Shown piece by piece: positions 1-64,000 of a stretch of 64,000 bases of DNA (within the stretch, counting starts at the first letter, position 1; each line of letters opens with the position of its first letter). The stretch comes from Chryseobacterium sp. Leaf201 (GTDB taxonomy: Bacteria > Bacteroidota > Bacteroidia > Flavobacteriales > Weeksellaceae). Under the pieces are notes generated by a model. That model did no database searches, was not told where the DNA came from, and saw only the letters and a list, made by a program, of their open reading frames with translations. A program made the position numbers and the translations under genes. The stretch lies in contig NZ_LMKA01000068.1 in NCBI RefSeq assembly GCF_001421435.1, positions 1 through 64,000 of the forward strand, written 5' to 3'.

Positions 1-65
1 TCTGCATTCTTTGCATTCATTAGCCCTGCTACACATATAGTAGCAACAAATAATAATTTTTTCAT
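1..65 (-). CDS. N-terminus of a small exported protein (partial)
   Basis: Reading leftwards from an ATG at 65-63, the first 21 codons give a lysine pair, a hydrophobic stretch (LLFVATICVAG) and then LMNAKNA, which looks like a Sec signal peptide. The gene runs off the left edge of the window, so its function cannot be told. A TAnnTTTG promoter box lies 25 bases upstream of the start, which supports a real gene. Short peptides with this kind of N-terminus are common in Chryseobacterium. Confidence 0.6.
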   Translation of the reverse strand, partial: MKKLLFVATICVAGLMNAKNA

Positions 66-89
66 AAAAAATATAATAAATTAGTGATT

Positions 90-97
90 CAAAATTA
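90..97 (-). promoter_or_regulatory. TAnnTTTG promoter box for the partial gene at the left edge
   Basis: The minus strand reads TAATTTTG, a perfect match to the Bacteroidota -7 box, leaving a leader of roughly 15-20 bases before the ATG at 65. The rest of 98-280 is AT-rich and I see no gene in it. Confidence 0.5.
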
Positions 98-280
98 TAT
101 AAGAAAAGTATTTTTTTCAAATATTTCATATCAAATAAATAATCTATTTTTTTATGTTAAATCACCTTTATTAGATTTACATTCACTGAGGCGAATCATT
201 TGAATTTTTTACAATAATAATTGATTACTATTTATTAAGGTTAAAATGCATTTGTTAAAATCTGTTAAAAGAAATTACAG

Positions 281-778
281 TTATCCATGTTGCTGATTCT
301 GTTCCTTCAACCATTCTGCATGACGCTTTCTGAACATTTCATCCTTATGATCCTGGTTCTGCTGGGCAGCATCAATGGAGTGCGAAGCGTGGATGTCTAC
401 ATCTTCTTCGGCAAAGTCAGCCAGCTTTTCATAGTAGCAGTGAATCTGATCGAGTTCTTTCTCTGTAAGGTCTTCAATATCCACCATTCTGTTGCTTGCT
501 TTTTCGTTGGCCGCGATCAGCTCATTCAGTTTGATCTGGATTGCTTTTGAATCTTTATTCTGAGCCTTCTGAATCAGGAACACCATCAGGAACGTAATAA
601 TTGTTGTCCCCGTATTGATCACCAGCTGCCAGGTTTCTGAATAATTGAAAACCGGTCCTGAAGCCGCCCATATAATAACGATTAGTGTGGCACCGATAAA
701 AGCATAGGAACTTCCCGTAAATTTTGTTGCCCAATTTGAAAATTTTTCAAAGACATTTTTGTCTGAACCTGACATCAT
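281..778 (-). CDS. low-affinity iron permease family membrane protein
   Basis: The 165-residue product has two hydrophobic segments (about residues 25-45 and 51-68), then QKAQNKDSKAIQIKLNEL and a charged helical tail. A two-helix unit followed by Q-x3-D-x-K-A-x3-KL-x-EL is the signature of the Fet4-like 'low affinity iron permease' Pfam family (PF04120). In bacteria this family is small and its transport role is unproven, so iron uptake is inferred from the family name only. Two consecutive ATG codons (778 and 775) could serve as start. The gene stands alone between the str operon terminator and the left-edge gene. Confidence 0.75.
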   Translation of the reverse strand: MMSGSDKNVFEKFSNWATKFTGSSYAFIGATLIVIIWAASGPVFNYSETWQLVINTGTTIITFLMVFLIQKAQNKDSKAIQIKLNELIAANEKASNRMVDIEDLTEKELDQIHCYYEKLADFAEEDVDIHASHSIDAAQQNQDHKDEMFRKRHAEWLKEQNQQHG

Positions 779-983
779 ATTGATTTTAGCATAAAGTTAA
801 GCATAAAAATTTGCAGCAATTGTGGTATCTGGATAAAGTTATGTAAACGATTATAGAATTTAATATAAGGATTACTATTTCACTTATAATAATTTAATCC
901 AGCTAATTAATTAGCTATTTAGTTTTTTCACTAATCATATATACCTTGAACTGAAAAAGTATATAATATCAAAAGATAAAAGA

Positions 984-1013
984 AAAATCCCTCTTCTTTC
1001 GAAAAGGGATTTT
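984..1013 (-). terminator. intrinsic terminator of the str operon
   Basis: AAAATCCCT (984-992) pairs perfectly with AGGGATTTT (1005-1013). Read on the minus strand the hairpin ends in a T run, as expected for a terminator about 70 bases after the rpsJ stop. The other bases of 779-1080 are AT-rich and hold no gene I can support. Confidence 0.75.
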
Positions 1014-1080
1014 ATTATCATAGCAAAGTTTGATTTGCATTGAAAGCTTCTGACTTACATCATCCGTCTTCCGGCAATTA

Positions 1081-1386
1081 TCACACTTTAATTTCAACGT
1101 CTACACCTGAAGGAAGTTCTAACTTCATCAGAGCATCTACCGTTTTGGAAGAAGAAGAATAGATATCCATCAATCTCTTGTGAGCTGATAACTGGAACTG
1201 TTCTCTTGCTTTTTTGTTAACGTGCGGAGATCTCAATACAGTGAAGATTCTCTTGTTTGTTGGCAATGGAATAGGTCCGTTTACAACAGCACCTGTAGCC
1301 TTTACCGTTTTTACGATTTTCTCAGCAGACTTGTCTACCAAGTTGTAATCGTAAGATTTTAGTTTTATTCTGATTCTTTGTGACAT
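1081..1386 (-). CDS. rpsJ: 30S ribosomal protein S10
   Basis: The 101-residue product matches S10 throughout: [13 protein letters not shown] at the N-terminus, the GPIPLPT loop at about residues 38-44 and [13 protein letters not shown] in the middle. S10 is a head protein of the small subunit and, in E. coli, a NusE antitermination partner. It is the last gene of rpsL-rpsG-fusA-rpsJ, starting 17 bases after the fusA stop. A terminator follows directly, so the large S10/spc ribosomal operon does not continue from here. Confidence 0.97.
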
Positions 1387-1403
1387 TTCTTTACTTTAAA
1401 AAA

Positions 1404-3521
1404 TTAACCTTTTGCTTTAGCAATGATATCTTCCGCAACGTTTTGTGGAGTCTGTGCATACTTCTCCAATTCCATAGAAGAAGTAGCTCTTCCTGATGAA
1501 AGTGTTCTCAGCGTTGTTACATATCCGAACATTTCAGAAAGTGGAACTGAACCTTTGATTACTACAGCACCGTTCTTTTCTTCCTGTCCGCTGATTGTAC
1601 CTCTTCTCTTGTTAAGGTCACCAATAATGTTACCCATATATTCTTCCGGAGTTACAACTTCCAGTTTCATGATAGGCTCCATAATTACCGGCTTCGCAGC
1701 ACGTCCAGCTTCTTTAAATCCTATTTTAGCAGCTAATTCGAAAGAAAGTGCATCAGAATCCACTGCATGGAAAGATCCGTCTTTAAGAACTACTTTAATA
1801 CCTTCAACTTCGAAACCAGCCAAAGGACCGTTTTTCATTGCAGCTTTAAAGCCTTTTTCAATAGCAGGAACAAATTCTCTAGGAACGTTACCACCTTTGA
1901 TTTCGTTAATAAATTCTAAACCGATTTTACCTTCTTCAGCAGGTCCAAGTTCAAATACAATGTCAGCAAATTTACCTTTACCACCGGATTGTTTTTTGTA
2001 AACTTCTCTGTGCTGAGCAACTTTTGTAAGATTTTCTTTGTATTCAACCTGAGGCTGTCCTTGGTTAACTTCAACTTTGAATTCTCTTCTCATACGGTCT
2101 ACAATGATATCCAGGTGAAGCTCGCCCATTCCGGAAATAATTGTTTGTCCTGAAGCCTCATCTGTTCTAACCGTAAACGTAGGATCTTCTTCAGCTAATT
2201 TAGCCAATGCGTTACCCATTTTATCCTGGTCAGCCTTCGTTTTAGGCTCAACAGCAATACCGATTACCGGATCAGGGAAAACCATCGATTCAAGAACGAT
2301 CGGGTTTTTCTCGTCACACATTGTATCACCTGTTTTGATAGATTTGAAACCTACTGCTGCACCGATGTCTCCTGCTTCAATATATTCTACAGGGTTCTGC
2401 TTGTTAGCGTGCATCTGATAGATTCTTGAGATTCTTTCTTTATCTCCTGAACGGGTGTTCAAGATATAAGAACCAGCATCAAGTCTTCCTGAGTATGCTC
2501 TGAAGAATGCCAGTCTTCCCACGAATGGGTCAGTAGCAATCTTAAATGCCAAAGCAGCAAACGGTTCGTTTACGTCCGGTTTTCTTGTAATTTCAAGATC
2601 TGTTCTAGGGTCAGTACCTTTGATATCATCTTTATCCAGTGGAGAAGGAAGGTATTTACATACGGCATCCAACATAAACTGTACTCCTTTATTCTTGAAT
2701 GAAGAACCACAAGTCATCGGGATAATAGATAAATCGATGGTTGCTTTTCTAAGCGCTTCGTTAATTTCGTCTTCAGAGATTGAATCCGGATCTTCGAAGA
2801 ATTTCTCCATCAAAGTCTCATCGTAGTCAGCTACAGCTTCTACTAATTTCTCTCTGTATTCCAGAACTTCAGCCTTCATGTCTTCAGGAATCGGAACTAC
2901 CTCGAAAGTAGCACCCTGTCCAGCTTCATCCCAGATGATCGCTCTGTTTTTAATTAAGTCTACAACACCTTTGAAATCTTCTTCAGCACCGATTGGTAAA
3001 ACGATTGGAACTGCATTAGATCCTAACATTGTCTTAACCTGGTTTACCACGTTAAGGAAGTCAGCACCCTGTCTGTCCATTTTGTTTACGAATCCCATTC
3101 TTGCCACTTTGTAGTTGTCAGCAAGTCTCCAGTTTGTTTCAGACTGAGGCTCTACTCCGTCTACTGCAGAGAAAAGGAATACCAACCCATCCAATACTCT
3201 CAAAGATCTGTTTACTTCTACTGTGAAGTCAACGTGTCCCGGGGTATCGATGATGTTGAAGTGGTAAGGTTTAGTATCTGCTAAAGGTTTCCCCTGGTCT
3301 GTTGGGAAGTTCCAAGAACAGGTAGTTGCAGCGGAAGTAATGGTAATACCTCTTTCTGCTTCCTGCTCCATCCAGTCCATTGTAGAAGCACCGTCGTGAA
3401 CTTCACCAATTTTGTGGTTTACACCTGTATAGAATAAAATTCTTTCTGTAGTGGTTGTTTTACCCGCATCAATGTGGGCAGCGATACCAATATTTCTTGT
3501 AAATTTAAGATCTCTACTCAT
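1404..3521 (-). CDS. fusA: elongation factor G
   Basis: The 705-residue GTPase moves tRNA and mRNA through the ribosome after peptide transfer and helps ribosome recycling. The G1 motif AHIDAGKTT is at residues 15-23, DTPGH and NKMD follow, and the C-terminal half carries the domain III-V sequences expected of EF-G ([18 protein letters not shown]). The length is normal for a bacterial EF-G. It lies six bases after rpsG and 17 before rpsJ, as in the classical str operon. Many opposite-strand open frames across this gene are shadows. Confidence 0.98.
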
Positions 3522-3527
3522 TTCTAA

Positions 3528-4004
3528 TTAGAATTTAAAGTGTGAGAAAGCTTTGTTAGCTTCCGCCATTTTGTGAGTATCAGATTTTTTCTTGTAAGCA
3601 GCACCTTCTTCTCTTGAAGCAGCTACTACTTCGTTAGCCAATTTCAAAGCCATTGACTTATCATTTCTCTTTTTAGAGTAAAGAATTAACCATTTCATTG
3701 CCATAGAAATTTTTCTGTCAGCTCTGATTGGCATAGGAATCTGGAAGTTAGCTCCACCTACTCTTCTGGAACGTACTTCTACGTGAGGCATAACGTTGGT
3801 TAATGCATCTTTCCAGATCTCAAGGGCAGTTTTTTCAGTTTCTCCTTTTTTAGTTTCTACGATCTCTAAAGCATCATAGAAAATTTTGAATGCGATTGAC
3901 TTCTTACCGTCAAGCATCAGGTTATTTACAAATCTAGTTACCAATTGATCATTAAATTTTGGATCTGGTAACAACGGTCTTTTTTTCGCTTTTGTCTTTC
4001 TCAT
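3528..4004 (-). CDS. rpsG: 30S ribosomal protein S7
   Basis: The 158-residue product begins [17 protein letters not shown] and contains [14 protein letters not shown] and [10 protein letters not shown], all standard S7 features. S7 nucleates assembly of the head of the 30S subunit by binding the 3' major domain of 16S rRNA. It follows rpsL by 23 bases and precedes fusA by six, so it is translated from the str operon transcript. Confidence 0.97.
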
Positions 4005-4027
4005 TGCTTCTGTACCTTATTTAATGA

Positions 4028-4441
4028 TTATTTTTTCTTTCCTTTAGCCGGTGCAGCTGGTGCCTGACCTGGTTTTGGTCTCTTAGCTCCATACTTCGAT
4101 CTTCTCTGTGTTCTTCCATTTACACCTGCTGTGTCTAAAGCACCTCTTACGATGTGGTAACGTACTCCCGGTAGGTCTTTCACCCTTCCGCCTCTCACCA
4201 ATACTATCGAGTGCTCCTGAAGATTATGTCCTTCGCCCGGGATGTAGGCGTTGACTTCTTTCCCGTTAGAAAGTCTTACCCTTGCTACTTTTCTAAGTGC
4301 AGAGTTAGGTTTCTTAGGAGTGGTAGTATATACTCTCGTACATACCCCTCGTCTTTGTGGACATGAATCAAGGGCAGCCGATTTGCTCTTCTTGGCAAGC
4401 GTGGCTCTTCCTTTTCTTACTAATTGTTGAATAGTAGGCAT
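4028..4441 (-). CDS. rpsL: 30S ribosomal protein S12
   Basis: The 137-residue product carries the decoding-centre loops [12 protein letters not shown] and [13 protein letters not shown]. The lysines and proline whose substitution gives streptomycin resistance in other bacteria are the unmutated residues, so a sensitive allele is inferred. The tail after RPKPGQ is an Ala/Pro/Lys-rich extension beyond the E. coli length. It is the first gene of the str operon and has a clear promoter 24 bases upstream. Confidence 0.97.
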
Positions 4442-4464
4442 TTAATTGCTTTTATTTTAGGGTG

Positions 4465-4472
4465 CAAAAATA
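4465..4472 (-). promoter_or_regulatory. promoter of the str operon
   Basis: The minus strand reads TATTTTTG followed by CACCC, a strong Bacteroidota -7 box. A TTG sits 19 bases further upstream in the place of the -33 element. The predicted transcript start leaves about 17 bases before the rpsL ATG. Confidence 0.7.
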
Positions 4473-4548
4473 ATAATATTTTTTTAATCTACAAGCAGTT
4501 ATGGAGAAATAATCCTTTTTATTAAAAATTAACTCCCAAGTACTTACG

Positions 4549-6138
4549 CTAATCCACAATTGTAACCCGGACATTCCTGTTCCAGTTAAATTTCCTGATA
4601 TTTTCTTTAAGCGACCTGAGATTACGATGATTTACCGAATAAACAGAAACTTCTTCCCTGGCTACGGTTACCGGATTGGTGATCTTTAAAACTGCTGCTT
4701 TTTTCCAGTTGTCCGGAATCTGCCCTTCTAACCATTGATCATAAACGATGGCTATATCATATGTATTGCTGATTGTATATCGGGTAAGGAACTGTTTAAA
4801 ATGCTTATCTGCCTTTCTTTTATTCTGATTGAACGGAATAGTTTCTTTCGATCCCAAACCGGCAATATCCAGCAAGTGAATATCTGTATAATAAGTGATA
4901 GCCCCGATATCGTTGGCCACTACTTTTGAACGGTTATAATATGTATTAAGGAACCTGGCCGACTGAATCTGCTGTTCGTAAATATTTTTGCCTCCGTTAT
5001 CCAGCATCAGATGGGCGAAAAAAATTTTGTAGATCATGAGAATAATATTCATGAGTATTAAACCTGAAATCAATTTCTCATGTGTAATATAATTTTTAAA
5101 ATCTTCAAAAAAACCTTTTACCTTCGGAATCAAAGCCATTGAAAACCCTGCCAGAATATAGGCTTCATACCGGAAAAATCCTTTAAGATCAGCAAACATA
5201 GCATGGCAGAACATTAATAACGAAAGCACGATAAGGAGGAGATTGTTATTTATTACTTGTGAAAAGTTCCTGTTTTTAAAATCTCTTACGATAAAAACCA
5301 AAGACATCAGAATGGGAAGAAACCCGACTTTATAAAAACTTATATTCAACAGAAAGTTATCAATAAAAATAATTTTTAGCTGATGAAAAAAATCTGAACC
5401 GAAACTGATCTGCGTTCCCTTCACCACTACCGAATTCGGGAAAAAGTATCCGGTATGCTGCTCATTGAAATAACAGAAAAAGGCAATCGGGATAAATCCG
5501 GTGAGGAGAACAGCCAACGCTTCCCTCCATTTTCTGATCCCCGTAAAAACAACAGCCAGAATGACAAAATAAAACATGCTTTCAAAGCGCACCAGCCCCA
5601 TCAGCAGTAAAGAAAAATAGAATCCGGCAACAGCTGTTTTGCTTTTAAGATTCGAAAGGCAGAAAATGTTTAATGCAAACAGAAAAACATGCACAACATG
5701 CTCCATACCGGATAAAAGCTGCAAATGCACTACTGAAAAAAACAGCGTAAAAACAACAGCCGCGACAATATGACTTGCCTGCTGAAAAACCCGCGAAAAA
5801 TACAGAGTCAGAATATAGACAAGTCCAAACCCCGCAAATACATTTAAATACAGAGGAATAAGATCCTTATTTCCGAAAAATTTGATAAGAACACTCAACA
5901 GATAAGTAAACAGCGGTGAAGATGATGTTGAAGAAAATTCATATCTGGTCACCCCCCACACTTCGTACAGCGCAAAATTCTTTGCCATGGCAAGATGGAT
6001 ATAGGCATCATCAACAAGATAGACATAATGCCCGTCCGTTTCAGCAGCAACAGTAAAATAATATCCGGCACAGACCGCAAAAAACAGGCTTAGTGATATC
6101 AGAAAACTCTTTAAAAAAATACCGGAAGAAGTACCCAT
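4549..6138 (-). CDS. GT-C fold membrane glycosyltransferase (putative)
   Basis: The 529-residue protein has about eleven hydrophobic segments spread from residue 8 to about 390, and a soluble C-terminal domain of roughly 130 residues. After the first membrane helix comes LVDDAYIHLA with adjacent aspartates at 43-44, then SSTSSSPLFTYLL; an acidic pair in the first periplasmic loop is typical of GT-C enzymes, which use polyprenyl-phosphate sugars. The acceptor is unknown. It stands upstream of rpsL, which has its own promoter, and is divergent from the dps gene, so the context says nothing about its substrate. Confidence 0.65.
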   Translation of the reverse strand: MGTSSGIFLKSFLISLSLFFAVCAGYYFTVAAETDGHYVYLVDDAYIHLAMAKNFALYEVWGVTRYEFSSTSSSPLFTYLLSVLIKFFGNKDLIPLYLNVFAGFGLVYILTLYFSRVFQQASHIVAAVVFTLFFSVVHLQLLSGMEHVVHVFLFALNIFCLSNLKSKTAVAGFYFSLLLMGLVRFESMFYFVILAVVFTGIRKWREALAVLLTGFIPIAFFCYFNEQHTGYFFPNSVVVKGTQISFGSDFFHQLKIIFIDNFLLNISFYKVGFLPILMSLVFIVRDFKNRNFSQVINNNLLLIVLSLLMFCHAMFADLKGFFRYEAYILAGFSMALIPKVKGFFEDFKNYITHEKLISGLILMNIILMIYKIFFAHLMLDNGGKNIYEQQIQSARFLNTYYNRSKVVANDIGAITYYTDIHLLDIAGLGSKETIPFNQNKRKADKHFKQFLTRYTISNTYDIAIVYDQWLEGQIPDNWKKAAVLKITNPVTVAREEVSVYSVNHRNLRSLKENIRKFNWNRNVRVTIVD

Positions 6139-6213
6139 ACCTTAAATCTATTATAGAAATTTCAAAGATAAGTATCATCAATCAGGAAAATATAGTTTCG
6201 GCATGATATTTAC

Positions 6214-6221
6214 TAAATTTG
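6214..6221 (+). promoter_or_regulatory. -7 box upstream of the Dps gene
   Basis: TAAATTTG matches TAnnTTTG and overlaps an in-frame TTG at 6219, which argues that translation begins at the ATG at 6240 rather than at that TTG. A good -33 element is not obvious. Confidence 0.5.
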
Positions 6222-6239
6222 TTATCTAAAGTAAACTAT

Positions 6240-6716
6240 ATGAAAAATGCCAACATTATAGGCCTGCAGGAGGCCGATTGCCAAAAGATCGCTGAAAAAC
6301 TCAATATCCTTTTAGCCAATTACTCTGTTTTTTATCAGAATACCAGAGGTTCACACTGGAACATCAAAGGAGATCAGTTTTTTACATTACACCCGAAATT
6401 TGAAGAGCTTTATAACAGCCTGGTCCTGAAAATTGACGAGATTGCTGAAAGAATCCTGACACTGGGAGCAACCCCTGCCCACAATTATTCTGATTATTTA
6501 AAAATTGCGACCATCCAGGAAAGCCAGGAAGTAAGCGACGGTACGAAAAGTGTCGAAATTATTCTAAACTCGTTCAAAGTAGTCATTGATTTACAGAGAG
6601 AACTTCTGGATATCACAGATGCCGCCGGAGACGAGGGTACCAACTCACAGATGAGCGATTATATCACAGAACAGGAGAAGGAAGTCTGGATGTATAATTC
6701 TTATCTTGGTAAGTAA
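6240..6716 (+). CDS. dps: Dps-family ferritin-like DNA-protection protein
   Basis: From the ATG at 6240 the product has 158 residues. It contains NTRGSHWNIKGDQFFTLH followed by LVLKIDEIAERILTLG, the His, Asp and Glu pattern of the intersubunit ferroxidase centre of Dps mini-ferritins. Such proteins form dodecamers that oxidise and store iron and protect DNA in starvation or peroxide stress. The length is typical for the family. The gene is monocistronic: it has its own -7 box and a terminator 20 bases after the stop. Confidence 0.9.
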   Translation: MKNANIIGLQEADCQKIAEKLNILLANYSVFYQNTRGSHWNIKGDQFFTLHPKFEELYNSLVLKIDEIAERILTLGATPAHNYSDYLKIATIQESQEVSDGTKSVEIILNSFKVVIDLQRELLDITDAAGDEGTNSQMSDYITEQEKEVWMYNSYLGK

Positions 6717-6736
6717 ATAAATAGACGATAACATAA

Positions 6737-6763
6737 AAAATCACCTTACATTTAGGTGATTTT
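6737..6763 (+). terminator. intrinsic terminator after dps
   Basis: AAAATCACCT (6737-6746) and AGGTGATTTT (6754-6763) form a perfect ten-pair stem with a seven-base loop, followed by a T-rich tract. Confidence 0.85.
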
Positions 6764-6776
6764 ATTTTTTAATAAT

Positions 6777-6784
6777 TATATTTG
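6777..6784 (+). promoter_or_regulatory. promoter box of pncB
   Basis: TATATTTG matches the -7 consensus and overlaps a possible TTG start at 6782. Transcription would begin near 6791, so the ATG at 6803 is the likely start, with a leader of only about 12 bases. Confidence 0.6.
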
Positions 6785-6802
6785 CGTAAAAATTACACAA
6801 TA

Positions 6803-7981
6803 ATGCAGGAAGTACGACTGAACTCAATTTTAGATAATGACTTTTATAAAATTACCATGCAGAATGCCGTGGTAAAATTATTCCCCGCCTCCATCGTAAA
6901 GTACGAATTCATCAACAGAGGAAAGCACCAGTTTCCCGAGGGTTTCGATGTCGCACTGAGAGAAGCGGTGAACAAAATGGCTGAACTTACCCTGACGAAG
7001 GATGAAAAAAAATTCATGGCAAGAACCTGCCCGTATATTGATCTTCCCTATCTTGATTTTCTTGAAGGCTATCATTATGACCCGTCTGAAGTGAAAATCC
7101 ATCAGGAAGGAAGTGATCTTTCTGTAGTGGTTGAAGGACTCTGGTACAGAACCATACTTTGGGAAGTTCCTTTATTGGCACTGATCAGCGAACTTCATTA
7201 TGAAATGAACCATATGGAACGTGATTCCAATGAGGTGGTTATGCATAAGACGCTTGAAAAAGCCGCGTCACTGGCAAAGCTTGGGGTTACTTTTGCTGAA
7301 TTCGGGACCCGGAGAAGGCACTCTTATAAAGTTCAGAATCTGGTGATGGAAGCACTTACACAGAAAGAAGGCTCTGCATTCATCGGTAGCTCCAATGTGT
7401 ATTTCGCGATGAAATACGGTGTAAAGCCTATCGGAACACATGCACACGAATGGTTTATGTTCCATGCTGCAGAATACGGTTTCAAAATGGCCAACGAACT
7501 GGCTCTGGAACACTGGGTGGATGTATACAGAGGCGATCTGGGCGTAGCACTTTCCGATACCTATACCACCGATGTTTTCTTCCAGCAGTTTGACAAAAAA
7601 TTTGCGAAGCTTTTTGACGGTGTCCGCCATGACAGCGGAGATGCGCTTGAATTTGCAGACAAAACCATTGCCCACTATCAAAGGCACGGGATCAATCCTT
7701 TATTTAAATACATCATTTTTTCAGACGCTTTGAATCTTGAAAAAGTAGAAGAAATTACCAACTACTGCAGAGGGAAAATAGGAATTTCCTTCGGAATAGG
7801 AACCAATCTTACGAATGATGTAGGCTTAAAACCGATGAACATTGTAATGAAGCTGATTGGCGTACAGGCTCCAAATAAGGAATGGATCCCAACCGTAAAA
7901 CTTTCCGATGAACACGGAAAATACACCGGAGACCCGAAAATGATTGAGCTGGCCAAAGAGTTTTTAAGGATAAAAGATTAA
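6803..7981 (+). CDS. pncB: nicotinate phosphoribosyltransferase
   Basis: The 392-residue enzyme joins nicotinate to PRPP to give nicotinate mononucleotide in NAD salvage. Family landmarks are DNDFYKITMQ near the N-terminus, EFGTRRRHS, GSSNVYFA, GTHAHEWFM, which contains the regulatory histidine phosphorylated in characterised enzymes, and FDGVRHDSGD in the phosphoribosyl-binding part. The ATG at 6803 is preferred over an in-frame TTG at 6782 that lies inside the promoter box. It is a single-gene unit downstream of the dps terminator. Confidence 0.95.
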   Translation: MQEVRLNSILDNDFYKITMQNAVVKLFPASIVKYEFINRGKHQFPEGFDVALREAVNKMAELTLTKDEKKFMARTCPYIDLPYLDFLEGYHYDPSEVKIHQEGSDLSVVVEGLWYRTILWEVPLLALISELHYEMNHMERDSNEVVMHKTLEKAASLAKLGVTFAEFGTRRRHSYKVQNLVMEALTQKEGSAFIGSSNVYFAMKYGVKPIGTHAHEWFMFHAAEYGFKMANELALEHWVDVYRGDLGVALSDTYTTDVFFQQFDKKFAKLFDGVRHDSGDALEFADKTIAHYQRHGINPLFKYIIFSDALNLEKVEEITNYCRGKIGISFGIGTNLTNDVGLKPMNIVMKLIGVQAPNKEWIPTVKLSDEHGKYTGDPKMIELAKEFLRIKD

Positions 7982-8131
7982 TCAGAACAATAATTAAAGG
8001 ACAAAACGCTCCAATTGAAATTTATAACGCACCCGTGATTTATTTTTAGTACTTTAGATGATAATTTCCGCAACTCATAGAATTAAATATGAGAATGTTA
8101 CAGCTAATCATTAATCATCAAAATATCTACT

Positions 8132-8374
8132 ATGAAAAAAATCAACTTAACAAAACTTTCAAGACAGGCATTAAAAGACGTTATGGGAGGAGACCTCTAT
8201 CCTGCCCTGGAATGTTATTCCAACAGAGATTGTGCCCGTTACGGAGAAGCACTAATCATGTGTCCGGATGGAACGTCTTCAATGACAAATTACAGCTGCA
8301 TGGGCGGAAAATGCATGATGAACACCGGATTCTGCCCGCCGGTTGAAATTGCAGGACCTGTCCAGACTCCGTAA
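8132..8374 (+). CDS. bacteriocin-like peptide with double-glycine leader, Cys-rich core
   Basis: The 80-residue product starts MKKINLTKLSRQALKDVMGG, a leader of the double-glycine type cut by C39-peptidase exporters. It is followed by a core of about 60 residues containing six cysteines. Chryseobacterium genomes carry many such 'bacteriocin-like' precursors, usually without assigned activity. The arrangement suits a disulfide-bonded or otherwise modified secreted peptide, but no modifying enzyme or exporter lies nearby. A second frame starting at 8089 covers the same DNA but lacks a sensible leader. A strong terminator follows, so it is expressed alone. Confidence 0.75.
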   Translation: MKKINLTKLSRQALKDVMGGDLYPALECYSNRDCARYGEALIMCPDGTSSMTNYSCMGGKCMMNTGFCPPVEIAGPVQTP

Positions 8375-8402
8375 TAATAACGAGTCTGAATTAATACTCA
8401 TC

Positions 8403-8431
8403 AGTGAGCCTTTCCGGCTCACTTTTTTTTT
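8403..8431 (+). terminator. intrinsic terminator after the GG-leader peptide gene
   Basis: AGTGAGCC (8403-8410) pairs with GGCTCACT (8416-8423) across a five-base loop, and a run of nine T residues follows. Confidence 0.92.
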
Positions 8432-8478
8432 ACAGATAATCCACAGATAATTTTTATATTTAATTAAATAAACTACCC

Positions 8479-9234
8479 ATGAAAACCATTGAAGAAGTCC
8501 TGAAAAAATTAGATGAAATCATTATTTGGGCGAAAGAAAACCAAAGTCCTGCCGGGTATTTTGCATGTACTTACAGAATCATGACTGCGCAGGTTTTGAA
8601 AGGAATTCAGCAGGGAAAGTTTGAAGACAACCTAAGGATGATCCTGCTTGATATTGCGTTTGCCACCCGCTATCTGGAAGCCTGGGAGGCTTATTCCAAA
8701 GGCAGAAAGTGTACAAATTCATGGTACATTGCCTTTGACGCTGCAAAAAATAAAAACCTTCTGATCCTTCAGCACATTTTCTTAGGAATGAATGCACATA
8801 TTAATCTCGACCTGGGTATTTCAGCAGCATCGGTTATGCCTTACCGGAAAATCAATCCCCTGAGAAAGGATTTTGAAAACATCAACAATGTCATTGCATC
8901 CATTAATCAAAAGGTACAGAATGCACTAAATACCATCTGCTATCCGGTAGATCTTATGGATAAAATTTCGAATGGAAAAGACAACGCCGTATTGGATTTT
9001 GCCATTTCAAAAGCAAGGGAAACTTCCTGGGCAACCGCAGTTATTGCTTCAAACACCCCGAACTTCATGAGGGAATCCGTCATCGGAATTGTTGATTATG
9101 CGGCGGCAAAAGTAGCTTCACAGATTATCAGCCCGAAAATACTCACCCCTGCCCTGACAAAACAGCTGAAAAAATATGAAAGCAGTGATGTGGTGAAGAA
9201 TATTGAAATTTTATCTTCAGTGAAAAATATTTAA
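8479..9234 (+). CDS. DUF5995 family protein
   Basis: The 251-residue protein matches the DUF5995 pattern. An N-terminal helix is followed by GYFACTYRIMTAQV, FEDNLRMILLDIAFATRYLEAWEAY, SWYIAFDAA and HIFLGMNAHINLDLGI. The His-x4-MNAHINLD block looks like a possible metal or ligand site, but the biochemical role of the family is unknown. I see no signal peptide, so it is probably cytoplasmic. The next gene starts 26 bases later on the same strand and may share its transcript. Confidence 0.75.
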   Translation: MKTIEEVLKKLDEIIIWAKENQSPAGYFACTYRIMTAQVLKGIQQGKFEDNLRMILLDIAFATRYLEAWEAYSKGRKCTNSWYIAFDAAKNKNLLILQHIFLGMNAHINLDLGISAASVMPYRKINPLRKDFENINNVIASINQKVQNALNTICYPVDLMDKISNGKDNAVLDFAISKARETSWATAVIASNTPNFMRESVIGIVDYAAAKVASQIISPKILTPALTKQLKKYESSDVVKNIEILSSVKNI

Positions 9235-9260
9235 CCTGAATCATTTAAACAAAAAAAATA

Positions 9261-9908
9261 ATGAATGAAACCCATAATCCGCTTTGGAACCAATTTCTTG
9301 TTATTAAAAACTTCAACCAATACCCTGTCCTTTCTTCTTTACTGACAGGCTACGGAGGTCAAAGTCTTTTCGGGTATACATATGTTGACCATGAGGAAGG
9401 CATTACGCTGGAAATATTAAAATTATTCACGGAAAATGACGGGGAATTTATAATTGACAAAGATCTCCCGGCTGACCGGTCAAGAGCAATTTTAAGATTT
9501 GAACATTTTTCCGAAATGGATTTTGAAATTGCCGAGGAATATCTGATCAATGCTTTGAAAGCAGAAGTTCCCGGCTATATTAAAGGGTACGACCGGAATG
9601 ATTTAATATCTTTCAGAAACGAAAAAGCTTTTGACAAATTCAGGGCTCCGGGTTTTACAGATGACATTCAGATACTTCTCATCAACAACAGAAATACGCC
9701 TGAACTTATCTGGGGAAGAGTAGAAGATTATAATTCCGTTGAAAAAACCGGTACATCAAAACTATTGGTGCAGCCACATCAAAACTTCAACCTCAATAAC
9801 GGTGATCAGTTACGGTTCAAATGGATGGATATTAACAACAGCCTGTATGCTGTGGGAATTATTGATCATAAACCTGTTAAAAAATGGTGGCAGTTCCGGC
9901 AAAAATAA
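9261..9908 (+). CDS. uncharacterised protein
   Basis: I do not recognise this 215-residue soluble protein. It begins MNETHNPLWNQFLVIKN and is rich in aspartate, glutamate and asparagine. Its C-terminal third (DDIQILLINNRNTPELIWGRVEDY, then a Gly-Asp-x-Leu-x-Phe turn) reads as a small beta domain, distantly like DUF2314-type modules, but I would not assign it to one. It has no signal peptide or membrane segment. It follows the DUF5995 gene closely, so the two may form an operon. Confidence 0.7.
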   Translation: MNETHNPLWNQFLVIKNFNQYPVLSSLLTGYGGQSLFGYTYVDHEEGITLEILKLFTENDGEFIIDKDLPADRSRAILRFEHFSEMDFEIAEEYLINALKAEVPGYIKGYDRNDLISFRNEKAFDKFRAPGFTDDIQILLINNRNTPELIWGRVEDYNSVEKTGTSKLLVQPHQNFNLNNGDQLRFKWMDINNSLYAVGIIDHKPVKKWWQFRQK

Positions 9909-9949
9909 ATTCTACGGTTTCCCGTAAAACAAATCAGCTATTCTTTTTG

Positions 9950-9957
9950 TAATTTTG
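9950..9957 (+). promoter_or_regulatory. promoter box abutting rmuC start
   Basis: TAATTTTG ends four bases before the ATG at 9962. Since Bacteroidota transcripts usually begin five to nine bases after this box, the mRNA would be leaderless or start inside the first codons, which makes the second in-frame ATG (9968) a possible true start. Confidence 0.55.
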
Positions 9958-9961
9958 AAAT

Positions 9962-11470
9962 ATGGAGATGACATATTTAATAATCGGGTGTATGGCAGGA
10001 GGAATTCTCGGGGCGGTTATTCTGTATTTTGCGCAGAAATCATCAACGGTTTCGAGAAGTACTTATGATGAGCTGAACAACCTGTACATCAGAAACAGTT
10101 CGGATACGGAAAATTCCCATCAGAAAATCCAGGAACTGTCTCAGAGCATCATTAAAGAGAAAGAACTCAGTTTACAGCAGTCGGATCTTCTCAATGATCT
10201 TAAAAATGAATTTGCAAAAGTCTCTGCAGAATATGCTTCACTGAATACCCAGTTTCTCGAACAGAAACAGTACAATTCCGGACTGACTGCACAGATTGAA
10301 AGCCTGTTGACGGAAAAGCAGCATATGTTTGCTAAAAATGCTGAGCTGTCCGCAGTCAATCAAAGCCTTCGGAAATCCCTGGACACACAGAAATCAGAAA
10401 TCACAAAGATCCAGGAAGAATCAAAGACGCAGTTTGAAAACCTGGCGAACAAAATCCTGGAAGAAAAAACAGAAAAGTTCACCACACTGAACCAGAATAA
10501 TTTAAAAAATATTCTTGAACCGTTCCAGGAAAAGATCACCGACCTGAAAAACCGCGTGAATGAAGCCTATGAGAAAGAAAATAAAGAACGTTTTTCACTG
10601 GCGGAAAAAGTAAGGGAACTTGCTGAACTGAACCAGCAGATCTCGGAAGATGCCAAGAAACTGACCCGGGCTTTAAAAGGTGAAAGCAAAACCCAGGGAA
10701 ACTGGGGCGAGATGATCCTGGAAAGTATTCTGGAAAAATCCGGACTGGTAAAAGGCAGGGAATATTTTCTCGAACATGAGCTCCGGGATGAAGACAACAA
10801 AGCACTCTTCTCAGAATTTTCAGGCAAGAAAATGCGGCCCGATGCGGTTGTGAAATATCCGGATGAACGGAATGTGATCATTGATTCCAAGGTTTCGTTA
10901 ACTGCCTTTACGGAACTTGTGGATGAGACGGACCAGGATGTTTATCTGATAAAACTCAACCAGCATTTATCTTCCATAAAGAACCACATCAGCCAGCTGA
11001 GCCAGAAAGCGTATGACGATTACGGAAAATCCCTTGATTTTGTCATGATGTTTATCCCAAGCGAGCCTGCCTATATTGCAGCGATGCAGGCAGACCAGAA
11101 TCTTTGGAATTTTGCGTATGACAAAAGGATATTGCTGCTTAACCCAAGCAACCTGATCACCTCACTGAAACTGATCGCCGATCTCTGGAAACGCGAATAC
11201 CAGAACAGGAATTCCATGGAAATCGCGGAACGGGGTGCAAAACTGTATGATAAATTCGTGGGCTTCGTTGATAATCTGGAGAAAGTAGGCAGGAATCTGG
11301 ATCAGGCCAAAAACGTTTATAATGAAGCATACAAACAGCTCTCAACAGGAAATGACAATCTTGTGACCCAGACGCAGAAATTAAAATCATTAGGCATAAA
11401 GAATAAGAAAGAACTTCCGCAAAGCCTGATTGAACATTCTCAGGTCCCTGTTGATCTTACCGATGAATAA
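9962..11470 (+). CDS. rmuC: DNA recombination protein RmuC
   Basis: The 502-residue protein has one N-terminal membrane helix (residues 4-24) and a long coiled coil to about residue 200. The RmuC nuclease-like domain follows (LTRALKGESKTQGNWGEMILESILE, RPDAVVKYPDERNVIIDSKVSLTAF, FVMMFIPSEPAYI, LLNPSNLITSLKLIADLW). RmuC proteins limit DNA inversions at repeats in E. coli and belong to the PD-(D/E)XK group, with the Asp and the DSK lysine visible here. A rho-independent terminator follows the stop. Confidence 0.93.
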   Translation: MEMTYLIIGCMAGGILGAVILYFAQKSSTVSRSTYDELNNLYIRNSSDTENSHQKIQELSQSIIKEKELSLQQSDLLNDLKNEFAKVSAEYASLNTQFLEQKQYNSGLTAQIESLLTEKQHMFAKNAELSAVNQSLRKSLDTQKSEITKIQEESKTQFENLANKILEEKTEKFTTLNQNNLKNILEPFQEKITDLKNRVNEAYEKENKERFSLAEKVRELAELNQQISEDAKKLTRALKGESKTQGNWGEMILESILEKSGLVKGREYFLEHELRDEDNKALFSEFSGKKMRPDAVVKYPDERNVIIDSKVSLTAFTELVDETDQDVYLIKLNQHLSSIKNHISQLSQKAYDDYGKSLDFVMMFIPSEPAYIAAMQADQNLWNFAYDKRILLLNPSNLITSLKLIADLWKREYQNRNSMEIAERGAKLYDKFVGFVDNLEKVGRNLDQAKNVYNEAYKQLSTGNDNLVTQTQKLKSLGIKNKKELPQSLIEHSQVPVDLTDE

Positions 11471-11487
11471 AATATGCTTCACAATAC

Positions 11488-11512
11488 AAATCCCGGCTGC
11501 CAACCGGGATTT
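11488..11512 (+). terminator. intrinsic terminator after rmuC
   Basis: AAATCCCGG (11488-11496) pairs with CCGGGATTT (11504-11512) across a seven-base loop. The T tract is short (TTTTC), so termination may be partial. Confidence 0.75.
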
Positions 11513-11558
11513 TCTGTGCTTAACATTCAATTTAGACGCTCTTAAAAATTATTTTACA

Positions 11559-11566
11559 TAATTTTG
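11559..11566 (+). promoter_or_regulatory. promoter box abutting the TrmH-family gene
   Basis: TAATTTTG ends four bases before the ATG at 11571, the same geometry as at rmuC. It predicts a leaderless transcript. Confidence 0.6.
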
Positions 11567-11570
11567 CGGA

Positions 11571-12338
11571 ATGTTAATAGAAAGCTTTCAGAACGAAAAA
11601 ATAAAATACCTTACCCGGCTTCTTACCGACAACAGGTTCCGTAAAAAATCAGAAGTTTTTGCAGTGGAAGGCCAGCAGGAAAACGAACGGGCCCGGAAAT
11701 TCGGCTTTGAGGCAGTAGAGTTTTTCATCTGCGAAAAGATCTATCAGGAAAAACTTCCGGAAGGGAAGGTTCATCTTGTAAGCGAAAAGGTATATGAAAA
11801 AACGGCTTACCGGGGAAGTTCTGAAGGCATTATCGGAATTTATAAAACGAAAGAAACTGATCTTTCTTCATTTACTCCCGGGGAACATGCTACGGTAATT
11901 GTAGTAGAAGGTGTAGAAAAACCCGGAAATTTAGGTGCTATTCTGAGGAGCTGTGAGGCATTCGGAATTGATGCGCTTATTGTTTCAGACGGAAAAACAG
12001 ACTTTTATAATCCGAATGTAATCAGATCCAGTGTAGGCTGCCTGTTCGGCATGCAGGTATTTCAGGCCGATAACCAGCAGACCCTTGAATATCTTCAGAA
12101 CAACAGCTTCAATATTTATACAACGATAATGGACGTAACAGCAAAAGACCTGTCGGAAAGGGATTTTAAACAGAAGTCTGCAGTTTTATTCGGGACGGAA
12201 CATTCAGGATTAAGCGACTTCTGGGCCGGCAAAGGAAGCAATACACTGATTCCTATGGCCGGAAGCATTGATTCTTTAAACCTGAGCAATGCGGTGGCAA
12301 TTACATGCTATGAAGCTCTGAGGCAGAAAAAGGATTAA
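11571..12338 (+). CDS. TrmH/SpoU-family RNA 2'-O-methyltransferase
   Basis: The 255-residue enzyme has an N-terminal substrate-binding part (KIKYLTRLLTDNRFRKKSEVFAVEG). The C-terminal SPOUT domain shows all three family motifs: EGVEKPGNLGAILRSCEAFG, LFGTEHSGLS and IPMAGSIDSLNLSNAVAI. It transfers a methyl group from S-adenosylmethionine to a ribose 2'-OH of rRNA or tRNA. The target nucleotide cannot be told from sequence. The gene converges on a small lipoprotein gene with a shared terminator. Confidence 0.9.
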   Translation: MLIESFQNEKIKYLTRLLTDNRFRKKSEVFAVEGQQENERARKFGFEAVEFFICEKIYQEKLPEGKVHLVSEKVYEKTAYRGSSEGIIGIYKTKETDLSSFTPGEHATVIVVEGVEKPGNLGAILRSCEAFGIDALIVSDGKTDFYNPNVIRSSVGCLFGMQVFQADNQQTLEYLQNNSFNIYTTIMDVTAKDLSERDFKQKSAVLFGTEHSGLSDFWAGKGSNTLIPMAGSIDSLNLSNAVAITCYEALRQKKD

Positions 12339-12366
12339 AAAACCATCATTTAACAGAGCATAAAAA

Positions 12367-12391
12367 AACCGCATCACTGGGTGACGCGGTT
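12367..12391. terminator. bidirectional terminator between convergent genes
   Basis: AACCGC plus TCAC on the left pair with GTGA plus GCGGTT on the right, with one A-C mismatch and a three-base loop. Both sides carry T-rich tails, the stronger one on the minus strand, so it can end the TrmH-family transcript and the lipoprotein transcript. Confidence 0.85.
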
Positions 12392-12414
12392 CTTTTATTT
12401 TTAGCGGCTAAAAA

Positions 12415-12657
12415 TTATTTGTTTTTAACTGCAGTTTTAGCAGAGTCAGTCTTAACTTCAACGCTATCTTTCTTAGCATCAACTTTAGCATCGATAGAAT
12501 CTTTCTGAACGCTAGCTGTAGAGTCCATATTGTTCTGAAGTGAATCAGCTTTGTTCTCTAAAGAATCAGTAGCTCCTTCAGTAGTGTTAGCTTCAGTTTT
12601 TTTACAAGCAACTAGAGAGATTGCAGCGATAGCAGCTACGAATAATGACTTTTTCAT
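12415..12657 (-). CDS. small Asp/Ser/Lys-rich lipoprotein
   Basis: The 80-residue product has a short signal peptide ending in the lipobox LVAC (cysteine at residue 18), so it should be lipidated and anchored in the envelope. The mature part is low-complexity, repeating D-S-x-x-x-K units (KADSLQNNMDS, KDSIDAKVDAKKDS, KTDSAKTAV), and is probably helical and highly charged. I cannot assign a function. It has its own promoter 70 bases upstream and ends at a shared terminator. Confidence 0.7.
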   Translation of the reverse strand: MKKSLFVAAIAAISLVACKKTEANTTEGATDSLENKADSLQNNMDSTASVQKDSIDAKVDAKKDSVEVKTDSAKTAVKNK

Positions 12658-12726
12658 AATAAATTAAATTTAATTTTGTTAATATTGTTATATATAAATC
12701 TTTTCTGTTCTGTTATTTGAACAAGA

Positions 12727-12734
12727 CAAAGGTA
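12727..12734 (-). promoter_or_regulatory. promoter box of the small lipoprotein gene
   Basis: The minus strand reads TACCTTTG, giving a leader of about 60 bases that is almost entirely A and T. It is back to back with an identical box on the plus strand at 12773. Confidence 0.55.
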
Positions 12735-12772
12735 TAGCAGATAGAAAGTTTGTTTATGAAAAATAATTGTAA

Positions 12773-12796
12773 TACCTTTGTAAAATCGTTTTACAA
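12773..12796 (+). promoter_or_regulatory. promoter box overlapped by an inverted repeat (candidate operator)
   Basis: TACCTTTG (12773-12780) is a -7 box for the gene at 12841. The arms TTGTAAAA (12778-12785) and TTTTACAA (12789-12796) form a perfect eight-pair inverted repeat around TCG. The repeat overlaps the end of the box and the predicted transcript start, a classical operator position. Confidence 0.5.
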
Positions 12797-12840
12797 GTGA
12801 ATGTAACTGATAATCAATAATTTAATTATTTAACAGTAAA

Positions 12841-14022
12841 TTGACAGATTTAGATTTATTGCATTTTGAGCAGCTTAAAAAGGATGTACAGGCTCAATAT
12901 CTGAAAGAACACACTCCCTCCTACGATGATATTTCGAAATGGAAGGGGATTGATATCATATATTTTCAGGAAGACCTCCGTAAAAAAGCCAAAGGGAACA
13001 TCAGCGAAAAGTCTTTTTACACCTATTTCAAATCATCACCGGTTACCAAACTGCCAAGAATAGATATGCTCAATTTACTGAGTATCTATGCGGGATACGA
13101 ATCCTGGTACGAGTTCAAAAAACAGCATCTTTTTGCCGGGGAACTGTTACAGGATGATGATGAATTATCTGATGAAGACATTACAGAACTGGAAAAAACA
13201 GTGACTGCATCAGCAGAACTCCCAAAAGATCCTGTTTTAAGTAAAAAAACAGAGATAAAAGCGCCTGAAATTTCTGATTTACAAAAATCAGATACTGAAA
13301 ATCAGGACATTAATACAAAACCGACAGTCGCTCCTATTCCTGTTGCCGAACCTATAAAACACCGTAAAAATTTCCTGCAGAAGAATGCCTGGATCTTTCT
13401 TACCTCAATTTTAATTGTGGTTACAGGGCTTTTAGGATTTAAAGATGTTCTTTTTTCCAAAACCTATAAATACTGCTTCAGCGATGCCGACCGAGGTGCA
13501 GGTGTATTGAATATGCTTGAAATAAAGGTGATCAAAGAAAACGAATCCCCCATCCTCTATAAAATAAAGCCCGGTGAATGTTTTTATTATTCCACGAAAG
13601 ATAAAAACCTGAAAATGCAGATCAGCGCGCCTTTCTATGAGTATCTGGAAGTCAACAGAAGCCTTGAAAATGCACCGGATGAAGAAATGATTGAACTGAA
13701 GCCGGACGATTATAAGATGGCAGCCTATTATTTCTCCATTAAAGACGTAACCGGCGCACCGAAAGAAGAGCAGCTTGCCCTGATCAAACAGAAAAGAAAC
13801 CAGCTGGAAAACCTGATAAGCAGCAATGCGGTAATCTATCAGGTATATGACAACAGCACTTACGGGATTGAAAGACTTGACAAACAAAAGTATATTACCC
13901 TCGTAACAACCCCTACTACATCACTTAAAAACCTGACTGTAATAGAAATGAAAAAAGACAATAACGGAAAAATCATCTCCATTAAATTTAAAATTGCAAC
14001 CACAGATGAAAATAATAAATAA
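12841..14022 (+). CDS. single-pass membrane protein with Bacteroidota N-terminal helical domain
   Basis: The 393-residue product starts at TTG: an in-frame stop lies 15 bases upstream and the first ATG is only at about codon 77. Residues 15-100 (SYDDISKWKGIDIIYFQEDLRKK, ISEKSFYTYFK, LPRIDMLNLLSIYAGYESWYEFKK) form a helical domain that I have seen at the N-terminus of varied Bacteroidota proteins. A linker rich in Lys, Pro and Glu and one membrane helix (about 182-205) follow. The C-terminal 190 residues should be periplasmic. A cytoplasm-to-envelope sensor or scaffold role is a guess. Its last 17 bases overlap the next gene. Confidence 0.75.
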   Translation: MTDLDLLHFEQLKKDVQAQYLKEHTPSYDDISKWKGIDIIYFQEDLRKKAKGNISEKSFYTYFKSSPVTKLPRIDMLNLLSIYAGYESWYEFKKQHLFAGELLQDDDELSDEDITELEKTVTASAELPKDPVLSKKTEIKAPEISDLQKSDTENQDINTKPTVAPIPVAEPIKHRKNFLQKNAWIFLTSILIVVTGLLGFKDVLFSKTYKYCFSDADRGAGVLNMLEIKVIKENESPILYKIKPGECFYYSTKDKNLKMQISAPFYEYLEVNRSLENAPDEEMIELKPDDYKMAAYYFSIKDVTGAPKEEQLALIKQKRNQLENLISSNAVIYQVYDNSTYGIERLDKQKYITLVTTPTTSLKNLTVIEMKKDNNGKIISIKFKIATTDENNK

Positions 14023-14590
14023 CTTTTTAATTTTTACCCTGTTATTTTTTGCATTGGTTTCATGTAATAATAAAAAGACGGAAATAAGCGACCTCGACAA
14101 GCTCAGAAACAGCACGAATACAAAAACCTATCCTGCGGTACAGATGGACAGCGCACAGGCCATCAACCTGATTACCAAACAGAAAGTACAGGAGCTTCTG
14201 GACCTGTCTACTTTATATCTTTCCGGAAACCGGAATACGGAGATTGATACGGTGATCTATTCCCAGATGCAGAGCTATTTCCACAAACCGGACAGTTTAA
14301 CGTTTAAAAAACTCTTCAGTGAACTGGACAGCTTAAAAGTAAAAAGCGTAAAAGTAAATAACCTGGAAGTTTATAAAGATTTTTATAATGAGGATACGCT
14401 AGATTTTGCCAAATTCAGTGTGGAATATTTTGACAGCAGGCATAAATCATTGGGGTCTTTTGAGAAAAACGCCCAGTACATCCTGGTTTCCACTCCCAAT
14501 ACCAACAGAGAATTTAAATTCTTCTTTTTGGACTTCTATTCCAATCCTTTACTGAAGAAAGACAGTACGTCTGTAGGAGTTACCAAATAG
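14006..14590 (+). CDS. uncharacterised lipoprotein
   Basis: From the ATG at 14006 the product has 194 residues with a signal peptide ending in the lipobox LVSC, so it should be a lipoprotein. The start lies inside the end of the preceding gene (17-base overlap), which points to translational coupling and joint function. The mature part (TYPAVQMDSAQAINLITKQK, LLDLSTLYLSGNRNTEIDTVIYSQM) has no fold I recognise. Its 3' end overlaps the oppositely oriented cyclo-ligase gene by 55 bases, with no terminator between them. Confidence 0.72.
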   Translation: MKIINNFLIFTLLFFALVSCNNKKTEISDLDKLRNSTNTKTYPAVQMDSAQAINLITKQKVQELLDLSTLYLSGNRNTEIDTVIYSQMQSYFHKPDSLTFKKLFSELDSLKVKSVKVNNLEVYKDFYNEDTLDFAKFSVEYFDSRHKSLGSFEKNAQYILVSTPNTNREFKFFFLDFYSNPLLKKDSTSVGVTK

Positions 14591-15114
14591 TCAAGCGGAA
14601 TATCATATTCCCAGACATCATCGATATTTTCATCGGGGTTAAAATAATTAACTCCGGTTTTTTTTGATTTTTCAGAAACTTTCTCAAAGAACCCGTCATA
14701 AAAACCTTTGCCATAGCCTACCCTGTTGCCCGTATAGTCGCAATAGAGCAAAGGGGTAATTACATAATCAAAATCCAGACATCCTGAATCTTCATCAGAA
14801 ACCGGTTCGGAAATGCCCCAGGTATTGGTTTCAAATTTCGTATCCTTTGAAATTTCAACGGAGATCAGCTTCGTATCTGCGATTTTGGGAACAAACACCC
14901 TGATATTCCGGGTTAAAAAATAATTGATAAATATTTTCGTATCAACTTCCCTGAACTTTTCAATCGGGATAAAAATATGAACTTTCTCGCCGGTAACCGG
15001 TTTAAAATAATCAATAAAATTCTTAAAGATCTTTTCAGATAACAGGAAAGCCTCATCTGTTGACAAGGCTTTTCTTTTCTGTGTATATTTTTTCCTAAGC
15101 TCAGCTTTCAACAT
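14536..15114 (-). CDS. 5-formyltetrahydrofolate cyclo-ligase
   Basis: The 192-residue enzyme uses ATP to convert 5-formyl-THF to 5,10-methenyl-THF in folate metabolism. It shows the N-terminal basic helix KAELRKKYTQKRKALS, the substrate segment DYVITPLLYCD and the nucleotide-binding motif RVGYGKGFYDGFF near residue 135. The length matches the family. The final 18 codons overlap the convergent lipoprotein gene. It lies 18 bases downstream of the TrhO gene stop and is probably in the same transcript. Confidence 0.92.
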   Translation of the reverse strand: MLKAELRKKYTQKRKALSTDEAFLLSEKIFKNFIDYFKPVTGEKVHIFIPIEKFREVDTKIFINYFLTRNIRVFVPKIADTKLISVEISKDTKFETNTWGISEPVSDEDSGCLDFDYVITPLLYCDYTGNRVGYGKGFYDGFFEKVSEKSKKTGVNYFNPDENIDDVWEYDIPLDYLVTPTDVLSFFSKGLE

Positions 15115-15132
15115 AACCTTTATGTATTAAGC

Positions 15133-16485
15133 TTATAAAATTTTATATAATTTATCAGACAAACGAACTCTGAACGGAAGTTCAAAAGTAACCTGATCGC
15201 CTGGTTTTGCGGTTTCACAAGGCCCTCCGTTTGCAAAAATCTCAGTAATGGTAATCTCCTGCTCGCCGGTGGTAGGCCCTGAAATAAGTACTTTATCACC
15301 TACTGAAAGCTCTTTGTTTTCAATTAAAAACTGGGCAATTTTTGATTTTGTATAATAATGCTCTGCTTTTCCGAGCAGAACTTTCTTAACGGATATTTTC
15401 ATGCGGATATCTTTTGTCACTGCTTTTGCCAGCGGCTGGTCAGGCAGCGCACCTGATTTTTTAAATTTCAGCGCATCAGATTTCCCTTTCCTGAATACTT
15501 TATTCCCAACCTGTAGTCCTTTTCTTAATTTTAACTGCTCGTCCCATGGTAAGTGGATCGTCTCCAGGCATTTGTCTGAACAGCAGTTTTCCATAGCAGC
15601 TTTACATTCGTCGCACTGGATAAACAGTAAATGACAGGCATCATTGGCACAATTGGTATGGTTATCACAAGGCTTGCCGCACTGGTGGCATTGTGCGATG
15701 ATATCATCTGTAATCCTTTCGCCTAATCTATGGTCGAACACAAAGTTCTTCCCCAGGAATTTACTTTCGACACCTTCTTCTTTTACCTGACGCGCATATT
15801 CGATAATTCCGCCCTCGAGCTGGAAAACATTTTTAAAACCCTGATGCTTAAAGTAGGCACTGGCCTTTTCACAACGGATCCCGCCTGTACAGTACATCAA
15901 CAGGTTTTTATCTTCTTTGAAATCCTGTAACTGCTCATTGATAATCGGTAAACTTTCCCTGAAATTTTCTACATCGGGAGTGATGGCTCCTTCAAAATGC
16001 CCGACTTCGCTTTCATAATGGTTCCTGAAATCCACTACAATTGTATTGGGGTCTTCCAATAGATTATTGAATTCCTGCGCTCTCAGATGCACCCCTTTGT
16101 TGGTAACATCAAAAGTATCATCATTCAGGCCGTCGGCAACAATTTTATTCCGGACCTTTATCGTCAGTTTTAAAAAGGAATGGTCATCGTGCTCAACCGC
16201 TACATTTAAACGGATGCCTTTCATAAAATCGTATACTTCCAGCGTATCCCGGAAAGCTTCGAACTGATCTGCAGGCACACTCATCTGGGCATTGATTCCT
16301 TCGTGGGCCACATAAATACGGCCAAGGGCATCAAGGGCGTTCCAGGCTATAAATAATTCGTCGCGAAATTTTTTGGGATCTTCAATTCTGGCATACGCAT
16401 AGAAAGACAACGTAAGGCGTTCCTTACCGGCTTCATCAATAAGCTGAGCTCTTTCTTCTGCGCTTAAGGTGTTATACAGTTGCAT
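15133..16485 (-). CDS. trhO: tRNA uridine-34 hydroxylase TrhO (YceA-type rhodanese) with extra C-terminal domain
   Basis: TrhO makes 5-hydroxyuridine at tRNA position 34 using oxygen. Residues 1-130 match the YceA N-terminal domain. The rhodanese domain (about 145-235) holds CTGGIRC with the active cysteine at 199. Then come ten cysteines between 266 and 306 (CHQCGKPC, CDECK, CCSDKC), a likely zinc-binding region. E. coli YceA ends at about 350 residues, but here about 85 more (365-450) follow. They read like a translation-factor domain-2 beta barrel: GKAEHYYTKSKIA, LSVGDKVLISGPTTGEQE, AKPGDQVTFEL, LSDKLYKIL. Function of the extra domain is inferred only. Confidence 0.88.
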   Translation of the reverse strand: MQLYNTLSAEERAQLIDEAGKERLTLSFYAYARIEDPKKFRDELFIAWNALDALGRIYVAHEGINAQMSVPADQFEAFRDTLEVYDFMKGIRLNVAVEHDDHSFLKLTIKVRNKIVADGLNDDTFDVTNKGVHLRAQEFNNLLEDPNTIVVDFRNHYESEVGHFEGAITPDVENFRESLPIINEQLQDFKEDKNLLMYCTGGIRCEKASAYFKHQGFKNVFQLEGGIIEYARQVKEEGVESKFLGKNFVFDHRLGERITDDIIAQCHQCGKPCDNHTNCANDACHLLFIQCDECKAAMENCCSDKCLETIHLPWDEQLKLRKGLQVGNKVFRKGKSDALKFKKSGALPDQPLAKAVTKDIRMKISVKKVLLGKAEHYYTKSKIAQFLIENKELSVGDKVLISGPTTGEQEITITEIFANGGPCETAKPGDQVTFELPFRVRLSDKLYKIL

Positions 16486-16548
16486 GCTATAAACGTTTTA
16501 AGTGAGAAAATTTTTGCAAATATAATAATTTTTCACGGCGTCTCAAAG

Positions 16549-16675
16549 TATGACAATAGTGAATTATTTCATTGTCATATTTAACCTTATTGATGACAAT
16601 ACATCTTATATATGACATTTTGTCTTTAATAAATTTTTAATGTTTGTTAATATCGGTTTTAACAATTATGACATA
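16549..16675. promoter_or_regulatory. array of five TATGACAWW-like repeats upstream of the HtrA gene
   Basis: The nine-base word TATGACAAT occurs at 16549-16557 and, inverted, at 16571-16579. GATGACAAT lies at 16592-16600, TATGACATT at 16611-16619 and TATGACATA at 16667-16675. Five related words in 127 bases upstream of a stress-protease promoter look like binding sites for a regulator. This lies in the 329-base gap between the divergent TrhO and HtrA genes. Confidence 0.5.
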
Positions 16676-16754
16676 ATGTATTAAGTATTGCTTATCCTGT
16701 TAAATTTTAGTTAAAAATGAAACATTACACTTTAAGTATCTACTGATTTAGCAT

Positions 16755-16762
16755 TAAATTTG
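16755..16762 (+). promoter_or_regulatory. promoter box of the HtrA gene
   Basis: TAAATTTG fits the -7 consensus, with TTTA about 20 bases upstream as an imperfect -33 element. The leader would be about 45 bases long. Confidence 0.5.
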
Positions 16763-16814
16763 TTTACAATAAAAAGAATTAATCCATTATAAAAAACAAT
16801 AAGAAAGATATACA

Positions 16815-18341
16815 ATGAAGAGTACTTTAAAAAAACTATTACCATTTGCTGTAGTAGGCGTCATTTCAGGAGCTACTACCGTTGGAACACTACAATATTT
16901 CAATCATGATTCTGCCAACGGGGATGAGTCTTATTTTACCAAATCTGCACCCAATGTTTCTTTTGCAGGCATGAATACGGCAGCAGTAGGTGATGATTTT
17001 GTGAAAGCAGCCAAAACAACAGTCCCGGCGGTGGTAACCATTAAAAACTACCAGTCCAGATCAACGAGCAGGGCTTCGGAACAGGATCTTTTTGATTTCT
17101 TCTTCGGCGATCCGCTTGGTGGAAGAGGCCAGCAGAGACAGAAACAGCAGATGCCGGACAATATGCCTTCAGGAATGGGATCAGGGGTTATTATTTCTCC
17201 GGACGGATATATTATTTCCAATAACCACGTGGTGGCAGGTGCCAATAAACTGGAAGTGGTACTGAGCAACAAAAAATCTTATATCGCAACATTGGTGGGT
17301 ACTGATCCTAATACAGACATTTCATTGCTGAAAATTGAGGAAAAAGGATTGCCGTATTTAAATTTCGCCAATTCAGACAATATTGAAGTAGGACAATGGG
17401 TACTTGCAGTTGGAAACCCGCTGGGCCTTAACTCTACGGTAACCGCAGGTATTGTTTCTGCAAAAGGCAGGGGCATCGGGATCTTAGGATCTCAGGGAAA
17501 AGCAGCCAACCCGATTGAAAGCTTTATCCAGACGGATGCGGCGATTAACCCGGGTAACTCAGGAGGTGCTTTGGTGAATACCATTGGTGAACTTATCGGG
17601 ATTAACTCTGCGATACAGTCGACAACCGGATATTATCAGGGATACGGATTTGCGGTTCCTTCAAACTTAGCCCGAAAAATTGTCGAGGACATTAAGAAAT
17701 TCGGGATTGTACAAAGAGGCTTCCTTGGGGTAACTTCCCTGGATTTATCCAATGATATGCAGGTAGCGGGTTATAACAAACAGAATAAAACCAATATTAA
17801 AGCAGGTTCCGGAGTCTACGTAACCGGATTTGGGGATAACAGTGGCGCCGAAGATGCGGGCATCAGAACAGGTGACGTAATTACCAAAATTGACAACACT
17901 GCCGTTACAGATTTTGCTGATCTTTCAATTGCCATCGGAAGCAAACGTCCGGGTGACAAAGTAATGGTAACCTATCTGAGAAACGGTAAAGAAGCGACTG
18001 CTACCGTTACTTTAAGAGACCAGAAAGGAGGAACTTCCGCCAGAACGAAAGCAGACCTCAGCGTAACGGAAAAAATCGGGGCTGAGTTCAAACCTTTGGA
18101 TGAGAGATTCAAAACCGATTACGGATTAAACAGCGGGGTTATCGCGACCAATGTTACCGAAGGAAGCGAGATTGCCAAAATAGGAATTGTTGATAACTAT
18201 ATTGTTATTGAAATCAACGGTAAGCCTGTTAATTCGCAGAAAGATGTTGAAAAGATCCTTGATAAATATTCAGGTAATGTGTCTGTAAAATTTGTGGATG
18301 CCTACGGACAGATTTATACGAGAGGTTTTAAAATGCCTTAA
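16815..18341 (+). CDS. HtrA/DegP-family periplasmic serine protease (Do)
   Basis: The 508-residue protein has an N-terminal membrane or signal segment (residues 7-24) and a trypsin-like protease domain with the triad His138 (SNNHVVAG), Asp168 (NTDISLL) and Ser249 (NPGNSGGAL). Two PDZ domains follow at about 300-395 and 420-505. A Gln/Arg-rich loop (about 100-120) corresponds to the LA loop of DegP. It should degrade or refold damaged envelope proteins. It is monocistronic, preceded by an array of short repeats and followed by a strong terminator. Confidence 0.93.
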   Translation: MKSTLKKLLPFAVVGVISGATTVGTLQYFNHDSANGDESYFTKSAPNVSFAGMNTAAVGDDFVKAAKTTVPAVVTIKNYQSRSTSRASEQDLFDFFFGDPLGGRGQQRQKQQMPDNMPSGMGSGVIISPDGYIISNNHVVAGANKLEVVLSNKKSYIATLVGTDPNTDISLLKIEEKGLPYLNFANSDNIEVGQWVLAVGNPLGLNSTVTAGIVSAKGRGIGILGSQGKAANPIESFIQTDAAINPGNSGGALVNTIGELIGINSAIQSTTGYYQGYGFAVPSNLARKIVEDIKKFGIVQRGFLGVTSLDLSNDMQVAGYNKQNKTNIKAGSGVYVTGFGDNSGAEDAGIRTGDVITKIDNTAVTDFADLSIAIGSKRPGDKVMVTYLRNGKEATATVTLRDQKGGTSARTKADLSVTEKIGAEFKPLDERFKTDYGLNSGVIATNVTEGSEIAKIGIVDNYIVIEINGKPVNSQKDVEKILDKYSGNVSVKFVDAYGQIYTRGFKMP

Positions 18342-18377
18342 TCAGAAGAGAGAAACTTAACTTCACTCCATATCAAA

Positions 18378-18413
18378 AAAACGCTGCTATTTTATTTAAT
18401 AGCAGCGTTTTTT
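18378..18413. terminator. bidirectional terminator between the HtrA gene and the membrane protein gene
   Basis: AAACGCTGCTATT and AATAGCAGCGTTT form a perfect stem over a short T-rich loop, with A and T tracts on both sides. It serves the HtrA transcript and the convergent ridA-membrane protein transcript. Confidence 0.92.
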
Positions 18414-18422
18414 ATGTATGAT

Positions 18423-18872
18423 TTACCTATTTATTTTTTCAGCGATTCTCCGTTTCTTTTTCCGTTCATAAATAACTTCTACAATTTTACCTCCCATCCA
18501 CGCGAAGGGAAAAAAAGTAAGGAAAATAGAAATTTTATAGAACGTAGGATGGTAAGGAAAGACAATAACATCCAGCATGGCTATAAACAGCATGATGAAA
18601 CCGATGAGAATGGCATAGGCCACTTTTGCATATTTTACAATGATAGCCGTAACTACTCCCCCAACAGTAGTTCCCAGGCCGGAAACGAACAAGAGGAAGC
18701 CGAAAAAGGCATCATCGTTCTGCATGCTCTGAAGAAACTTCTGCCAGTGCTCAAACGGAGCAAAAGCTTCAAAAGTAACCCATTGCGGAAATGCTCTTAT
18801 ACCAAGAGTGATGATAAGTCCGGCAATTCCGAGACCTACGATAACCGCAATTGTATTTCTTAAGAAGTTCAT
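18423..18872 (-). CDS. small four-helix membrane protein, uncharacterised
   Basis: The 149-residue protein has four hydrophobic segments, at about residues 5-25, 55-78, 84-105 and 108-128, and ends in a very basic tail (ERKKKRRIAEKINR). By the positive-inside rule the tail should be cytoplasmic. I do not recognise a family. Its ATG overlaps the ridA stop codon by one base (TAATG arrangement), so the two genes are translationally coupled. A link to amine-intermediate detoxification is possible but unproven. Confidence 0.78.
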   Translation of the reverse strand: MNFLRNTIAVIVGLGIAGLIITLGIRAFPQWVTFEAFAPFEHWQKFLQSMQNDDAFFGFLLFVSGLGTTVGGVVTAIIVKYAKVAYAILIGFIMLFIAMLDVIVFPYHPTFYKISIFLTFFPFAWMGGKIVEVIYERKKKRRIAEKINR

Positions 18873-19252
18873 TAATCCTGATGTGCGATCATGGAAATTT
18901 CGATATCAACATTTTTTGGCAGGCATGAAACCTGTACTGTTTCACGGGCCGGATAACTTTCTGCATCCAGATATGAAGCATAAATATCATTCATTACCGC
19001 AAAATCATCCATGCTTTTAAGGAAGATGGTTGCTTTCACCACATTTTTAAAAGTCATGCCGGCTTCTGTAAGAACGGCCTCAAGGTTTTTCATCACCTGA
19101 TGCGTTTCCTTTTCAATACCTTCCACCAGTTTACCGGTTGCAGGATCTACCGGAATCTGTCCGGAGATGTATAACACGCCATTTGCCATATTGGCTTGTG
19201 AATAAGGCCCGATTGCTGCGGGAGCATTAACCGTGTTGATTATTTTTTTCAT
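18872..19252 (-). CDS. ridA: RidA family reactive-intermediate deaminase
   Basis: The 126-residue protein matches RidA/YjgF in full: INTVNAPAAIGPYSQA at the N-terminus, LYISGQIPVDPATGKL, and ESYPARETVQVSCLPK with the catalytic arginine. RidA hydrolyses the enamine/imine products of PLP enzymes such as threonine dehydratase, protecting other PLP enzymes. The length is typical. It has a textbook promoter and overlaps the start of a membrane-protein gene downstream. Confidence 0.95.
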   Translation of the reverse strand: MKKIINTVNAPAAIGPYSQANMANGVLYISGQIPVDPATGKLVEGIEKETHQVMKNLEAVLTEAGMTFKNVVKATIFLKSMDDFAVMNDIYASYLDAESYPARETVQVSCLPKNVDIEISMIAHQD

Positions 19253-19270
19253 TAGAATTTATTTTGGGTG

Positions 19271-19278
19271 CAAATATA
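19271..19278 (-). promoter_or_regulatory. promoter box of ridA
   Basis: The minus strand reads TATATTTG followed by CACCC, the same extended motif as at rpsL, 18 bases before the ridA ATG. Confidence 0.65.
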
Positions 19279-19319
19279 AAATTTATATTCTATTTCCATA
19301 CCAGATATCAAATCTGATG

Positions 19320-21908
19320 CTAGAATGGTGCATTAGGCTGGGTAAAACTTCTGTCCTTGTATTTTAATGCATCACTTAAGATGTTGGCTTTGATCCCGAT
19401 AAAGAAATCATAGACCTTATACTGGCCGAAAGGCACCCAGTTGAAGTTGATGGTAAAACTTCGCTGGTCTCTGGAAAAACCGATTCTTGTATAAGCCAGC
19501 TGCTTGGTGACCATATCATAATGCGTACTGCCGTTGATATTCCAGAAAGGGGTAAGCTTTAGACTTCCGTCCAGCCCCACCGAAGCCAGCCTGGTAGGCG
19601 TCCTTGATGCTGAGCTTTTGGTGAAAGCGTAATTGGCATTGATATTTAAAGTCCAGGCCTGATCAAAGTGGGCATAATTGTCATCATCAAAATAATAATT
19701 TTCATTCCTGACTTCTCCTTTTGCCTGGTATTTTTTAGAATAATCTGTTTTCTCCCCGAATATTTCGCTGCTTAGCGGATAAGACATCTGCACGTTGAAT
19801 CCCTGTATCCCGAAACCTCCGAAATCTTCTGTCCTGATTCCGGTGTCCTGGCCGGGAAGGTAAATCACTTTGTACGGGTCTAAAGATAAGCTTGTGTTGA
19901 CACTTAATTTATTATCGAAGAAAGAAGACTGCCCATTGATGGTAATAATGGACCACGGATGGTCTTTTGCTGCAAAGTTATAGCTTCCGGAAAGGTTTAA
20001 AGATTCAAAAATCTTCAGTTTTTTCACCCCTGTGGAATCATTTTTAGACTTTACCTTCATTTCAATATTATTCCCGATGTTGAAACCTAATGCACCTACC
20101 ATTCCGCTGCTCGGGCTTCCTACAATTCCTCCTTCAAAAATAGAATATGGTGTCAAAGCACCGCTGGCATCATAGTAATTCCTGAAATACCCGAAACCGG
20201 ATCCTCCGAAATCCGGTGAATAAGTAAACCCTATACTTGGGGTCATCATGTGCCTGATGGCTTCAATGGCAGATCCTTTTTTAAAGTTCAGCATTCCGTA
20301 TAAGGTAGTCTGGAGACTTGCTGTAGTGGAGAAGGTAGAATATCCGGAAATTCCTTTATCTACTTCGCTTACGGTCGCATTCCTGATGGGATCATAATAC
20401 TTTTTAAGTGTTTTTGTCGTTAAGGCATTGTCAATATTAGCTCCCAAACTGAACGTAAAATATTTGGCTAAGGTTGTATTGGTCCCCAAAGCAATATTGT
20501 TCCTCAGGCCAGTCTGCATTTTTTCCCACATGGCTGCAGTAAACAATTCGCCTTCATCGGTCTGTACAAAGTTCGTTAAATTTAACCCTGTGTTTACGGT
20601 GATATTCTCCAATAAGCCCTGACGCACTCCTGTTTTGGAACCGAACAGGTAAAACTGGTTGATGGCCACATTCATCTGCGGCAGACGAAGATCTGACAGT
20701 CCTGTCGCAAAGTTCTGCGAGTAGGAAGCCGTACCGGTAATGGTTGCCGGCAGCTTCAAAAATCTTTTGGTAATGGTAACCGTAGAGTTTTGCTGGGTGT
20801 TCAGAACATTCTGGTTAAGGATGTAATTGTTATTTAAAGTATTGTTGTAAAACTTGGTGCTTACAATATCCACTGAAGCCGAAAAGGTAAGAAAAGGATT
20901 GGCTTTTGTATCCTGGGTATGCCTCCAGGCAATCCTGTAGGTACTGGTCTTCCCGTAATCATCCAGCCCTTTGATACCACGCACTGCAGTTCCTACGTCT
21001 GCTGAGAAATTACCTGAATACCGGTATTTTTTTATATAATTCATTTCCGGCCTGAGGTTCCAGCTTCCCTTCGTATAAATATCGGCAAGGATTTTAAGGT
21101 CAAAATGCTCCCCGATCGGCTGATAGTAGCCCAGTCCGTTCAGGAAGAACCCTACATCCTGTCTTTCCCCGAAACTCGGGATCAGGATACCGGCAGACCT
21201 TTTATCTGAAAAAGGCAGGATGGCAAAAGGCATCACCAAAGGTGTTGGGACCTGTTCAATATACATCTGGATCGGTCCTGAGATAATTGAAGACTTGTTT
21301 CTTGTTTTTACCAGTTTGATATTGGAAGCCCGCAGGTGGTAATCTGCTGCCGTATCTTTTTTCTTGATGAAATAATCGTCAGTGGTATAGTTGGCGCGCC
21401 TCATGGCAAAGACGGAATCATTATACTTTTTTGTTTTTTCGGCGACAATTACCCCTTCGCTTTCCTCTGTCCTGGCATTGAAAGCAATGGCCTGTTTGGT
21501 TTTGGTATTGTACTGAAACTGGTCGGTTTCATATTTTTTGCCGGCCTGTGTGATTACTGCAGGTTCTATAAACCTGCCCAGTGAGTCCTGCTTGCCGCGC
21601 GCGAACATGAGGCTTTTCTCTTCATCTATAGAGATATAATCTGCGTCAATCTGCACATCCTGGTACTTTACCTGCGCATTTTTATTCAGGTAAATCATTT
21701 TTTTCTGAAAATCCCTCCGGTTATAGTCTGCTTTTGTCTGCATGACATCATCAAGGGCTTCTTTTTTCAAGATAACAGTATCTTGCTTTGCAATAGTATC
21801 ATTAGCCACATTTTCGGGCAATTTTTCAGGAGTTTGCTGTGCTAAAAAATTGTTAAAAATTAGGATAATTAAAATTTGTAATATATTTTTGAAGACGGTT
21901 TTGGCCAA
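19320..21908 (-). CDS. lptD: LptD-like LPS-assembly outer membrane protein
   Basis: The 862-residue protein has a signal peptide, an OstA/LptD-like N-terminal beta region (KNAQVKYQDVQIDADYISIDEE, YNTKTKQAIAFNARTEE) and a large beta-barrel with the conserved VMPFAILPFSDKRSAGILIPSFG block, as in Bacteroidetes LptD. It should insert lipopolysaccharide into the outer leaflet. The start is a TTG at 21908: an in-frame stop lies four codons upstream and the next ATG is far inside, past the signal peptide. It is divergent from a cell-wall amidase gene, both being envelope genes. Confidence 0.88.
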   Translation of the reverse strand: MAKTVFKNILQILIILIFNNFLAQQTPEKLPENVANDTIAKQDTVILKKEALDDVMQTKADYNRRDFQKKMIYLNKNAQVKYQDVQIDADYISIDEEKSLMFARGKQDSLGRFIEPAVITQAGKKYETDQFQYNTKTKQAIAFNARTEESEGVIVAEKTKKYNDSVFAMRRANYTTDDYFIKKKDTAADYHLRASNIKLVKTRNKSSIISGPIQMYIEQVPTPLVMPFAILPFSDKRSAGILIPSFGERQDVGFFLNGLGYYQPIGEHFDLKILADIYTKGSWNLRPEMNYIKKYRYSGNFSADVGTAVRGIKGLDDYGKTSTYRIAWRHTQDTKANPFLTFSASVDIVSTKFYNNTLNNNYILNQNVLNTQQNSTVTITKRFLKLPATITGTASYSQNFATGLSDLRLPQMNVAINQFYLFGSKTGVRQGLLENITVNTGLNLTNFVQTDEGELFTAAMWEKMQTGLRNNIALGTNTTLAKYFTFSLGANIDNALTTKTLKKYYDPIRNATVSEVDKGISGYSTFSTTASLQTTLYGMLNFKKGSAIEAIRHMMTPSIGFTYSPDFGGSGFGYFRNYYDASGALTPYSIFEGGIVGSPSSGMVGALGFNIGNNIEMKVKSKNDSTGVKKLKIFESLNLSGSYNFAAKDHPWSIITINGQSSFFDNKLSVNTSLSLDPYKVIYLPGQDTGIRTEDFGGFGIQGFNVQMSYPLSSEIFGEKTDYSKKYQAKGEVRNENYYFDDDNYAHFDQAWTLNINANYAFTKSSASRTPTRLASVGLDGSLKLTPFWNINGSTHYDMVTKQLAYTRIGFSRDQRSFTINFNWVPFGQYKVYDFFIGIKANILSDALKYKDRSFTQPNAPF

Positions 21909-21944
21909 TTTATTTTGTTATATTTATGATATACAATTAAGGCC

Positions 21945-21952
21945 CAAAATTA
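21945..21952 (-). promoter_or_regulatory. promoter box of lptD
   Basis: The minus strand reads TAATTTTG, leaving a leader of about 30 bases before the TTG start. It supports that non-ATG start. Confidence 0.55.
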
Positions 21953-21974
21953 ATATAATTTTTAACACTGTAAG

Positions 21975-23261
21975 ATGCACAAAGTAAATTTTAAAATAAT
22001 TTTATCATTTCTCCTTATTCTGTTCAGTAACTTTATTTTTTCACAGAAAAAATTTATCGTTGTTTTAGATGCCGGACACGGAGGAAGTGATCACGGGGCC
22101 AACAGAACCTACGCTGATATCGGAAGGATTGCAGAGAAGGATGTTACCCTTGCCATTACCCTGAAGGTGGGCGAAATGCTTGAGAAGAATAAAGATTTTA
22201 AAGTAATCTACACAAGGAAAATTGACGAATACCCTTCTTTATCAGACCGGACCAACCTGGCAAACAGGAGCAAGGCAGACCTATTTGTTTCCATTCACTG
22301 TAACTCATCAAAAAGGCCGACGGCTTACGGAACGGAAACTTTTGTACAGGGCCCGGACCAGAATGACACCAACCTGGAAGTGGCCAAAAGGGAAAACGAC
22401 GTAATTTTCCTGGATGAAAAAGATAAGCAGACCTTCGGTTCTTATGATCCAAGCTCCCCGGAATCTTTAATTGCCCTGAAGCTTCAGCAAAGCCGGTATC
22501 TTGAATCCAGCCTGCTGCTGGGAGGCTTGGTGGAAAACAATTTCGTCAATAAGGATAAAAGAACTTCAAGAGGAGTATTCCAGAAAAACCTTCACGTTCT
22601 CCGTATGAATGCCATGCCTTCCGTACTTATAGAAACCGGGTTTATTAACCATCCGGAAGAAAGCCATTATTTAGCCTCGGAAAAAGGACAGGATGAGATC
22701 TCAGAAAGTATTTACAAAGCGATCATTGATTATAAAAAAGCGGTCGACAGAAAATCCGGTAATTCCTATGTTGTGAAGAAGCCCGAGCCTGACAGGCTGG
22801 CAGAAGTTGCATTAAAGAATGATTTCAGGATTTTACTTTTAAGTTCTCCGACAAAATATAATGACGGCGATCCGGCTTTAAAAGGACTCAATTACATATT
22901 GCCGATTAAGGAAAACGGACAGTACAAATATTATTACGGCGTAACGAATCTGGCTTCCGTACGGGACATCAATATTAAAACGGCTAAAGATGCAGGCTTC
23001 AGGAATGCATATGCGGTAGGATTTATGCCTAACCAGAAGATGAATGCCGGATATTATACGCTTGAAGTGTACAGCGGAGATAAACTGAATGGCAATTCAT
23101 TCATTATACAGACCCTTAAAGACGTGGAAAGAAATAAAGAAAACGGCGTTTTTTATTATACTTACGGAAAAGCGTATACTCTGGAAGATGCAGTGAAGCT
23201 TCAGAAAGATATTGAAGCTAAAGGCATTAAGAATACGGTGATCCAAAAAGTTTTCAAATAA
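21975..23261 (+). CDS. N-acetylmuramoyl-L-alanine amidase (AmiC-type) with C-terminal SPOR-like region
   Basis: The 428-residue protein has a signal peptide (cleavage near residue 23) and an Amidase_3 domain with zinc ligands His35 (DAGHGG), Glu54 (AEKD) and His108 (SIHCNS), plus the catalytic-type IETGFI. It cuts the amide between muramic acid and the stem peptide, typically at division. Residues from about 270 to the end carry repeated FRILLLSS...YYYG and FYYTYGKAYTLEDAVKLQKD segments that resemble SPOR septal-targeting repeats. It is divergent from lptD and followed by a tRNA gene. Confidence 0.92.
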   Translation: MHKVNFKIILSFLLILFSNFIFSQKKFIVVLDAGHGGSDHGANRTYADIGRIAEKDVTLAITLKVGEMLEKNKDFKVIYTRKIDEYPSLSDRTNLANRSKADLFVSIHCNSSKRPTAYGTETFVQGPDQNDTNLEVAKRENDVIFLDEKDKQTFGSYDPSSPESLIALKLQQSRYLESSLLLGGLVENNFVNKDKRTSRGVFQKNLHVLRMNAMPSVLIETGFINHPEESHYLASEKGQDEISESIYKAIIDYKKAVDRKSGNSYVVKKPEPDRLAEVALKNDFRILLLSSPTKYNDGDPALKGLNYILPIKENGQYKYYYGVTNLASVRDINIKTAKDAGFRNAYAVGFMPNQKMNAGYYTLEVYSGDKLNGNSFIIQTLKDVERNKENGVFYYTYGKAYTLEDAVKLQKDIEAKGIKNTVIQKVFK

Positions 23262-23317
23262 TAAGAAATAATTTTGAAGTTAAAAAGTTAATGGTTATTT
23301 TTGCAACCTCAAAATTT

Positions 23318-23389
23318 GGCCTATTCGTCTAGTGGTCAGGACTCAAGATTTTCATTCTTGCAACAGGGGTTCGATTCCCCTATAGGCTA
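23318..23389 (+). tRNA. tRNA-Glu (anticodon TTC), diverged copy
   Basis: The 72-base gene folds as a cloverleaf: acceptor GGCCTAT with ATAGGCT, anticodon stem CAAGA/TCTTG around TTTTCAT, and T loop GGTTCGATTCC. The anticodon is TTC (Glu). The CCA end is not encoded. It differs from the two identical tRNA-Glu genes about 1 kb downstream in the acceptor, D and anticodon stems. Confidence 0.97.
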
Positions 23390-23404
23390 CGCCAGGCACT
23401 ACTT

Positions 23405-23430
23405 AAAAGCTCTTTTACAGAGCTTTTTTT
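23405..23430 (+). terminator. intrinsic terminator after tRNA-Glu
   Basis: AAAAGCTCT (23405-23413) pairs with AGAGCTTTT (23419-23427), followed by T residues. The next 200 bases are AT-rich and hold only the promoter at 23636. Confidence 0.85.
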
Positions 23431-23635
23431 GTTTTTAACGGGGGAATTATTTATAAACCTCGGTACATAAACAATTAAAAAATCAGATATTTTTTTCATT
23501 TAATGAACAGTCACCGGATAATTTAAGCATCACAAACAGTGGATATTGCTGGGCAATGAACCGTAATTTTAAGGATATTGAGCAAAAATCAGCATGATTT
23601 TAGTGAATAATCTTTTTTTAATATCAGAAAAATAT

Positions 23636-23643
23636 TATATTTG
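23636..23643 (+). promoter_or_regulatory. promoter box of the 106-residue orphan gene
   Basis: TATATTTG followed by CACC is the strong extended -7 motif. The leader to the ATG at 23729 would be about 80 bases. Confidence 0.6.
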
Positions 23644-23728
23644 CACCGTCTAACAGAGACATTAAGTTAACAGTAAATACAGATGTATTTGAAGAGCTTG
23701 ATTTTCTGCAGATACCAAATTTCAGATC

Positions 23729-24049
23729 ATGCCGGATTTAAAAATACAGGAAGCAAAGCTCCTTTTTAAGAAAATCCACTCGAACCCAAAAAGTTACGAT
23801 TTAAAGATCAATGAAGATGGGATAACAGGCAGTGATGACAAAATAAGTTTCAGGCTTTACAGGACAGGTGAAAGAGTTGATTTTGAAGTAACGATTGACG
23901 GATTTACCCTCACCAATACTACCGGAGAATGGAACAATGCGATGGTTATGCTGAAAAGCACCATCAAAAAATTAGAAAGAGAAGAAGAGAATATTAAAAT
24001 AGAACAGGCGATCGATAAACTCAGAAAATATTTATCAAACGAAAATTAA
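23729..24049 (+). CDS. small uncharacterised protein
   Basis: The 106-residue product reads as a small alpha-beta protein: an N-terminal helix (KIQEAKLLFKKIH), a beta-rich middle (KISFRLYRTGERVDFEVTIDGFTLTNTTG) and a long charged C-terminal helix (KKLEREEENIKIEQAIDKLRKYL). It has no signal peptide. I do not recognise a family. A strong promoter upstream, and normal codon use, support it as a real gene. rpsT follows with its own promoter. Confidence 0.75.
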   Translation: MPDLKIQEAKLLFKKIHSNPKSYDLKINEDGITGSDDKISFRLYRTGERVDFEVTIDGFTLTNTTGEWNNAMVMLKSTIKKLEREEENIKIEQAIDKLRKYLSNEN

Positions 24050-24089
24050 TTTTTTTAAAAAATTATTTGGTAGATAAAAAAAAAGTTTT

Positions 24090-24097
24090 TACTTTTG
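24090..24097 (+). promoter_or_regulatory. promoter box of rpsT
   Basis: TACTTTTG followed by CAC lies 18 bases before the ATG at 24116, so the ATG rather than an upstream in-frame start is used. Confidence 0.65.
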
Positions 24098-24115
24098 CAC
24101 TCACATTTGAACGAT

Positions 24116-24370
24116 ATGGCAAATCATAAATCAGCATTAAAAAGAATCAGACAAAACGAAGTAAGAAAAGTTCGTAATAGATATTACCACAAAACTGCTA
24201 GAACAGCAATTAAGGGGTTAAGAAATGAAGAAGATAAAACTGTTGCTGCAGAACAACTGCCAAAGGTTATCGCTTTATTGGATAAATTAGCTAAGAGAAA
24301 TATTATCCACAAAAACAAAGCGGCTAACTTAAAAAGCAAATTAACTAAGCACGTTAACAAACTGGCTTAA
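24116..24370 (+). CDS. rpsT: 30S ribosomal protein S20
   Basis: From the ATG at 24116 the product has 84 residues, starting MANHKSALKRIRQNEVRKVRNRYYHKT and ending in Lys-rich helices, the normal S20 pattern and length. S20 binds 16S rRNA early in 30S assembly. An upstream in-frame start at 24095 would add seven residues but falls at the promoter box. Two tRNA-Glu genes lie just downstream, the first 11 bases after the stop, and may be cotranscribed. Confidence 0.96.
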   Translation: MANHKSALKRIRQNEVRKVRNRYYHKTARTAIKGLRNEEDKTVAAEQLPKVIALLDKLAKRNIIHKNKAANLKSKLTKHVNKLA

Positions 24371-24381
24371 TCAATATAGCT

Positions 24382-24453
24382 GGCCCGTTCGTCTATCGGT
24401 TAGGACCTCAGATTTTCATTCTGGTAAGAGGGGTTCGACTCCCCTACGGGCTA
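24382..24453 (+). tRNA. tRNA-Glu (anticodon TTC), copy 1 of an identical pair
   Basis: Acceptor GGCCCGT pairs with ACGGGCT, the anticodon loop is TTTTCAT and the T loop is GGTTCGACTCC. The 72-base gene has no encoded CCA. It starts 11 bases after the rpsT stop. Confidence 0.97.
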
Positions 24454-24551
24454 CTGATTTTAGTTACTGCTAACCGGGTAATTAAATAAGAGTTGTAAAC
24501 TTATAAAAACAAAAAAACTAACCCTGTAGATTTATTTACAGTTTGGTAGAT

Positions 24552-24623
24552 GGCCCGTTCGTCTATCGGTTAGGACCTCAGATTTTCATTCTGGTAAGAG
24601 GGGTTCGACTCCCCTACGGGCTA
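24552..24623 (+). tRNA. tRNA-Glu (anticodon TTC), copy 2 of an identical pair
   Basis: The sequence is identical over 72 bases to the copy at 24382 and lies 98 bases downstream of it, indicating a tandem duplication or gene conversion. A terminator follows. Confidence 0.97.
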
Positions 24624-24626
24624 CTT

Positions 24627-24656
24627 AAAGAGATTCATTTTTTGGATCTCTTTTTT
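24627..24656 (+). terminator. intrinsic terminator after the tRNA-Glu pair
   Basis: AAAGAGAT (24627-24634) pairs with ATCTCTTT (24646-24653) and a T run follows. Confidence 0.85.
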
Positions 24657-25211
24657 ATTGTTATCAATTTACCTTTATAATCAATTAAACTCAATTCAGG
24701 CCTGATAATTCCTGTGCTACGACAGAAGATAAATCATAGAATCAAAATCATATCTCATCCTACGACTTCTTAATAAAAAAATTAATATGATGAATATTTT
24801 AACGCAAAGTTTTAATTTTAATTGTGCCTGTTTAGGGAGCAAAGGATGGATCAATTAAATTGATTTGAAAAAGCTGAGGTCTGAAAAAAGGATCTAAGAC
24901 AGAAAAGAGTAGCCTGCTTGTAGATGAATTTGAAATGAGAAATACTTTTGTAGTTATAATTTCTGTACGGTCAGGAAGAATGTAAAATGGAAGATTTCCT
25001 ATCCTGAGTTTTTTTGTTTCACTGAAAGAAAAAGAATTGGCACCGCTGATTTTTGCAAAACCTTGTTAAGGTAATATTTTCCATTACAATGAAGCATGGA
25101 CTTGTTTTAACTTCAGAGGTACATTCATAATGTACAGCATATTCCAACCGACAGTATTAGAGATATAATGCCCCAATAAGGCTAGGAACATGCTGTAAAT
25201 TAAGTTTATTA
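24657..25211. other. gene-poor stretch, no supported gene
   Basis: About 555 bases hold no open frame longer than a few dozen codons on either strand. It contains a short inverted repeat (GTACATT, three bases, AATGTAC at 25119-25135) and the longer one at 25134-25196. The rest looks like decayed or purely spacer DNA next to tRNA genes, a usual place for past insertions, though no integrase or att duplication is visible. Confidence 0.5.
25134..25196. repeat. 63-base hairpin-forming inverted repeat near the SOD gene 3' end
   Basis: ACAGCATATTCC (25134-25145) and GGAACATGCTGT (25185-25196) are complementary at 11 of 12 positions with a 39-base loop. It lies 15 bases past the SOD stop on that gene's transcript, so it could protect or end the mRNA, but there is no T run. 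Confidence 0.45.
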
Positions 25212-25886
25212 TTATTTTTTAGCTACCGCTTCCTCGTACCTTCTGCTGATTTCTTTCCAGTTGGTTACGTTCCAGATCGCTGTTAAATAATCTGCTCTTT
25301 TATTTTGATATTTCAGGTAATACGCATGTTCCCAGACATCAATTCCAAAAATAGGCGTTCCCTTCTGGTCTACCACATCCATCAAAGGATTATCCTGGTT
25401 GGGTGTTGAAGAGACGAAAAGTTTCCCGGATTTATCCACAGAAAGCCATGCCCATCCTGATCCGAAACGGTCAGCTCCCGCTTTGCTCATCTTCTCTTTG
25501 AAACCGTCCATACTTCCGAAGGCATCATTAATCGCTTTGGTAAGCTTAGCTGACGGCTGCGTATTTTTTTCAGGTGTAAGAACCGTCCAGAACAGTTCGT
25601 GGTTGTAATGACCTCCCGCATTATTCCTGACAGCAGGGCTCAATTTTGAAGCATTTGACATAATCTGGAACAACGTCTGCTTTTCCTGCGGCGTTCCGGC
25701 AATGGCTTTATTCAGGTTGGCAACATAGGCCGCAGCATGTTTTGAGTAATGAATCTCCATGGTCTGCGCATCAATATTTCCCTCCAGTGCATTGTAAGCA
25801 TAAGGCAGAGCTGTCTGCTTAAACTGTGCGAATGCAAACTGCGCCGCAAATACTGCACTTAAAGCAGCTACTTTCATAATCTTCAT
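25212..25886 (-). CDS. exported Fe/Mn-family superoxide dismutase, Mn-type residues
   Basis: The 224-residue enzyme dismutates superoxide. An N-terminal signal peptide ending near AFAQ at residues 18-21 places it in the periplasm, unlike the usual cytoplasmic SodA/SodB. Metal ligands fit His46, His96, Asp183 and His187. GGHYNH at 91-96 and Gln164 in PNQDNP follow the Mn-enzyme pattern rather than the Fe pattern, though cambialistic use is possible. It lies downstream of SCO1 and YHS-protein genes on the same strand, about 110 bases away, so separate transcription is likely. Confidence 0.93.
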   Translation of the reverse strand: MKIMKVAALSAVFAAQFAFAQFKQTALPYAYNALEGNIDAQTMEIHYSKHAAAYVANLNKAIAGTPQEKQTLFQIMSNASKLSPAVRNNAGGHYNHELFWTVLTPEKNTQPSAKLTKAINDAFGSMDGFKEKMSKAGADRFGSGWAWLSVDKSGKLFVSSTPNQDNPLMDVVDQKGTPIFGIDVWEHAYYLKYQNKRADYLTAIWNVTNWKEISRRYEEAVAKK

Positions 25887-25995
25887 AATGTTTCGTTTAT
25901 GGTTTATTTAACAATTATTTATTAACGTCCGGAGGCCTGAGAAATAATATCGTGCCGAATATAACTTCCAGCTTCCCTCTCCTGACTTCCTACTA

Positions 25996-26676
25996 TTACT
26001 TAAGCAATTTCCTGATATCTTCAATTAACAGTTCCCGGTCAGGATGGTATTTGCCGGTCAGTTTCGGTACTTTTCCCTCCGGGTCTTCATAATTCAAACC
26101 TGAGTAATACAGAATCGGCATATTATCCTTGTTATATCTGCAGCGGATATTTCCTTCCTGATCAACAAGTGCAATCATCCCGCTGTGGTTCAGGCTTTCG
26201 CTTTCATCTTCTTTATCCCCGACATAAATATTAAACTGGTCTGCTATTTTGCCGATATAATCCCTGTCTCCTGTAAGAAAATGCCAGTTCGGGGATTTGA
26301 CACCGATTTTCCGGGCATGTTCTTTCAATAATTCCGGAGTATCATTTTCCGGATCGATGCTTATGGAGATTATTCCGAAATCAGGGTTATTGATTTCATT
26401 CTCAATTGCCTTCATATTTGTATTCATTACCGGGCAAATCGTGGGACATCTGCTGAAGAAAAACTCCACCAGATATACTTTTCCCAACATATCTTTACTG
26501 GTGATCTTTTTGCTGTTCTGATCGGTAAGTTCAAAATCCGGGACTTTCATCACCGTGTAAAGATTCTTTTTAAAATAGCCCATTCCGACACCGATCCCTA
26601 AAAACAATAAAGCAATAATTACAATGGGAATAATCACTTTGCGTTTGCTGTTGTTTTCTTTTTTACTTCTGGACAT
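25996..26676 (-). CDS. SCO1/SenC-family copper chaperone or thiol protein
   Basis: From the ATG at 26676 the protein has 226 residues: one N-terminal membrane anchor (KVIIPIVIIALLFLGIGVGMGYF), then a thioredoxin-like SCO domain with the copper-binding CPTIC pair and the distal histidine in LNHSG. SCO proteins deliver copper to, or reduce the CuA site of, cytochrome oxidase. An in-frame ATG at 26718 would put 14 extra residues inside the YHS gene, so 26676 is preferred. The gene overlaps the YHS-lipoprotein gene by 14 bases, implying coupled translation and a shared metal role. Confidence 0.9.
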   Translation of the reverse strand: MSRSKKENNSKRKVIIPIVIIALLFLGIGVGMGYFKKNLYTVMKVPDFELTDQNSKKITSKDMLGKVYLVEFFFSRCPTICPVMNTNMKAIENEINNPDFGIISISIDPENDTPELLKEHARKIGVKSPNWHFLTGDRDYIGKIADQFNIYVGDKEDESESLNHSGMIALVDQEGNIRCRYNKDNMPILYYSGLNYEDPEGKVPKLTGKYHPDRELLIEDIRKLLK

Positions 26677-26938
26677 ATTTCGCCGGATCTTTTTTAAACT
26701 CGTCTTTGCAGTACACACTGCAAAAACCGTACGTTTTATTTTTATACACTGCCGTATCTTTCATATCGCTTTCTGTCGGCATGTGACAGATTGGATCTAC
26801 TTCGTTGGCAAACTTCACTTTATGAGCATGAGATTTTGAGGCTGCACTGCTTTTCTTATGCTTTACTTTAGGCGTTTCCTGGGCGCACGCCATTAATGAA
26901 ACCGACAATAATGCCGTTATGATGATTTTTGATTTCAT
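26663..26938 (-). CDS. YHS-domain lipoprotein, probable metal-binding
   Basis: The 91-residue product has a lipoprotein signal peptide (LMAC, cysteine at residue 18), a His/Lys/Ser-rich linker and a C-terminal YHS domain (DPICHMPTESD, YGFCSVYCKDEF). YHS domains occur in copper and mercury handling proteins and carry paired cysteines. Overlap with the SCO1-family gene suggests that it presents copper to it or helps its delivery, which is an inference. The 218 bases upstream to the next gene hold nothing I can support. Confidence 0.85.
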   Translation of the reverse strand: MKSKIIITALLSVSLMACAQETPKVKHKKSSAASKSHAHKVKFANEVDPICHMPTESDMKDTAVYKNKTYGFCSVYCKDEFKKDPAKYVQK

Positions 26939-27156
26939 TTGAATTGAATTTTAATTAATAAGGGTACTAAATGAATAATGACTGGGTTTTTAAACTGAAC
27001 TTAATGTGGTAAATTAATTTTGAACCGCTAAGGAGAAAGATAAACTGTTAAGATTAATTGAAACAAAACAGTTTTAACTTGTATTCCAGCAGGCATATCT
27101 TAAAACCTTAATCACGCTCAATGATTAAAATAAAAAATAATTAGTTTAAAATAAAT

Positions 27157-27519
27157 TTAAGCCAAAGGAGGATGGAATATCCGGGAAAAATATTCTGAAG
27201 TATGAGAATTGATATAATCCGAATCAGGATTTTTTACTGAAGCACCCGGTTGAATGGTATCAGAACATGAAAGGATTTCATTTGAAACAAAGACATCCAG
27301 TCCGGAAATTTTAATATTCTGATGGTTGCCGGACTGCTTCTCGGTTTTGGCCAGTTCTTTTTCCACATAGCATTTCCCTTTGCAGGTAGACTGCGGAATG
27401 TCTTTTTTTTCACAAAGGTTTTTTACGATGTATTCATAGTTCACTGCATAATTTACCAGCGGCAAAACCGGACGGACTGCAATGGTAAAAATGATGAATA
27501 TGGAAATGAAAAACCTCAA
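27157..27519 (-). CDS. small secreted Cys-containing protein of metal-handling loci
   Basis: The 120-residue product has a hydrophobic N-terminus, then YEYIVKNLCEKKDIPQSTCKGKCYVEKELAKTEKQ with three cysteines, and ends in RIFHPPLA. Similar short proteins are frequent in Bacteroidota beside copper and heavy-metal genes, but no function is established. The start is a TTG at 27519, as there is no ATG in the N-terminal region. The promoter box 19 bases upstream supports it. Confidence 0.7.
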   Translation of the reverse strand: MRFFISIFIIFTIAVRPVLPLVNYAVNYEYIVKNLCEKKDIPQSTCKGKCYVEKELAKTEKQSGNHQNIKISGLDVFVSNEILSCSDTIQPGASVKNPDSDYINSHTSEYFSRIFHPPLA

Positions 27520-27537
27520 TTGTAAATTCTGTCTTTA

Positions 27538-27545
27538 CAAATATA
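27538..27545 (-). promoter_or_regulatory. promoter box supporting the TTG start at 27519
   Basis: The minus strand reads TATATTTG, leaving about 12 bases of leader before the TTG. Confidence 0.6.
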
Positions 27546-27613
27546 CTACAGAAATGGTTTTTATGGTTCATTTATGATGAAAGTCATTCTTTCTGTTGAC
27601 GCATTTTATTTCT

Positions 27614-27676
27614 CACAGATTGCACAGATTTTAATTATTTTAAAATTATACGCAATCATCAATGTAATCCGTGGGA
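27614..27676. repeat. degenerate CACAGATT-type intergenic repeat
   Basis: CACAGATTGCACAGATTTT (27614-27632) is followed about 30 bases later by AATGTAATCCGTGGG, the inverted partner of a CACAGATTACA word. The two halves could form an imperfect hairpin. Similar words occur at 8432-8455 and 39813-39828. Confidence 0.4.
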
Positions 27677-27684
27677 GACTTTTT

Positions 27685-29652
27685 TTAAAACTTCATCCTT
27701 TGAATTCTTACAGCGTTTAAAATAGCTAACAATGCCACTCCTACATCGGCGAAAACAGCTTCCCACATCGTTGCAATACCTCCGGCACCCAGAGCCAGAA
27801 CCATTGCTTTTACAGAAAATGCCAGAATAATATTCTGCCAGACGATTTTTTTTGTCTGCTTCCCGATGTTGATCGCCATCGGGATCTTGCTCGGCATATC
27901 ATCCTGAATCACCACATCTGCGGTTTCAATGGTTGCATCGCTTCCCAGTCCGCCCATAGCAATTCCCACATCGCTTAGCGCGACAACCGGAGCATCATTC
28001 ACCCCGTCACCGACAAAAGCTACGGTTTCTTTTTTAGATTTAATTTCTTTGACCTTATTTACTTTATCCTCCGGAAGCAGGTCTCCATAAGCATTTTGAA
28101 TCCCCAGTTTACCGGCAACAAATTGTACAACGGAAGTTTTATCGCCGCTGAGCATTGTTGTTTTGACATGTAATGCTTTTAATTTATTGATTGTTAACTG
28201 AGCATCTGCTTTGATGGAATCTGCAATCGTGAGGTAGCCGACAAATTTTTTATCGTAAGCAACAGCAATTAAAGTATAGACGATATTTTCAGGTTTGATG
28301 TCATAGCTGATGTTGAATCTGTCGAGTAATTTAAAATTCCCGACTAACAGTTCCTTCGCATTAACGGCAGCTTTTAATCCATAACCGGCAATTTCCTCTA
28401 CATTTTCCAGTTGAACAGTATGATCGATTTCGCCGGCGTATTCATGAATGGCAGTAGCAACCGGATGTGAACTTTTACTTTCCAGCGCATTGATGAACTT
28501 TAAAATTTCATCTTTATTAAAGTCATTTTTAAAATTAACCTCCTGTACTTTGAAAACACCTTCTGTCATCGTTCCGGTTTTATCCATGACCACATGCTGC
28601 ACTTTTGCCAGAACATCTAAAAAGTTGCTTCCTTTAAATAAAATTCCGTGACGGCTTCCTGCGCCAATCCCCCCAAAATACCCTAACGGAATGGAAATCA
28701 CCAAAGCGCATGGACAGGAAATTACCAGAAATACCAACGCACGGTACAGCCAATCCCTGAACAGATAATTTTCGACAATAAAATAAGGCAAAAACGTAAT
28801 CCCAATGGCCAAAAATACAACAATCGGGGTATACACTTTTGCAAATTTTCTGATAAAGAGTTCGGTGGGAGCTTTCTGTGCCGTTGCATTCTGAACCATT
28901 TCCAGGATTTTACTCAGCTTGCTGTCTTTGTATGCTGTGGTGACTTTTACTTGGCTGACGGTATTCAGATTGATCATTCCGGCTAAGACGGTTTCACCTT
29001 TTATTTTGGTATCCGGTTTACTTTCACCCGTTAACGCTGAGGTATTGAATGAAGCTGTTTCGGATAATAATTCGCCGTCCAGTCCTAACTTTTCCCCGGA
29101 TTTCAACTGAATGATTTCCCCAATATTTACTTTTTCCGCTTTCAGGGTTTGCGGGTTTCCGTCTTTCAAGACTGTTACCTCATCAGGACGCTGGTCGAGC
29201 AGGGTTTTGATGTTACTTTTCGCTCTCGTTACGGCCATTGCCTGAAAAACTTCACCAACGGAATAGAAGAGCATCACGGCAACCCCTTCCGGATATTCTC
29301 CGATCCCAAAGGCACCGACGGTTGCAATTCCCATCAGGAAAAACTCAGAAAAAACATCGCCATGCCTTATACTTTCATATGCTTCTTTCAGAACCGGCAA
29401 TCCAACCGGTACATAAGCGATTAAATACCAGACCAGGCGGATCCAATCTTTAAACCAACCGGGTTGTATGTAATAATCCAATACAATTCCGATCACTAGC
29501 AATGTAAAGGAAATCATTGCAGGCAGAAACATCTGAAAGGCTGACTGATCTCCCGTATCATGAGAATGATCATGGTCGTGTTCATGACCTTCATGATCAT
29601 CGTGGTTATGTTGAGGTTGTTTTTTCGGTTCAGTACTGCAGCATTCTTCCAT
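27685..29652 (-). CDS. heavy-metal translocating P-type ATPase (Zn/Cd type)
   Basis: The 655-residue pump exports divalent metals with ATP. The His-rich N-terminus (roughly residues 14-36) replaces the usual ferredoxin-like HMA domain and probably binds zinc. The core has the membrane motif SCPCALVIS, the phosphorylation site DKTGTMTEG, the HP dipeptide in KSSHPVATA and the hinge GDGVNDAP, which fit the P1B-2 (Zn/Cd/Pb/Co) class. It is the last gene of the efflux operon, 44 bases after the Fur-family regulator gene. Confidence 0.95.
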   Translation of the reverse strand: MEECCSTEPKKQPQHNHDDHEGHEHDHDHSHDTGDQSAFQMFLPAMISFTLLVIGIVLDYYIQPGWFKDWIRLVWYLIAYVPVGLPVLKEAYESIRHGDVFSEFFLMGIATVGAFGIGEYPEGVAVMLFYSVGEVFQAMAVTRAKSNIKTLLDQRPDEVTVLKDGNPQTLKAEKVNIGEIIQLKSGEKLGLDGELLSETASFNTSALTGESKPDTKIKGETVLAGMINLNTVSQVKVTTAYKDSKLSKILEMVQNATAQKAPTELFIRKFAKVYTPIVVFLAIGITFLPYFIVENYLFRDWLYRALVFLVISCPCALVISIPLGYFGGIGAGSRHGILFKGSNFLDVLAKVQHVVMDKTGTMTEGVFKVQEVNFKNDFNKDEILKFINALESKSSHPVATAIHEYAGEIDHTVQLENVEEIAGYGLKAAVNAKELLVGNFKLLDRFNISYDIKPENIVYTLIAVAYDKKFVGYLTIADSIKADAQLTINKLKALHVKTTMLSGDKTSVVQFVAGKLGIQNAYGDLLPEDKVNKVKEIKSKKETVAFVGDGVNDAPVVALSDVGIAMGGLGSDATIETADVVIQDDMPSKIPMAINIGKQTKKIVWQNIILAFSVKAMVLALGAGGIATMWEAVFADVGVALLAILNAVRIQRMKF

Positions 29653-29696
29653 AACTTAAAATTTTAATCAAAATTAAATACAAATCTGATGCAACA

Positions 29697-30116
29697 CTAT
29701 TGCAAACTTTCCAGGCAGTTTTCACAGATGCCTTTGGCGAAAAGCCGTATTTCATCAATCCTGAAATTTGCCTGAACATTCTCCGGAAAAGAAATTTCCT
29801 CTTTACAGGTGGTCTGTCTGCAGATTTTACAGTAAAAATGAAGATGCCGGTCTTTATGGGTAGTTTCATTGCAGCCATCATGGCAAAGCTTATATTTAGT
29901 GGTCGTATTTTCCTGAATGCTGTGAACAATTCCTTTTTCTTCAAAAGTTTTTAAGGTTCTGTAAATGGTTGTGCGGTCTGCATTTTCAAAATAACTTTCA
30001 ATTTCCGATAAAGACAAAGCTGTTTCCTGAGAGTTTAGAAAATCATACACCAAAATCCTCATGCTGGTGGGTTTTGTGTTTTTATTTATTAATTTATTTT
30101 CGGTATCTTTTTTCAT
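29697..30116 (-). CDS. Fur-family metal-responsive regulator (Zur-like)
   Basis: The 139-residue protein has a winged-helix N-terminus (ALSLSEIESYFENADRTTIYRTLKTFEEKGI) and a metal-binding C-terminus with DRHLHFYCKICRQTTC and GICENC, the paired-cysteine structural zinc site and histidines of Fur proteins. It lies between the adaptor and ATPase genes of the efflux operon, 12 bases after the adaptor stop, so it probably controls this operon. The target may be the palindrome at 35887. Which metal it senses is unknown. A start at an internal ATG (30062) is possible. Confidence 0.9.
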   Translation of the reverse strand: MKKDTENKLINKNTKPTSMRILVYDFLNSQETALSLSEIESYFENADRTTIYRTLKTFEEKGIVHSIQENTTTKYKLCHDGCNETTHKDRHLHFYCKICRQTTCKEEISFPENVQANFRIDEIRLFAKGICENCLESLQ

Positions 30117-30128
30117 AATGCAGGTCTG

Positions 30129-31376
30129 TTAATGTTCATGTTCTCCGGAATTGGTCAGTTTTGCATTGATAAAAAATGCTCCTTTTACAGCGATTTTTGT
30201 CTTGGAAGAAATTTCTTTTACAGCAGTAATAGCCGTGTAGCCCATATCAGATGAACCTTTTACCACTTCTATCTTCTCAAAGTTAACGATTTTAGATTTC
30301 TGCTTTACCCGGCTTTCATTTTTTTCACTATAATGTGCATGATCCGTTTCCTGGTTTTGTGCGGTTTCCACAAATATGTAGAATTTGCCGTCTGCCTCTA
30401 CAATCGCTTCATCAGGAATGGCAGGAGTTGTGGTTTTATCAAGGCTTACGATTCCGGTGATGTTCATTCCGTCGATCAGTCCGGTTTTATTTCCTGTCAC
30501 ATCAGCATGAACGGAAATGGTCTTGCTGTCGTTTTCAAACGAGGACCCGATGCTGTAAATGGCTGCATCATATTCGATTTCCGGATTATTGGTCAGCTTA
30601 AAATGTACCACCTGCCCAACCTTCATTTTAGGCAGGTCTTTTTCAAATACCTGAAGATCAAGATGGATGGAATGGTTATCAATAATTTCTGCAACCGGAG
30701 AAGAGATATCTGTATAACTGCCGATCTGTGCGGAAATACTGCTGACGGTACCGCTAATCTGTGCTGTAACGGCAAGACCCGATCTCATATTTCCGTTGCT
30801 CACTTTTCCCGGACTGATGCCCATCATCTGAAGCTGCTTCAGAAGAGACGCTTTTTTTGTCCTTAAGGCTTTAAGTTCCGCCTGTGCATTCTGCAGGTTT
30901 TTCTTTGCACCGGCATCATTGTCAAAAAGTTCTTTCTGCCGGCTGTACTCCTGTTCCGCATAGGTAATCCGGCTGTCTGATGTAAGGTATTCTTCCTGTA
31001 ACTGAATGAATTCCGGATTGGCTATGGTTGCAATCACCTGTCCTTTTCTTACAAAACTCCCGACCTGAACATTGAGCGTTTTAATGATTCCCCCGTACAG
31101 GGAAGTTACTGTTGCTTTGTTATTGTTCGGAACCCTGAGCAGGCCATTGGCTTTGATGGTGGAAGTCAGTTCTTTCATCTCGACTGTCCCCAGTGTAATT
31201 CCGACAGCTTTGATCTGTTCTTCCGTTAATGAAACCACTGACTGCTGATTTTCTGTATGGCCTTCGGTTTGTTCTGTTTCCTGTTCAGAATGTTCAGGTA
31301 CATTTTCTTTTTTACCGCAGCTTACCATAAGAACGGCGGTACATAAAAAATATATGATTGTGTATTTAAGTTTCAT
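30129..31376 (-). CDS. czcB: RND efflux periplasmic adaptor, CzcB-like lipoprotein
   Basis: The 415-residue membrane-fusion protein begins with a lipobox (LMVSCG, cysteine about residue 20) and a Glu/His-rich linker. The lipoyl half-motifs GGIIKTLNVQVGSFVRKGQVIATI and VSSISAQIGSYTDISSPVAEI flank a coiled-coil hairpin (about 130-190). Together with CzcA it links the pump to the outer-membrane channel. A His-containing loop (TDHAHYSEKNES) near the C-terminus may bind metal. Its ATG starts two bases after the CzcA stop, so the two are coupled. Confidence 0.93.
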   Translation of the reverse strand: MKLKYTIIYFLCTAVLMVSCGKKENVPEHSEQETEQTEGHTENQQSVVSLTEEQIKAVGITLGTVEMKELTSTIKANGLLRVPNNNKATVTSLYGGIIKTLNVQVGSFVRKGQVIATIANPEFIQLQEEYLTSDSRITYAEQEYSRQKELFDNDAGAKKNLQNAQAELKALRTKKASLLKQLQMMGISPGKVSNGNMRSGLAVTAQISGTVSSISAQIGSYTDISSPVAEIIDNHSIHLDLQVFEKDLPKMKVGQVVHFKLTNNPEIEYDAAIYSIGSSFENDSKTISVHADVTGNKTGLIDGMNITGIVSLDKTTTPAIPDEAIVEADGKFYIFVETAQNQETDHAHYSEKNESRVKQKSKIVNFEKIEVVKGSSDMGYTAITAVKEISSKTKIAVKGAFFINAKLTNSGEHEH

Positions 31377-31377
31377 G

Positions 31378-34300
31378 CTATTTGTTGATAAGTGAGTTAA
31401 TCATAATCACAGATTCGTTAACCTGCTGAATGGATTCTAAGTATTTTAACTGGATATTCGTTGCGGTCTGTAAGGCAAAAAGATATTCCACATAAGAGAT
31501 TTCTCCTGTTTTATAGCCTAACTGCGCTGCCTTCACCATTTTTTCCGCATTGGGGACAGCCTGGCTGATATAATAATGATATTGCTGAACATCCTGCCTG
31601 TATTGGTTCAGGGTATTTTCCAACTGTGCCAAAAGTTGTTTCTGCTGCTGTCTGGCATTGATTTCTGCCGTCTGTTTCTGATATTCCCAGGACTGGATTC
31701 TTGCTTTTGCTGCTCCGAAACTTAACGGAATGGCAATCCCTAAGGTTACGGAACTGAAGCGGTCTCCTGCATTGTAAAACCGCTCCTGCCCATTTCCTGT
31801 ATGAAATCCGATCAATGACTGGTTGGTATAACCGAGGCTGAATTCGGGAAGCGCCTGAGACTTTTCAACATTTTTATTTTTTTCGGCAATTTCTATTTCC
31901 TGATAGAAAGATTTTACCGCAGGGTTATTGGTGAATGATGTACTGTCTAGTACTATTTCTGCCTGTAAAGGGAGGTAGTCTTTATTCAAAGGGATCTCAA
32001 AAGTTTCAGTAGTATTCAGTAGTATGCTTAAGTTCTTGTATGCATTCTGTATATACACCTCATTCTGCCTTAATAGAAGACTGATTTCACCTTTCTGCGT
32101 TTCTGCAGTACTGATTTCGACCTTTTTAATATCCCCGGCTTTAAATCTTACCGTAGCAATCCGGATGAAATCCTGGTACAGGCTGTCAAGATTTTTTAGT
32201 TTTAACTGATTGTACTGCAGGTATTCAATCTGATAATAATAGGTTCTTACCTGCTTTACCAGTTCGTTCACTGCCACCTCTCTGTCAATCTGCCGGCTTT
32301 TGACGCTCTCGGAAATCAGCTCTTTTCTTGCCCTGAACAAAGTAGGGAAAGGAATGCTCTGTGAAATAGAAACCGACTGGTCAAATTTCGGGCTGTTGTA
32401 CTGTCCCAGCTGAGCCTCAGCATTGAGCTTGGGAAGCTCATTTGCCGTTTTTTTAAGGGCTTCCGCAGATTGTATGCTCAGGGTTTTAGATTTAAGGCTT
32501 AGATTATTCTTTACAGCCATTTCCATTGCCGTTTCAATGGAAAGCTGTTGCGACTGTGCTTTAAAAACATGTCCCGAAAGCAGAAATCCGATGATCAGAA
32601 CCGGCATTATTAGTTTCAACCCGATCCTTTTTCTCGAAATTTTCGAATTAAAAATAATATACAACAGGGGCAGAACGAATAAAGTAAGAAAAGTGGCCGT
32701 CACCAGGCCGCCGATGACTACCGTTGCCAGGGGCTTCTGCACTTCTGCGCCGGCACCTGTAGAAATTGCCATCGGTAAAAATCCCAAAGAGGCAACAGTG
32801 GCTGTCATTAAAACCGGCCTCAGCCTTGCTTTTGTTCCTTCCAATACCCTTTTCACCATATCATTTTCGCCTTCTTTTTCCAATTCATTGAAAGTGCTGA
32901 TCAAAACAATTCCGTTCAGGACAGCAACACCGAAAAGAGCAATAAAACCGATCCCTGCACTGATGCTGAAAGGCATATCCCTTATAACCAAGGCAAAGAC
33001 ACCTCCGATTGCACTCATCGGAATGGCAGTAAAAATCAAAGCAGCCTGCCTGAATGAGTGAAAAGTACCGTACAGCAGCATGAAGATCAGCAGCAGGGAA
33101 ACCGGCACTGCAATCATCAGCCGCCGGCTTGCCGCCTGCAGGTTTTCAAACTGTCCTCCGTAGGTAAAATAATAACCGGACGGCAGTTTTAAGGTATTCA
33201 GTTTCTCCCGGATGTCTTTCACTACATTTTCCACATCCCGGTCTTTCACATTAAATCCGATGACAACTCTCCGCTTCCCTTCTTCACGGCTGATTTGCGC
33301 GGGACCAAGTTTATAGCTGATATCAGCCACCTGAGAAAGCGGGATCTGGGCTCCAGAACGGGTAGCAACCATCAGGTTATTCACATCATCAATATTTGTC
33401 CTGTGCAGGCTGTCAAGACGGACGACCAGATCAAAACGCCGTTCATTTTCAAAAACCTGACCGGCACTTTTTCCTGCGAAAGCGGTGCTTACCACATCGT
33501 TTACTTCTTCAATATTCAATCCGTAATTGGCCATCCGTATCCTGTCATAAGCTACATTGATCTGGGGAAGACCGCTGATCTGCTCAATTTGCGGAGTGGT
33601 TACCCCGTCAACCGACTGAATAACTTTTCCTGCCTGATCTGCATATATTGCCAGTGAATCTAAATTTTCACCGAAAATTTTCACGGCTACATCCTGGCGC
33701 ACTCCTGTCATCAGTTCATTAAACCGCATCTGGATCGGCTGGTTTTTTTCAAAAAACACACCGGGAATAACTTCCAGTTTTTTCAGGATTTCATCTGACA
33801 GCTCTTCATAGGACTTATCGGTCTTCCACTCACTCCGGGGTTTTAATACAACGATTAAATCTGAAGCTTCGGGCGGCATGGGATCAGTAGGAACCTCTGC
33901 AGAACCTGTTTTCCCGATAACCATTTTTACTTCTTCAAATTCTTTGATTATTCGGGAAGCCTGCATTGAAGTTTCAATACTTTGGCTTAATGAGCTTCCC
34001 TGCGGTAAAATGCAGTGAAATGCATAATCTCCCTCCTGTAGCTGGGGAATAAATTCGCCGCCCATATTTTTAAAAATAAATACCGTAACAATAAAGACTG
34101 CCAGAGTAACTGAAACGACAAGATATTTTATGCTGACTGCTTTTTTCAGCAGAGGCTGATACACCTGCTGTAGCCTCCTCATCATTTTATCGGAAAACGT
34201 TTCTTTACATGTTCTGCTTTTAGATAAAAACAAAGCACTCATCATCGGGATGTACGTTAATGATAAAATCAGTGCCCCCAAAATAGCAAACCCCACTGTT

Positions 34301-35736
34301 TTTGCCATAGGCGTAAACATCTTACCTTCCACACCTGCCAAAGTAAGAACCGGGATATAAACAATAAGGATGATGATCTCTCCGAAAGCAGCACTGTTTC
34401 TGATTTTTGAAGCAGAAAGAAAAACCTCTTCATCCATTTCTTTCTGAGAAAGCTTCTGTACAGATTTTCTCAGGCCTAAATGATGAAGCGTGGCTTCAAC
34501 CATAATAACCGCTCCATCTACGATCAGACCAAAATCAATGGCTCCGAGGCTCATCAAATTAGCACTTACCCCAAAGACATTCATCATTCCCAATGCAAAT
34601 AATAGAGAAAGCGGGATTGCCGAAGCAACAATCAATCCTGCCCGGAGGTTCCCAAGGAAAATGACCAGGACAAAAATAACGATCAGGGCACCTTCCACTA
34701 AGTTTTTTTCTACGGTTTCCATTGCCCTGCCTACCAGGTCGGTCCGGTCAAGAAAAGGCTCTATGACAATGTCATCCGGGAGCGATTTCTGAATGGTGGG
34801 GATTTTTGCTTTGATATTTTTAACCACTTCATTACTGTTGTCTCCTTTTAGCATCATAACCACTCCGCCCACCGCATCTACTTTTCCGTTGTACGTCATG
34901 GCTCCGTAACGCGCGGCACTGCCAAAATGTACTTCTGCCACATCTTTCACAAAAACAGGGACGCTCCCCGTTTCATTTTTTACGGCAGTGTTCTTTATAT
35001 CATCCAGTGAAGTAACGACCCCGATTCCGCGGATAAAATAAGCATTCGGTTTTTTATCAATATAAGCACCACCTGTATTGCGGTTATTTTTTTCCAGCGC
35101 ATTAAAAATATCGGTAATGCTTACCCCCATTGCTTTAAGGCGGTTGGGATCTACAGCCACTTCGTATTGTTTGAGCTGCCCTCCGAAACTGTTGACTTCC
35201 GCGACTCCGGGTGTTCCGTTAAGCTGTCTGCGGACAATCCAGTCCTGCATGGTCCGGAGCTCTCTGGAATCATATTTATTTTCACTTCCTTTTCGCGGAT
35301 GAAGAATATACTGATAGACTTCACCCAGGCCTGTGCTTACAGGAGCAAGTTCAGGGGTTCCGGTTCCTGCCGGAATGTCTTCTGCAGCTTCTTTTAGTTT
35401 TTTATTAATCAGCTGACGGGCGAAGTACGGATCTACCTCTTCTTTGAAAACAACGGTAATTACCGACAGCCCAAACCTTGAGATACTTCTTGTTTCTTCG
35501 ATGTTGGGAATATTGGCAATGCTTTGCTCAATAGGAAAAGTAACCAGCTGTTCAACTTCCTGCCCCGCTAAAGCCGGACACACTGTAATAATCTGAACCT
35601 GATTATTTGTAATATCAGGAACGGCATCAATTGGTAATCTTGTCGCGCTCCAAACACCCCAGATTACCAGCAACAAGGTCATCATACCAATAACGATCTT
35701 GTTTTTGATACTGAATTTTATGATTTTATCTAACAC
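31378..35736 (-). CDS. czcA: CzcA-type metal RND pump fused to a TolC-like outer-membrane channel
   Basis: The pump part (about residues 1-1035) carries the HME-RND motif DFGLIVDGAV plus the nearby VEA glutamate in TM4, typical of Zn/Co/Cd exporters rather than the Cu/Ag class. A membrane segment then leads into a TolC/CzcC-like domain (from about 1045: LSIETAMEMAVKNNLSLKSK, TYYYQIEYLQYNQLKLKNLD). This one-polypeptide fusion is common in Bacteroidota. I prefer the GTG at 35736 (1452 residues, LDKIIKFSIKNK), which matches the usual N-terminus. An ATG at 35844 would add 36 residues unlike the family. Confidence 0.92.
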   Translation of the reverse strand: MLDKIIKFSIKNKIVIGMMTLLLVIWGVWSATRLPIDAVPDITNNQVQIITVCPALAGQEVEQLVTFPIEQSIANIPNIEETRSISRFGLSVITVVFKEEVDPYFARQLINKKLKEAAEDIPAGTGTPELAPVSTGLGEVYQYILHPRKGSENKYDSRELRTMQDWIVRRQLNGTPGVAEVNSFGGQLKQYEVAVDPNRLKAMGVSITDIFNALEKNNRNTGGAYIDKKPNAYFIRGIGVVTSLDDIKNTAVKNETGSVPVFVKDVAEVHFGSAARYGAMTYNGKVDAVGGVVMMLKGDNSNEVVKNIKAKIPTIQKSLPDDIVIEPFLDRTDLVGRAMETVEKNLVEGALIVIFVLVIFLGNLRAGLIVASAIPLSLLFALGMMNVFGVSANLMSLGAIDFGLIVDGAVIMVEATLHHLGLRKSVQKLSQKEMDEEVFLSASKIRNSAAFGEIIILIVYIPVLTLAGVEGKMFTPMAKTVGFAILGALILSLTYIPMMSALFLSKSRTCKETFSDKMMRRLQQVYQPLLKKAVSIKYLVVSVTLAVFIVTVFIFKNMGGEFIPQLQEGDYAFHCILPQGSSLSQSIETSMQASRIIKEFEEVKMVIGKTGSAEVPTDPMPPEASDLIVVLKPRSEWKTDKSYEELSDEILKKLEVIPGVFFEKNQPIQMRFNELMTGVRQDVAVKIFGENLDSLAIYADQAGKVIQSVDGVTTPQIEQISGLPQINVAYDRIRMANYGLNIEEVNDVVSTAFAGKSAGQVFENERRFDLVVRLDSLHRTNIDDVNNLMVATRSGAQIPLSQVADISYKLGPAQISREEGKRRVVIGFNVKDRDVENVVKDIREKLNTLKLPSGYYFTYGGQFENLQAASRRLMIAVPVSLLLIFMLLYGTFHSFRQAALIFTAIPMSAIGGVFALVIRDMPFSISAGIGFIALFGVAVLNGIVLISTFNELEKEGENDMVKRVLEGTKARLRPVLMTATVASLGFLPMAISTGAGAEVQKPLATVVIGGLVTATFLTLFVLPLLYIIFNSKISRKRIGLKLIMPVLIIGFLLSGHVFKAQSQQLSIETAMEMAVKNNLSLKSKTLSIQSAEALKKTANELPKLNAEAQLGQYNSPKFDQSVSISQSIPFPTLFRARKELISESVKSRQIDREVAVNELVKQVRTYYYQIEYLQYNQLKLKNLDSLYQDFIRIATVRFKAGDIKKVEISTAETQKGEISLLLRQNEVYIQNAYKNLSILLNTTETFEIPLNKDYLPLQAEIVLDSTSFTNNPAVKSFYQEIEIAEKNKNVEKSQALPEFSLGYTNQSLIGFHTGNGQERFYNAGDRFSSVTLGIAIPLSFGAAKARIQSWEYQKQTAEINARQQQKQLLAQLENTLNQYRQDVQQYHYYISQAVPNAEKMVKAAQLGYKTGEISYVEYLFALQTATNIQLKYLESIQQVNESVIMINSLINK

Positions 35737-35863
35737 AAATTGAGATTTAATTTGTGACTGCCTGTTGATGTTAAACACGAAATATGCAGAGGTTTTCTTT
35801 AACAGCTGACTGTTGTAAGATCGCAAAAGCATTGTATCCGGCAAAAATGAAGACAGGCAGTCA
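35734..35863 (-). promoter_or_regulatory. potentially structured leader of the metal-efflux operon
   Basis: On the mRNA, TGACTGCCTGT (35863-35853) is perfectly complementary to ACAGGCAGTCA (35765-35755). The 87-base loop contains AACAG/CTGTT. Directly after comes an eight-pair hairpin, CACAAATT/AATTTGTG (35756-35749 with 35741-35734), whose last three bases are the GTG start. If the true start is the ATG at 35844, this region is instead coding. Confidence 0.45.
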
Positions 35864-35886
35864 TTAATTTATTTAAATATTTAAAT

Positions 35887-35918
35887 TCTGTTATTCATGA
35901 ATAACAGATGCAAAAATA
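35887..35918 (-). promoter_or_regulatory. promoter with a 22-bp perfect palindrome (candidate Fur/Zur operator)
   Basis: The minus strand -7 box TATTTTTG (35918-35911) is followed by the arms TCTGTTATTCA and TGAATAACAGA (35887-35908), a perfect palindrome covering the expected transcript start. TGTTAT...ATAACA resembles known Zur boxes. The operon encodes a Fur-family protein, the likely ligand. Confidence 0.6.
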
Positions 35919-35975
35919 TCATGAAGAGCCCTGCAACTATATGGCAAAGTTTCAAGTATTAAAAATTAATGAAAA

Positions 35976-36299
35976 TTAAATCTTAGGCGGCTGCCAGATA
36001 TGGTCGTAAACCTGGTAAGCGAAGTTGTTCTTCCGGAAAAGAATCTTCTTTGAAAAGTATGCCTGAACCTGAGTGGGAATTCCGATTAAAACATCCAGTT
36101 TTAAGGCGGTAACCGTCATCTGGCAGCAGTTGCAGACACATAACGGAGAACATACATCTCCTTTATCTTTTGAATGGGATTCTTCAACACTGAAAAACTG
36201 CTGTGTATGGTTTGGACCTGATTGATTCTGCACATCTTCACAAGGCACCAGTGATAGCGCCATGAAATAAAATGCCAGTATAAATCTTAAAAGGTTCAT
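35976..36299 (-). CDS. DUF6660-type small Cys-rich protein
   Basis: The 107-residue product has an N-terminal signal or membrane segment, a DVCSPLCVCNCCQ cluster of five cysteines at about residues 48-59, and the ending DHIWQPPKI typical of DUF6660 proteins. These are commonly encoded next to heavy-metal efflux operons in Bacteroidota. A role in metal sensing or trapping in the envelope is likely but unshown. It has its own promoter, and the efflux operon downstream has another, so it is a separate or partly linked unit. Confidence 0.78.
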   Translation of the reverse strand: MNLLRFILAFYFMALSLVPCEDVQNQSGPNHTQQFFSVEESHSKDKGDVCSPLCVCNCCQMTVTALKLDVLIGIPTQVQAYFSKKILFRKNNFAYQVYDHIWQPPKI

Positions 36300-36304
36300 A
36301 TGGA

Positions 36305-36312
36305 CAAAGGTA
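36305..36312 (-). promoter_or_regulatory. promoter box abutting the DUF6660 gene start
   Basis: The minus strand reads TACCTTTG, ending five bases before the ATG at 36299. It predicts a leaderless or nearly leaderless transcript. Confidence 0.55.
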
Positions 36313-36356
36313 AAGATTTTCTGTAAAAGGGAATCATTTAAATAAACGGTATAAAA

Positions 36357-36382
36357 AAGAGCAGCCTAAAAAGACTGCTCTT
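36357..36382 (-). terminator. minus-strand intrinsic terminator
   Basis: AAGAGCAG (36357-36364) pairs with CTGCTCTT (36375-36382), followed on the minus strand by TTTTTT. It lies downstream of the broken surface-protein gene and upstream of the DUF6660 gene. Confidence 0.75.
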
Positions 36383-36405
36383 ACATACAAACCACTTCCT
36401 CACAG

Positions 36406-36591
36406 ATGCATAAAATAGTATTACTATACCCATTATACATTTTGATTTTTGTTTTCAAAAAAAGATGTCTTTGTCTGGCTTATTGGGCATTCTATAAGAC
36501 CGTCTTTCCTTTGTACAGCTTTTATGATCACAGTATAAACGAGAAAAAGACCGTTTCAGTTAAAAAACAAATCACTTCATTTTTAAGATAA
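36406..36591 (+). CDS. possible small membrane protein (doubtful)
   Basis: A 61-codon frame encodes a hydrophobic N-terminal half (KIVLLYPLYILIFVF) and a Lys-rich tail (KKTVSVKKQIT). It lies alone in a 330-base gap between minus-strand genes. I see no promoter box or ribosome-binding site, so it may be chance. It resembles no family I know. Confidence 0.25.
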   Translation: MHKIVLLYPLYILIFVFKKRCLCLAYWAFYKTVFPLYSFYDHSINEKKTVSVKKQITSFLR

Positions 36592-36633
36592 AAAAATTAT
36601 TGAAAATCATATAGCTGAATTTATTTTCAAGGC

Positions 36634-37931
36634 TTAATATAATCTCTGTATAGATAAATATATCGTTCTCATGTTATCGGGAGTACCGGAAGTATTCATA
36701 TTATCCACAATTGGGAAATAATATATCCTGTACCATTTATCATCCAGCGAAAGATCCATCGTAAGAACTTCCTGGTGACCTCCTTCTCCGCTTCCGGTAA
36801 CTCTTGGTGTTGATGAACCCAAAATATCATTGTACCCTACTCCGTAAAAAATGCCGTTATCCAGTTCCATGTAAGCGGAAGGAGCAAGTGTTGCGCCCGA
36901 CCCTGTTGAAGTACTTGGAGCCAAAAGATAATTTGAAGCATTAAATCTGTCAACATTCGATAATGCACTAAACCATAATTTTACGGGAGATGAAGAAATA
37001 TTCACCAATCTCGGCCACATGGTAACACTGCCATTTCCACTGTTCGAGGCGCCGTTAAACCATGCATCGAGCCTTAATTTCCCTCCGATAACTGGCAGAT
37101 CCGGTACGAAAGTACTCATCCAGCCACCTACATTTGAAGAAAATCCGGCTTTATAAAATACCATATCTCCGGGCGCCATTCCGTCTCCGCTTCCAATAAC
37201 GGCATTACATGTTTTTCCTCCTACATTAAAAAAAAATGTTGTGGTAACCGGACTTGTAACAGTGGGTGTACCTGAAACTGTATAACTCAAAGTTCCTGAT
37301 CCCGAATTAAAATTTCCGGATGACAGCGTTGCAGTAAGACCATGTACCGGACCTATTGCCTGTGCTGCATGAATCCCTCCGTTTCCTCCGGTATAAGGCA
37401 CATTCATTGTTCCGCTGTAAGGAGTTCCTGCAGTATATGTACTGGGAGAAAGTGTAATCCCATTACAGGTAATATTCCCTACAATTCCCGGAGCGAGCGA
37501 ACCGTTACTAAATGTCCTCCATTCTGTTCCGTTCCAGAATACATAGCCGTTATATACAAGCCCTCCGGTTCCTAAATTATATACCAATAATCCGGTTGCC
37601 GGCGAAGGTATTGTAACCTGATCTGTTTCAGAACTTAAAGCTGCTTTCGGACCGAGAAAGCCTTTTTTGTTTCCTGATGACAGCCCAGATGCATTTACGT
37701 CTAAATTGCAGATGCATTTGGTGAAACCGTCCCGATCCCTATGCTTCCGTTTGAAGTTACAACAAAGTCATTTGCCTGTTGGGTTAATGTTGGAATTCCT
37801 GTTACTGCATTATCTTTTGCTCCGTCTACATGAAAAATCCCTGTAGGATTTCCAGTATTGATTCCAACCTGAGAATACACAGGTACAAAAGAAATACCGG
37901 CAATCAGTAAAATAAGTTTCTTCATGATCAT
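36634..37931 (-). pseudogene. secreted surface protein gene broken by a one-base frameshift
   Basis: The 5' part (from 37931) encodes a signal peptide and QVGINTGNPTGIFHVDG, GSIGIGTVSPNASAI, then stops at 37701. Inserting one base in the AAA tract at 37703-37705 restores NASAILDVNASG, SSGNKKGFLGPKAALSSE and TIPSPATGLLVYNLGTGG, which runs straight into the long frame ending at 36634. The joined product would be about 432 residues. That signature is typical of flavobacterial secreted proteins with phage-tail-like N-termini. The C-terminal part is Gly/Ser/Thr-rich and beta-like. It may be a real pseudogene, a phase-variable gene or a sequencing error. Confidence 0.85.
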
Positions 37932-38365
37932 TGTTTTTATGGTTAATTGTTTTTCTAAGAATCAATTTAAAGGGCTCATTCTTTCAAATCATCATTTACC
38001 TGTCTGTTCTAATATTTTTGGATTTTGCGATTGCTGATTTTTTGTATTTGTTTTATTAACGGTATCGTAATAAAAACTTTAGATTTCTTTGCATTTTTTT
38101 TCTAATTTTACGTTTAGGTTACTCTTATTCCAACCTTATTAAAAACACAAAATTTTTCTAATAAAGAAATATCCATTTAAATATTTTTATAGTGAAAAGT
38201 ATTTCGCAAAATTATTTTTGTTGATAAATCAAAAAAAAACCGGATAAATGATAATCAGTAAAATGACTCAAACCAGCACATACACTTAACTACCAGTTAA
38301 TTAAAACAGTCATTTTATAAAAAATCATTATTCTTATTTTAAAATAAATTGACTTATGCATCAAA
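37932..38365. other. 434-base AT-rich intergenic region
   Basis: No gene is visible. TATTTTTG at 38213-38220 could be a distant -7 box for the AraC-family gene, giving a leader of about 140 bases. The rest is A/T tracts between two divergent genes, where promoters for both must lie. Confidence 0.45.
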
Positions 38366-39364
38366 ATGAACACAACAGATGAACAAACAGAAAAATTAAA
38401 ACAGGAATTATTAGACCGCTATGTAATTCTTATGATTTTGATCTTAGGAATTTATACGCTTATATTTACTTTTTACGTTTATAATAAAGTAATGTCCTGG
38501 TATTTAACCGGTGGATTGGTTTTTATAAGCTACAGTTACTCGCTGGTACGAAAAAGATATTCTATCAACACTATTGTACATCTGTATTTAATATGTGCTC
38601 CTTTATATAACTTTTATGTGATGCTTGCTTTCTGGGATAACTCTGTGGCAAGTTTCGGCTGGTTTTTACCCATTCCTCTGGGAGCCTATATCTTTTTTAC
38701 CAAGAAAGAAGTGCTGGCTTATTCCTCATATACTTTATTAATTGTGGTAACATGTTATGTTATTGCAAATAATTTTGATTTTGATTTCCCGAGCCATACC
38801 CAGAAAGAAGTGATGTTCACAGATACGATACTTTTTATATTCAATATTTTAGTCATCACTTTATTGATTCATTACAAAGACAAAATCAGAAAACAGGAAA
38901 TATCATTACATTTTAAAAGGCCAGCATTACTAGATGCTCAGAAAGACAAAAAGAATGACGCTGAAAATGTATTGGAAAATGCTGATATTAATGTAGAAAG
39001 TATGGAAAACCTTTTCTTAAGAATTGAAGCTTGTATGTCTGAGAACCTTCTGTTCAAAGATGTTAAATTCAATCTTTCCGCATTAAGTGTTGCGCTGGAA
39101 GTTAACAGCAGTTATATATCTAAGGCTATTCGCGGCAAAGGGTACCCTAACTTCAAAAGTTATCTTAATATTTACAGAATCAATTATGTGAAAAAATTAT
39201 TTACCGAAGTTGATTTTCAGAAAACAACCCTGATGTATGTCTATACGGAAGCCGGATTTTCTAACCAATCTACCTTTAACCGTGTGTTTAAGCAGATTGA
39301 AGGAATTACGCCTTCAGAATATTTCCAGAGAAACCTGAAAAACAACACCGGGGAAAGTACTTAA
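38366..39364 (+). CDS. membrane-anchored AraC-family transcriptional regulator
   Basis: The 332-residue protein has about six membrane helices in residues 18-178, a linker of about 50 residues, and a C-terminal AraC-type double helix-turn-helix (about 230-322: LSALSVALEVNSSYISKAIRGKGYPNFKSYLN, then YTEAGFSNQSTFNRVFKQIEGITPSEYF). Regulators of this build sit in the inner membrane and may sense a membrane or external signal directly. The targets are unknown. It is divergent from the broken surface-protein gene, a candidate target. Confidence 0.9.
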   Translation: MNTTDEQTEKLKQELLDRYVILMILILGIYTLIFTFYVYNKVMSWYLTGGLVFISYSYSLVRKRYSINTIVHLYLICAPLYNFYVMLAFWDNSVASFGWFLPIPLGAYIFFTKKEVLAYSSYTLLIVVTCYVIANNFDFDFPSHTQKEVMFTDTILFIFNILVITLLIHYKDKIRKQEISLHFKRPALLDAQKDKKNDAENVLENADINVESMENLFLRIEACMSENLLFKDVKFNLSALSVALEVNSSYISKAIRGKGYPNFKSYLNIYRINYVKKLFTEVDFQKTTLMYVYTEAGFSNQSTFNRVFKQIEGITPSEYFQRNLKNNTGEST

Positions 39365-39370
39365 AAATAT

Positions 39371-39378
39371 TATCTTTG
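39371..39378 (+). promoter_or_regulatory. promoter box of aroQ
   Basis: TATCTTTG lies 15 bases before the ATG at 39394 and overlaps an upstream in-frame TTG at 39376, which argues against that longer start. Confidence 0.55.
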
Positions 39379-39393
39379 ATTAAATTATTTTCA

Positions 39394-39804
39394 ATGAAAG
39401 TTCTTATTATCAATGGCCCGAATCTGAATCTTTTAGGCACCAGAGAACCTGAAATTTACGGAACGGTTTCTATGACGGATTATTTGGAGACTTTAAAAAC
39501 TGAATTTTCTTCTTTTGAACTGTATTATTATCAGTCGAATATTGAAGGAGAAATTATCAACAGGCTTCAGAAAGATGATTTTGATGCTTTGATCATCAAT
39601 CCCGGAGCTTTCACGCATTATTCTTATGCCATTGCAGACTGTTTAAAAAACATCCGTAAGCCAAAAGTTGAAGTTCATATCAGCAATATTTATAAAAGAG
39701 AAGAATTCCGCCAGAAGTCTGTAACGGCTGCCAATACCGATGCAGTTTTGTCCGGTTTTGGCATGGATGGATACCGATTGGCGATCCTGAGTTTAAAATC
39801 ATAA
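39394..39804 (+). CDS. aroQ: type II 3-dehydroquinate dehydratase
   Basis: The 136-residue enzyme performs the third step of the shikimate pathway, dehydrating 3-dehydroquinate. It shows the type II pattern: INGPNLNLLGTREPEIYG with the catalytic tyrosine in the lid loop, IINPGAFTHYSYAI, and VEVHISNIYKREEFR with the catalytic histidine. The length is slightly below the usual 145-150 residues but nothing essential is missing. It starts 29 bases after the AraC-family stop but has its own promoter. Confidence 0.95.
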   Translation: MKVLIINGPNLNLLGTREPEIYGTVSMTDYLETLKTEFSSFELYYYQSNIEGEIINRLQKDDFDALIINPGAFTHYSYAIADCLKNIRKPKVEVHISNIYKREEFRQKSVTAANTDAVLSGFGMDGYRLAILSLKS

Positions 39805-39876
39805 CACATTCCCACAGATTACTCAGATGCCCGAAAGTATATGATCTGTGAACGTATAACGATAGGAATATAAAAT

Positions 39877-39908
39877 AACAAAACCTCATCGGCTGATGAG
39901 GTTTTGTT
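39877..39908. terminator. bidirectional terminator between aroQ and pckA
   Basis: AACAAAACCTCATC (39877-39890) pairs perfectly over 14 bases with GATGAGGTTTTGTT (39895-39908), with a four-base loop and T/A-rich flanks. Confidence 0.9.
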
Positions 39909-39913
39909 ATGTA

Positions 39914-41533
39914 TTAGTTAGTGGTCTCTTCCTGCAACTGAGGGCCGGAAACGATCAGCTTTTTACCTTCGTCCGTATTGCAGTACTGTTCGAAGTTTTT
40001 GATGTATTTTGCCGCAAGATCTTTTGCTTTTTCTTCCCACTCAGAAACATCACGGTAGGTATCTCTCGGATCTAGAATGCCCTCGGAAACATTCGGCAGC
40101 TCTGTAGGAACTTCCAGATTCATAATCGGGATTCTTGTTTTCGGAGCATCTTCAATGGATCCGTCGATAATAGCATCAATAATCGCTCTTGTATCTTTCA
40201 GAGAAATCCTTTTTCCTGTACCGTTCCAGCCTGTATTTACCAGGTATGCTTTTGCGCCGTGCTCTTTCATTTTCCCGATTAATGTTTTAGAATACATCGT
40301 TGGGTGTAATGTAAGGAACGCTTCACCGAATGCGGGTGAAAAAGACGGCTCCGGCTCTGTAATTCCTCTCTCTGTTCCGGCTAACTTTGAGGTATAACCG
40401 CACAGGAAGTGGTATTGTGCCTGATCTTCATCCAAAACAGAAACCGGAGGCAATACCCCGAATGCATCTGCAGAAAGATAAACAATCTTGCTTGCGTGTC
40501 CCGCTTTTGAAGGCAGAACAATTTTATTGATATGGTAAATCGGATAAGAAACTCTCGTATTTTCTGTGATAGATCCGTCTGTATAATCTGCAATTCCGTT
40601 ATTGACCACAACATTTTCAAGAAGTGCATCCCTCTTGATGGCTCTGAAAATATCCGGTTCTTTTTCAGCAGAAAGATCGATTACTTTTGCATAGCATCCT
40701 CCTTCATAGTTGAAAACCCCGTTATTATCCCACCCATGTTCGTCATCACCGATCAGGTATCTTTTCGGATCTGCAGACAACGTTGTTTTTCCTGTTCCTG
40801 AAAGTCCGAAGAAAAGAGCAACATCCCCTTCTTCGCCTACATTTGCAGAACAGTGCATGGAAGCCATGCCTTTTAACGGAAGGTAATAGTTCATCATCGC
40901 GAACATTCCTTTCTTCATTTCTCCACCATACCATGTTCCTCCAATGATCTGAAGCTTTTCGGTAAGATTGAACATCACGAAATTTTCGGAATTCAGTTCC
41001 TGGGCTTCCCAGTTAGGATTTGTTGTTTTAGAACCGTTGATTACCGTGAAATCCGGCTCTCCGAAGTTTTCAAGCTCATAATGAGAAGGACGGATGAACA
41101 TATTCGTAACGAAATGTGCCTGCCACGCCACTTCAACAATGAACCTTACTTTTAACCTGGTATCTGTGTTGGTTCCGCAGAAAGTGTCTACCACATAAAT
41201 TTTTCTGGATTCGGCAAGCCTGTCCAGCACTAATTCTTTACAAGACTGGAAAATTTCCGGAGTGGTTGGCAAATTCACTTTACCATCCCAAAAAATCGTG
41301 TCTTTTGTAACCTCATCCTGAACAATGTATCTGTCTTTAGGCGAACGACCTGTGAAAATTCCTGTTTTTACTGATACTGCACCAGATTCCGTAAGCTCAG
41401 CTCTTTCAAAGCCCTGATTTTCAGGAGCCATTTCGGCCTGGTATAATTCTTCATACGAAGGATTATAAACGACCTCATAATTTCCTTTAATCCCTAATTT
41501 CTCTAAATCCCGGATGATTTTAGCGTGTTTCAT
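39914..41533 (-). CDS. pckA: ATP-dependent phosphoenolpyruvate carboxykinase
   Basis: The 539-residue enzyme converts oxaloacetate and ATP to phosphoenolpyruvate in gluconeogenesis. Signature parts are [11 protein letters not shown] near the N-terminus, the P-loop [14 protein letters not shown], the metal site [24 protein letters not shown] and [10 protein letters not shown] near the C-terminus. The length is normal. It is a single-gene unit with its own promoter and terminator. Confidence 0.97.
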
Positions 41534-41568
41534 TTTACTTATATTTTCTATTTCTTTTGGATCCTCAA

Positions 41569-41576
41569 CAAAATTA
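41569..41576 (-). promoter_or_regulatory. promoter box of pckA
   Basis: The minus strand reads TAATTTTG, about 35 bases before the pckA ATG. Confidence 0.55.
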
Positions 41577-41660
41577 ATATTAATTAATTGTTAAAAGTGG
41601 TTTAAATATAATGATATAAGTCAAAATGACAAATAAAAATGCAAGTTTATAACCTTCTGT

Positions 41661-42566
41661 CTACGAGTCTATTATCTCCGACCATTCAAAAATTGTGTTA
41701 AAACCTTTTCCCCAAAAATAGTCCTTAAAGCCGTCAAATTTTGAGCTCATGACAAAATCTCCGCCCCAGGCACCCAGACTTTTCACAAAAACCGGACAAT
41801 CAATGAAAAGGCGGCTCTTAACTGCGGGAATTTCAATGAAATCCGATATTTTTTGTTCATGAATTACCATTAGCTCCGAAAAATTTTCCAATTCGTTACA
41901 TAGTAAAATTTTCCTTGTAAGATCCGAAAATTCATCAACCTTATTTTTAGACTTATTTTTAGACTTGTAAAGGCTGATTCCTTCACGGCTGTCCTGCTTC
42001 TGATTCAGGTGGATAAAAATGAGCTCGTTTTTAAAAGAAGGATTAAAATTTACCTTTTCATATTTTATTTCAGGCATACTCTGATACAGTACCGCGGCTT
42101 TCTCTTTTGCTACTGCAATATCATAACCGCTTCCGCCCAAACTTATCTTATTTAAATGAAAAGGATCCACTTGTGCCCATTCCGCAAGATTGGTCATTAA
42201 CGTGGAACTGCTGCCGAGCCCGAAGTCTGCAGGAAACTGAAGATTTGTTTTGAGGTGATAGGTAAAACTGTTTTTGAATTTAGTTTCAGAAAGTGACTGA
42301 ACATTCTGTAAGGTTTTTAAAATGAATTCAGCACCTGAAGGAATATTGGTTTCTTTGACCTGCCAGTTGTTATAATCAATGACAGCTCTTAACCATAATT
42401 TGTTTTGATGATAAGCCTCCCAAAAAATCAGGGATTCTCCATTATCTTTTTCCCGGAAATAAAACTCTTGTCCGAGCCTGGTAGGTACCGCCAGGACAAG
42501 AGCTCCATCCATGGCGAAATATTCTGAAGTAAGCATCAGCTTTCCCGGTGAAAATATTCCGCTCAT
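41661..42566 (-). CDS. GYDIA-family GHMP kinase
   Basis: From the ATG at 42566 the protein has 301 residues. It has the GHMP start SPGKLMLTSEYFAMDGALVLAVPT, the ATP-binding FGLGSSSTLMTNLAEWAQV and GGSGYDIAVAKEKAAVLYQ, which gives the Bacteroidota family its name. GHMP kinases phosphorylate small alcohols such as mevalonate; the substrate of this branch is not established, although mevalonate-pathway work is plausible. A start at 42593 would overlap fabD, so 42566, ten bases after the fabD stop, is preferred. The two genes are cotranscribed. Confidence 0.88.
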   Translation of the reverse strand: MSGIFSPGKLMLTSEYFAMDGALVLAVPTRLGQEFYFREKDNGESLIFWEAYHQNKLWLRAVIDYNNWQVKETNIPSGAEFILKTLQNVQSLSETKFKNSFTYHLKTNLQFPADFGLGSSSTLMTNLAEWAQVDPFHLNKISLGGSGYDIAVAKEKAAVLYQSMPEIKYEKVNFNPSFKNELIFIHLNQKQDSREGISLYKSKNKSKNKVDEFSDLTRKILLCNELENFSELMVIHEQKISDFIEIPAVKSRLFIDCPVFVKSLGAWGGDFVMSSKFDGFKDYFWGKGFNTIFEWSEIIDS

Positions 42567-42576
42567 TGTTTTTGTT

Positions 42577-43452
42577 TTAGATTGCAGAAGCAATAGCTAC
42601 CGAGGGATCTATTTTTTTGATCAGTCCCTGTAATGTTTTTCCCGGGCCTACTTCTACGAAATTAGCGGCTCCGTCTTTAATCATATTCTGAACTGACTGC
42701 GTCCATTTCACAGGGCCTGTTAACTGGGCAATCAGGTTTTTCTTAATCTCATCAGGATCAGAAACCGAAGTGGTGGTTATATTCTGGTATACCGGGATGG
42801 TTGCTTTCCTGAATTTTGTCTGCTCGATGGCTGCGGCCAGTCTTTCCTGTGCAGGCTGCATCAGCGGAGAATGGAATGCGCCGTTTACAGGCAGTAACAA
42901 TGCTCTTTTGGCACCTGCCTCCTTCATTTTCGCACAGGCTTCTTCAACGGCTGCCGTTTCTCCGGAAATCACAAGCTGCCCGGGACAGTTATAATTGGCA
43001 GGAACTACGATTCCGTTAACGGATGCGCAGATTTCCTCTACTTTAGCATCCTCCAATCCCAGAATAGCGGCCATTGAGCTCGGATTTGCATCACAGGCTG
43101 CCTGCATGGCTTTTGCTCTTTCGGAAACCAGTTTCAGGCCGTCGGTAAAAGATAAAACGCCGTTCGCAACCAGTGCTGAAAATTCTCCCAGCGAATGCCC
43201 TGCAACCATTTCGGCTCCGAGACCGTTTACCGCTTTAAGCGCAGCTACGGAATGGATGAAAATGGAAGGCTGGGTAACTTCAGTTTTCTTAAGATCTTCA
43301 TCCGTTCCGCTGAACATCATCGAAAGGATATCAAACCCTAAAATTTCATTGGCAGACTCCATCAGATCTTTAATATCTTTTCTGGAATCATACAGTTCTT
43401 TTCCCATTCCTACGAACTGAGACCCCTGGCCGGGAAATACAAGTGCTTTCAT
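42577..43452 (-). CDS. fabD: malonyl-CoA:ACP transacylase
   Basis: The 291-residue enzyme moves malonyl groups from CoA to acyl carrier protein for fatty-acid synthesis. It starts with FPGQGSQFVGMG, has the nucleophile Ser87 in GHSLG, Arg112 that binds malonyl carboxylate and the catalytic His194 in GAFHSPLM. Length and motifs are standard. It has its own promoter, and the GHMP kinase gene follows in the same transcript. Confidence 0.96.
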   Translation of the reverse strand: MKALVFPGQGSQFVGMGKELYDSRKDIKDLMESANEILGFDILSMMFSGTDEDLKKTEVTQPSIFIHSVAALKAVNGLGAEMVAGHSLGEFSALVANGVLSFTDGLKLVSERAKAMQAACDANPSSMAAILGLEDAKVEEICASVNGIVVPANYNCPGQLVISGETAAVEEACAKMKEAGAKRALLLPVNGAFHSPLMQPAQERLAAAIEQTKFRKATIPVYQNITTTSVSDPDEIKKNLIAQLTGPVKWTQSVQNMIKDGAANFVEVGPGKTLQGLIKKIDPSVAIASAI

Positions 43453-43472
43453 GTATTAATTTAAATATTTTG

Positions 43473-43480
43473 CAAATATA
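43473..43480 (-). promoter_or_regulatory. promoter box of fabD
   Basis: The minus strand reads TATATTTG followed by CA, 20 bases before the ATG. Confidence 0.6.
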
Positions 43481-43521
43481 AATATAATGTTAATAATCTT
43501 CTTTAAAACCAACGGATTGAT

Positions 43522-45465
43522 TTATGGAACTAACCGGATCACACGATAACCGGTATTGATATAAGCACCGTTTGCCTTTGATTTCACAAACTCAAATTTT
43601 GTCGCCAGCTGGGTCTGAACTTTGTTAATCTGCCTGAAGATTTCCCCTTTCCGGTTCTCTCTGGTCAGCATGTCATTCACAACATCAAAACCGATGATGG
43701 CATATTTAGGAGGTGTTTTACAGTATTTGCTTTTATAAGCAGCAAGAATCTCTTTTTCAAAGCTTCCTTCCGTGTTGATCTTGCGGTCCATCAGGTATAC
43801 CAGATTAGCCTGGCTGAGATCATCCACTTTCTTTTCAAAGACAGGGAAATAGTTCATACTGAACGCTTTTATGCCCTGTACTTCTTTAGATAAAGCAATC
43901 ACTCTGTTCGCAAAAGCCTCTCCTGTTGCATCATTATCACTTGCAAGAATGGCAATTACGGGAGCCGACTGGCCGGTCATCATATTCTGGTCCAGTTGGA
44001 TATCCGCAGGAGAAGACACCACTGTGATGTTGGCATTCTTCAGGTTTTTTTCAAGGCCTGCCTTGATATAGTTGGCATTTTCTTTTTTAGTACCGGATAC
44101 GATATAAATTTTCTGGTCTGAAAATGTAGATTTTACTTCGTCTACAATTTTATCAGCATACGTCTGGTCATTCGTTTCAATAATAATCAGGTTGCTGTAA
44201 TTGTACAATTCAGGGGAATTTGCGAAAGGAGCAACAATCGGTATTTTCTGATTTTTTGTAAAGTCTAAAACATCAACGACATTCGACTTAAAGAACGGCC
44301 CGATAATCAGGTCCGTGTTATCCGGATTTATTTGGGTCAGTGAATTACGGAAAGATCCTTCATTCCCTGAATCCACTATTTTTATATCTAGCTTCTGGCC
44401 GTTTCTGGCGTTTCTTTCAATAGCAAGCTTTGCTCCTGTCAGGAAATCCACAGCCATTGTTCTGTACTGGGTTTCATTAGTGCTGTACCCGAAAGGCAGC
44501 ATCAGGACTACGCTCAGCGCATCACCGCTTTTCTTCACATAAGCCGGATCAAGCTTTTTGATCTTTAAGACCATTCCGCTTTTTAACCCGTTGGACAACT
44601 CAGGGTTCAGAGCGATCAGCTCATCAATGGTAATTCCGAATTTATTTACGATAGAGAAAACGGTATCTCCCTGCAGAACGGTATAGGTTACATAGTCATC
44701 CGCAGTTCCTGTTACAACATTAGAGGAAGATCTCTCGTTGCCGGAGTCTACTTTTGTTTTTGGGTTGGCTGTTTCTCCAAAGATATCAGCTCCGGTATTT
44801 GTTTTTACACCGGACTTTGTAACTTTAATTGCTTCGCCGGGTTTAAGCCCTTTTTCTTCCAGGCCGGGGTTTAAGGCAAAAAGTTCTTCTCTGGTGATAT
44901 TGAACTGTCTTGAAATCCTGTAATAGTTATCTTTTTGCTGAACAATATATTCTCCTTCTGAAGCTTGTGCAACAGGGGCTTCAACAGCAGATTCTACTGA
45001 CTTTACCGGAGCCGTTACCGTGGGCTGCTGCTGGTTCCCTCCATATTTTTTAATGCTTTCAAGAGGCAGGGAAATCTCATCACCGATTTTCATGTGAGAA
45101 TCCAGCTCAGGATTAAGTTTCCTGAGATCTGTTTCCGAGATCCTGTACTGTTTTGTAATTCCGTAAATGGTCTGTTTCGGCAGAAGGACAATTGTTCCTG
45201 TCTTAGCATTATTCACCGCTTTCGGTACGGATACCGCTTTTGAAGCTGCAGCCGCCGCTTTCTCGTTGTTAAGCTTTAAAACTTCTCCGATGGCCAGTTT
45301 GCCGTCTTTCACAGACGGGTTAAGCTTAAGCAGCTCATCGACAGTCAGCCCATATTTTTTTGCAATATTATAAGGGGTATCGCCTTTTACAACGGTGTGC
45401 GATTTCTGAGCAGACACTCCCAAAACCATACATAAACTGGACAGAATAAAAAACCTCTTTATCAT
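43522..45465 (-). CDS. LysM-repeat protein with periplasmic-binding-like domain
   Basis: The 647-residue exported protein has a signal peptide (about residues 1-19). Four LysM-like modules follow: HTVVKGDTPYNIAKKYGL, IYGITKQYRISETDL, YIVQQKDNYYRISRQFNI and YTVLQGDTVFSIVNKFGI, each ending in a Leu-x-x-Asn-Pro turn. Residues from about 320 to the end resemble a type I periplasmic-binding fold (VVLMLPFGY, LIIGPFFKSNVVDVLDFTKNQKIPIVAPFANSPE). It should sit on peptidoglycan. Whether the C-terminal domain binds a ligand or is structural is open. It has its own promoter. Confidence 0.88.
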   Translation of the reverse strand: MIKRFFILSSLCMVLGVSAQKSHTVVKGDTPYNIAKKYGLTVDELLKLNPSVKDGKLAIGEVLKLNNEKAAAAASKAVSVPKAVNNAKTGTIVLLPKQTIYGITKQYRISETDLRKLNPELDSHMKIGDEISLPLESIKKYGGNQQQPTVTAPVKSVESAVEAPVAQASEGEYIVQQKDNYYRISRQFNITREELFALNPGLEEKGLKPGEAIKVTKSGVKTNTGADIFGETANPKTKVDSGNERSSSNVVTGTADDYVTYTVLQGDTVFSIVNKFGITIDELIALNPELSNGLKSGMVLKIKKLDPAYVKKSGDALSVVLMLPFGYSTNETQYRTMAVDFLTGAKLAIERNARNGQKLDIKIVDSGNEGSFRNSLTQINPDNTDLIIGPFFKSNVVDVLDFTKNQKIPIVAPFANSPELYNYSNLIIIETNDQTYADKIVDEVKSTFSDQKIYIVSGTKKENANYIKAGLEKNLKNANITVVSSPADIQLDQNMMTGQSAPVIAILASDNDATGEAFANRVIALSKEVQGIKAFSMNYFPVFEKKVDDLSQANLVYLMDRKINTEGSFEKEILAAYKSKYCKTPPKYAIIGFDVVNDMLTRENRKGEIFRQINKVQTQLATKFEFVKSKANGAYINTGYRVIRLVP

Positions 45466-45483
45466 ATTGGATCATTATAAGTA

Positions 45484-45491
45484 CAAAAATA
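45484..45491 (-). promoter_or_regulatory. promoter box of the LysM gene
   Basis: The minus strand reads TATTTTTG, 18 bases before the ATG at 45465, leaving a leader of about 12 bases. Confidence 0.6.
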
Positions 45492-45502
45492 CTTCTTTAA
45501 AA

Positions 45503-47089
45503 TTAAATGGCAACAATTATTAGTTTTGACTCATCTATTTGCATTTCTTCTAAACAAGTCCCGATCCAGGAATATCCGTGGTCTGCAAAGAAGACACTGA
45601 AATTATATACCCTTTCCTGCCAGTTCTTGGAAGGATGTACTTCCAAAAACAGGTTTTCCAGTCTTTCCAGCAGTTCATTTTTTTTAATTTTTTCTGCATG
45701 GAGAAGACGCTTCTTCATCCTCCGGAACGATTTTAATTGCCTTACTTCTTCCGCTTTCACCATGTTCCCGAAAGATTTCTCAGTGGTTTCGGCGGCTGCT
45801 TTTAATTCGGAAAACTGACTGATCAGCATATTTTCTTTTTCTTCCAGCAGATCAAGAACAGCATTATTATCCAGTATTTTGTTATTGGTAATTGCTGTAA
45901 AGTTCTGAAAGAAATCTTCTGTCCTGAGACCCAGCTTTTCAATTTTGCCCAGTGTTTTTTCCTTTAAAAACAGCATGGAGTTCCTTGGGATTAAAACAGG
46001 GAAAGGAATATTGATTTTCGTAAAATAATCTTTAAGTTCCAGCCAGTACATGATTTCGGCATTGCCTCCGATATATGCCAGATTCGGCAAAACGGTTTCC
46101 TGATATACCGGACGCATCAGGGCGTTCGGGCTGAATTTCTCAGGATGACGGTCCAGTTCAGCTAAGATTTCTTCTTCTGTAAACTGAATATCTGTGTCTA
46201 CGAATCTATATTTCTGACTGTCAAATTCAATTCTGTCCCGGGTTTCGGAAAGGTAAAATAAATTAATTTCACGTGGATTTACCTGGACTTTCCCGTATTT
46301 TCCCGTTAAGAAATCTACTTTTTCTTTTGATGTTTTATATAAGCTGAAATTAAGGAGTTCATCCCTGAACGTTTCTTTAACCTGATTTTTCAATTCTTTT
46401 GCATCTCCGTCAATCATCAGCAATCCGAATTCCGAAAACAGGCGGTTAACCAACGTTTTAATGGCTTCCGTTAATGTATTTCCGGATTTGTATGCTTCTT
46501 TCAGCATGAGGATCAGCTCGGTTCCGAATACATAGTCTTTAAATTCCTTCTCGAACTCTGAGATGAAAAATGTGTCATTGACTTTTATCCTTCCCACTGC
46601 ACTACCCGGTTTCTCATTAATTTCGTAATAACCGCTTTCCGTTTTAAAATGGTTGATTTCTGCAAAATCATGGTCTTCGGAAGCCATCCAGTATATGGGG
46701 ACAAAATTAAAGTCGGGAAAGTTCTGTTTTAAATAAGAGCAGGTTTTAATGGTCTGCAGGATTTTATATACAAAAAAGGCAGGTCCCGAAAAAAGGTTCA
46801 GCTGATGGCCGGTGGTAATGGTAAATGTATTGATCTGTTTCAGGCTTTCAAGGTTTTCTCTCTGTTTTGAGGAAAGTTCAAGGCCTGACATTTGGTTTTC
46901 CAGCGTTTCTGCAAGCACTTTTCTCTGGTCCGGAGTAAAAGAGCCCTGTTTTAAATGAATCTGATTTTTAAAATGATCTAAAGAGAATGTATGTTCTTCA
47001 AATCCTTCAATTTTATGATTCAGAAAGTCTTTTACCAATTGGGGAATGCTTTCTATTTTCTGGAATGATATTTTATGAATCGTTTTCAA
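45503..47089 (-). CDS. bshC: bacillithiol biosynthesis cysteine-adding enzyme BshC
   Basis: The 528-residue protein matches BshC: LNHKIEG, FTITTGHQLNLFSGPAFFVYKILQTI, FVPIYWMASEDHDFAEINHF and NLAYIGGNAEIMYWLELKDYF, with a long coiled coil in the C-terminal half. BshC adds cysteine to glucosaminyl-malate in the last step of bacillithiol synthesis. It implies that this organism uses bacillithiol as its low-molecular-weight thiol. It lies 12 bases after the porin gene, so the two share a transcript. Confidence 0.94.
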   Translation of the reverse strand: MKTIHKISFQKIESIPQLVKDFLNHKIEGFEEHTFSLDHFKNQIHLKQGSFTPDQRKVLAETLENQMSGLELSSKQRENLESLKQINTFTITTGHQLNLFSGPAFFVYKILQTIKTCSYLKQNFPDFNFVPIYWMASEDHDFAEINHFKTESGYYEINEKPGSAVGRIKVNDTFFISEFEKEFKDYVFGTELILMLKEAYKSGNTLTEAIKTLVNRLFSEFGLLMIDGDAKELKNQVKETFRDELLNFSLYKTSKEKVDFLTGKYGKVQVNPREINLFYLSETRDRIEFDSQKYRFVDTDIQFTEEEILAELDRHPEKFSPNALMRPVYQETVLPNLAYIGGNAEIMYWLELKDYFTKINIPFPVLIPRNSMLFLKEKTLGKIEKLGLRTEDFFQNFTAITNNKILDNNAVLDLLEEKENMLISQFSELKAAAETTEKSFGNMVKAEEVRQLKSFRRMKKRLLHAEKIKKNELLERLENLFLEVHPSKNWQERVYNFSVFFADHGYSWIGTCLEEMQIDESKLIIVAI

Positions 47090-47101
47090 CTGTGATACGT
47101 T

Positions 47102-49033
47102 TTAGTTGAACAAATACCATACAATCCCTAAGTTCAGCCTGAAATCATAGACCGGATAACTTGGAAATGCATATGCTTTGTTGTGTGAAATTACGGTGCT
47201 GATCTGCTGGCCTTCGATAAAGAAGAACATTTTTTTAACTTTCATATTAAAGTAGATATCAGCAATCGGCTGCCCGCCAATGGAAAATGAATTGGAATCA
47301 GGAAGGATATATTCGTTAAGAACCGGAAAGTATTCTCTTGATGCAAATTTTGAAAAGTAATATACTTTAAGTCCCGCCTGGATTTCTGCGGCATTTTTAA
47401 ATGCTTTTGACTGGAAAAAGAAATTGGCACAGCCGATAAATCCCGGCAGAGGCAAGAGATCTTTGTTGGTTAATACATTCTGGAACTGTAGCCTTGTATT
47501 CAAATGGAATTTCCCATAGCTGAAAGTGGCATCCCCTCCAATCTGCGAAATATTTACCGGGCTCTCGCTTTGCTTCGGCATGGCATCAGCATCAAAATAG
47601 GTATAATTTTCAATCCTGAAATAATTGGCAAATAATTCTGTCTTGAACCATTTTAGATTGATATTTCCTCCGATTTCCATAACCGACTGGTTTTTTGCAT
47701 CCGGTAAGTAATAATTAAAGTTCCTGTAGACTGAAGTGTTCGCTAAATAATTAAATGAAGGATAAGCACTCTGGAAATTTACTTTTGCATTGACAAAGTA
47801 ATCTTTAATAGGTTCAAATTTTAAGTTGTTTGCCGTTCTGAGATATGTTCCAAACCGGCTGCCGTTTGAAAACTCCAGGAAGGAATTGACCTGAACTTTG
47901 TCGAAAAGCCTGATCTGTAAATTCCCTACAGCTCCGATTCTGGCTTCTTTTATTTCCCCTGAAAGACTGAAGTCGGGCGAAATGATTTCTGATGTCCCGA
48001 ACTTAATCATCTGATAGCGGGCTCCGGCATCAAGTTTAAATTTTTCATTGTCCCATACCAAACTTAAGGTATTGCTGAAATTATCGGAGTATTTTTTAGA
48101 GGTAAGCGAGGCTCCGTTTACCAGGTCTGCCACCGTGTCAAACCAATAGCTTTCCGGTGAACCCTGGGTATAATAATATTTATTTCCCTGATGAGAAAGG
48201 GTATGCCTTATTTTAAAAGGAATCTTATCTGAATTGAAAGGTGCGAACTGATGCGTCAGGTAATATCTCCTGTAAGAAAACTGAGAACTGGAAGACGCCA
48301 GGTTCACCTGCATATTCTGCCGGTTCCTGGAATCGCTGTTGCCATTCTGGAAAAGACTGTCTACTGCTATTCCCCCGCTTTCCTGATTGTTTACATTCTG
48401 GTGCAAATAATGGGCAAACAATTCATAGTTTCCGCTTTTTGAAACATAATGCCCCGAAAACAAAGTATTGTTATTGGCCGCTAACGAGTTCCTGTACATT
48501 CCCTGCGAACGCAGCCCGGTATATTCCAGTGCAAAGTTGAACCTTTTCCCGATATTCTGAGTGTAGGTTGAATGTAAAGCCGCACCGTTTTTCATAGCAT
48601 TATGATAAACGAAAGTGGCAGTCGGGGTTTTCACATCATAATAACGGATGTCATTGACTCCCAGAATCCCATAAGATTTATGAGCCGGCAACAGTGACAG
48701 ATTCTGTTCGGGATTAACCTCATACGACAGAGGGTTAAAGCCTGCCCCGATGTTGGCCACCTGTACCCGTCCGAAATTATCTCTGTTGTTATACTGCGAG
48801 AAAATATAGGTCTTGTTAAACGTCATTACCGTATCAAACACTTTCTTCTCCGAGAACTGGGTCTGGTACAGATAATCATTGATGGTCGGCTTGAATATCT
48901 TCAGGGAATCTTTCTTCCCTGAGTCAATCACCAAGGTGTCCTGTTTCGGAAGCTGATTGGCGTCTGTTTTGTTGACTACCTGGGCTTTCGCAGTGAGGCT
49001 GAGGAAGAGTATGATGGAAAGGATGTACTTCAT
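47102..49033 (-). CDS. putative porin (Porin_10 type outer-membrane beta-barrel)
   Basis: The 643-residue protein has a signal peptide (cleavage after AKAQ near residue 18), a Lys/Asp-rich linker and long alternating beta strands with aromatic girdles (NIGAGFNPLSYEVNPEQNLSLLPAHKSYGIL and FVYHNAMKNGAALHSTYTQNIG), ending in phenylalanine-asparagine (WYLFN) as outer-membrane barrels often do. It matches the 'putative porin' family of Bacteroidota. The transported solute is unknown. It precedes bshC in an operon. Confidence 0.88.
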   Translation of the reverse strand: MKYILSIILFLSLTAKAQVVNKTDANQLPKQDTLVIDSGKKDSLKIFKPTINDYLYQTQFSEKKVFDTVMTFNKTYIFSQYNNRDNFGRVQVANIGAGFNPLSYEVNPEQNLSLLPAHKSYGILGVNDIRYYDVKTPTATFVYHNAMKNGAALHSTYTQNIGKRFNFALEYTGLRSQGMYRNSLAANNNTLFSGHYVSKSGNYELFAHYLHQNVNNQESGGIAVDSLFQNGNSDSRNRQNMQVNLASSSSQFSYRRYYLTHQFAPFNSDKIPFKIRHTLSHQGNKYYYTQGSPESYWFDTVADLVNGASLTSKKYSDNFSNTLSLVWDNEKFKLDAGARYQMIKFGTSEIISPDFSLSGEIKEARIGAVGNLQIRLFDKVQVNSFLEFSNGSRFGTYLRTANNLKFEPIKDYFVNAKVNFQSAYPSFNYLANTSVYRNFNYYLPDAKNQSVMEIGGNINLKWFKTELFANYFRIENYTYFDADAMPKQSESPVNISQIGGDATFSYGKFHLNTRLQFQNVLTNKDLLPLPGFIGCANFFFQSKAFKNAAEIQAGLKVYYFSKFASREYFPVLNEYILPDSNSFSIGGQPIADIYFNMKVKKMFFFIEGQQISTVISHNKAYAFPSYPVYDFRLNLGIVWYLFN

Positions 49034-49049
49034 TATAAACTTTGTAGGG

Positions 49050-49057
49050 CAAATTTA
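49050..49057 (-). promoter_or_regulatory. promoter box of the porin-bshC operon
   Basis: The minus strand reads TAAATTTG, 17 bases before the ATG. It sits directly against the T run of the terminator that ends the SusCD transcript, so the -33 region lies inside that hairpin. Confidence 0.55.
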
Positions 49058-49060
49058 ATA

Positions 49061-49094
49061 AAAAAAAGGCTGCCTCGCTTTCGAGACAGCTTTT
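49061..49094 (-). terminator. intrinsic terminator of the SusCD unit
   Basis: GCTGCCTCG and CGAGACAGC (one mismatch) form the stem with A and T tracts extending it. Read on the minus strand it ends in seven T residues. Confidence 0.85.
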
Positions 49095-49136
49095 AACTTA
49101 CAAATAGATAGTATATTTAAAAACTTCTATTATTTA

Positions 49137-50594
49137 TTAAAAATTAGGATTATTTAAAATTTCTTCTTGAGGAATTTTTAAAGATACTCTATCATCATTA
49201 TATGGAAATGATTGTCCTACGTAAAACAGATGGTTGGAACCTCTTGTAACTGTAGCTTTATTTCTTTTAAATGCTAGATAAGATTTACCCTCACCCCAAA
49301 ACTCTAAACGAGTATTCTTATAAATTTCATTCTGTAAAGCTGTACCACTTAGTGCATCAATATATGAAACATCTGTCTGCCTGTTTAATAAATAATTCTT
49401 AAGAATTGTTTTAGCCTCACCTTCCTGGCCTGACTTAGCAAGTGATTCTGCTGCTAGCAAATAAAACTCATCTACTCTCATATAGATATAGTCAGTAGTA
49501 ACTTGTCTCTGCCCTTGTCCAACCCTGTTTGGATCAAAAAACTTATTGCCAGGATAATTCTGTGAAGGATTTGTTACAACAAACTGATTTCTTCTAATAT
49601 CATCAGTTCTCATACTATTATATAATCCCAAATCTATACCTTTTCTGGTTCCAACAGAAGCATAACTATATGTAAATACATCTATCTGACCCCACCAGCT
49701 AACAAGATCTAAGCCATTAACTACTTCAATATTAAAGCCCCACATCCAGCTTGGAGTAGTCAATGAATTAAATCCACCACCACTTGGCGTAGCACCTGGA
49801 GCCTGGACCATTCTCACAGCTTGAGCTCTAGTAGTTACTGGATATCCATAATTGGCAATAATATCTTTAGATAAAGCTGCCGCTTGTACAGATTGTTCCA
49901 TAGCTGCATATGTATATGCTAAAAGTCCCTTTGCTACACCTTGATCAATCATTCCTTTATTTGCCCTATCAAAGCCATCTAAATAGTTAACAGCCTTCGT
50001 TAAATCATCAACAATAAGAGCATATACTTCTGCTTGTGTAGATTTTGGTGCAGCAGGCATTTGTGGCTTCGTATATACAGGGATAGCCGCTTCGGATGCA
50101 TTATATCCTTTTGTATAGAATTGCATTAAATAAAAGTACGCATATGCACGTAAGGCCTTCGCTTGACCCATTGCAAATTTATCTGTATCTGATGCTGGAA
50201 CTGAATCTGTTCCTCCAAGTGCATCAATTACATCGTTAGCTCCTGCAATAATTCTATAATAATATCTCCATGGTTTATAGTTTACTGTATTAGTAAAATC
50301 TACCTGACCAGCCATATTGGCTATGTTAACATACCATCCATAATTCACAGCTTCAAGAGCCATATCCTGCGAAAGAAGGTCACTATATATATCGTATCCT
50401 TTTTGTCCAAAATCATCATGATCTAAATTAGTACCTCCAGTTCCTGTATTAATCATCATCAGGTATAAACCATTTAATTTGGTTTGTGCAGGTGCATCTC
50501 CTATAGTCTCAGTTGGTGCACTGTCAAGAAATTCTTCGCGACATGAAACTGTTAATGTAGCCAATGCTATACTTAATAATAATATCTTTTTCAT
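49137..50594 (-). CDS. SusD/RagB-family nutrient-binding outer-membrane lipoprotein
   Basis: The 485-residue protein has a lipoprotein signal (TVSC, cysteine at residue 18) followed by REEFLDSAPTET, the typical SusD N-terminus, and TPR-like helices (DKFAMGQAKALRAYAYFYLMQFY, AEVYALIVDDLTKAVNYL). SusD proteins form the lid over the SusC channel and bind a glycan, peptide or other large nutrient. No hydrolase or regulator lies next to the pair, so the substrate cannot be inferred. It lies 12 bases after the SusC gene. Confidence 0.93.
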   Translation of the reverse strand: MKKILLLSIALATLTVSCREEFLDSAPTETIGDAPAQTKLNGLYLMMINTGTGGTNLDHDDFGQKGYDIYSDLLSQDMALEAVNYGWYVNIANMAGQVDFTNTVNYKPWRYYYRIIAGANDVIDALGGTDSVPASDTDKFAMGQAKALRAYAYFYLMQFYTKGYNASEAAIPVYTKPQMPAAPKSTQAEVYALIVDDLTKAVNYLDGFDRANKGMIDQGVAKGLLAYTYAAMEQSVQAAALSKDIIANYGYPVTTRAQAVRMVQAPGATPSGGGFNSLTTPSWMWGFNIEVVNGLDLVSWWGQIDVFTYSYASVGTRKGIDLGLYNSMRTDDIRRNQFVVTNPSQNYPGNKFFDPNRVGQGQRQVTTDYIYMRVDEFYLLAAESLAKSGQEGEAKTILKNYLLNRQTDVSYIDALSGTALQNEIYKNTRLEFWGEGKSYLAFKRNKATVTRGSNHLFYVGQSFPYNDDRVSLKIPQEEILNNPNF

Positions 50595-50606
50595 TTTATT
50601 TACTTA

Positions 50607-53600
50607 TTAAAAATTAATTTTTGCTCCAAATGTAATTGTTGAAAGCGGTGAATAATTGTAAGTATTAGTACCCCCAGTTTCAGATACACTTGGGTTAAAA
50701 CCTTTCCTTTTACTTGCAATCCATAGATTATCTCCGCTTACAAATAGACTGAAACCTGTCATTCCAATAGAATTTACAAATTCTTGTGGAAGATTATAAC
50801 CTAAACGAATATTATTTAGAGCAATATAATCAGACTTTACTAAGAATCTGCTTGATCTTGATGCAAAGTTTACATCAGCTGCATAATTGGAAGACATTCT
50901 TGGAACATCAGTAATATCACCAGGATTCTGCCATCTGTTTAAAATATCCGTATGCCAATTATTTGTCCCTACTTGTCCATTAGCCATCAATCCCGCATAG
51001 GCAGAATCATAAGCATAACCACCAATACTGTATAAAAATTGTACGCCTAATGTAAATGATTTAAAACCAAAATCAAGATTAAATGCACCTCTTATATCTG
51101 GTATAGCAGATTTATCTAAGAACTTTTGAGTGGCTTGAGCGTAAACTTCAGTAACGCCTGTTCTTATATCAGCATTAGGATTTTGAGCTTGATATTCATG
51201 CAATGATGCAATTTGCTCGCCTGCATCAAAAACTCCATTTCCATTATTATCTGTATAATTAACATACCACTGAGCAGCTCCTGTTGCAGAATTTACTCCT
51301 GCATATTCTCTCATATAATAATCATATAAAGATCTTCCTTCAGTTCTTCCGAATCCAGCTTCAGATAAATCAATAATTTTTCTTTGCCCTGTACTTGCAT
51401 CAAATGGCATTCTCGTAATTTTATTACGCAAGAACTCACCATTCACACCAAAATCAAGGAAAATATCTTTTTTATTGATGATATGAGCCTTTAATGTAAA
51501 TTCAATACCTTCATTAACCATATTACCATCATTAACTTTTAGGATTGCATTTCCTGTAGATGGTGCTAATCTAGTATCGAAAATCAGATTATCAGTTTTT
51601 CTGTTATAATAATCAACATCAAGTTCAATTGCTCTATTCTTAAACAAGCCTAACTCCATACCTACCTGGAAAACTTTAAATTTTTCCCAAGTTAAAACAG
51701 GATAACCACTCCTATCATATGTTGCTCCCGGAAGTCCCATAAAGTTTCCTGGATTGTAAACATTATATCCAGGGTAGTATCCTACTCCACCTTGATCCCC
51801 TACAGTACCATAGCTTCCTTTTAGTTTTAAGTTAGTAATAGTTTTATTATCCGATAAGAAATTTTCTTTTGTTACTAACCATCCTAAACCCGCAGATGCA
51901 AACGTATCCCATTTGTCATTCAAAAATCTTGAAGAACCATCTCTTCTTACCGATCCATTAAAGAAATATTTACCTTTGTAATCATATGTTAACTGACCAA
52001 AGAAACTTTCTAAAGCGTAATTGTTTGTAAATGAACTTGACAGAGATTCTCCAATTCCTAAATTCAACTCAGGAATCATATCAATAATGTTTGGTCTCCC
52101 TGCAGATAAAAATTTCTGTTCCCAATTACTATTCTCATGAGCAACAAAAGCCATTATACTATGATCTCCAAACTTCTTATTAAACCGCAATAACTGTAAC
52201 CAGTTATAAGACATTAATTCTGTTTTAGTCTTATAGATATACCCATTCTGGCTTGCCGCACTACCATAAAAAGGATTTTCTATCTGATCATTGCTATTAT
52301 TATAATATTGGCCACCAATTCTTGTTTCAAAACTTAAAAACTTAGTGATATCAGCTTTTAAAAACATATTGGCATTAATCTCATGCTTATAAAACTTATT
52401 AAGATTATTAGTAGCATCTCCAATTGAATTTGTTAATCCTCCAAAACCTCTCCCATTAGGCCCGTCTCCATAGTCAAATTCACTCCCGCCAAAATGAGGG
52501 TCAGGAATTTTATTTCCAGCTGCATCACGTTTAAACAAAGGATATATGGAAGGAATATTATCAACAAACCAAAAAATACTCCCGGAATCGCTGGTTTGTC
52601 CATTTCTGTTTGCTTTTGAGTAGGCATATCCTAAATTAAAATCCCCTTTCAACCATGGTCTTGCCTGATGACTTAGATTTAATCTACCTGTATATCTTTC
52701 AAAATCAGAATTAATAGAATAACCTTTATCACTTAAATATCCAATATTAGTATAAAACGTTGTTTTACCACTACCTCCACTTATACTTAAATTATTTTCT
52801 GTTCTCGCCGAAGTCTGGAAAGCATAATCTTCCCAATTTTCGGGATCATATAATCTAGCGGATCCTGGCCTTACTTGTCCTGTAACAGGATCAATTAATT
52901 GGGCTGTAGGTGTTCCCCATATATTATAATCTGCACTTATTCCACCATTGCTAAAAAGATTTGTATTAGCATACGCAGTAGGATCAGCTTGGCCTAATAA
53001 TCTCCCACGATTTCTCAAAGCTTGCCAACTTAATCCAGCATACTCTTCAGGGGATTTTATTGTTGAATATCTTGGAAGTAATGCCATATTAAAACCAACT
53101 TTAGATTCAAGTTGTATGACAGACTTATTAGATCTTCCTTTTTTAGTATTCATAACCACTACACCATTAGCACCTCTTGCACCATAGATAGAAGTTGCTG
53201 TAGCATCTTTAAGAATTATCATATTCTCAATATCTTCAGGGTTAATAGCGCTTATATTCCCTGTATATGGCATACCATCTAATACATATAATGGTGCTCT
53301 GTTCCCACTTACTGATCCAAATCCTCTGATACGAATTGTTGCATCTGTACCAGGTTGTCCTGATGTATTAATAACTCTAACACCAGCAGATTCTCCAGCA
53401 AGCGCCTGACTTACTGAAGATACATTTTTTGAATCAATCGCTTTGGCATCAACTTTGGATGCAGTTCCTACATAGCTTTCTTTTGGAACTTGGCTATATC
53501 CAATCATTACAACCTCTTCAATTTCGGTTTCTTTAGTAGCCGTATCACCCGGTTTCTGCTGGGCAAAAGCTATTTGTCCTGTAAAAAACAGTACTCCAGC

Positions 53601-53627
53601 AGTCAATACACGTAATCTCACATTCAT
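50607..53627 (-). CDS. SusC/RagA-family TonB-linked outer-membrane transporter
   Basis: The 1006-residue protein has a signal peptide ending near IAFAQ. A short linker with EIEEVVMIGY (TonB-box-like) leads straight into the plug domain (VSQALAGESAGVRVINTSGQPG, IRGFGSVSGNRAPLYVLDGMPY, ILKDATATSIYGARGANGVVVMNTKKG) and the barrel, ending in phenylalanine. The carboxypeptidase-regulatory-like domain common in SusC proteins is absent, giving the short type. With SusD it imports a nutrient across the outer membrane using TonB energy. Confidence 0.94.
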   Translation of the reverse strand: MNVRLRVLTAGVLFFTGQIAFAQQKPGDTATKETEIEEVVMIGYSQVPKESYVGTASKVDAKAIDSKNVSSVSQALAGESAGVRVINTSGQPGTDATIRIRGFGSVSGNRAPLYVLDGMPYTGNISAINPEDIENMIILKDATATSIYGARGANGVVVMNTKKGRSNKSVIQLESKVGFNMALLPRYSTIKSPEEYAGLSWQALRNRGRLLGQADPTAYANTNLFSNGGISADYNIWGTPTAQLIDPVTGQVRPGSARLYDPENWEDYAFQTSARTENNLSISGGSGKTTFYTNIGYLSDKGYSINSDFERYTGRLNLSHQARPWLKGDFNLGYAYSKANRNGQTSDSGSIFWFVDNIPSIYPLFKRDAAGNKIPDPHFGGSEFDYGDGPNGRGFGGLTNSIGDATNNLNKFYKHEINANMFLKADITKFLSFETRIGGQYYNNSNDQIENPFYGSAASQNGYIYKTKTELMSYNWLQLLRFNKKFGDHSIMAFVAHENSNWEQKFLSAGRPNIIDMIPELNLGIGESLSSSFTNNYALESFFGQLTYDYKGKYFFNGSVRRDGSSRFLNDKWDTFASAGLGWLVTKENFLSDNKTITNLKLKGSYGTVGDQGGVGYYPGYNVYNPGNFMGLPGATYDRSGYPVLTWEKFKVFQVGMELGLFKNRAIELDVDYYNRKTDNLIFDTRLAPSTGNAILKVNDGNMVNEGIEFTLKAHIINKKDIFLDFGVNGEFLRNKITRMPFDASTGQRKIIDLSEAGFGRTEGRSLYDYYMREYAGVNSATGAAQWYVNYTDNNGNGVFDAGEQIASLHEYQAQNPNADIRTGVTEVYAQATQKFLDKSAIPDIRGAFNLDFGFKSFTLGVQFLYSIGGYAYDSAYAGLMANGQVGTNNWHTDILNRWQNPGDITDVPRMSSNYAADVNFASRSSRFLVKSDYIALNNIRLGYNLPQEFVNSIGMTGFSLFVSGDNLWIASKRKGFNPSVSETGGTNTYNYSPLSTITFGAKINF

Positions 53628-53662
53628 ATTAACAAATTTTAATATTTTAAGATCACAAATAT

Positions 53663-53691
53663 GTTAATAAATATTAACATTAACAAACTTA
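53663..53691 (-). promoter_or_regulatory. promoter box and AT inverted repeat upstream of SusC gene
   Basis: The minus strand reads TAAGTTTG (53691-53684). Just downstream GTTAATA and TATTAAC (53663-53678) form a seven-pair inverted repeat covering the expected transcript start. The remaining bases up to 53879 are very AT-rich with no gene. Confidence 0.4.
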
Positions 53692-53879
53692 TCTTAAATA
53701 TGCAATTATGCATGAGTCATTATAAACCTTTAATATAATATGCTTTACATATTTCACTACATTTATAAATCATTAAATCACTTTATAGTTATAAAAAACT
53801 TGTCTGCTTTCTAACCTTTAACACTTTCATTGTAATAACATAAATATTGTTTAGAATTATTATAAATTACTAAATATAA

Positions 53880-53907
53880 AAAGCCTGCTTTTTAAAAAGC
53901 AGGCTTT
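53880..53907 (-). terminator. intrinsic terminator of the rimP-nusA-infB operon
   Basis: AAAGCCTGCTTTT (53880-53892) pairs with AAAAGCAGGCTTT (53895-53907). The minus strand ends in TTTTTATATTT, about 25 bases after the infB stop. Confidence 0.9.
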
Positions 53908-53930
53908 GATTATTATCTCAAAATGATAAA

Positions 53931-56900
53931 TTACTTTAATTTCTTCTTTACAGAAACTTCTTCATAGACTTCAAGGATATCTCCCTGTTCTATATCATTA
54001 TACCCTTTAAGGTTTAATCCACACTCGTAGCCTTTGGTTACTTCTTTTACATCATCTTTGAAACGTTTCAAGCTTTCAAGCTCTCCATCGAATTTCACGA
54101 TACCGTCTCTTAATAAACGTACTTTGGAATTTCGGGTTACTTTTCCTGAAAGAACCATACATCCGGCAATTGTTCCTACCTTGGAAATCTTAAATACTTC
54201 CCTGATCTCAACATTTCCGATTACCTGTTCCTGAATTTCAGGAGAAAGCATTCCTTCCATCGCTTCCTTAACTTCGTCAATGGCTTTGTAGATGATGGAA
54301 TAGGTTCTGATTTCAATTTCTTCACGGTCTGCAAGATCTTTGGCATTTGCACCGGCTCTTACGTTAAATCCGATAATAATTGCATCTGATGCAGCCGCGA
54401 GGTTGATATCCGACTCAGTGATCTGCCCGACACCTGAGTGCAGGATGTTAACACTAATTTCTTCGGTTGATAATCTCTGTAACTGGTCAGAAAGTGCTTC
54501 TACGGAACCATCCACGTCACCTTTAAGGATGATGTTCAGTTCTTTGAATTCACCTAAAGCGATACGTCTGCCCAATTCTTCAAGCGTCGTATGTTTTTTA
54601 GTTCTGATCGAAAGTTCTCTCTGAAGCTGTTCTCTCTTATTAGCAATCGCTTTACCTTCACTTTCGTCGGCATATACACGGAATTTATCACCTGCTGTAG
54701 GAGCGCCGTCCAGACCTAAGATAGTTGCCGGAATGGATGGACCCGCCTCTTCAAGGTTTTTACCCCTTTCATCAAGCAAAGCTTTTACTTTACCGTGGTT
54801 TTTACCTGCTACTACATAATCGCCTACTTTTAAAGTTCCGGTTTGTACCAACATAGTGGATACGTATCCTCTACCTTTATCTAAGGATGCTTCAATAACA
54901 ACGCCTTGTGCAGCACGTTCAGGATTTGCTTTTAATTCAAGCATCTCAGCCTGAAGCAATACTTTTTCCAGCAAGGTATCTACATTATTACCGAATTTTG
55001 CTGAAATTTCCTGGGCCTGTACATTTCCTCCCCATTCTTCTACCAGAATATTCATTCCCGAAAGCTGCTGACGGATATTATCCGGATTGGCATTCGGCTT
55101 ATCTACTTTATTGATTGCAATAATCATCGGAACTCCTGCTGCCTGAGCATGGGAAATTGCTTCTTTTGTCTGAGGCATTACATCATCGTCCGCTGCAATT
55201 ACAATAATTGCAATATCAGTAACCTGTGCACCCCTTGCCCTCATCGCCGTAAAGGCTTCGTGACCCGGCGTATCTAAGAATGTAATTCTCTGACCGTTTT
55301 CAAGCTGCACGTTATAAGCACCGATATGCTGTGTGATCCCTCCGGATTCACCTGCAATTACATTGGTTTTTCTTACATAATCCAGCAATGAAGTTTTACC
55401 GTGGTCTACGTGTCCCATTACGGTTACGATAGGTGCTCTTGATAAAAGGCTGTCTTCTGTATCGATATCGTCTTCAGAATCTGCTTCTTCAAGATCAGCA
55501 TCAGAGAATTCGATTTTATATCCGAATTCGTCAGCTACCAATAATAAAGTATCAGCTTCCAGTCTTTGGTTCATGGTTACCATTACACCTAATGAGAAAC
55601 AGGCAGAAATTACTTCTGTAGGAGACACATTCATTAAACTTGCCAGTTCACCAACCGTGATGAATTCGGTCACTTTTAATGTTCTGTCCTGTGCATCAAT
55701 TTCCTGCTGACGCTCATCCTGTTCTCTACGGTAGTTTCTCTTATCTTTTCTGTGTTTGGCAGATTTAGATTTACCTCCTTTATTAGTCAGTTTCTCAAGG
55801 GTTTCCTTGATCTGGTTTTTAACCTGTTCGTCTGTTAATTCAACAGGCATGGTACGCTGCCCCGGTCTGTTGTTTCCGAAACGGTTTCCGCCACCCTGTC
55901 CTGCAGGACGGTTGACACCACCCTGGCCCGGCGGACGGTTTCCCTGGGTATTGTTCCCAAAACGGTTTCCACCTTGTCCGGCCTGACCCGGCGGACGGTT
56001 CCCTTGAGCACCTCCCTGGGTATTGTTTCCAAAGCGGTTTCCGCCTTGTCCACCCTGACCTGCAGGACGGTTCCCCTGGCCTTGGCCCTGAGGACGGTTT
56101 GCCTGGTTACCTTGTTGATTATTATTATTACCTCCCTGCTGATTGTTGTTTCCGCCTTGAGGATTCTGACCTCCTGGCTTCTCAATTCTCTTTCTCTTCT
56201 TTTTAGCGCCTGCTCCTTTAGGGGCAAACTGCGTTAAATCGATTTTCTCTCCGACGATTTTTGGTCCGTCAAGTTTCTGGTAAACCGTTTCAATTTTCTG
56301 AGATTCCTGAGGCTGGGATTCTTCCTGCGCTTTTACCGGTTCAGCCGGTTTTACCTCAGCGGGTTTAGCCGGGGCCTCAGCGGGTTTCTCAGCAACAGGT
56401 TTCGGGGTTTCTTTTACAGGTTCAGCCGGTTTCTGTACGGGCTTTTCCTCTGCTTTTTTCTCCTCCATTTTAGGTTTGTCTTTTTTTACAGGTCTGTTTC
56501 TAGACTCGATCTGGGACAAATCTATTTTATCCAGAACTTTAAATTCCTGTTTTTCAGGAGCCGCCTTTACCTCAGGTATAGGTATAGGCGCAGGTGCAAC
56601 TTCTTCTTTTTTCTCTTCCACCACAGGTTCCGGTTTCGGAGCAGGAGTTTCTTCAATCTCAGGCTTTTTAGGCTCAAGGTCTATTTTACCTAAGATTTTA
56701 GTTTCCGGTTTATTAGCTTTAGCTCTTATTACTTCAGGGGTTTTCTTTTCTTCAATTTCCAGTTTTTCTTCCGGAACTTTTGTGATCACCACCTCATGGG
56801 AAGCTTTACGCTGTTCGCCGTCCTTGGCAAACTCAGCCTCCAATGCAGAATATGCCGCTTCTTCTAATTGAGCGTTAGGATTGCTTTCAACCTCGATACC

Positions 56901-56981
56901 CTTAGCCTGTAAAAACTCTACTAACCTGGACATCGAAATGTTGAATTCCTTAACCGCTTTATTTAATCTAATTTTTGGCAT
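53931..56981 (-). CDS. infB: translation initiation factor IF-2
   Basis: The 1016-residue GTPase brings fMet-tRNA to the 30S subunit. It starts with the IF2_N module ([22 protein letters not shown]). A very long Lys/Pro/Glu/Ala-rich region follows, then a Gly/Asn/Gln-rich stretch with four GNRFGNN repeats. A second IF2_N-like module ([20 protein letters not shown]) and the G domain ([28 protein letters not shown]) come next, followed by the C-terminal domains. It is the third gene of rimP-nusA-infB. Confidence 0.97.
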
Positions 56982-57057
56982 TTATATTATTTACTGTTTT
57001 TTAATTCTTAAAATTAAAGTATTTCCTTTTTACTGTTTATTAAAATTATTTAAAATT

Positions 57058-58293
57058 TTAATCTTCAAATTCCTCTCTCAGAATCCGTTTCACATCTTCA
57101 ATGGTTTCTTCTTCAAGATCCACCATATTTAAAAGACTCTCAGTTTCCTTATCCAGTACTGATTTTGCAGTTGTAAGGCCTACTTTCTTAAATTCATCCA
57201 GAATCCACTGTTCGATATCGTCATTGAACTCTCTCAAATCAACATCGTCATCTTCACTGGCTTCTCTGTATACATCAATTTCGTATCCTGATAACCAGGA
57301 AGCCAATCTGATATTCTGCCCCTGCTTACCGATTACTTTGGAAATTTCTTCAACCGGAGTATACACCAATGCATAATTTGCCTCCTCGTTAATATCAATT
57401 TTATTGATGGTAACATTTCCTAATGCTCTCTTCACTAAGATCTCAGGGTTTTTAGACCACTGGATCACATCGATGTTTTCATTTCTCAACTCTCTTACCA
57501 CGCCATGAATCCTTGAACCTTTCACCCCTACACAGGCACCTACAGGGTCAATTCTGTCATCGTAAGCATCTACTGCAATTTTCGCCTTCTCACCAGGAAT
57601 TCTTACTGCTTTCTTCAGCATAATAGTTCCGTCCTGAATTTCAGGGATCTCCAGCTCCAATAATTTCTCTAAGAATTTAGGGGCAGTTCTGGAAATAATA
57701 ATCTGCGGCTTTGAACCTTTGAAATCTACCGTTTCAACAATAGCTCTGATATTCTCACCCTTTTTAAAGAAGTCTGACGGAATCTGATTTTCTTTAGGCA
57801 AAATGAATTCGTTCTCTTCATCATCCAGCAAAATCACGTGTTTATGACGGATATGGTGGATCTCCCCTACTACAATTTCCCCGATTTTATCTTTAAACTG
57901 CTCGTACAGCATGGCATTGTTGTGTTCCTGCAATTTCGTAGCCAAAATCTGTTTCAGGGTAAGGATATTTCTTCTCCCAAGCTGGGCAACAGGAATTTCC
58001 ATGGTAAAATCTTCTCCTACTTCGAAGGTAGGGTCAATTTTTTTTGCTTCAGAGATTTCAATTTCCAGGTCATCATCTTCAGACATATCGTCTTCAACAA
58101 TGGTTTTATTTAAAAATATCTGAAAATCTCCTTTATCAGGGTTTACAATGACATCAAAATGATCATCCGAATCGTATCTTTTTCTCAGAAGTGTCTTCAG
58201 GGAATCCTCAATAATTGCCATAAGGTCAATCTTACTGATCCCTTTCTCGTCTTTAAAATCACCAAAGGATTCAATCAACGCTATATTGTCCAT
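57058..58293 (-). CDS. nusA: transcription termination/antitermination protein NusA
   Basis: The 411-residue protein has the NusA N-terminal RNA-polymerase-binding domain (IDLMAIIEDSLKTLLRKRY), an S1 domain (IGEIVVGEIHHIRHKHVILLDDEENEFILPKENQIP) and two KH domains (RIDPVGACVGVKGSRIHGVVREL and EEISKVIGKQGQNIRLASWLSG). An acidic C-terminus follows. It affects pausing, termination and antitermination. It starts 15 bases after the rimP stop and precedes infB by 76 bases, a conserved order. Confidence 0.96.
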   Translation of the reverse strand: MDNIALIESFGDFKDEKGISKIDLMAIIEDSLKTLLRKRYDSDDHFDVIVNPDKGDFQIFLNKTIVEDDMSEDDDLEIEISEAKKIDPTFEVGEDFTMEIPVAQLGRRNILTLKQILATKLQEHNNAMLYEQFKDKIGEIVVGEIHHIRHKHVILLDDEENEFILPKENQIPSDFFKKGENIRAIVETVDFKGSKPQIIISRTAPKFLEKLLELEIPEIQDGTIMLKKAVRIPGEKAKIAVDAYDDRIDPVGACVGVKGSRIHGVVRELRNENIDVIQWSKNPEILVKRALGNVTINKIDINEEANYALVYTPVEEISKVIGKQGQNIRLASWLSGYEIDVYREASEDDDVDLREFNDDIEQWILDEFKKVGLTTAKSVLDKETESLLNMVDLEEETIEDVKRILREEFED

Positions 58294-58308
58294 TTATTCT
58301 TTTTTATT

Positions 58309-58776
58309 TTAAAATTTAATCGTTACTAATGCTTTCTTAATCTCAGAGTACGGAATTTCTTTTTCCTCCTCCACATCTACCTTTCCTTTACCCACCTCTT
58401 TCGGCTTACGGTAACGTAAGATCAATGTAATTTTTTCTTCATCCACTTTTGCCAGTTCCCCTTCTACATTTGTTGCATCATTCAGCAAAACGTCAATTTC
58501 TCTTCCTATGTTTTTAGCAAACTGCCTTGGGGTTACCAGAGGCTCGCTTAATCCGGCAGACATTACCTGCAGGCTGAAATCGTGTTCTTCACGATCCATG
58601 TTGAATTCTATGGCACGGCTTGCATCCAGACAATCCTGCAGGGAAACTCCGTTATCACCATCCAGGATTACGGTAATGTCATCTGCTGCAGAAAACTTCA
58701 GATCAATAAGAAATAAATCTGTTCTGGCCGCCAGGAATTCATGCAATAATTCTTCAATTTTCTTTCTAAACTCCAT
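58309..58776 (-). CDS. rimP: ribosome maturation factor RimP
   Basis: The 155-residue protein is needed for 30S subunit maturation. It shows the RimP pattern: an N-terminal alpha-beta domain (LDGDNGVSLQDCLDASRAIEFNMDRE, FSLQVMSAGLSEPLVTPRQF) and a C-terminal Sm-like domain (IDVLLNDATNVEGELAKVDEEKITL). It is the first gene of the operon with nusA and infB, behind a 76-base leader that can form a terminator-like hairpin. Confidence 0.93.
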   Translation of the reverse strand: MEFRKKIEELLHEFLAARTDLFLIDLKFSAADDITVILDGDNGVSLQDCLDASRAIEFNMDREEHDFSLQVMSAGLSEPLVTPRQFAKNIGREIDVLLNDATNVEGELAKVDEEKITLILRYRKPKEVGKGKVDVEEEKEIPYSEIKKALVTIKF

Positions 58777-58804
58777 ACGTTATTTAAATCTTGATTTACC
58801 CGTA

Positions 58805-58832
58805 CGAAAAAAGGCTTTCTTCCGAAGGCCTT
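58805..58832 (-). terminator. terminator-like hairpin inside the rimP leader (possible attenuator)
   Basis: On the mRNA, AAGGC (58832-58828) pairs with GCCTT (58815-58811). The loop contains CTTC/GAAG, and six T residues follow about 30 bases before the rimP start. The stem is short. Confidence 0.4.
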
Positions 58833-58858
58833 CCCATGTTTTTCCTGTAAATCCACTG

Positions 58859-58866
58859 CAAATATA
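58859..58866 (-). promoter_or_regulatory. promoter box of rimP-nusA-infB
   Basis: The minus strand reads TATATTTG followed by CAG. Transcription should begin near 58852, giving a leader of about 76 bases. Confidence 0.65.
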
Positions 58867-58961
58867 CAAATTTTTATTAAAAAAGCAAATATCTTATTAT
58901 CAGGTTGATAAGTTAATATTTATTTACACTAATTTAAAAGGCGTTATGATGGTATTTTTAT

Positions 58962-58969
58962 TACTTTTG
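58962..58969 (+). promoter_or_regulatory. promoter box of the polysaccharide precursor genes
   Basis: TACTTTTG overlaps an in-frame GTG at 58969, which therefore cannot be the start. The TTG at 58996 is favoured, with about 20 bases of leader. Confidence 0.6.
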
Positions 58970-58995
58970 TGACTGAATTTTTAAAAACATACATT

Positions 58996-60309
58996 TTGAA
59001 TATTACTATTGTAGGAACAGGTTATGTAGGATTGGTTACAGGAACCACTTTAGCAGAACTTGGAAATTCAGTATACTGTGTGGATATTGATGAAAAAAAA
59101 GTAGAAGGCATGAAAAACGGCGTAGTTCCCATCTATGAGCCGAATCTTGAAGAAATGTTCCTGAGGAATATCCAGTCGGAAAGATTATTTTTCACTACTG
59201 ATTTAAGAGAGGCACTGGATAAAAGCGAAGTTATTTACCTTGCCCTGCCTACCCCTCCGGGAGAAGACGGATCTGCAGACCTTTCCTATGTACTGAAGGT
59301 AGCGAACGACCTTGGAGAAATGATGACGGAATATAAGGTTATCGTTAACAAAAGTACCGTTCCTGTGGGTACAGCCGACAGAGTAAGGGAAGTGATCGCT
59401 TCAAAGACGCAGATTCCTTTTGACGTGGTTTCCAACCCCGAATTTTTAAGAGAAGGGTTTGCCGTAGAAGATTCCATGAATCCTGCGCGGGTCGTGGTAG
59501 GATCAAGCTCAGATAAAGCCAAAGATATCATGGCTAAAATTTACCAGCCGTTTACCAATACCGGAATTCCGATTATTTTCATGGACGAAAAGTCTTCCGA
59601 GCTTACGAAATATGCAGCCAATTCATTCTTAGCGGTAAAAATCACGTTTATGAATGAAATTGCCAACTATTGTGAAAAGGTAGGGGCAGATGTAGACAAA
59701 GTAAGGCTGGGTATGGGAAGTGATGACAGGATCGGACAAAGGTTCCTGTTCCCCGGAATCGGATATGGAGGAAGCTGTTTCCCGAAAGATGTAAAAGCAC
59801 TAATTAATTCAGGAAAGCAGGAAGATTTTAATTTCCAGATCCTGGAAGCGACAGAAAACGTAAATATTGCCCAGAAAGTAATCTTGGTTTCTGAAATTGA
59901 AAAATATTTCAGCGGAAACATCGCAGGCAAGACCATTGCCATGTGGGGGCTGGCTTTCAAAGCGAATACCGATGACATCCGGGAGGCTTCATCCCTGGAC
60001 AATATTGCATTGCTTTTGGAAAAGGGTGCAAAAATAGTAGCCTATGATGCCATTGCAGAAGATAATGTCCAGAAAGTTTTAGGAGATAAGATCCAGTATG
60101 CAAAAAGTATGTATGAGGCACTGGAAAATGCGGATGCTTTGTTCATTGCTACAGAATGGCCGGAATTTAAGAATCCGAATTTTGAATTGATGGGCCGGAA
60201 AATGAATAACAAGGTTATTTTCGACGGAAGAAATATGTATCCGCTGGAAATCCCTGAACAGAATGGTTTCTATTATAAAAGTATCGGACGTAAAACAATT
60301 TTAAATTAA
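58996..60309 (+). CDS. ugd: UDP-glucose 6-dehydrogenase
   Basis: From the TTG at 58996 the enzyme has 437 residues. It oxidises UDP-glucose to UDP-glucuronate for surface polysaccharides, or a related nucleotide sugar. It has the NAD-binding GTGYVGLVTG at the N-terminus, KSTVPVGTADRVRE, SNPEFLREGFAVEDSMNPARVVVG and the catalytic cysteine in GYGGSCFPKDVKAL. The TTG start fits both the family N-terminus (NITIVGTGYVG) and the promoter. It heads the operon with rfbB (six-base gap) and rfbA. Confidence 0.94.
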   Translation: MNITIVGTGYVGLVTGTTLAELGNSVYCVDIDEKKVEGMKNGVVPIYEPNLEEMFLRNIQSERLFFTTDLREALDKSEVIYLALPTPPGEDGSADLSYVLKVANDLGEMMTEYKVIVNKSTVPVGTADRVREVIASKTQIPFDVVSNPEFLREGFAVEDSMNPARVVVGSSSDKAKDIMAKIYQPFTNTGIPIIFMDEKSSELTKYAANSFLAVKITFMNEIANYCEKVGADVDKVRLGMGSDDRIGQRFLFPGIGYGGSCFPKDVKALINSGKQEDFNFQILEATENVNIAQKVILVSEIEKYFSGNIAGKTIAMWGLAFKANTDDIREASSLDNIALLLEKGAKIVAYDAIAEDNVQKVLGDKIQYAKSMYEALENADALFIATEWPEFKNPNFELMGRKMNNKVIFDGRNMYPLEIPEQNGFYYKSIGRKTILN

Positions 60310-60315
60310 AAAAAG

Positions 60316-61395
60316 ATGAAAAATATAATTATTACCGGCGGGGCAGGATTTATCGGCTCCCACGTGGTAAGAGAATTCGTAAAGAACAATCCGGACTCAA
60401 TGATCATCAATCTTGATGCCCTTACCTACGCAGGAAACCTGGAAAACCTGACCGATATTGAGAACGAACCGAATTATGTTTTCGAAAAGGCAGATATTAC
60501 AGAGCCTGAACAGTTAAGAACCATATTTGAAAAATATAATCCTGATGCCGTGGTGCATCTGGCTGCAGAAAGCCACGTGGACAGAAGCATTACCGATCCG
60601 ATGGCCTTCATCAATACGAATGTTAACGGAACAGCCAATCTTTTGAACCTCTGCAAAGAATTCTGGACGCTGAATCCCGATCATACCCACGGAAGATTCC
60701 CGGATGAGAAAAGAACCCATCTTTTCTATCATGTTTCTACAGATGAAGTATACGGAAGCTTAGGTGAAACCGGATTCTTTTTAGAGACCACCGCTTATGA
60801 TCCGCAGTCTCCGTATTCCGCTTCAAAAGCAGCGTCTGACCATTTGGTAAGGGCTTACGGAAATACTTACGGAATGCCTTTTATCGTTTCCAACTGTTCC
60901 AACAATTACGGACCGAACCATTTCCCTGAAAAGCTGATCCCGCTTTGTATTTCAAATATCATCAATGAAAGGCCTCTGCCGATTTACGGTGACGGGAAAT
61001 ATACTAGGGACTGGTTATTTGTTATTGACCATGCAAGAGCAATACACCAGATTTTCAATGATGCGAAGACCGGTGAAACGTATAATATCGGAGGCTTTAA
61101 CGAATGGCAGAACATTGACCTGGTTAAAGAACTCATCAAACAGATGGATGAAAAGCTTGGGAATCCTGCAGGACATTCTGAAAAGTTAATTACCTATGTT
61201 AAAGACAGACCGGGCCATGATAAGCGATATGCTATTGATGCGGCGAAGCTGAATACGGAGCTGGGCTGGAAGCCGTCGGTAACCTTTGAAGAAGGATTGG
61301 GAAAAACCATCGACTGGTATCTTGAAAACAAAGAGTGGCTGGAGCACGTAACGAGCGGCGATTACCAGAAATATTACGAAAAACAGTACAACTAA
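60316..61395 (+). CDS. rfbB: dTDP-glucose 4,6-dehydratase
   Basis: The 359-residue short-chain dehydrogenase-like enzyme makes dTDP-4-keto-6-deoxyglucose for rhamnose and other deoxy-sugars. It carries the NAD motif [11 protein letters not shown], the catalytic region [15 protein letters not shown] and [20 protein letters not shown], and [16 protein letters not shown]. The length is typical. rfbA follows after 16 bases, but rfbC and rfbD are not in this window. Confidence 0.95.
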
Positions 61396-61411
61396 TACAA
61401 CACACAATACG

Positions 61412-62275
61412 ATGAAAGGTATCATTTTAGCCGGAGGTTCCGGTACCCGACTTTTTCCCCTCACCATTGCAGTCAGCAAACAGCTTATGCCTGTTTATGA
61501 CAAACCGATGATTTATTATCCCCTGTCCACTTTATTGCTGGCCGGGATTAAAGATATTCTTATTATTACCACACCTCATGACCAGTCAGGTTTCATTAAA
61601 CTCTTAGGAGACGGATCCCAGATCGGCTGTAATATTGAATATATGGTACAGCCAAGCCCGGACGGACTGGCGCAGGCTTTTATCCTGGGTGAACAGTTCA
61701 TCGGCAGTGATGCTGCGGCATTGGTACTGGGTGACAATATCTTCTACGGTTCGGAAATGGGGACTCTGCTTAAAAACAAAACCAACCCGGATGGTGGTGT
61801 TGTTTTCGCTTATCATGTCTCCGATCCTGAAAGATACGGTGTAGTGGAATTTGATGATGATTTTAAAGCAGTATCCATTGAAGAAAAACCGACACAGCCC
61901 AAATCCAGCTATGCTGTTCCCGGACTTTATTTCTATGATAATGAAGTGGTGGAAATTGCAAAGAACATCAAGCCTTCTCCAAGAGGAGAACTTGAAATTA
62001 CCGACGTTAATAATGTTTACCTGCAAAAAGGAAAGCTGGAAGTGGGCGTTTTAGACCGCGGAACTGCCTGGCTGGATACCGGAACGTTTGATTCCCTTAA
62101 TGATGCTTCGGAGTTTGTAAGGGTGATTGAAAAAAGGCAGGCTTTTAAAATCGGGTGTATTGAGGAAATTGCCTTCAGAAATAAATTCATTAATGAAGAA
62201 AAACTGCTGGAAACCGCTGCCAAATACGGCAAGAGCGGGTATGGCGAATACCTGAAACAGCTGGTTAACGAATAG
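61412..62275 (+). CDS. rfbA: glucose-1-phosphate thymidylyltransferase
   Basis: The 287-residue enzyme makes dTDP-glucose from dTTP and glucose-1-phosphate. Motifs are [18 protein letters not shown] at the nucleotide site, [27 protein letters not shown] with the metal aspartate, [13 protein letters not shown] and [15 protein letters not shown]. All are standard for RfbA/RmlA. It is the third gene of the ugd-rfbB-rfbA group. Confidence 0.95.
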
Positions 62276-62417
62276 CCTGAATATAATTATCTGAAACCTA
62301 AATAAGAACATTGGTTTTATTTGAACCCAATTTATAAATACCGATCTCCATATTACACTACCGCTCAGGAAAATACACTCATTTTTCCTGAAAAAGAGAC
62401 AGTTATTTATTTTACTT

Positions 62418-62425
62418 TAAATTTG
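62418..62425 (+). promoter_or_regulatory. promoter box of the polysaccharide ABC exporter
   Basis: TAAATTTG followed by CAAA lies 13 bases before the TTG at 62439. Upstream, CAGGAAAA/TTTTCCTG (62366-62373 with 62383-62390) forms an inverted repeat of unknown meaning. Confidence 0.5.
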
Positions 62426-62438
62426 CAAAAAATTTATT

Positions 62439-63278
62439 TTGAAAACGACAGTTTATACCTCCGAAAAAAAGACCCATTTTTTTCAGGAACTTAAAGCCAT
62501 TTATAAAGATATCAGGTCTTCCAATTTCCTGGCTTATCAAATGGCTAAAAGAGATCTGCAGTCACAGTACAGGCAGTCTTTTCTGGGCTTCTTCTGGGCA
62601 TTTGCCCCTATTATTACCAATTCCCTGGTCTGGATTTTCCTAAGCAGCTCAGGTACGGTAAACGTAAATGCGGACAGCAGCATCCCCTATATTGTATTTG
62701 TGGTAATCGGTACTACGCTGTGGAGTATTTTTACTGAAGCCCTTCTGATTCCGCTCACTTCTGTAAACGGCGCCCGGTCAATACTTTCAAAAATAAACTT
62801 CCCAAAAGAAGCACTCCTGATATCCGGATTTTATAAAATGCTATTCAATCTGGCACTCAAGCTGATTCTTGTTGCCGGTATTTTATTAATTTATGGGATA
62901 AAGCCGGGAATCGGCATTGTATTATTTCCTTTCATATTGCTTGTTATTACTCTTTTTTCTTTTTGTATAGGACTGCTTCTCACTCCGATAGGCCTTATCT
63001 ATACTGACATCAGCAAATTGCTGACTACTGCCGTATCGTTTATCATGTATATTACGCCGGTTGTATATGCTGTTCCAAGACAGGGTCTGTTTAAAAAACT
63101 TTTTCAGGTTAACCCTTTAACATATATGTTTAACGATGCCCGAAACAGCCTGATTGATCTGCCGTTTAATAATGCCGCTTTTTTAATTGCAGCAGCGGTG
63201 ATCAGTTTTTTTGTCATGCTGGTAGGACTGGTAATTTTCAGAAAGTCTATGCCAATAGTTATTGAAAAAATAGGATAA
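62439..63278 (+). CDS. polysaccharide ABC transporter permease (Wzm-like)
   Basis: The 279-residue protein starts at TTG and has a cytoplasmic head with the family pattern MAKRDLQSQYRQSFLGFFWAFAPIITNSLVWIFL, then six membrane helices, with YITPVVYAVPR and NPLTYMFNDARNSLIDL, characteristic of ABC-2 type O-antigen/teichoic-acid exporters. It works with the ATP-binding subunit that begins two bases after its stop, and should export a lipid-linked surface glycan made from the nucleotide sugars supplied by the three genes upstream. Confidence 0.9.
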   Translation: MKTTVYTSEKKTHFFQELKAIYKDIRSSNFLAYQMAKRDLQSQYRQSFLGFFWAFAPIITNSLVWIFLSSSGTVNVNADSSIPYIVFVVIGTTLWSIFTEALLIPLTSVNGARSILSKINFPKEALLISGFYKMLFNLALKLILVAGILLIYGIKPGIGIVLFPFILLVITLFSFCIGLLLTPIGLIYTDISKLLTTAVSFIMYITPVVYAVPRQGLFKKLFQVNPLTYMFNDARNSLIDLPFNNAAFLIAAAVISFFVMLVGLVIFRKSMPIVIEKIG

Positions 63279-63279
63279 T

Positions 63280-64000
63280 ATGAAAGATCAGGAAAAAGAA
63301 ATACTCGTATCTGTACAGAATGTTTCCAAGAAGTTTTCGATGGATATGAAATCTTCTCTAAAGTATGGAGCTCTGGATATTATCAAAAGTACATTAGGCA
63401 TAAAAATAAACAAAGACCTCCGTCCCAAAGAATTCTGGGCGGTGAAGGACATCAGCTTTAAACTCAGGAGAGGGGAATGCATAGGATTGATCGGGCATAA
63501 CGGTGCGGGCAAGAGCTCGCTTCTGAAAGTTTTGAACGGACTTTATGCACCTGATAAAGGCCAGATCGTCATGAAAGGAAAGATCGGAGCGCTCATTGAA
63601 CTTGGTGCCGGATTCAATCCTATTCTTACAGGCCGTGAAAATATTTATAACAATGCATCTATATTAGGTTTTACCAGAAAAGATGTAGAAGAAAAAATTG
63701 ATTCCATCATTGAATTTTCTGAGATTGAGCAGTTTATTGATATGCCGATTCAGAACTACTCTTCCGGAATGAAGGTAAGGCTGGGATTTGCTATTGCTGC
63801 ACATCTTGAGCCTGACATCCTGATTATCGATGAAGTACTTGCTGTAGGAGATTTGGGATTTGTTTTGAAATGCTTTAATAAGATTGATGAGCTGCTTCCC
63901 AATACTGCGCTAATTTTTGTTTCGCACAGCATGCCGATGATTTCCAGGATCTGTAACGAAATCATTTTAATGGATCATGGCAAGGTGGAATATTATGGAA
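63280..64000 (+). CDS. polysaccharide ABC transporter ATP-binding subunit (Wzt-like, partial)
   Basis: The frame opens with an ATG at 63280 and is still open after 240 codons at the right edge. It contains the Walker A motif GHNGAGKSSLLKVL, the ABC signature YSSGMKVRLGFAIAA, Walker B ILIIDEVLAVGD and the switch histidine in FVSHSMPM. The GKIGALIELGAGFNPILTGRENIYNNASILG stretch is typical of Wzt/TagH exporters. It powers the Wzm-like permease. Whether a C-terminal glycan-binding domain follows lies beyond the window. Confidence 0.94.
   Translation, partial: MKDQEKEILVSVQNVSKKFSMDMKSSLKYGALDIIKSTLGIKINKDLRPKEFWAVKDISFKLRRGECIGLIGHNGAGKSSLLKVLNGLYAPDKGQIVMKGKIGALIELGAGFNPILTGRENIYNNASILGFTRKDVEEKIDSIIEFSEIEQFIDMPIQNYSSGMKVRLGFAIAAHLEPDILIIDEVLAVGDLGFVLKCFNKIDELLPNTALIFVSHSMPMISRICNEIILMDHGKVEYYG

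Follow-up and report, generated by a model that had tools for sequence, protein, structure and literature searches.

A putative 5' mRNA hairpin and a candidate Fur-type box at the promoters of a metal-efflux operon of Chryseobacterium sp. Leaf201

Gene content and promoters of the efflux operon

The DNA analysed here, called the window, is a stretch of 64,000 nucleotides from Chryseobacterium sp. Leaf201 (contig NZ_LMKA01000068.1, positions 1 to 64,000). It contains a metal-efflux operon on its minus strand, in which a DUF6660 gene lies upstream, followed by a czcA-czcC fusion, czcB, a fur gene and a gene for a P1B-type ATPase. The genes and promoter elements are, in the direction of transcription:

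35976..36299, minus strand: gene for a DUF6660 small protein, 5' of box 1, preceded by a -7-like box of its own, TACCTTTG, at 36305-36312
35931..35947, minus strand: box 1, candidate Fur-family operator TTGCCATATAGTTGCAG (consensus TTGCAATNNNRTTGCA), 12 nt 5' of the -7 box; the window copy is degenerate
35911..35918, minus strand: -7 box TATTTTTG (TAnnTTTG) of the czcA promoter, seen in the window and as the same block in an alignment of 60 regions
35887..35908, minus strand: 22-bp perfect palindrome TCTGTTATTCATGAATAACAGA, most likely the DNA of a 5'-terminal czcA mRNA hairpin (stem UCUGUUAUU / AAUAACAGA, loop CAUG)
31378..35736, minus strand: czcA-czcC fusion ORF (RND pump and outer-membrane factor); the GTG start is a reading judged from the conserved GTGTTAGATA start region
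30129..31376, minus strand: czcB, periplasmic adaptor
29697..30116, minus strand: Fur-family regulator gene, 139 aa (Pfam FUR 29.8 bits, cut-off 23.1)
29689..29705, minus strand: box 2, TTGCAATAGTGTTGCAT, spanning the fur stop codon, 5' of the ATPase gene
29669..29676, minus strand: -7 box TAATTTTG belonging to the ATPase promoter inside the operon
27685..29652, minus strand: P1B-type ATPase with a His-rich N terminus, assigned by cadmium/zinc family models (TIGR01512 477.7 bits, cut-off 313.5)

An earlier note on this DNA had described a Fur-family gene between czcB and the ATPase gene, and the open reading frames and profile scores bear this out. CzcA and CzcC are encoded by a single ORF in the window, and no in-frame stop was found in three more operons that were checked (L155, L156 and L161). 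A scan for promoters of the sigma-70 type gave one match compared with a mean of 2.5 in shuffled sequence, i.e. below expectation.

The DUF6660 gene appears in a similar setting elsewhere. Its box TACCTTTG is located 13 nt 5' of the start codon in the window, and TAnnTTTG occurs at most 25 nt from the start in 59 of 59 sequences. In the 200 nt preceding the gene in these 59 sequences, the closest match to the Fur-type box described below has at least three mismatches. At loci L155, L156, L197 and L223 that box precedes the DUF6660 gene, so the promoter may have moved there. A terminator-like hairpin with a T-run is present 5' of the gene at 36357-36382 of the window.

A Fur-type box at the czcA and ATPase promoters

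Leaders of czcA were collected from the best 80 of 335 named loci that carry this fur gene. The 59 loci with czcA plus DUF6660 within 10 kb upstream were combined with the window to give 60 regions; the remaining 21 were omitted from the czcA-leader counts. Alignment of the 60 regions revealed a conserved block, AACTTTGCAATaccATTGCAG...GATATTTTTGC, and the conserved DNA element is TTGCAAY-N3-RTTGCA, a 7-1-7 inverted repeat of the Fur type and hence a candidate operator. Compared with its 17-nt core, 55 of the 60 czcA boxes have at most two mismatches and three have three, while the window has four and L036 six. A box search allowing one mismatch found matches in 40 of 40 genus genomes and exposed a further copy that recurs where fur ends.

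This second copy is found 5' of the ATPase gene, at the same spacing, in all 80 of the best 80 loci. In 79 of them fur ends with [T/A]TGCAATAG, continuing into non-coding NRTTGCA; TAnnTTTG (63 loci) or TAnnTTTA (16 loci) follows at the same distance, and the ATPase gene begins at most 100 nt further on. At the 80th locus, L077, the ATPase gene lies about 2.2 kb past fur; TTGCAATAGCATTGCA, a complete box, and TACCTTTG are positioned right before it, which indicates that the box accompanies the ATPase gene. The repeat TGCAATA-N-TATTGCA, or a near form of it, is kept at box 2 and is imperfect at box 1 of the window; binding to either is predicted from sequence. Among the boxes that were parsed, 57 of 59 at czcA and 75 of 78 at the ATPase gene have exactly 12 nt separating the 17-mer from TAnnTTT. 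The left half of box 2 is coding where it overlaps the end of fur, which counts against it as evidence for a binding site; boxes clear of fur at L077, L184-L187 and L189-L193 answer this objection in part.

Association with the ATPase gene was also seen among 40 further loci, from other genera and paralogues, that were selected for the similarity of their fur (41-85%). A box, scored if it had at most one mismatch and a -7 box equally far away to within a base, was present at 27 of 30 loci with a downstream ATPase gene and at three of 10 without. The exceptions are L212, L216 and L218, with the ATPase but no box, and L194, L196 and L223, with a box but not this ATPase (at L223, DUF6660-czcA is next). 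At L194 and L196 a box and a -7 box just 3' of fur precede a 198-aa membrane-like protein of unknown kind that replaces the ATPase. Loci L061 and L073 have an extra TTGCAATAGNATTGCA box about 137-139 nt 5' of fur, with no czc operon nearby.

The protein encoded in the operon is a member of the Fur superfamily. It scored 32.6 bits against the NCBIfam Zur equivalog (cut-off 167) and 21.3-29.1 bits against the PerR and Fur equivalogs (cut-offs 180-220), below the cut-off in each case, and its best relative of solved structure in a phmmer search is E. coli Zur (E 2.7e-5). Residues C96, C99, C131 and C134 are invariant in 35 aligned proteins; they form two CxxC pairs, which we take to be the structural zinc site of the superfamily. 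The ligand-type residues C78, C82, H91, H93 and C104 are likewise invariant, in the aligned paralogues too, and therefore cannot separate efflux sensors from uptake sensors; an assignment of metal specificity from protein residues was discarded on this ground.

The genome has a second Fur-family gene (C62, locus L159), which is divergent from genes for MerC-like and CobW-family proteins and is accompanied by TGCAACAAAGTTGCA. Tandem boxes of the type TGCAAC-N3-GTTGCA are located between the paralogue and the MerC/CobW genes (6410-6424 and 6448-6462 of L159, on G000 contig 62); the second copy has one mismatch and overlaps a -7 box. CobW/COG0523 proteins are usual targets of Zur, and the paralogue is likely to be Zur itself, with the tandem boxes as its sites. 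This sister box differs from that of the operon by one base per half. A general Zur pattern overlapping the -7 box, TANNTTTGCAAYNNNRTTGCA, was found in 13 of 148 family genomes, several of these matches being efflux boxes with a chance TA on the 5' side, so that a general position for Zur was not confirmed and the contrast with Zur rests on few loci.

A map of transcription start sites in F. psychrophilum places TAnnTTTG at -12 to -5 (PMC9723704). By this measure the 17-mer would extend from about -41 to -25, centred at about -33. It is thus not upstream of -35, unlike the activating Zur sites of the Caulobacter and Streptomyces type. At 124 TAnnTTTG sites, a TTG on the 5' side is most frequent at gaps of 19 and 20 nt (seven each), a spacing norm for -33 that is based on 14 of the 124 sites; other gaps have about two each, apart from six at 15 and five at 26. 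The boxes place TTG at gaps 15 and 26. Their N3, which occupies the place of the gap-19 TTG, is TTG in none of 58 parsed czcA boxes (parsing failed for L036 and L072 among the 60 regions). The fixed distance between box and -7 box, together with the absent TTG at -33, fits an activator that replaces the -33 contact, and on these grounds activation by the metal-bound protein is favoured over repression that metal releases.

Release from repression is nevertheless a live rival, since the box overlaps the -33 region, where Zur sites repress elsewhere. The Fur protein would then repress from the box in its apo or low-metal form and be released by metal, in the manner of ArsR and CsoR repressors. 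Zur sites of Caulobacter that overlap promoter elements repress, the activating site being upstream of -35 (PMC4176598), action of an apo form is reported within the Fur superfamily (PMC6613475), and the second box of the paralogue in the same genome overlaps a -7 box, which is a repressor position. Repression, however, needs no particular spacing, and here the distance to the -7 box varies by no more than a base or two from promoter to promoter and from genus to genus; nor do the parsed czcA boxes offer a -33 TTG at the usual gap. We regard derepression as about half as probable as activation, and as the strongest of the rival explanations.

The distribution of box and regulator was determined in 148 genomes of the family. 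The pattern TTGCAAYNNNRTTGCA-N12/13-TAnnTTTG gave 95 matches in 76 genomes, and the reversed pattern gave none in the same 148; the 21 spacings from 14 to 34 together yielded 16, spread over 12 genomes. At E 1e-25, 85 of the 148 have the fur clade. Box and fur were both present in 73 genomes and neither in 60, while 12 had fur only and three the box only (Fisher p 2e-25, kinship between genomes being ignored). A listed fur match is located no more than 1.5 kb from 67 of the 95 boxes and no more than 10 kb from 79. For the 16 that remain, every listed match is either over 10 kb distant or on a different contig. Among them are the sole boxes of seven genomes that belong to a single genus (g40), and none of these is near a fur match; for boxes remote from fur, the link, if real, acts in trans.

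These 16 boxes, the 12 genomes with fur alone and three with the box alone, and locus L161, which has a box and no fur match in the 13 kb around it, are what would be expected if another, unlinked factor bound the box and fur were a passenger. Against this stand the 73 genomes with both box and fur and the 60 with neither, the 79 boxes close to a fur match, the 7-1-7 shape that the box shares with Fur-family sites, and its likeness to the one next to the Fur-family paralogue. A passenger role of fur is therefore considered improbable.

At the level of the class, the pattern was found in 16 of 295 genomes. Thirteen of 17 matches were examined, the four from the window's own genus being omitted. 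Efflux genes lie 3' of the box in other genera and families as well: the next gene encodes a P1B ATPase in three cases and a membrane-fusion protein, a cation-efflux (CDF) protein or a DUF6660 protein in one case each. One further match is followed by a weak DUF6769 match just past the end of a fur-like gene, and one by a ZIP transporter gene that starts 190 nt from the box (L236). Five of the 13 have no evident link to efflux, the genes being those for an AraC-type HTH protein (L225), methyltransferases (L230 and L231), a UPF0175 protein (L237) and a transglutaminase-like protein (L239); at L239 the box is at the end of a fur-like gene.

The palindrome at the czcA transcript start

The 22-bp palindrome reported in the earlier note is present as described, with no mismatch and no spacer. 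So is the -7 box, but it does not directly adjoin the palindrome as claimed, since two bases (CA) intervene. The window contains two perfect palindromes of at least 22 bp, compared with a mean of 0.07 and a largest count of one in 60 first-order Markov simulations. Three palindromes of this size were found in 400 kb of a congener, so finding one in these genomes is, by itself, only moderately unusual, and this one gains its significance from its place and from hairpins at the equivalent place in other species. Another strong palindrome, with 25-nt arms that are 88% complementary and a long perfect core, is located at 53873-53914 of the window.

The note had taken the palindrome for an operator and had proposed a search of related genomes as a check. 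Allowing up to three mismatches, the sequence was found in one of 59 genomes, the window's own, and in none of the 58 others, although the 35 congeners among them all carry the fur gene at 84-91% identity. A genus-wide operator was rejected on this ground, lack of conservation being an outcome that the note itself had named as refuting its reading. The Fur protein was found in 48 of 48 genus genomes, with best matches of at least 78% identity; a wider draw of genomes contained one congener, G205, that lacks both the protein and the box. Two other readings were discarded. An Rfam search of 35650-36050 returned RsaJ alone, at 13.5 and 14.7 bits compared with a threshold of 100, which leaves no known RNA family; and the palindrome is not followed by a T-run in the window and is absent from a terminator scan of 35700-36400, so a terminator was rejected.

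What recurs is a dyad. Most of the 60 regions have one directly 3' of the -7 box, of differing sequence (e.g. CTGCAGCTTATAAGCTGCAG in L060 and CTGTCATTTTCAAATGTCAG in L052). The 26 nt following the -7 box fold with a mean of -6.2 kcal/mol in the 60 czcA leaders, 82% of them at or below -4 kcal/mol. The corresponding values are -0.8 kcal/mol and 5% for 124 other TAnnTTTG sites, -0.2 kcal/mol and 2% for the 26 nt that come after these in the czcA leaders, and -0.3 kcal/mol and 0 of 79 for the ATPase leaders. Relative to their own dinucleotide shuffles, the czcA leaders have a mean z of -2.0, and 47% of the 60 are in the lowest 5%. As the leaders are related sequences, these and the following hairpin statistics are not independent.

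Covariation was assessed by exchanging the 3' halves of the dyads between species (L036 was omitted from these tests, its -7 box having been misplaced in parsing). Native pairs gave -6.5 and swapped pairs -3.7 (sd 0.25; n = 53), with none of 2000 permutations as good as the native set; 19 divergent representatives gave the same outcome, the native value being outside the swapped ones. Two of three controls, the next 28 nt and the ATPase leader, were null. The third, 5' of box 1, was also positive, which counts against specificity and is probably due to a second hairpin in that stretch in other species. Inverted repeats of the TTTAGAAAG...CTTTCTAAA type were observed between the DUF6660 stop codon and box 1 in several species (e.g. 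L086, L088 and L099), the window not being listed among them.

Of 81 distinct leaders, 67 have a more stable fold on the mRNA strand than on its complement, and 12 a less stable one. When folding was started at the predicted +1, the mRNA strand was better in 41 and worse in six of 54, and the arm swap there gave 0 of 1000. Stems were also identified with G-U pairing disallowed, and their interiors contain 17 G-U pairs compared with 7 A-C mismatches. Since selection on a DNA palindrome would not yield a difference between strands, this asymmetry points to a hairpin in the mRNA. Counting against it, the hairpin of the window is weak when folded from the predicted +1 (-3.9 kcal/mol, z -0.96), and in L032-L034 the equivalent position shows no clear hairpin. 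On balance, a 5'-terminal hairpin of the mRNA, at a predicted transcript start, is the best reading of the palindrome, and the perfectly symmetrical form in the window is the version of one species.

A DNA operator, be it for the Fur protein of the operon or for a second regulator, would account for a 22-bp dyad without mismatch that overlaps the predicted start of the transcript, and for arms that begin 2-3 nt past the -7 box in 39 of 59 leaders, i.e. 1-2 nt 5' of the predicted +1, where outer pairs of a hairpin may fall outside the transcript. It would be hard to reconcile with a sequence that varies from species to species while Fur is so well conserved, with ATPase promoters that have the same Fur-type box and no such hairpins, or with the strand asymmetry, and we hold it to be quite improbable, slightly more so than a passenger fur. 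Least probable of all is a chance or terminator structure with no role at the 5' end, as the covariation and the specificity of place outweigh the fact that perfect palindromes of this size are not very rare, and the features of a terminator are missing.

Proposed control of the operon and known systems

Taken together, it is rather probable that the palindrome encodes a 5' hairpin of the czcA mRNA and that the operon's own Fur protein binds both TTGCAAY boxes, inducing efflux in response to zinc or cadmium; induction itself is likely. The Fur protein would bind box 1 and box 2 and, at high zinc or cadmium, the bound protein would turn on the RND pump and the ATPase, acting as an activator that replaces the -33 contact at promoters without a TTG at -33. 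The czcA mRNA would then start with a short hairpin at its 5' end or at most two bases from it. In other bacteria, 5'-terminal hairpins guard the ends of transcripts from decay, and the hairpin would most likely shield the 5' end of the czcA transcript in the same way. In Chryseobacterium sp. PMSZPI, cadmium is reported to raise czcA 13-fold and cadA 7-fold (PMC6532875), genes that may be orthologues of those of this operon.

Activation of efflux by Fur-family proteins is already known. Zur of Caulobacter crescentus activates the CC2720-26 operon (czrCBA and zntA) with zinc (PMC4176598), Zur of Streptomyces coelicolor activates zitB (PMC5472717), and Fur of Bacillus subtilis activates the P1B4 ATPase PfeT under metal excess (PMC9993123). 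The earlier note had considered that direct control of efflux would need reverse logic or a distinct sensor, and that the circuit may be unusual. A logic opposite to repression of uptake is likely here, but the activation of efflux genes by Zur in Caulobacter and Streptomyces provides precedents. Of the Fur-controlled efflux circuit that the note proposed, control by the operon's own Fur protein is retained, as an inference, and the palindrome as its operator is not.

The closest likeness is to Caulobacter, where a Fur-family protein with zinc turns on an operon holding an RND pump and a P-type ATPase, as we propose here. The account of that system describes a general Zur, a site 5' of -35 and no promoter found before zntA (PMC4176598), whereas here the regulator is encoded within the operon and boxes centred at about -33 are present at both promoters. 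In Streptomyces, a 7-1-7 box close to the promoter mediates the activation of an exporter with zinc, which resembles what is suggested for the present operon; the box is 8 nt 5' of -35, the exporter is of the CDF type, and the same Zur represses uptake, with no dedicated paralogue described (PMC5472717). B. subtilis shares the activation of a P1B ATPase by Fur in metal excess and differs, as described in its source, in the metal (iron), in the use of two global regulators, Fur and PerR, in the P1B4 class and in having no RND operon (PMC9993123). ZntR of Riemerella anatipestifer is a regulator of zinc homeostasis in the Weeksellaceae, but is of the MerR family by annotation in the cited account and not the operon's Fur-type gene (PMC11960050). 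The in-operon dedicated regulator, the two boxes at about -33 with near-invariant spacing and the covarying 5' hairpin appear to be new; in the titles and abstract openings that were searched, largely outside the subscription literature, no description of the TTGCAAY box, this Fur clade or a covarying 5' hairpin was found.

More tentatively, many Bacteroidia may possess a dedicated Fur-type activator of efflux, sister to Zur, whose box is placed on the -33 region at a near-invariant 12 nt from the -7 box, so that the protein takes the place of the missing -33 element; to this Chryseobacterium would add, on the czcA transcript, a 5' hairpin cap that evolves fast in sequence and is conserved in structure. 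If true, this promoter geometry would be unlike the activation by Zur from upstream of -35 described so far. The palindrome illustrates that a striking dyad in a promoter can be RNA structure, for which covarying pairing and a folding difference between strands are a simple discriminator. The analysis offers a testable operator, promoter geometry and regulator for zinc and cadmium efflux in a large group of Bacteroidia, and shows how the position of a box could wire a Fur-type sensor for induction.
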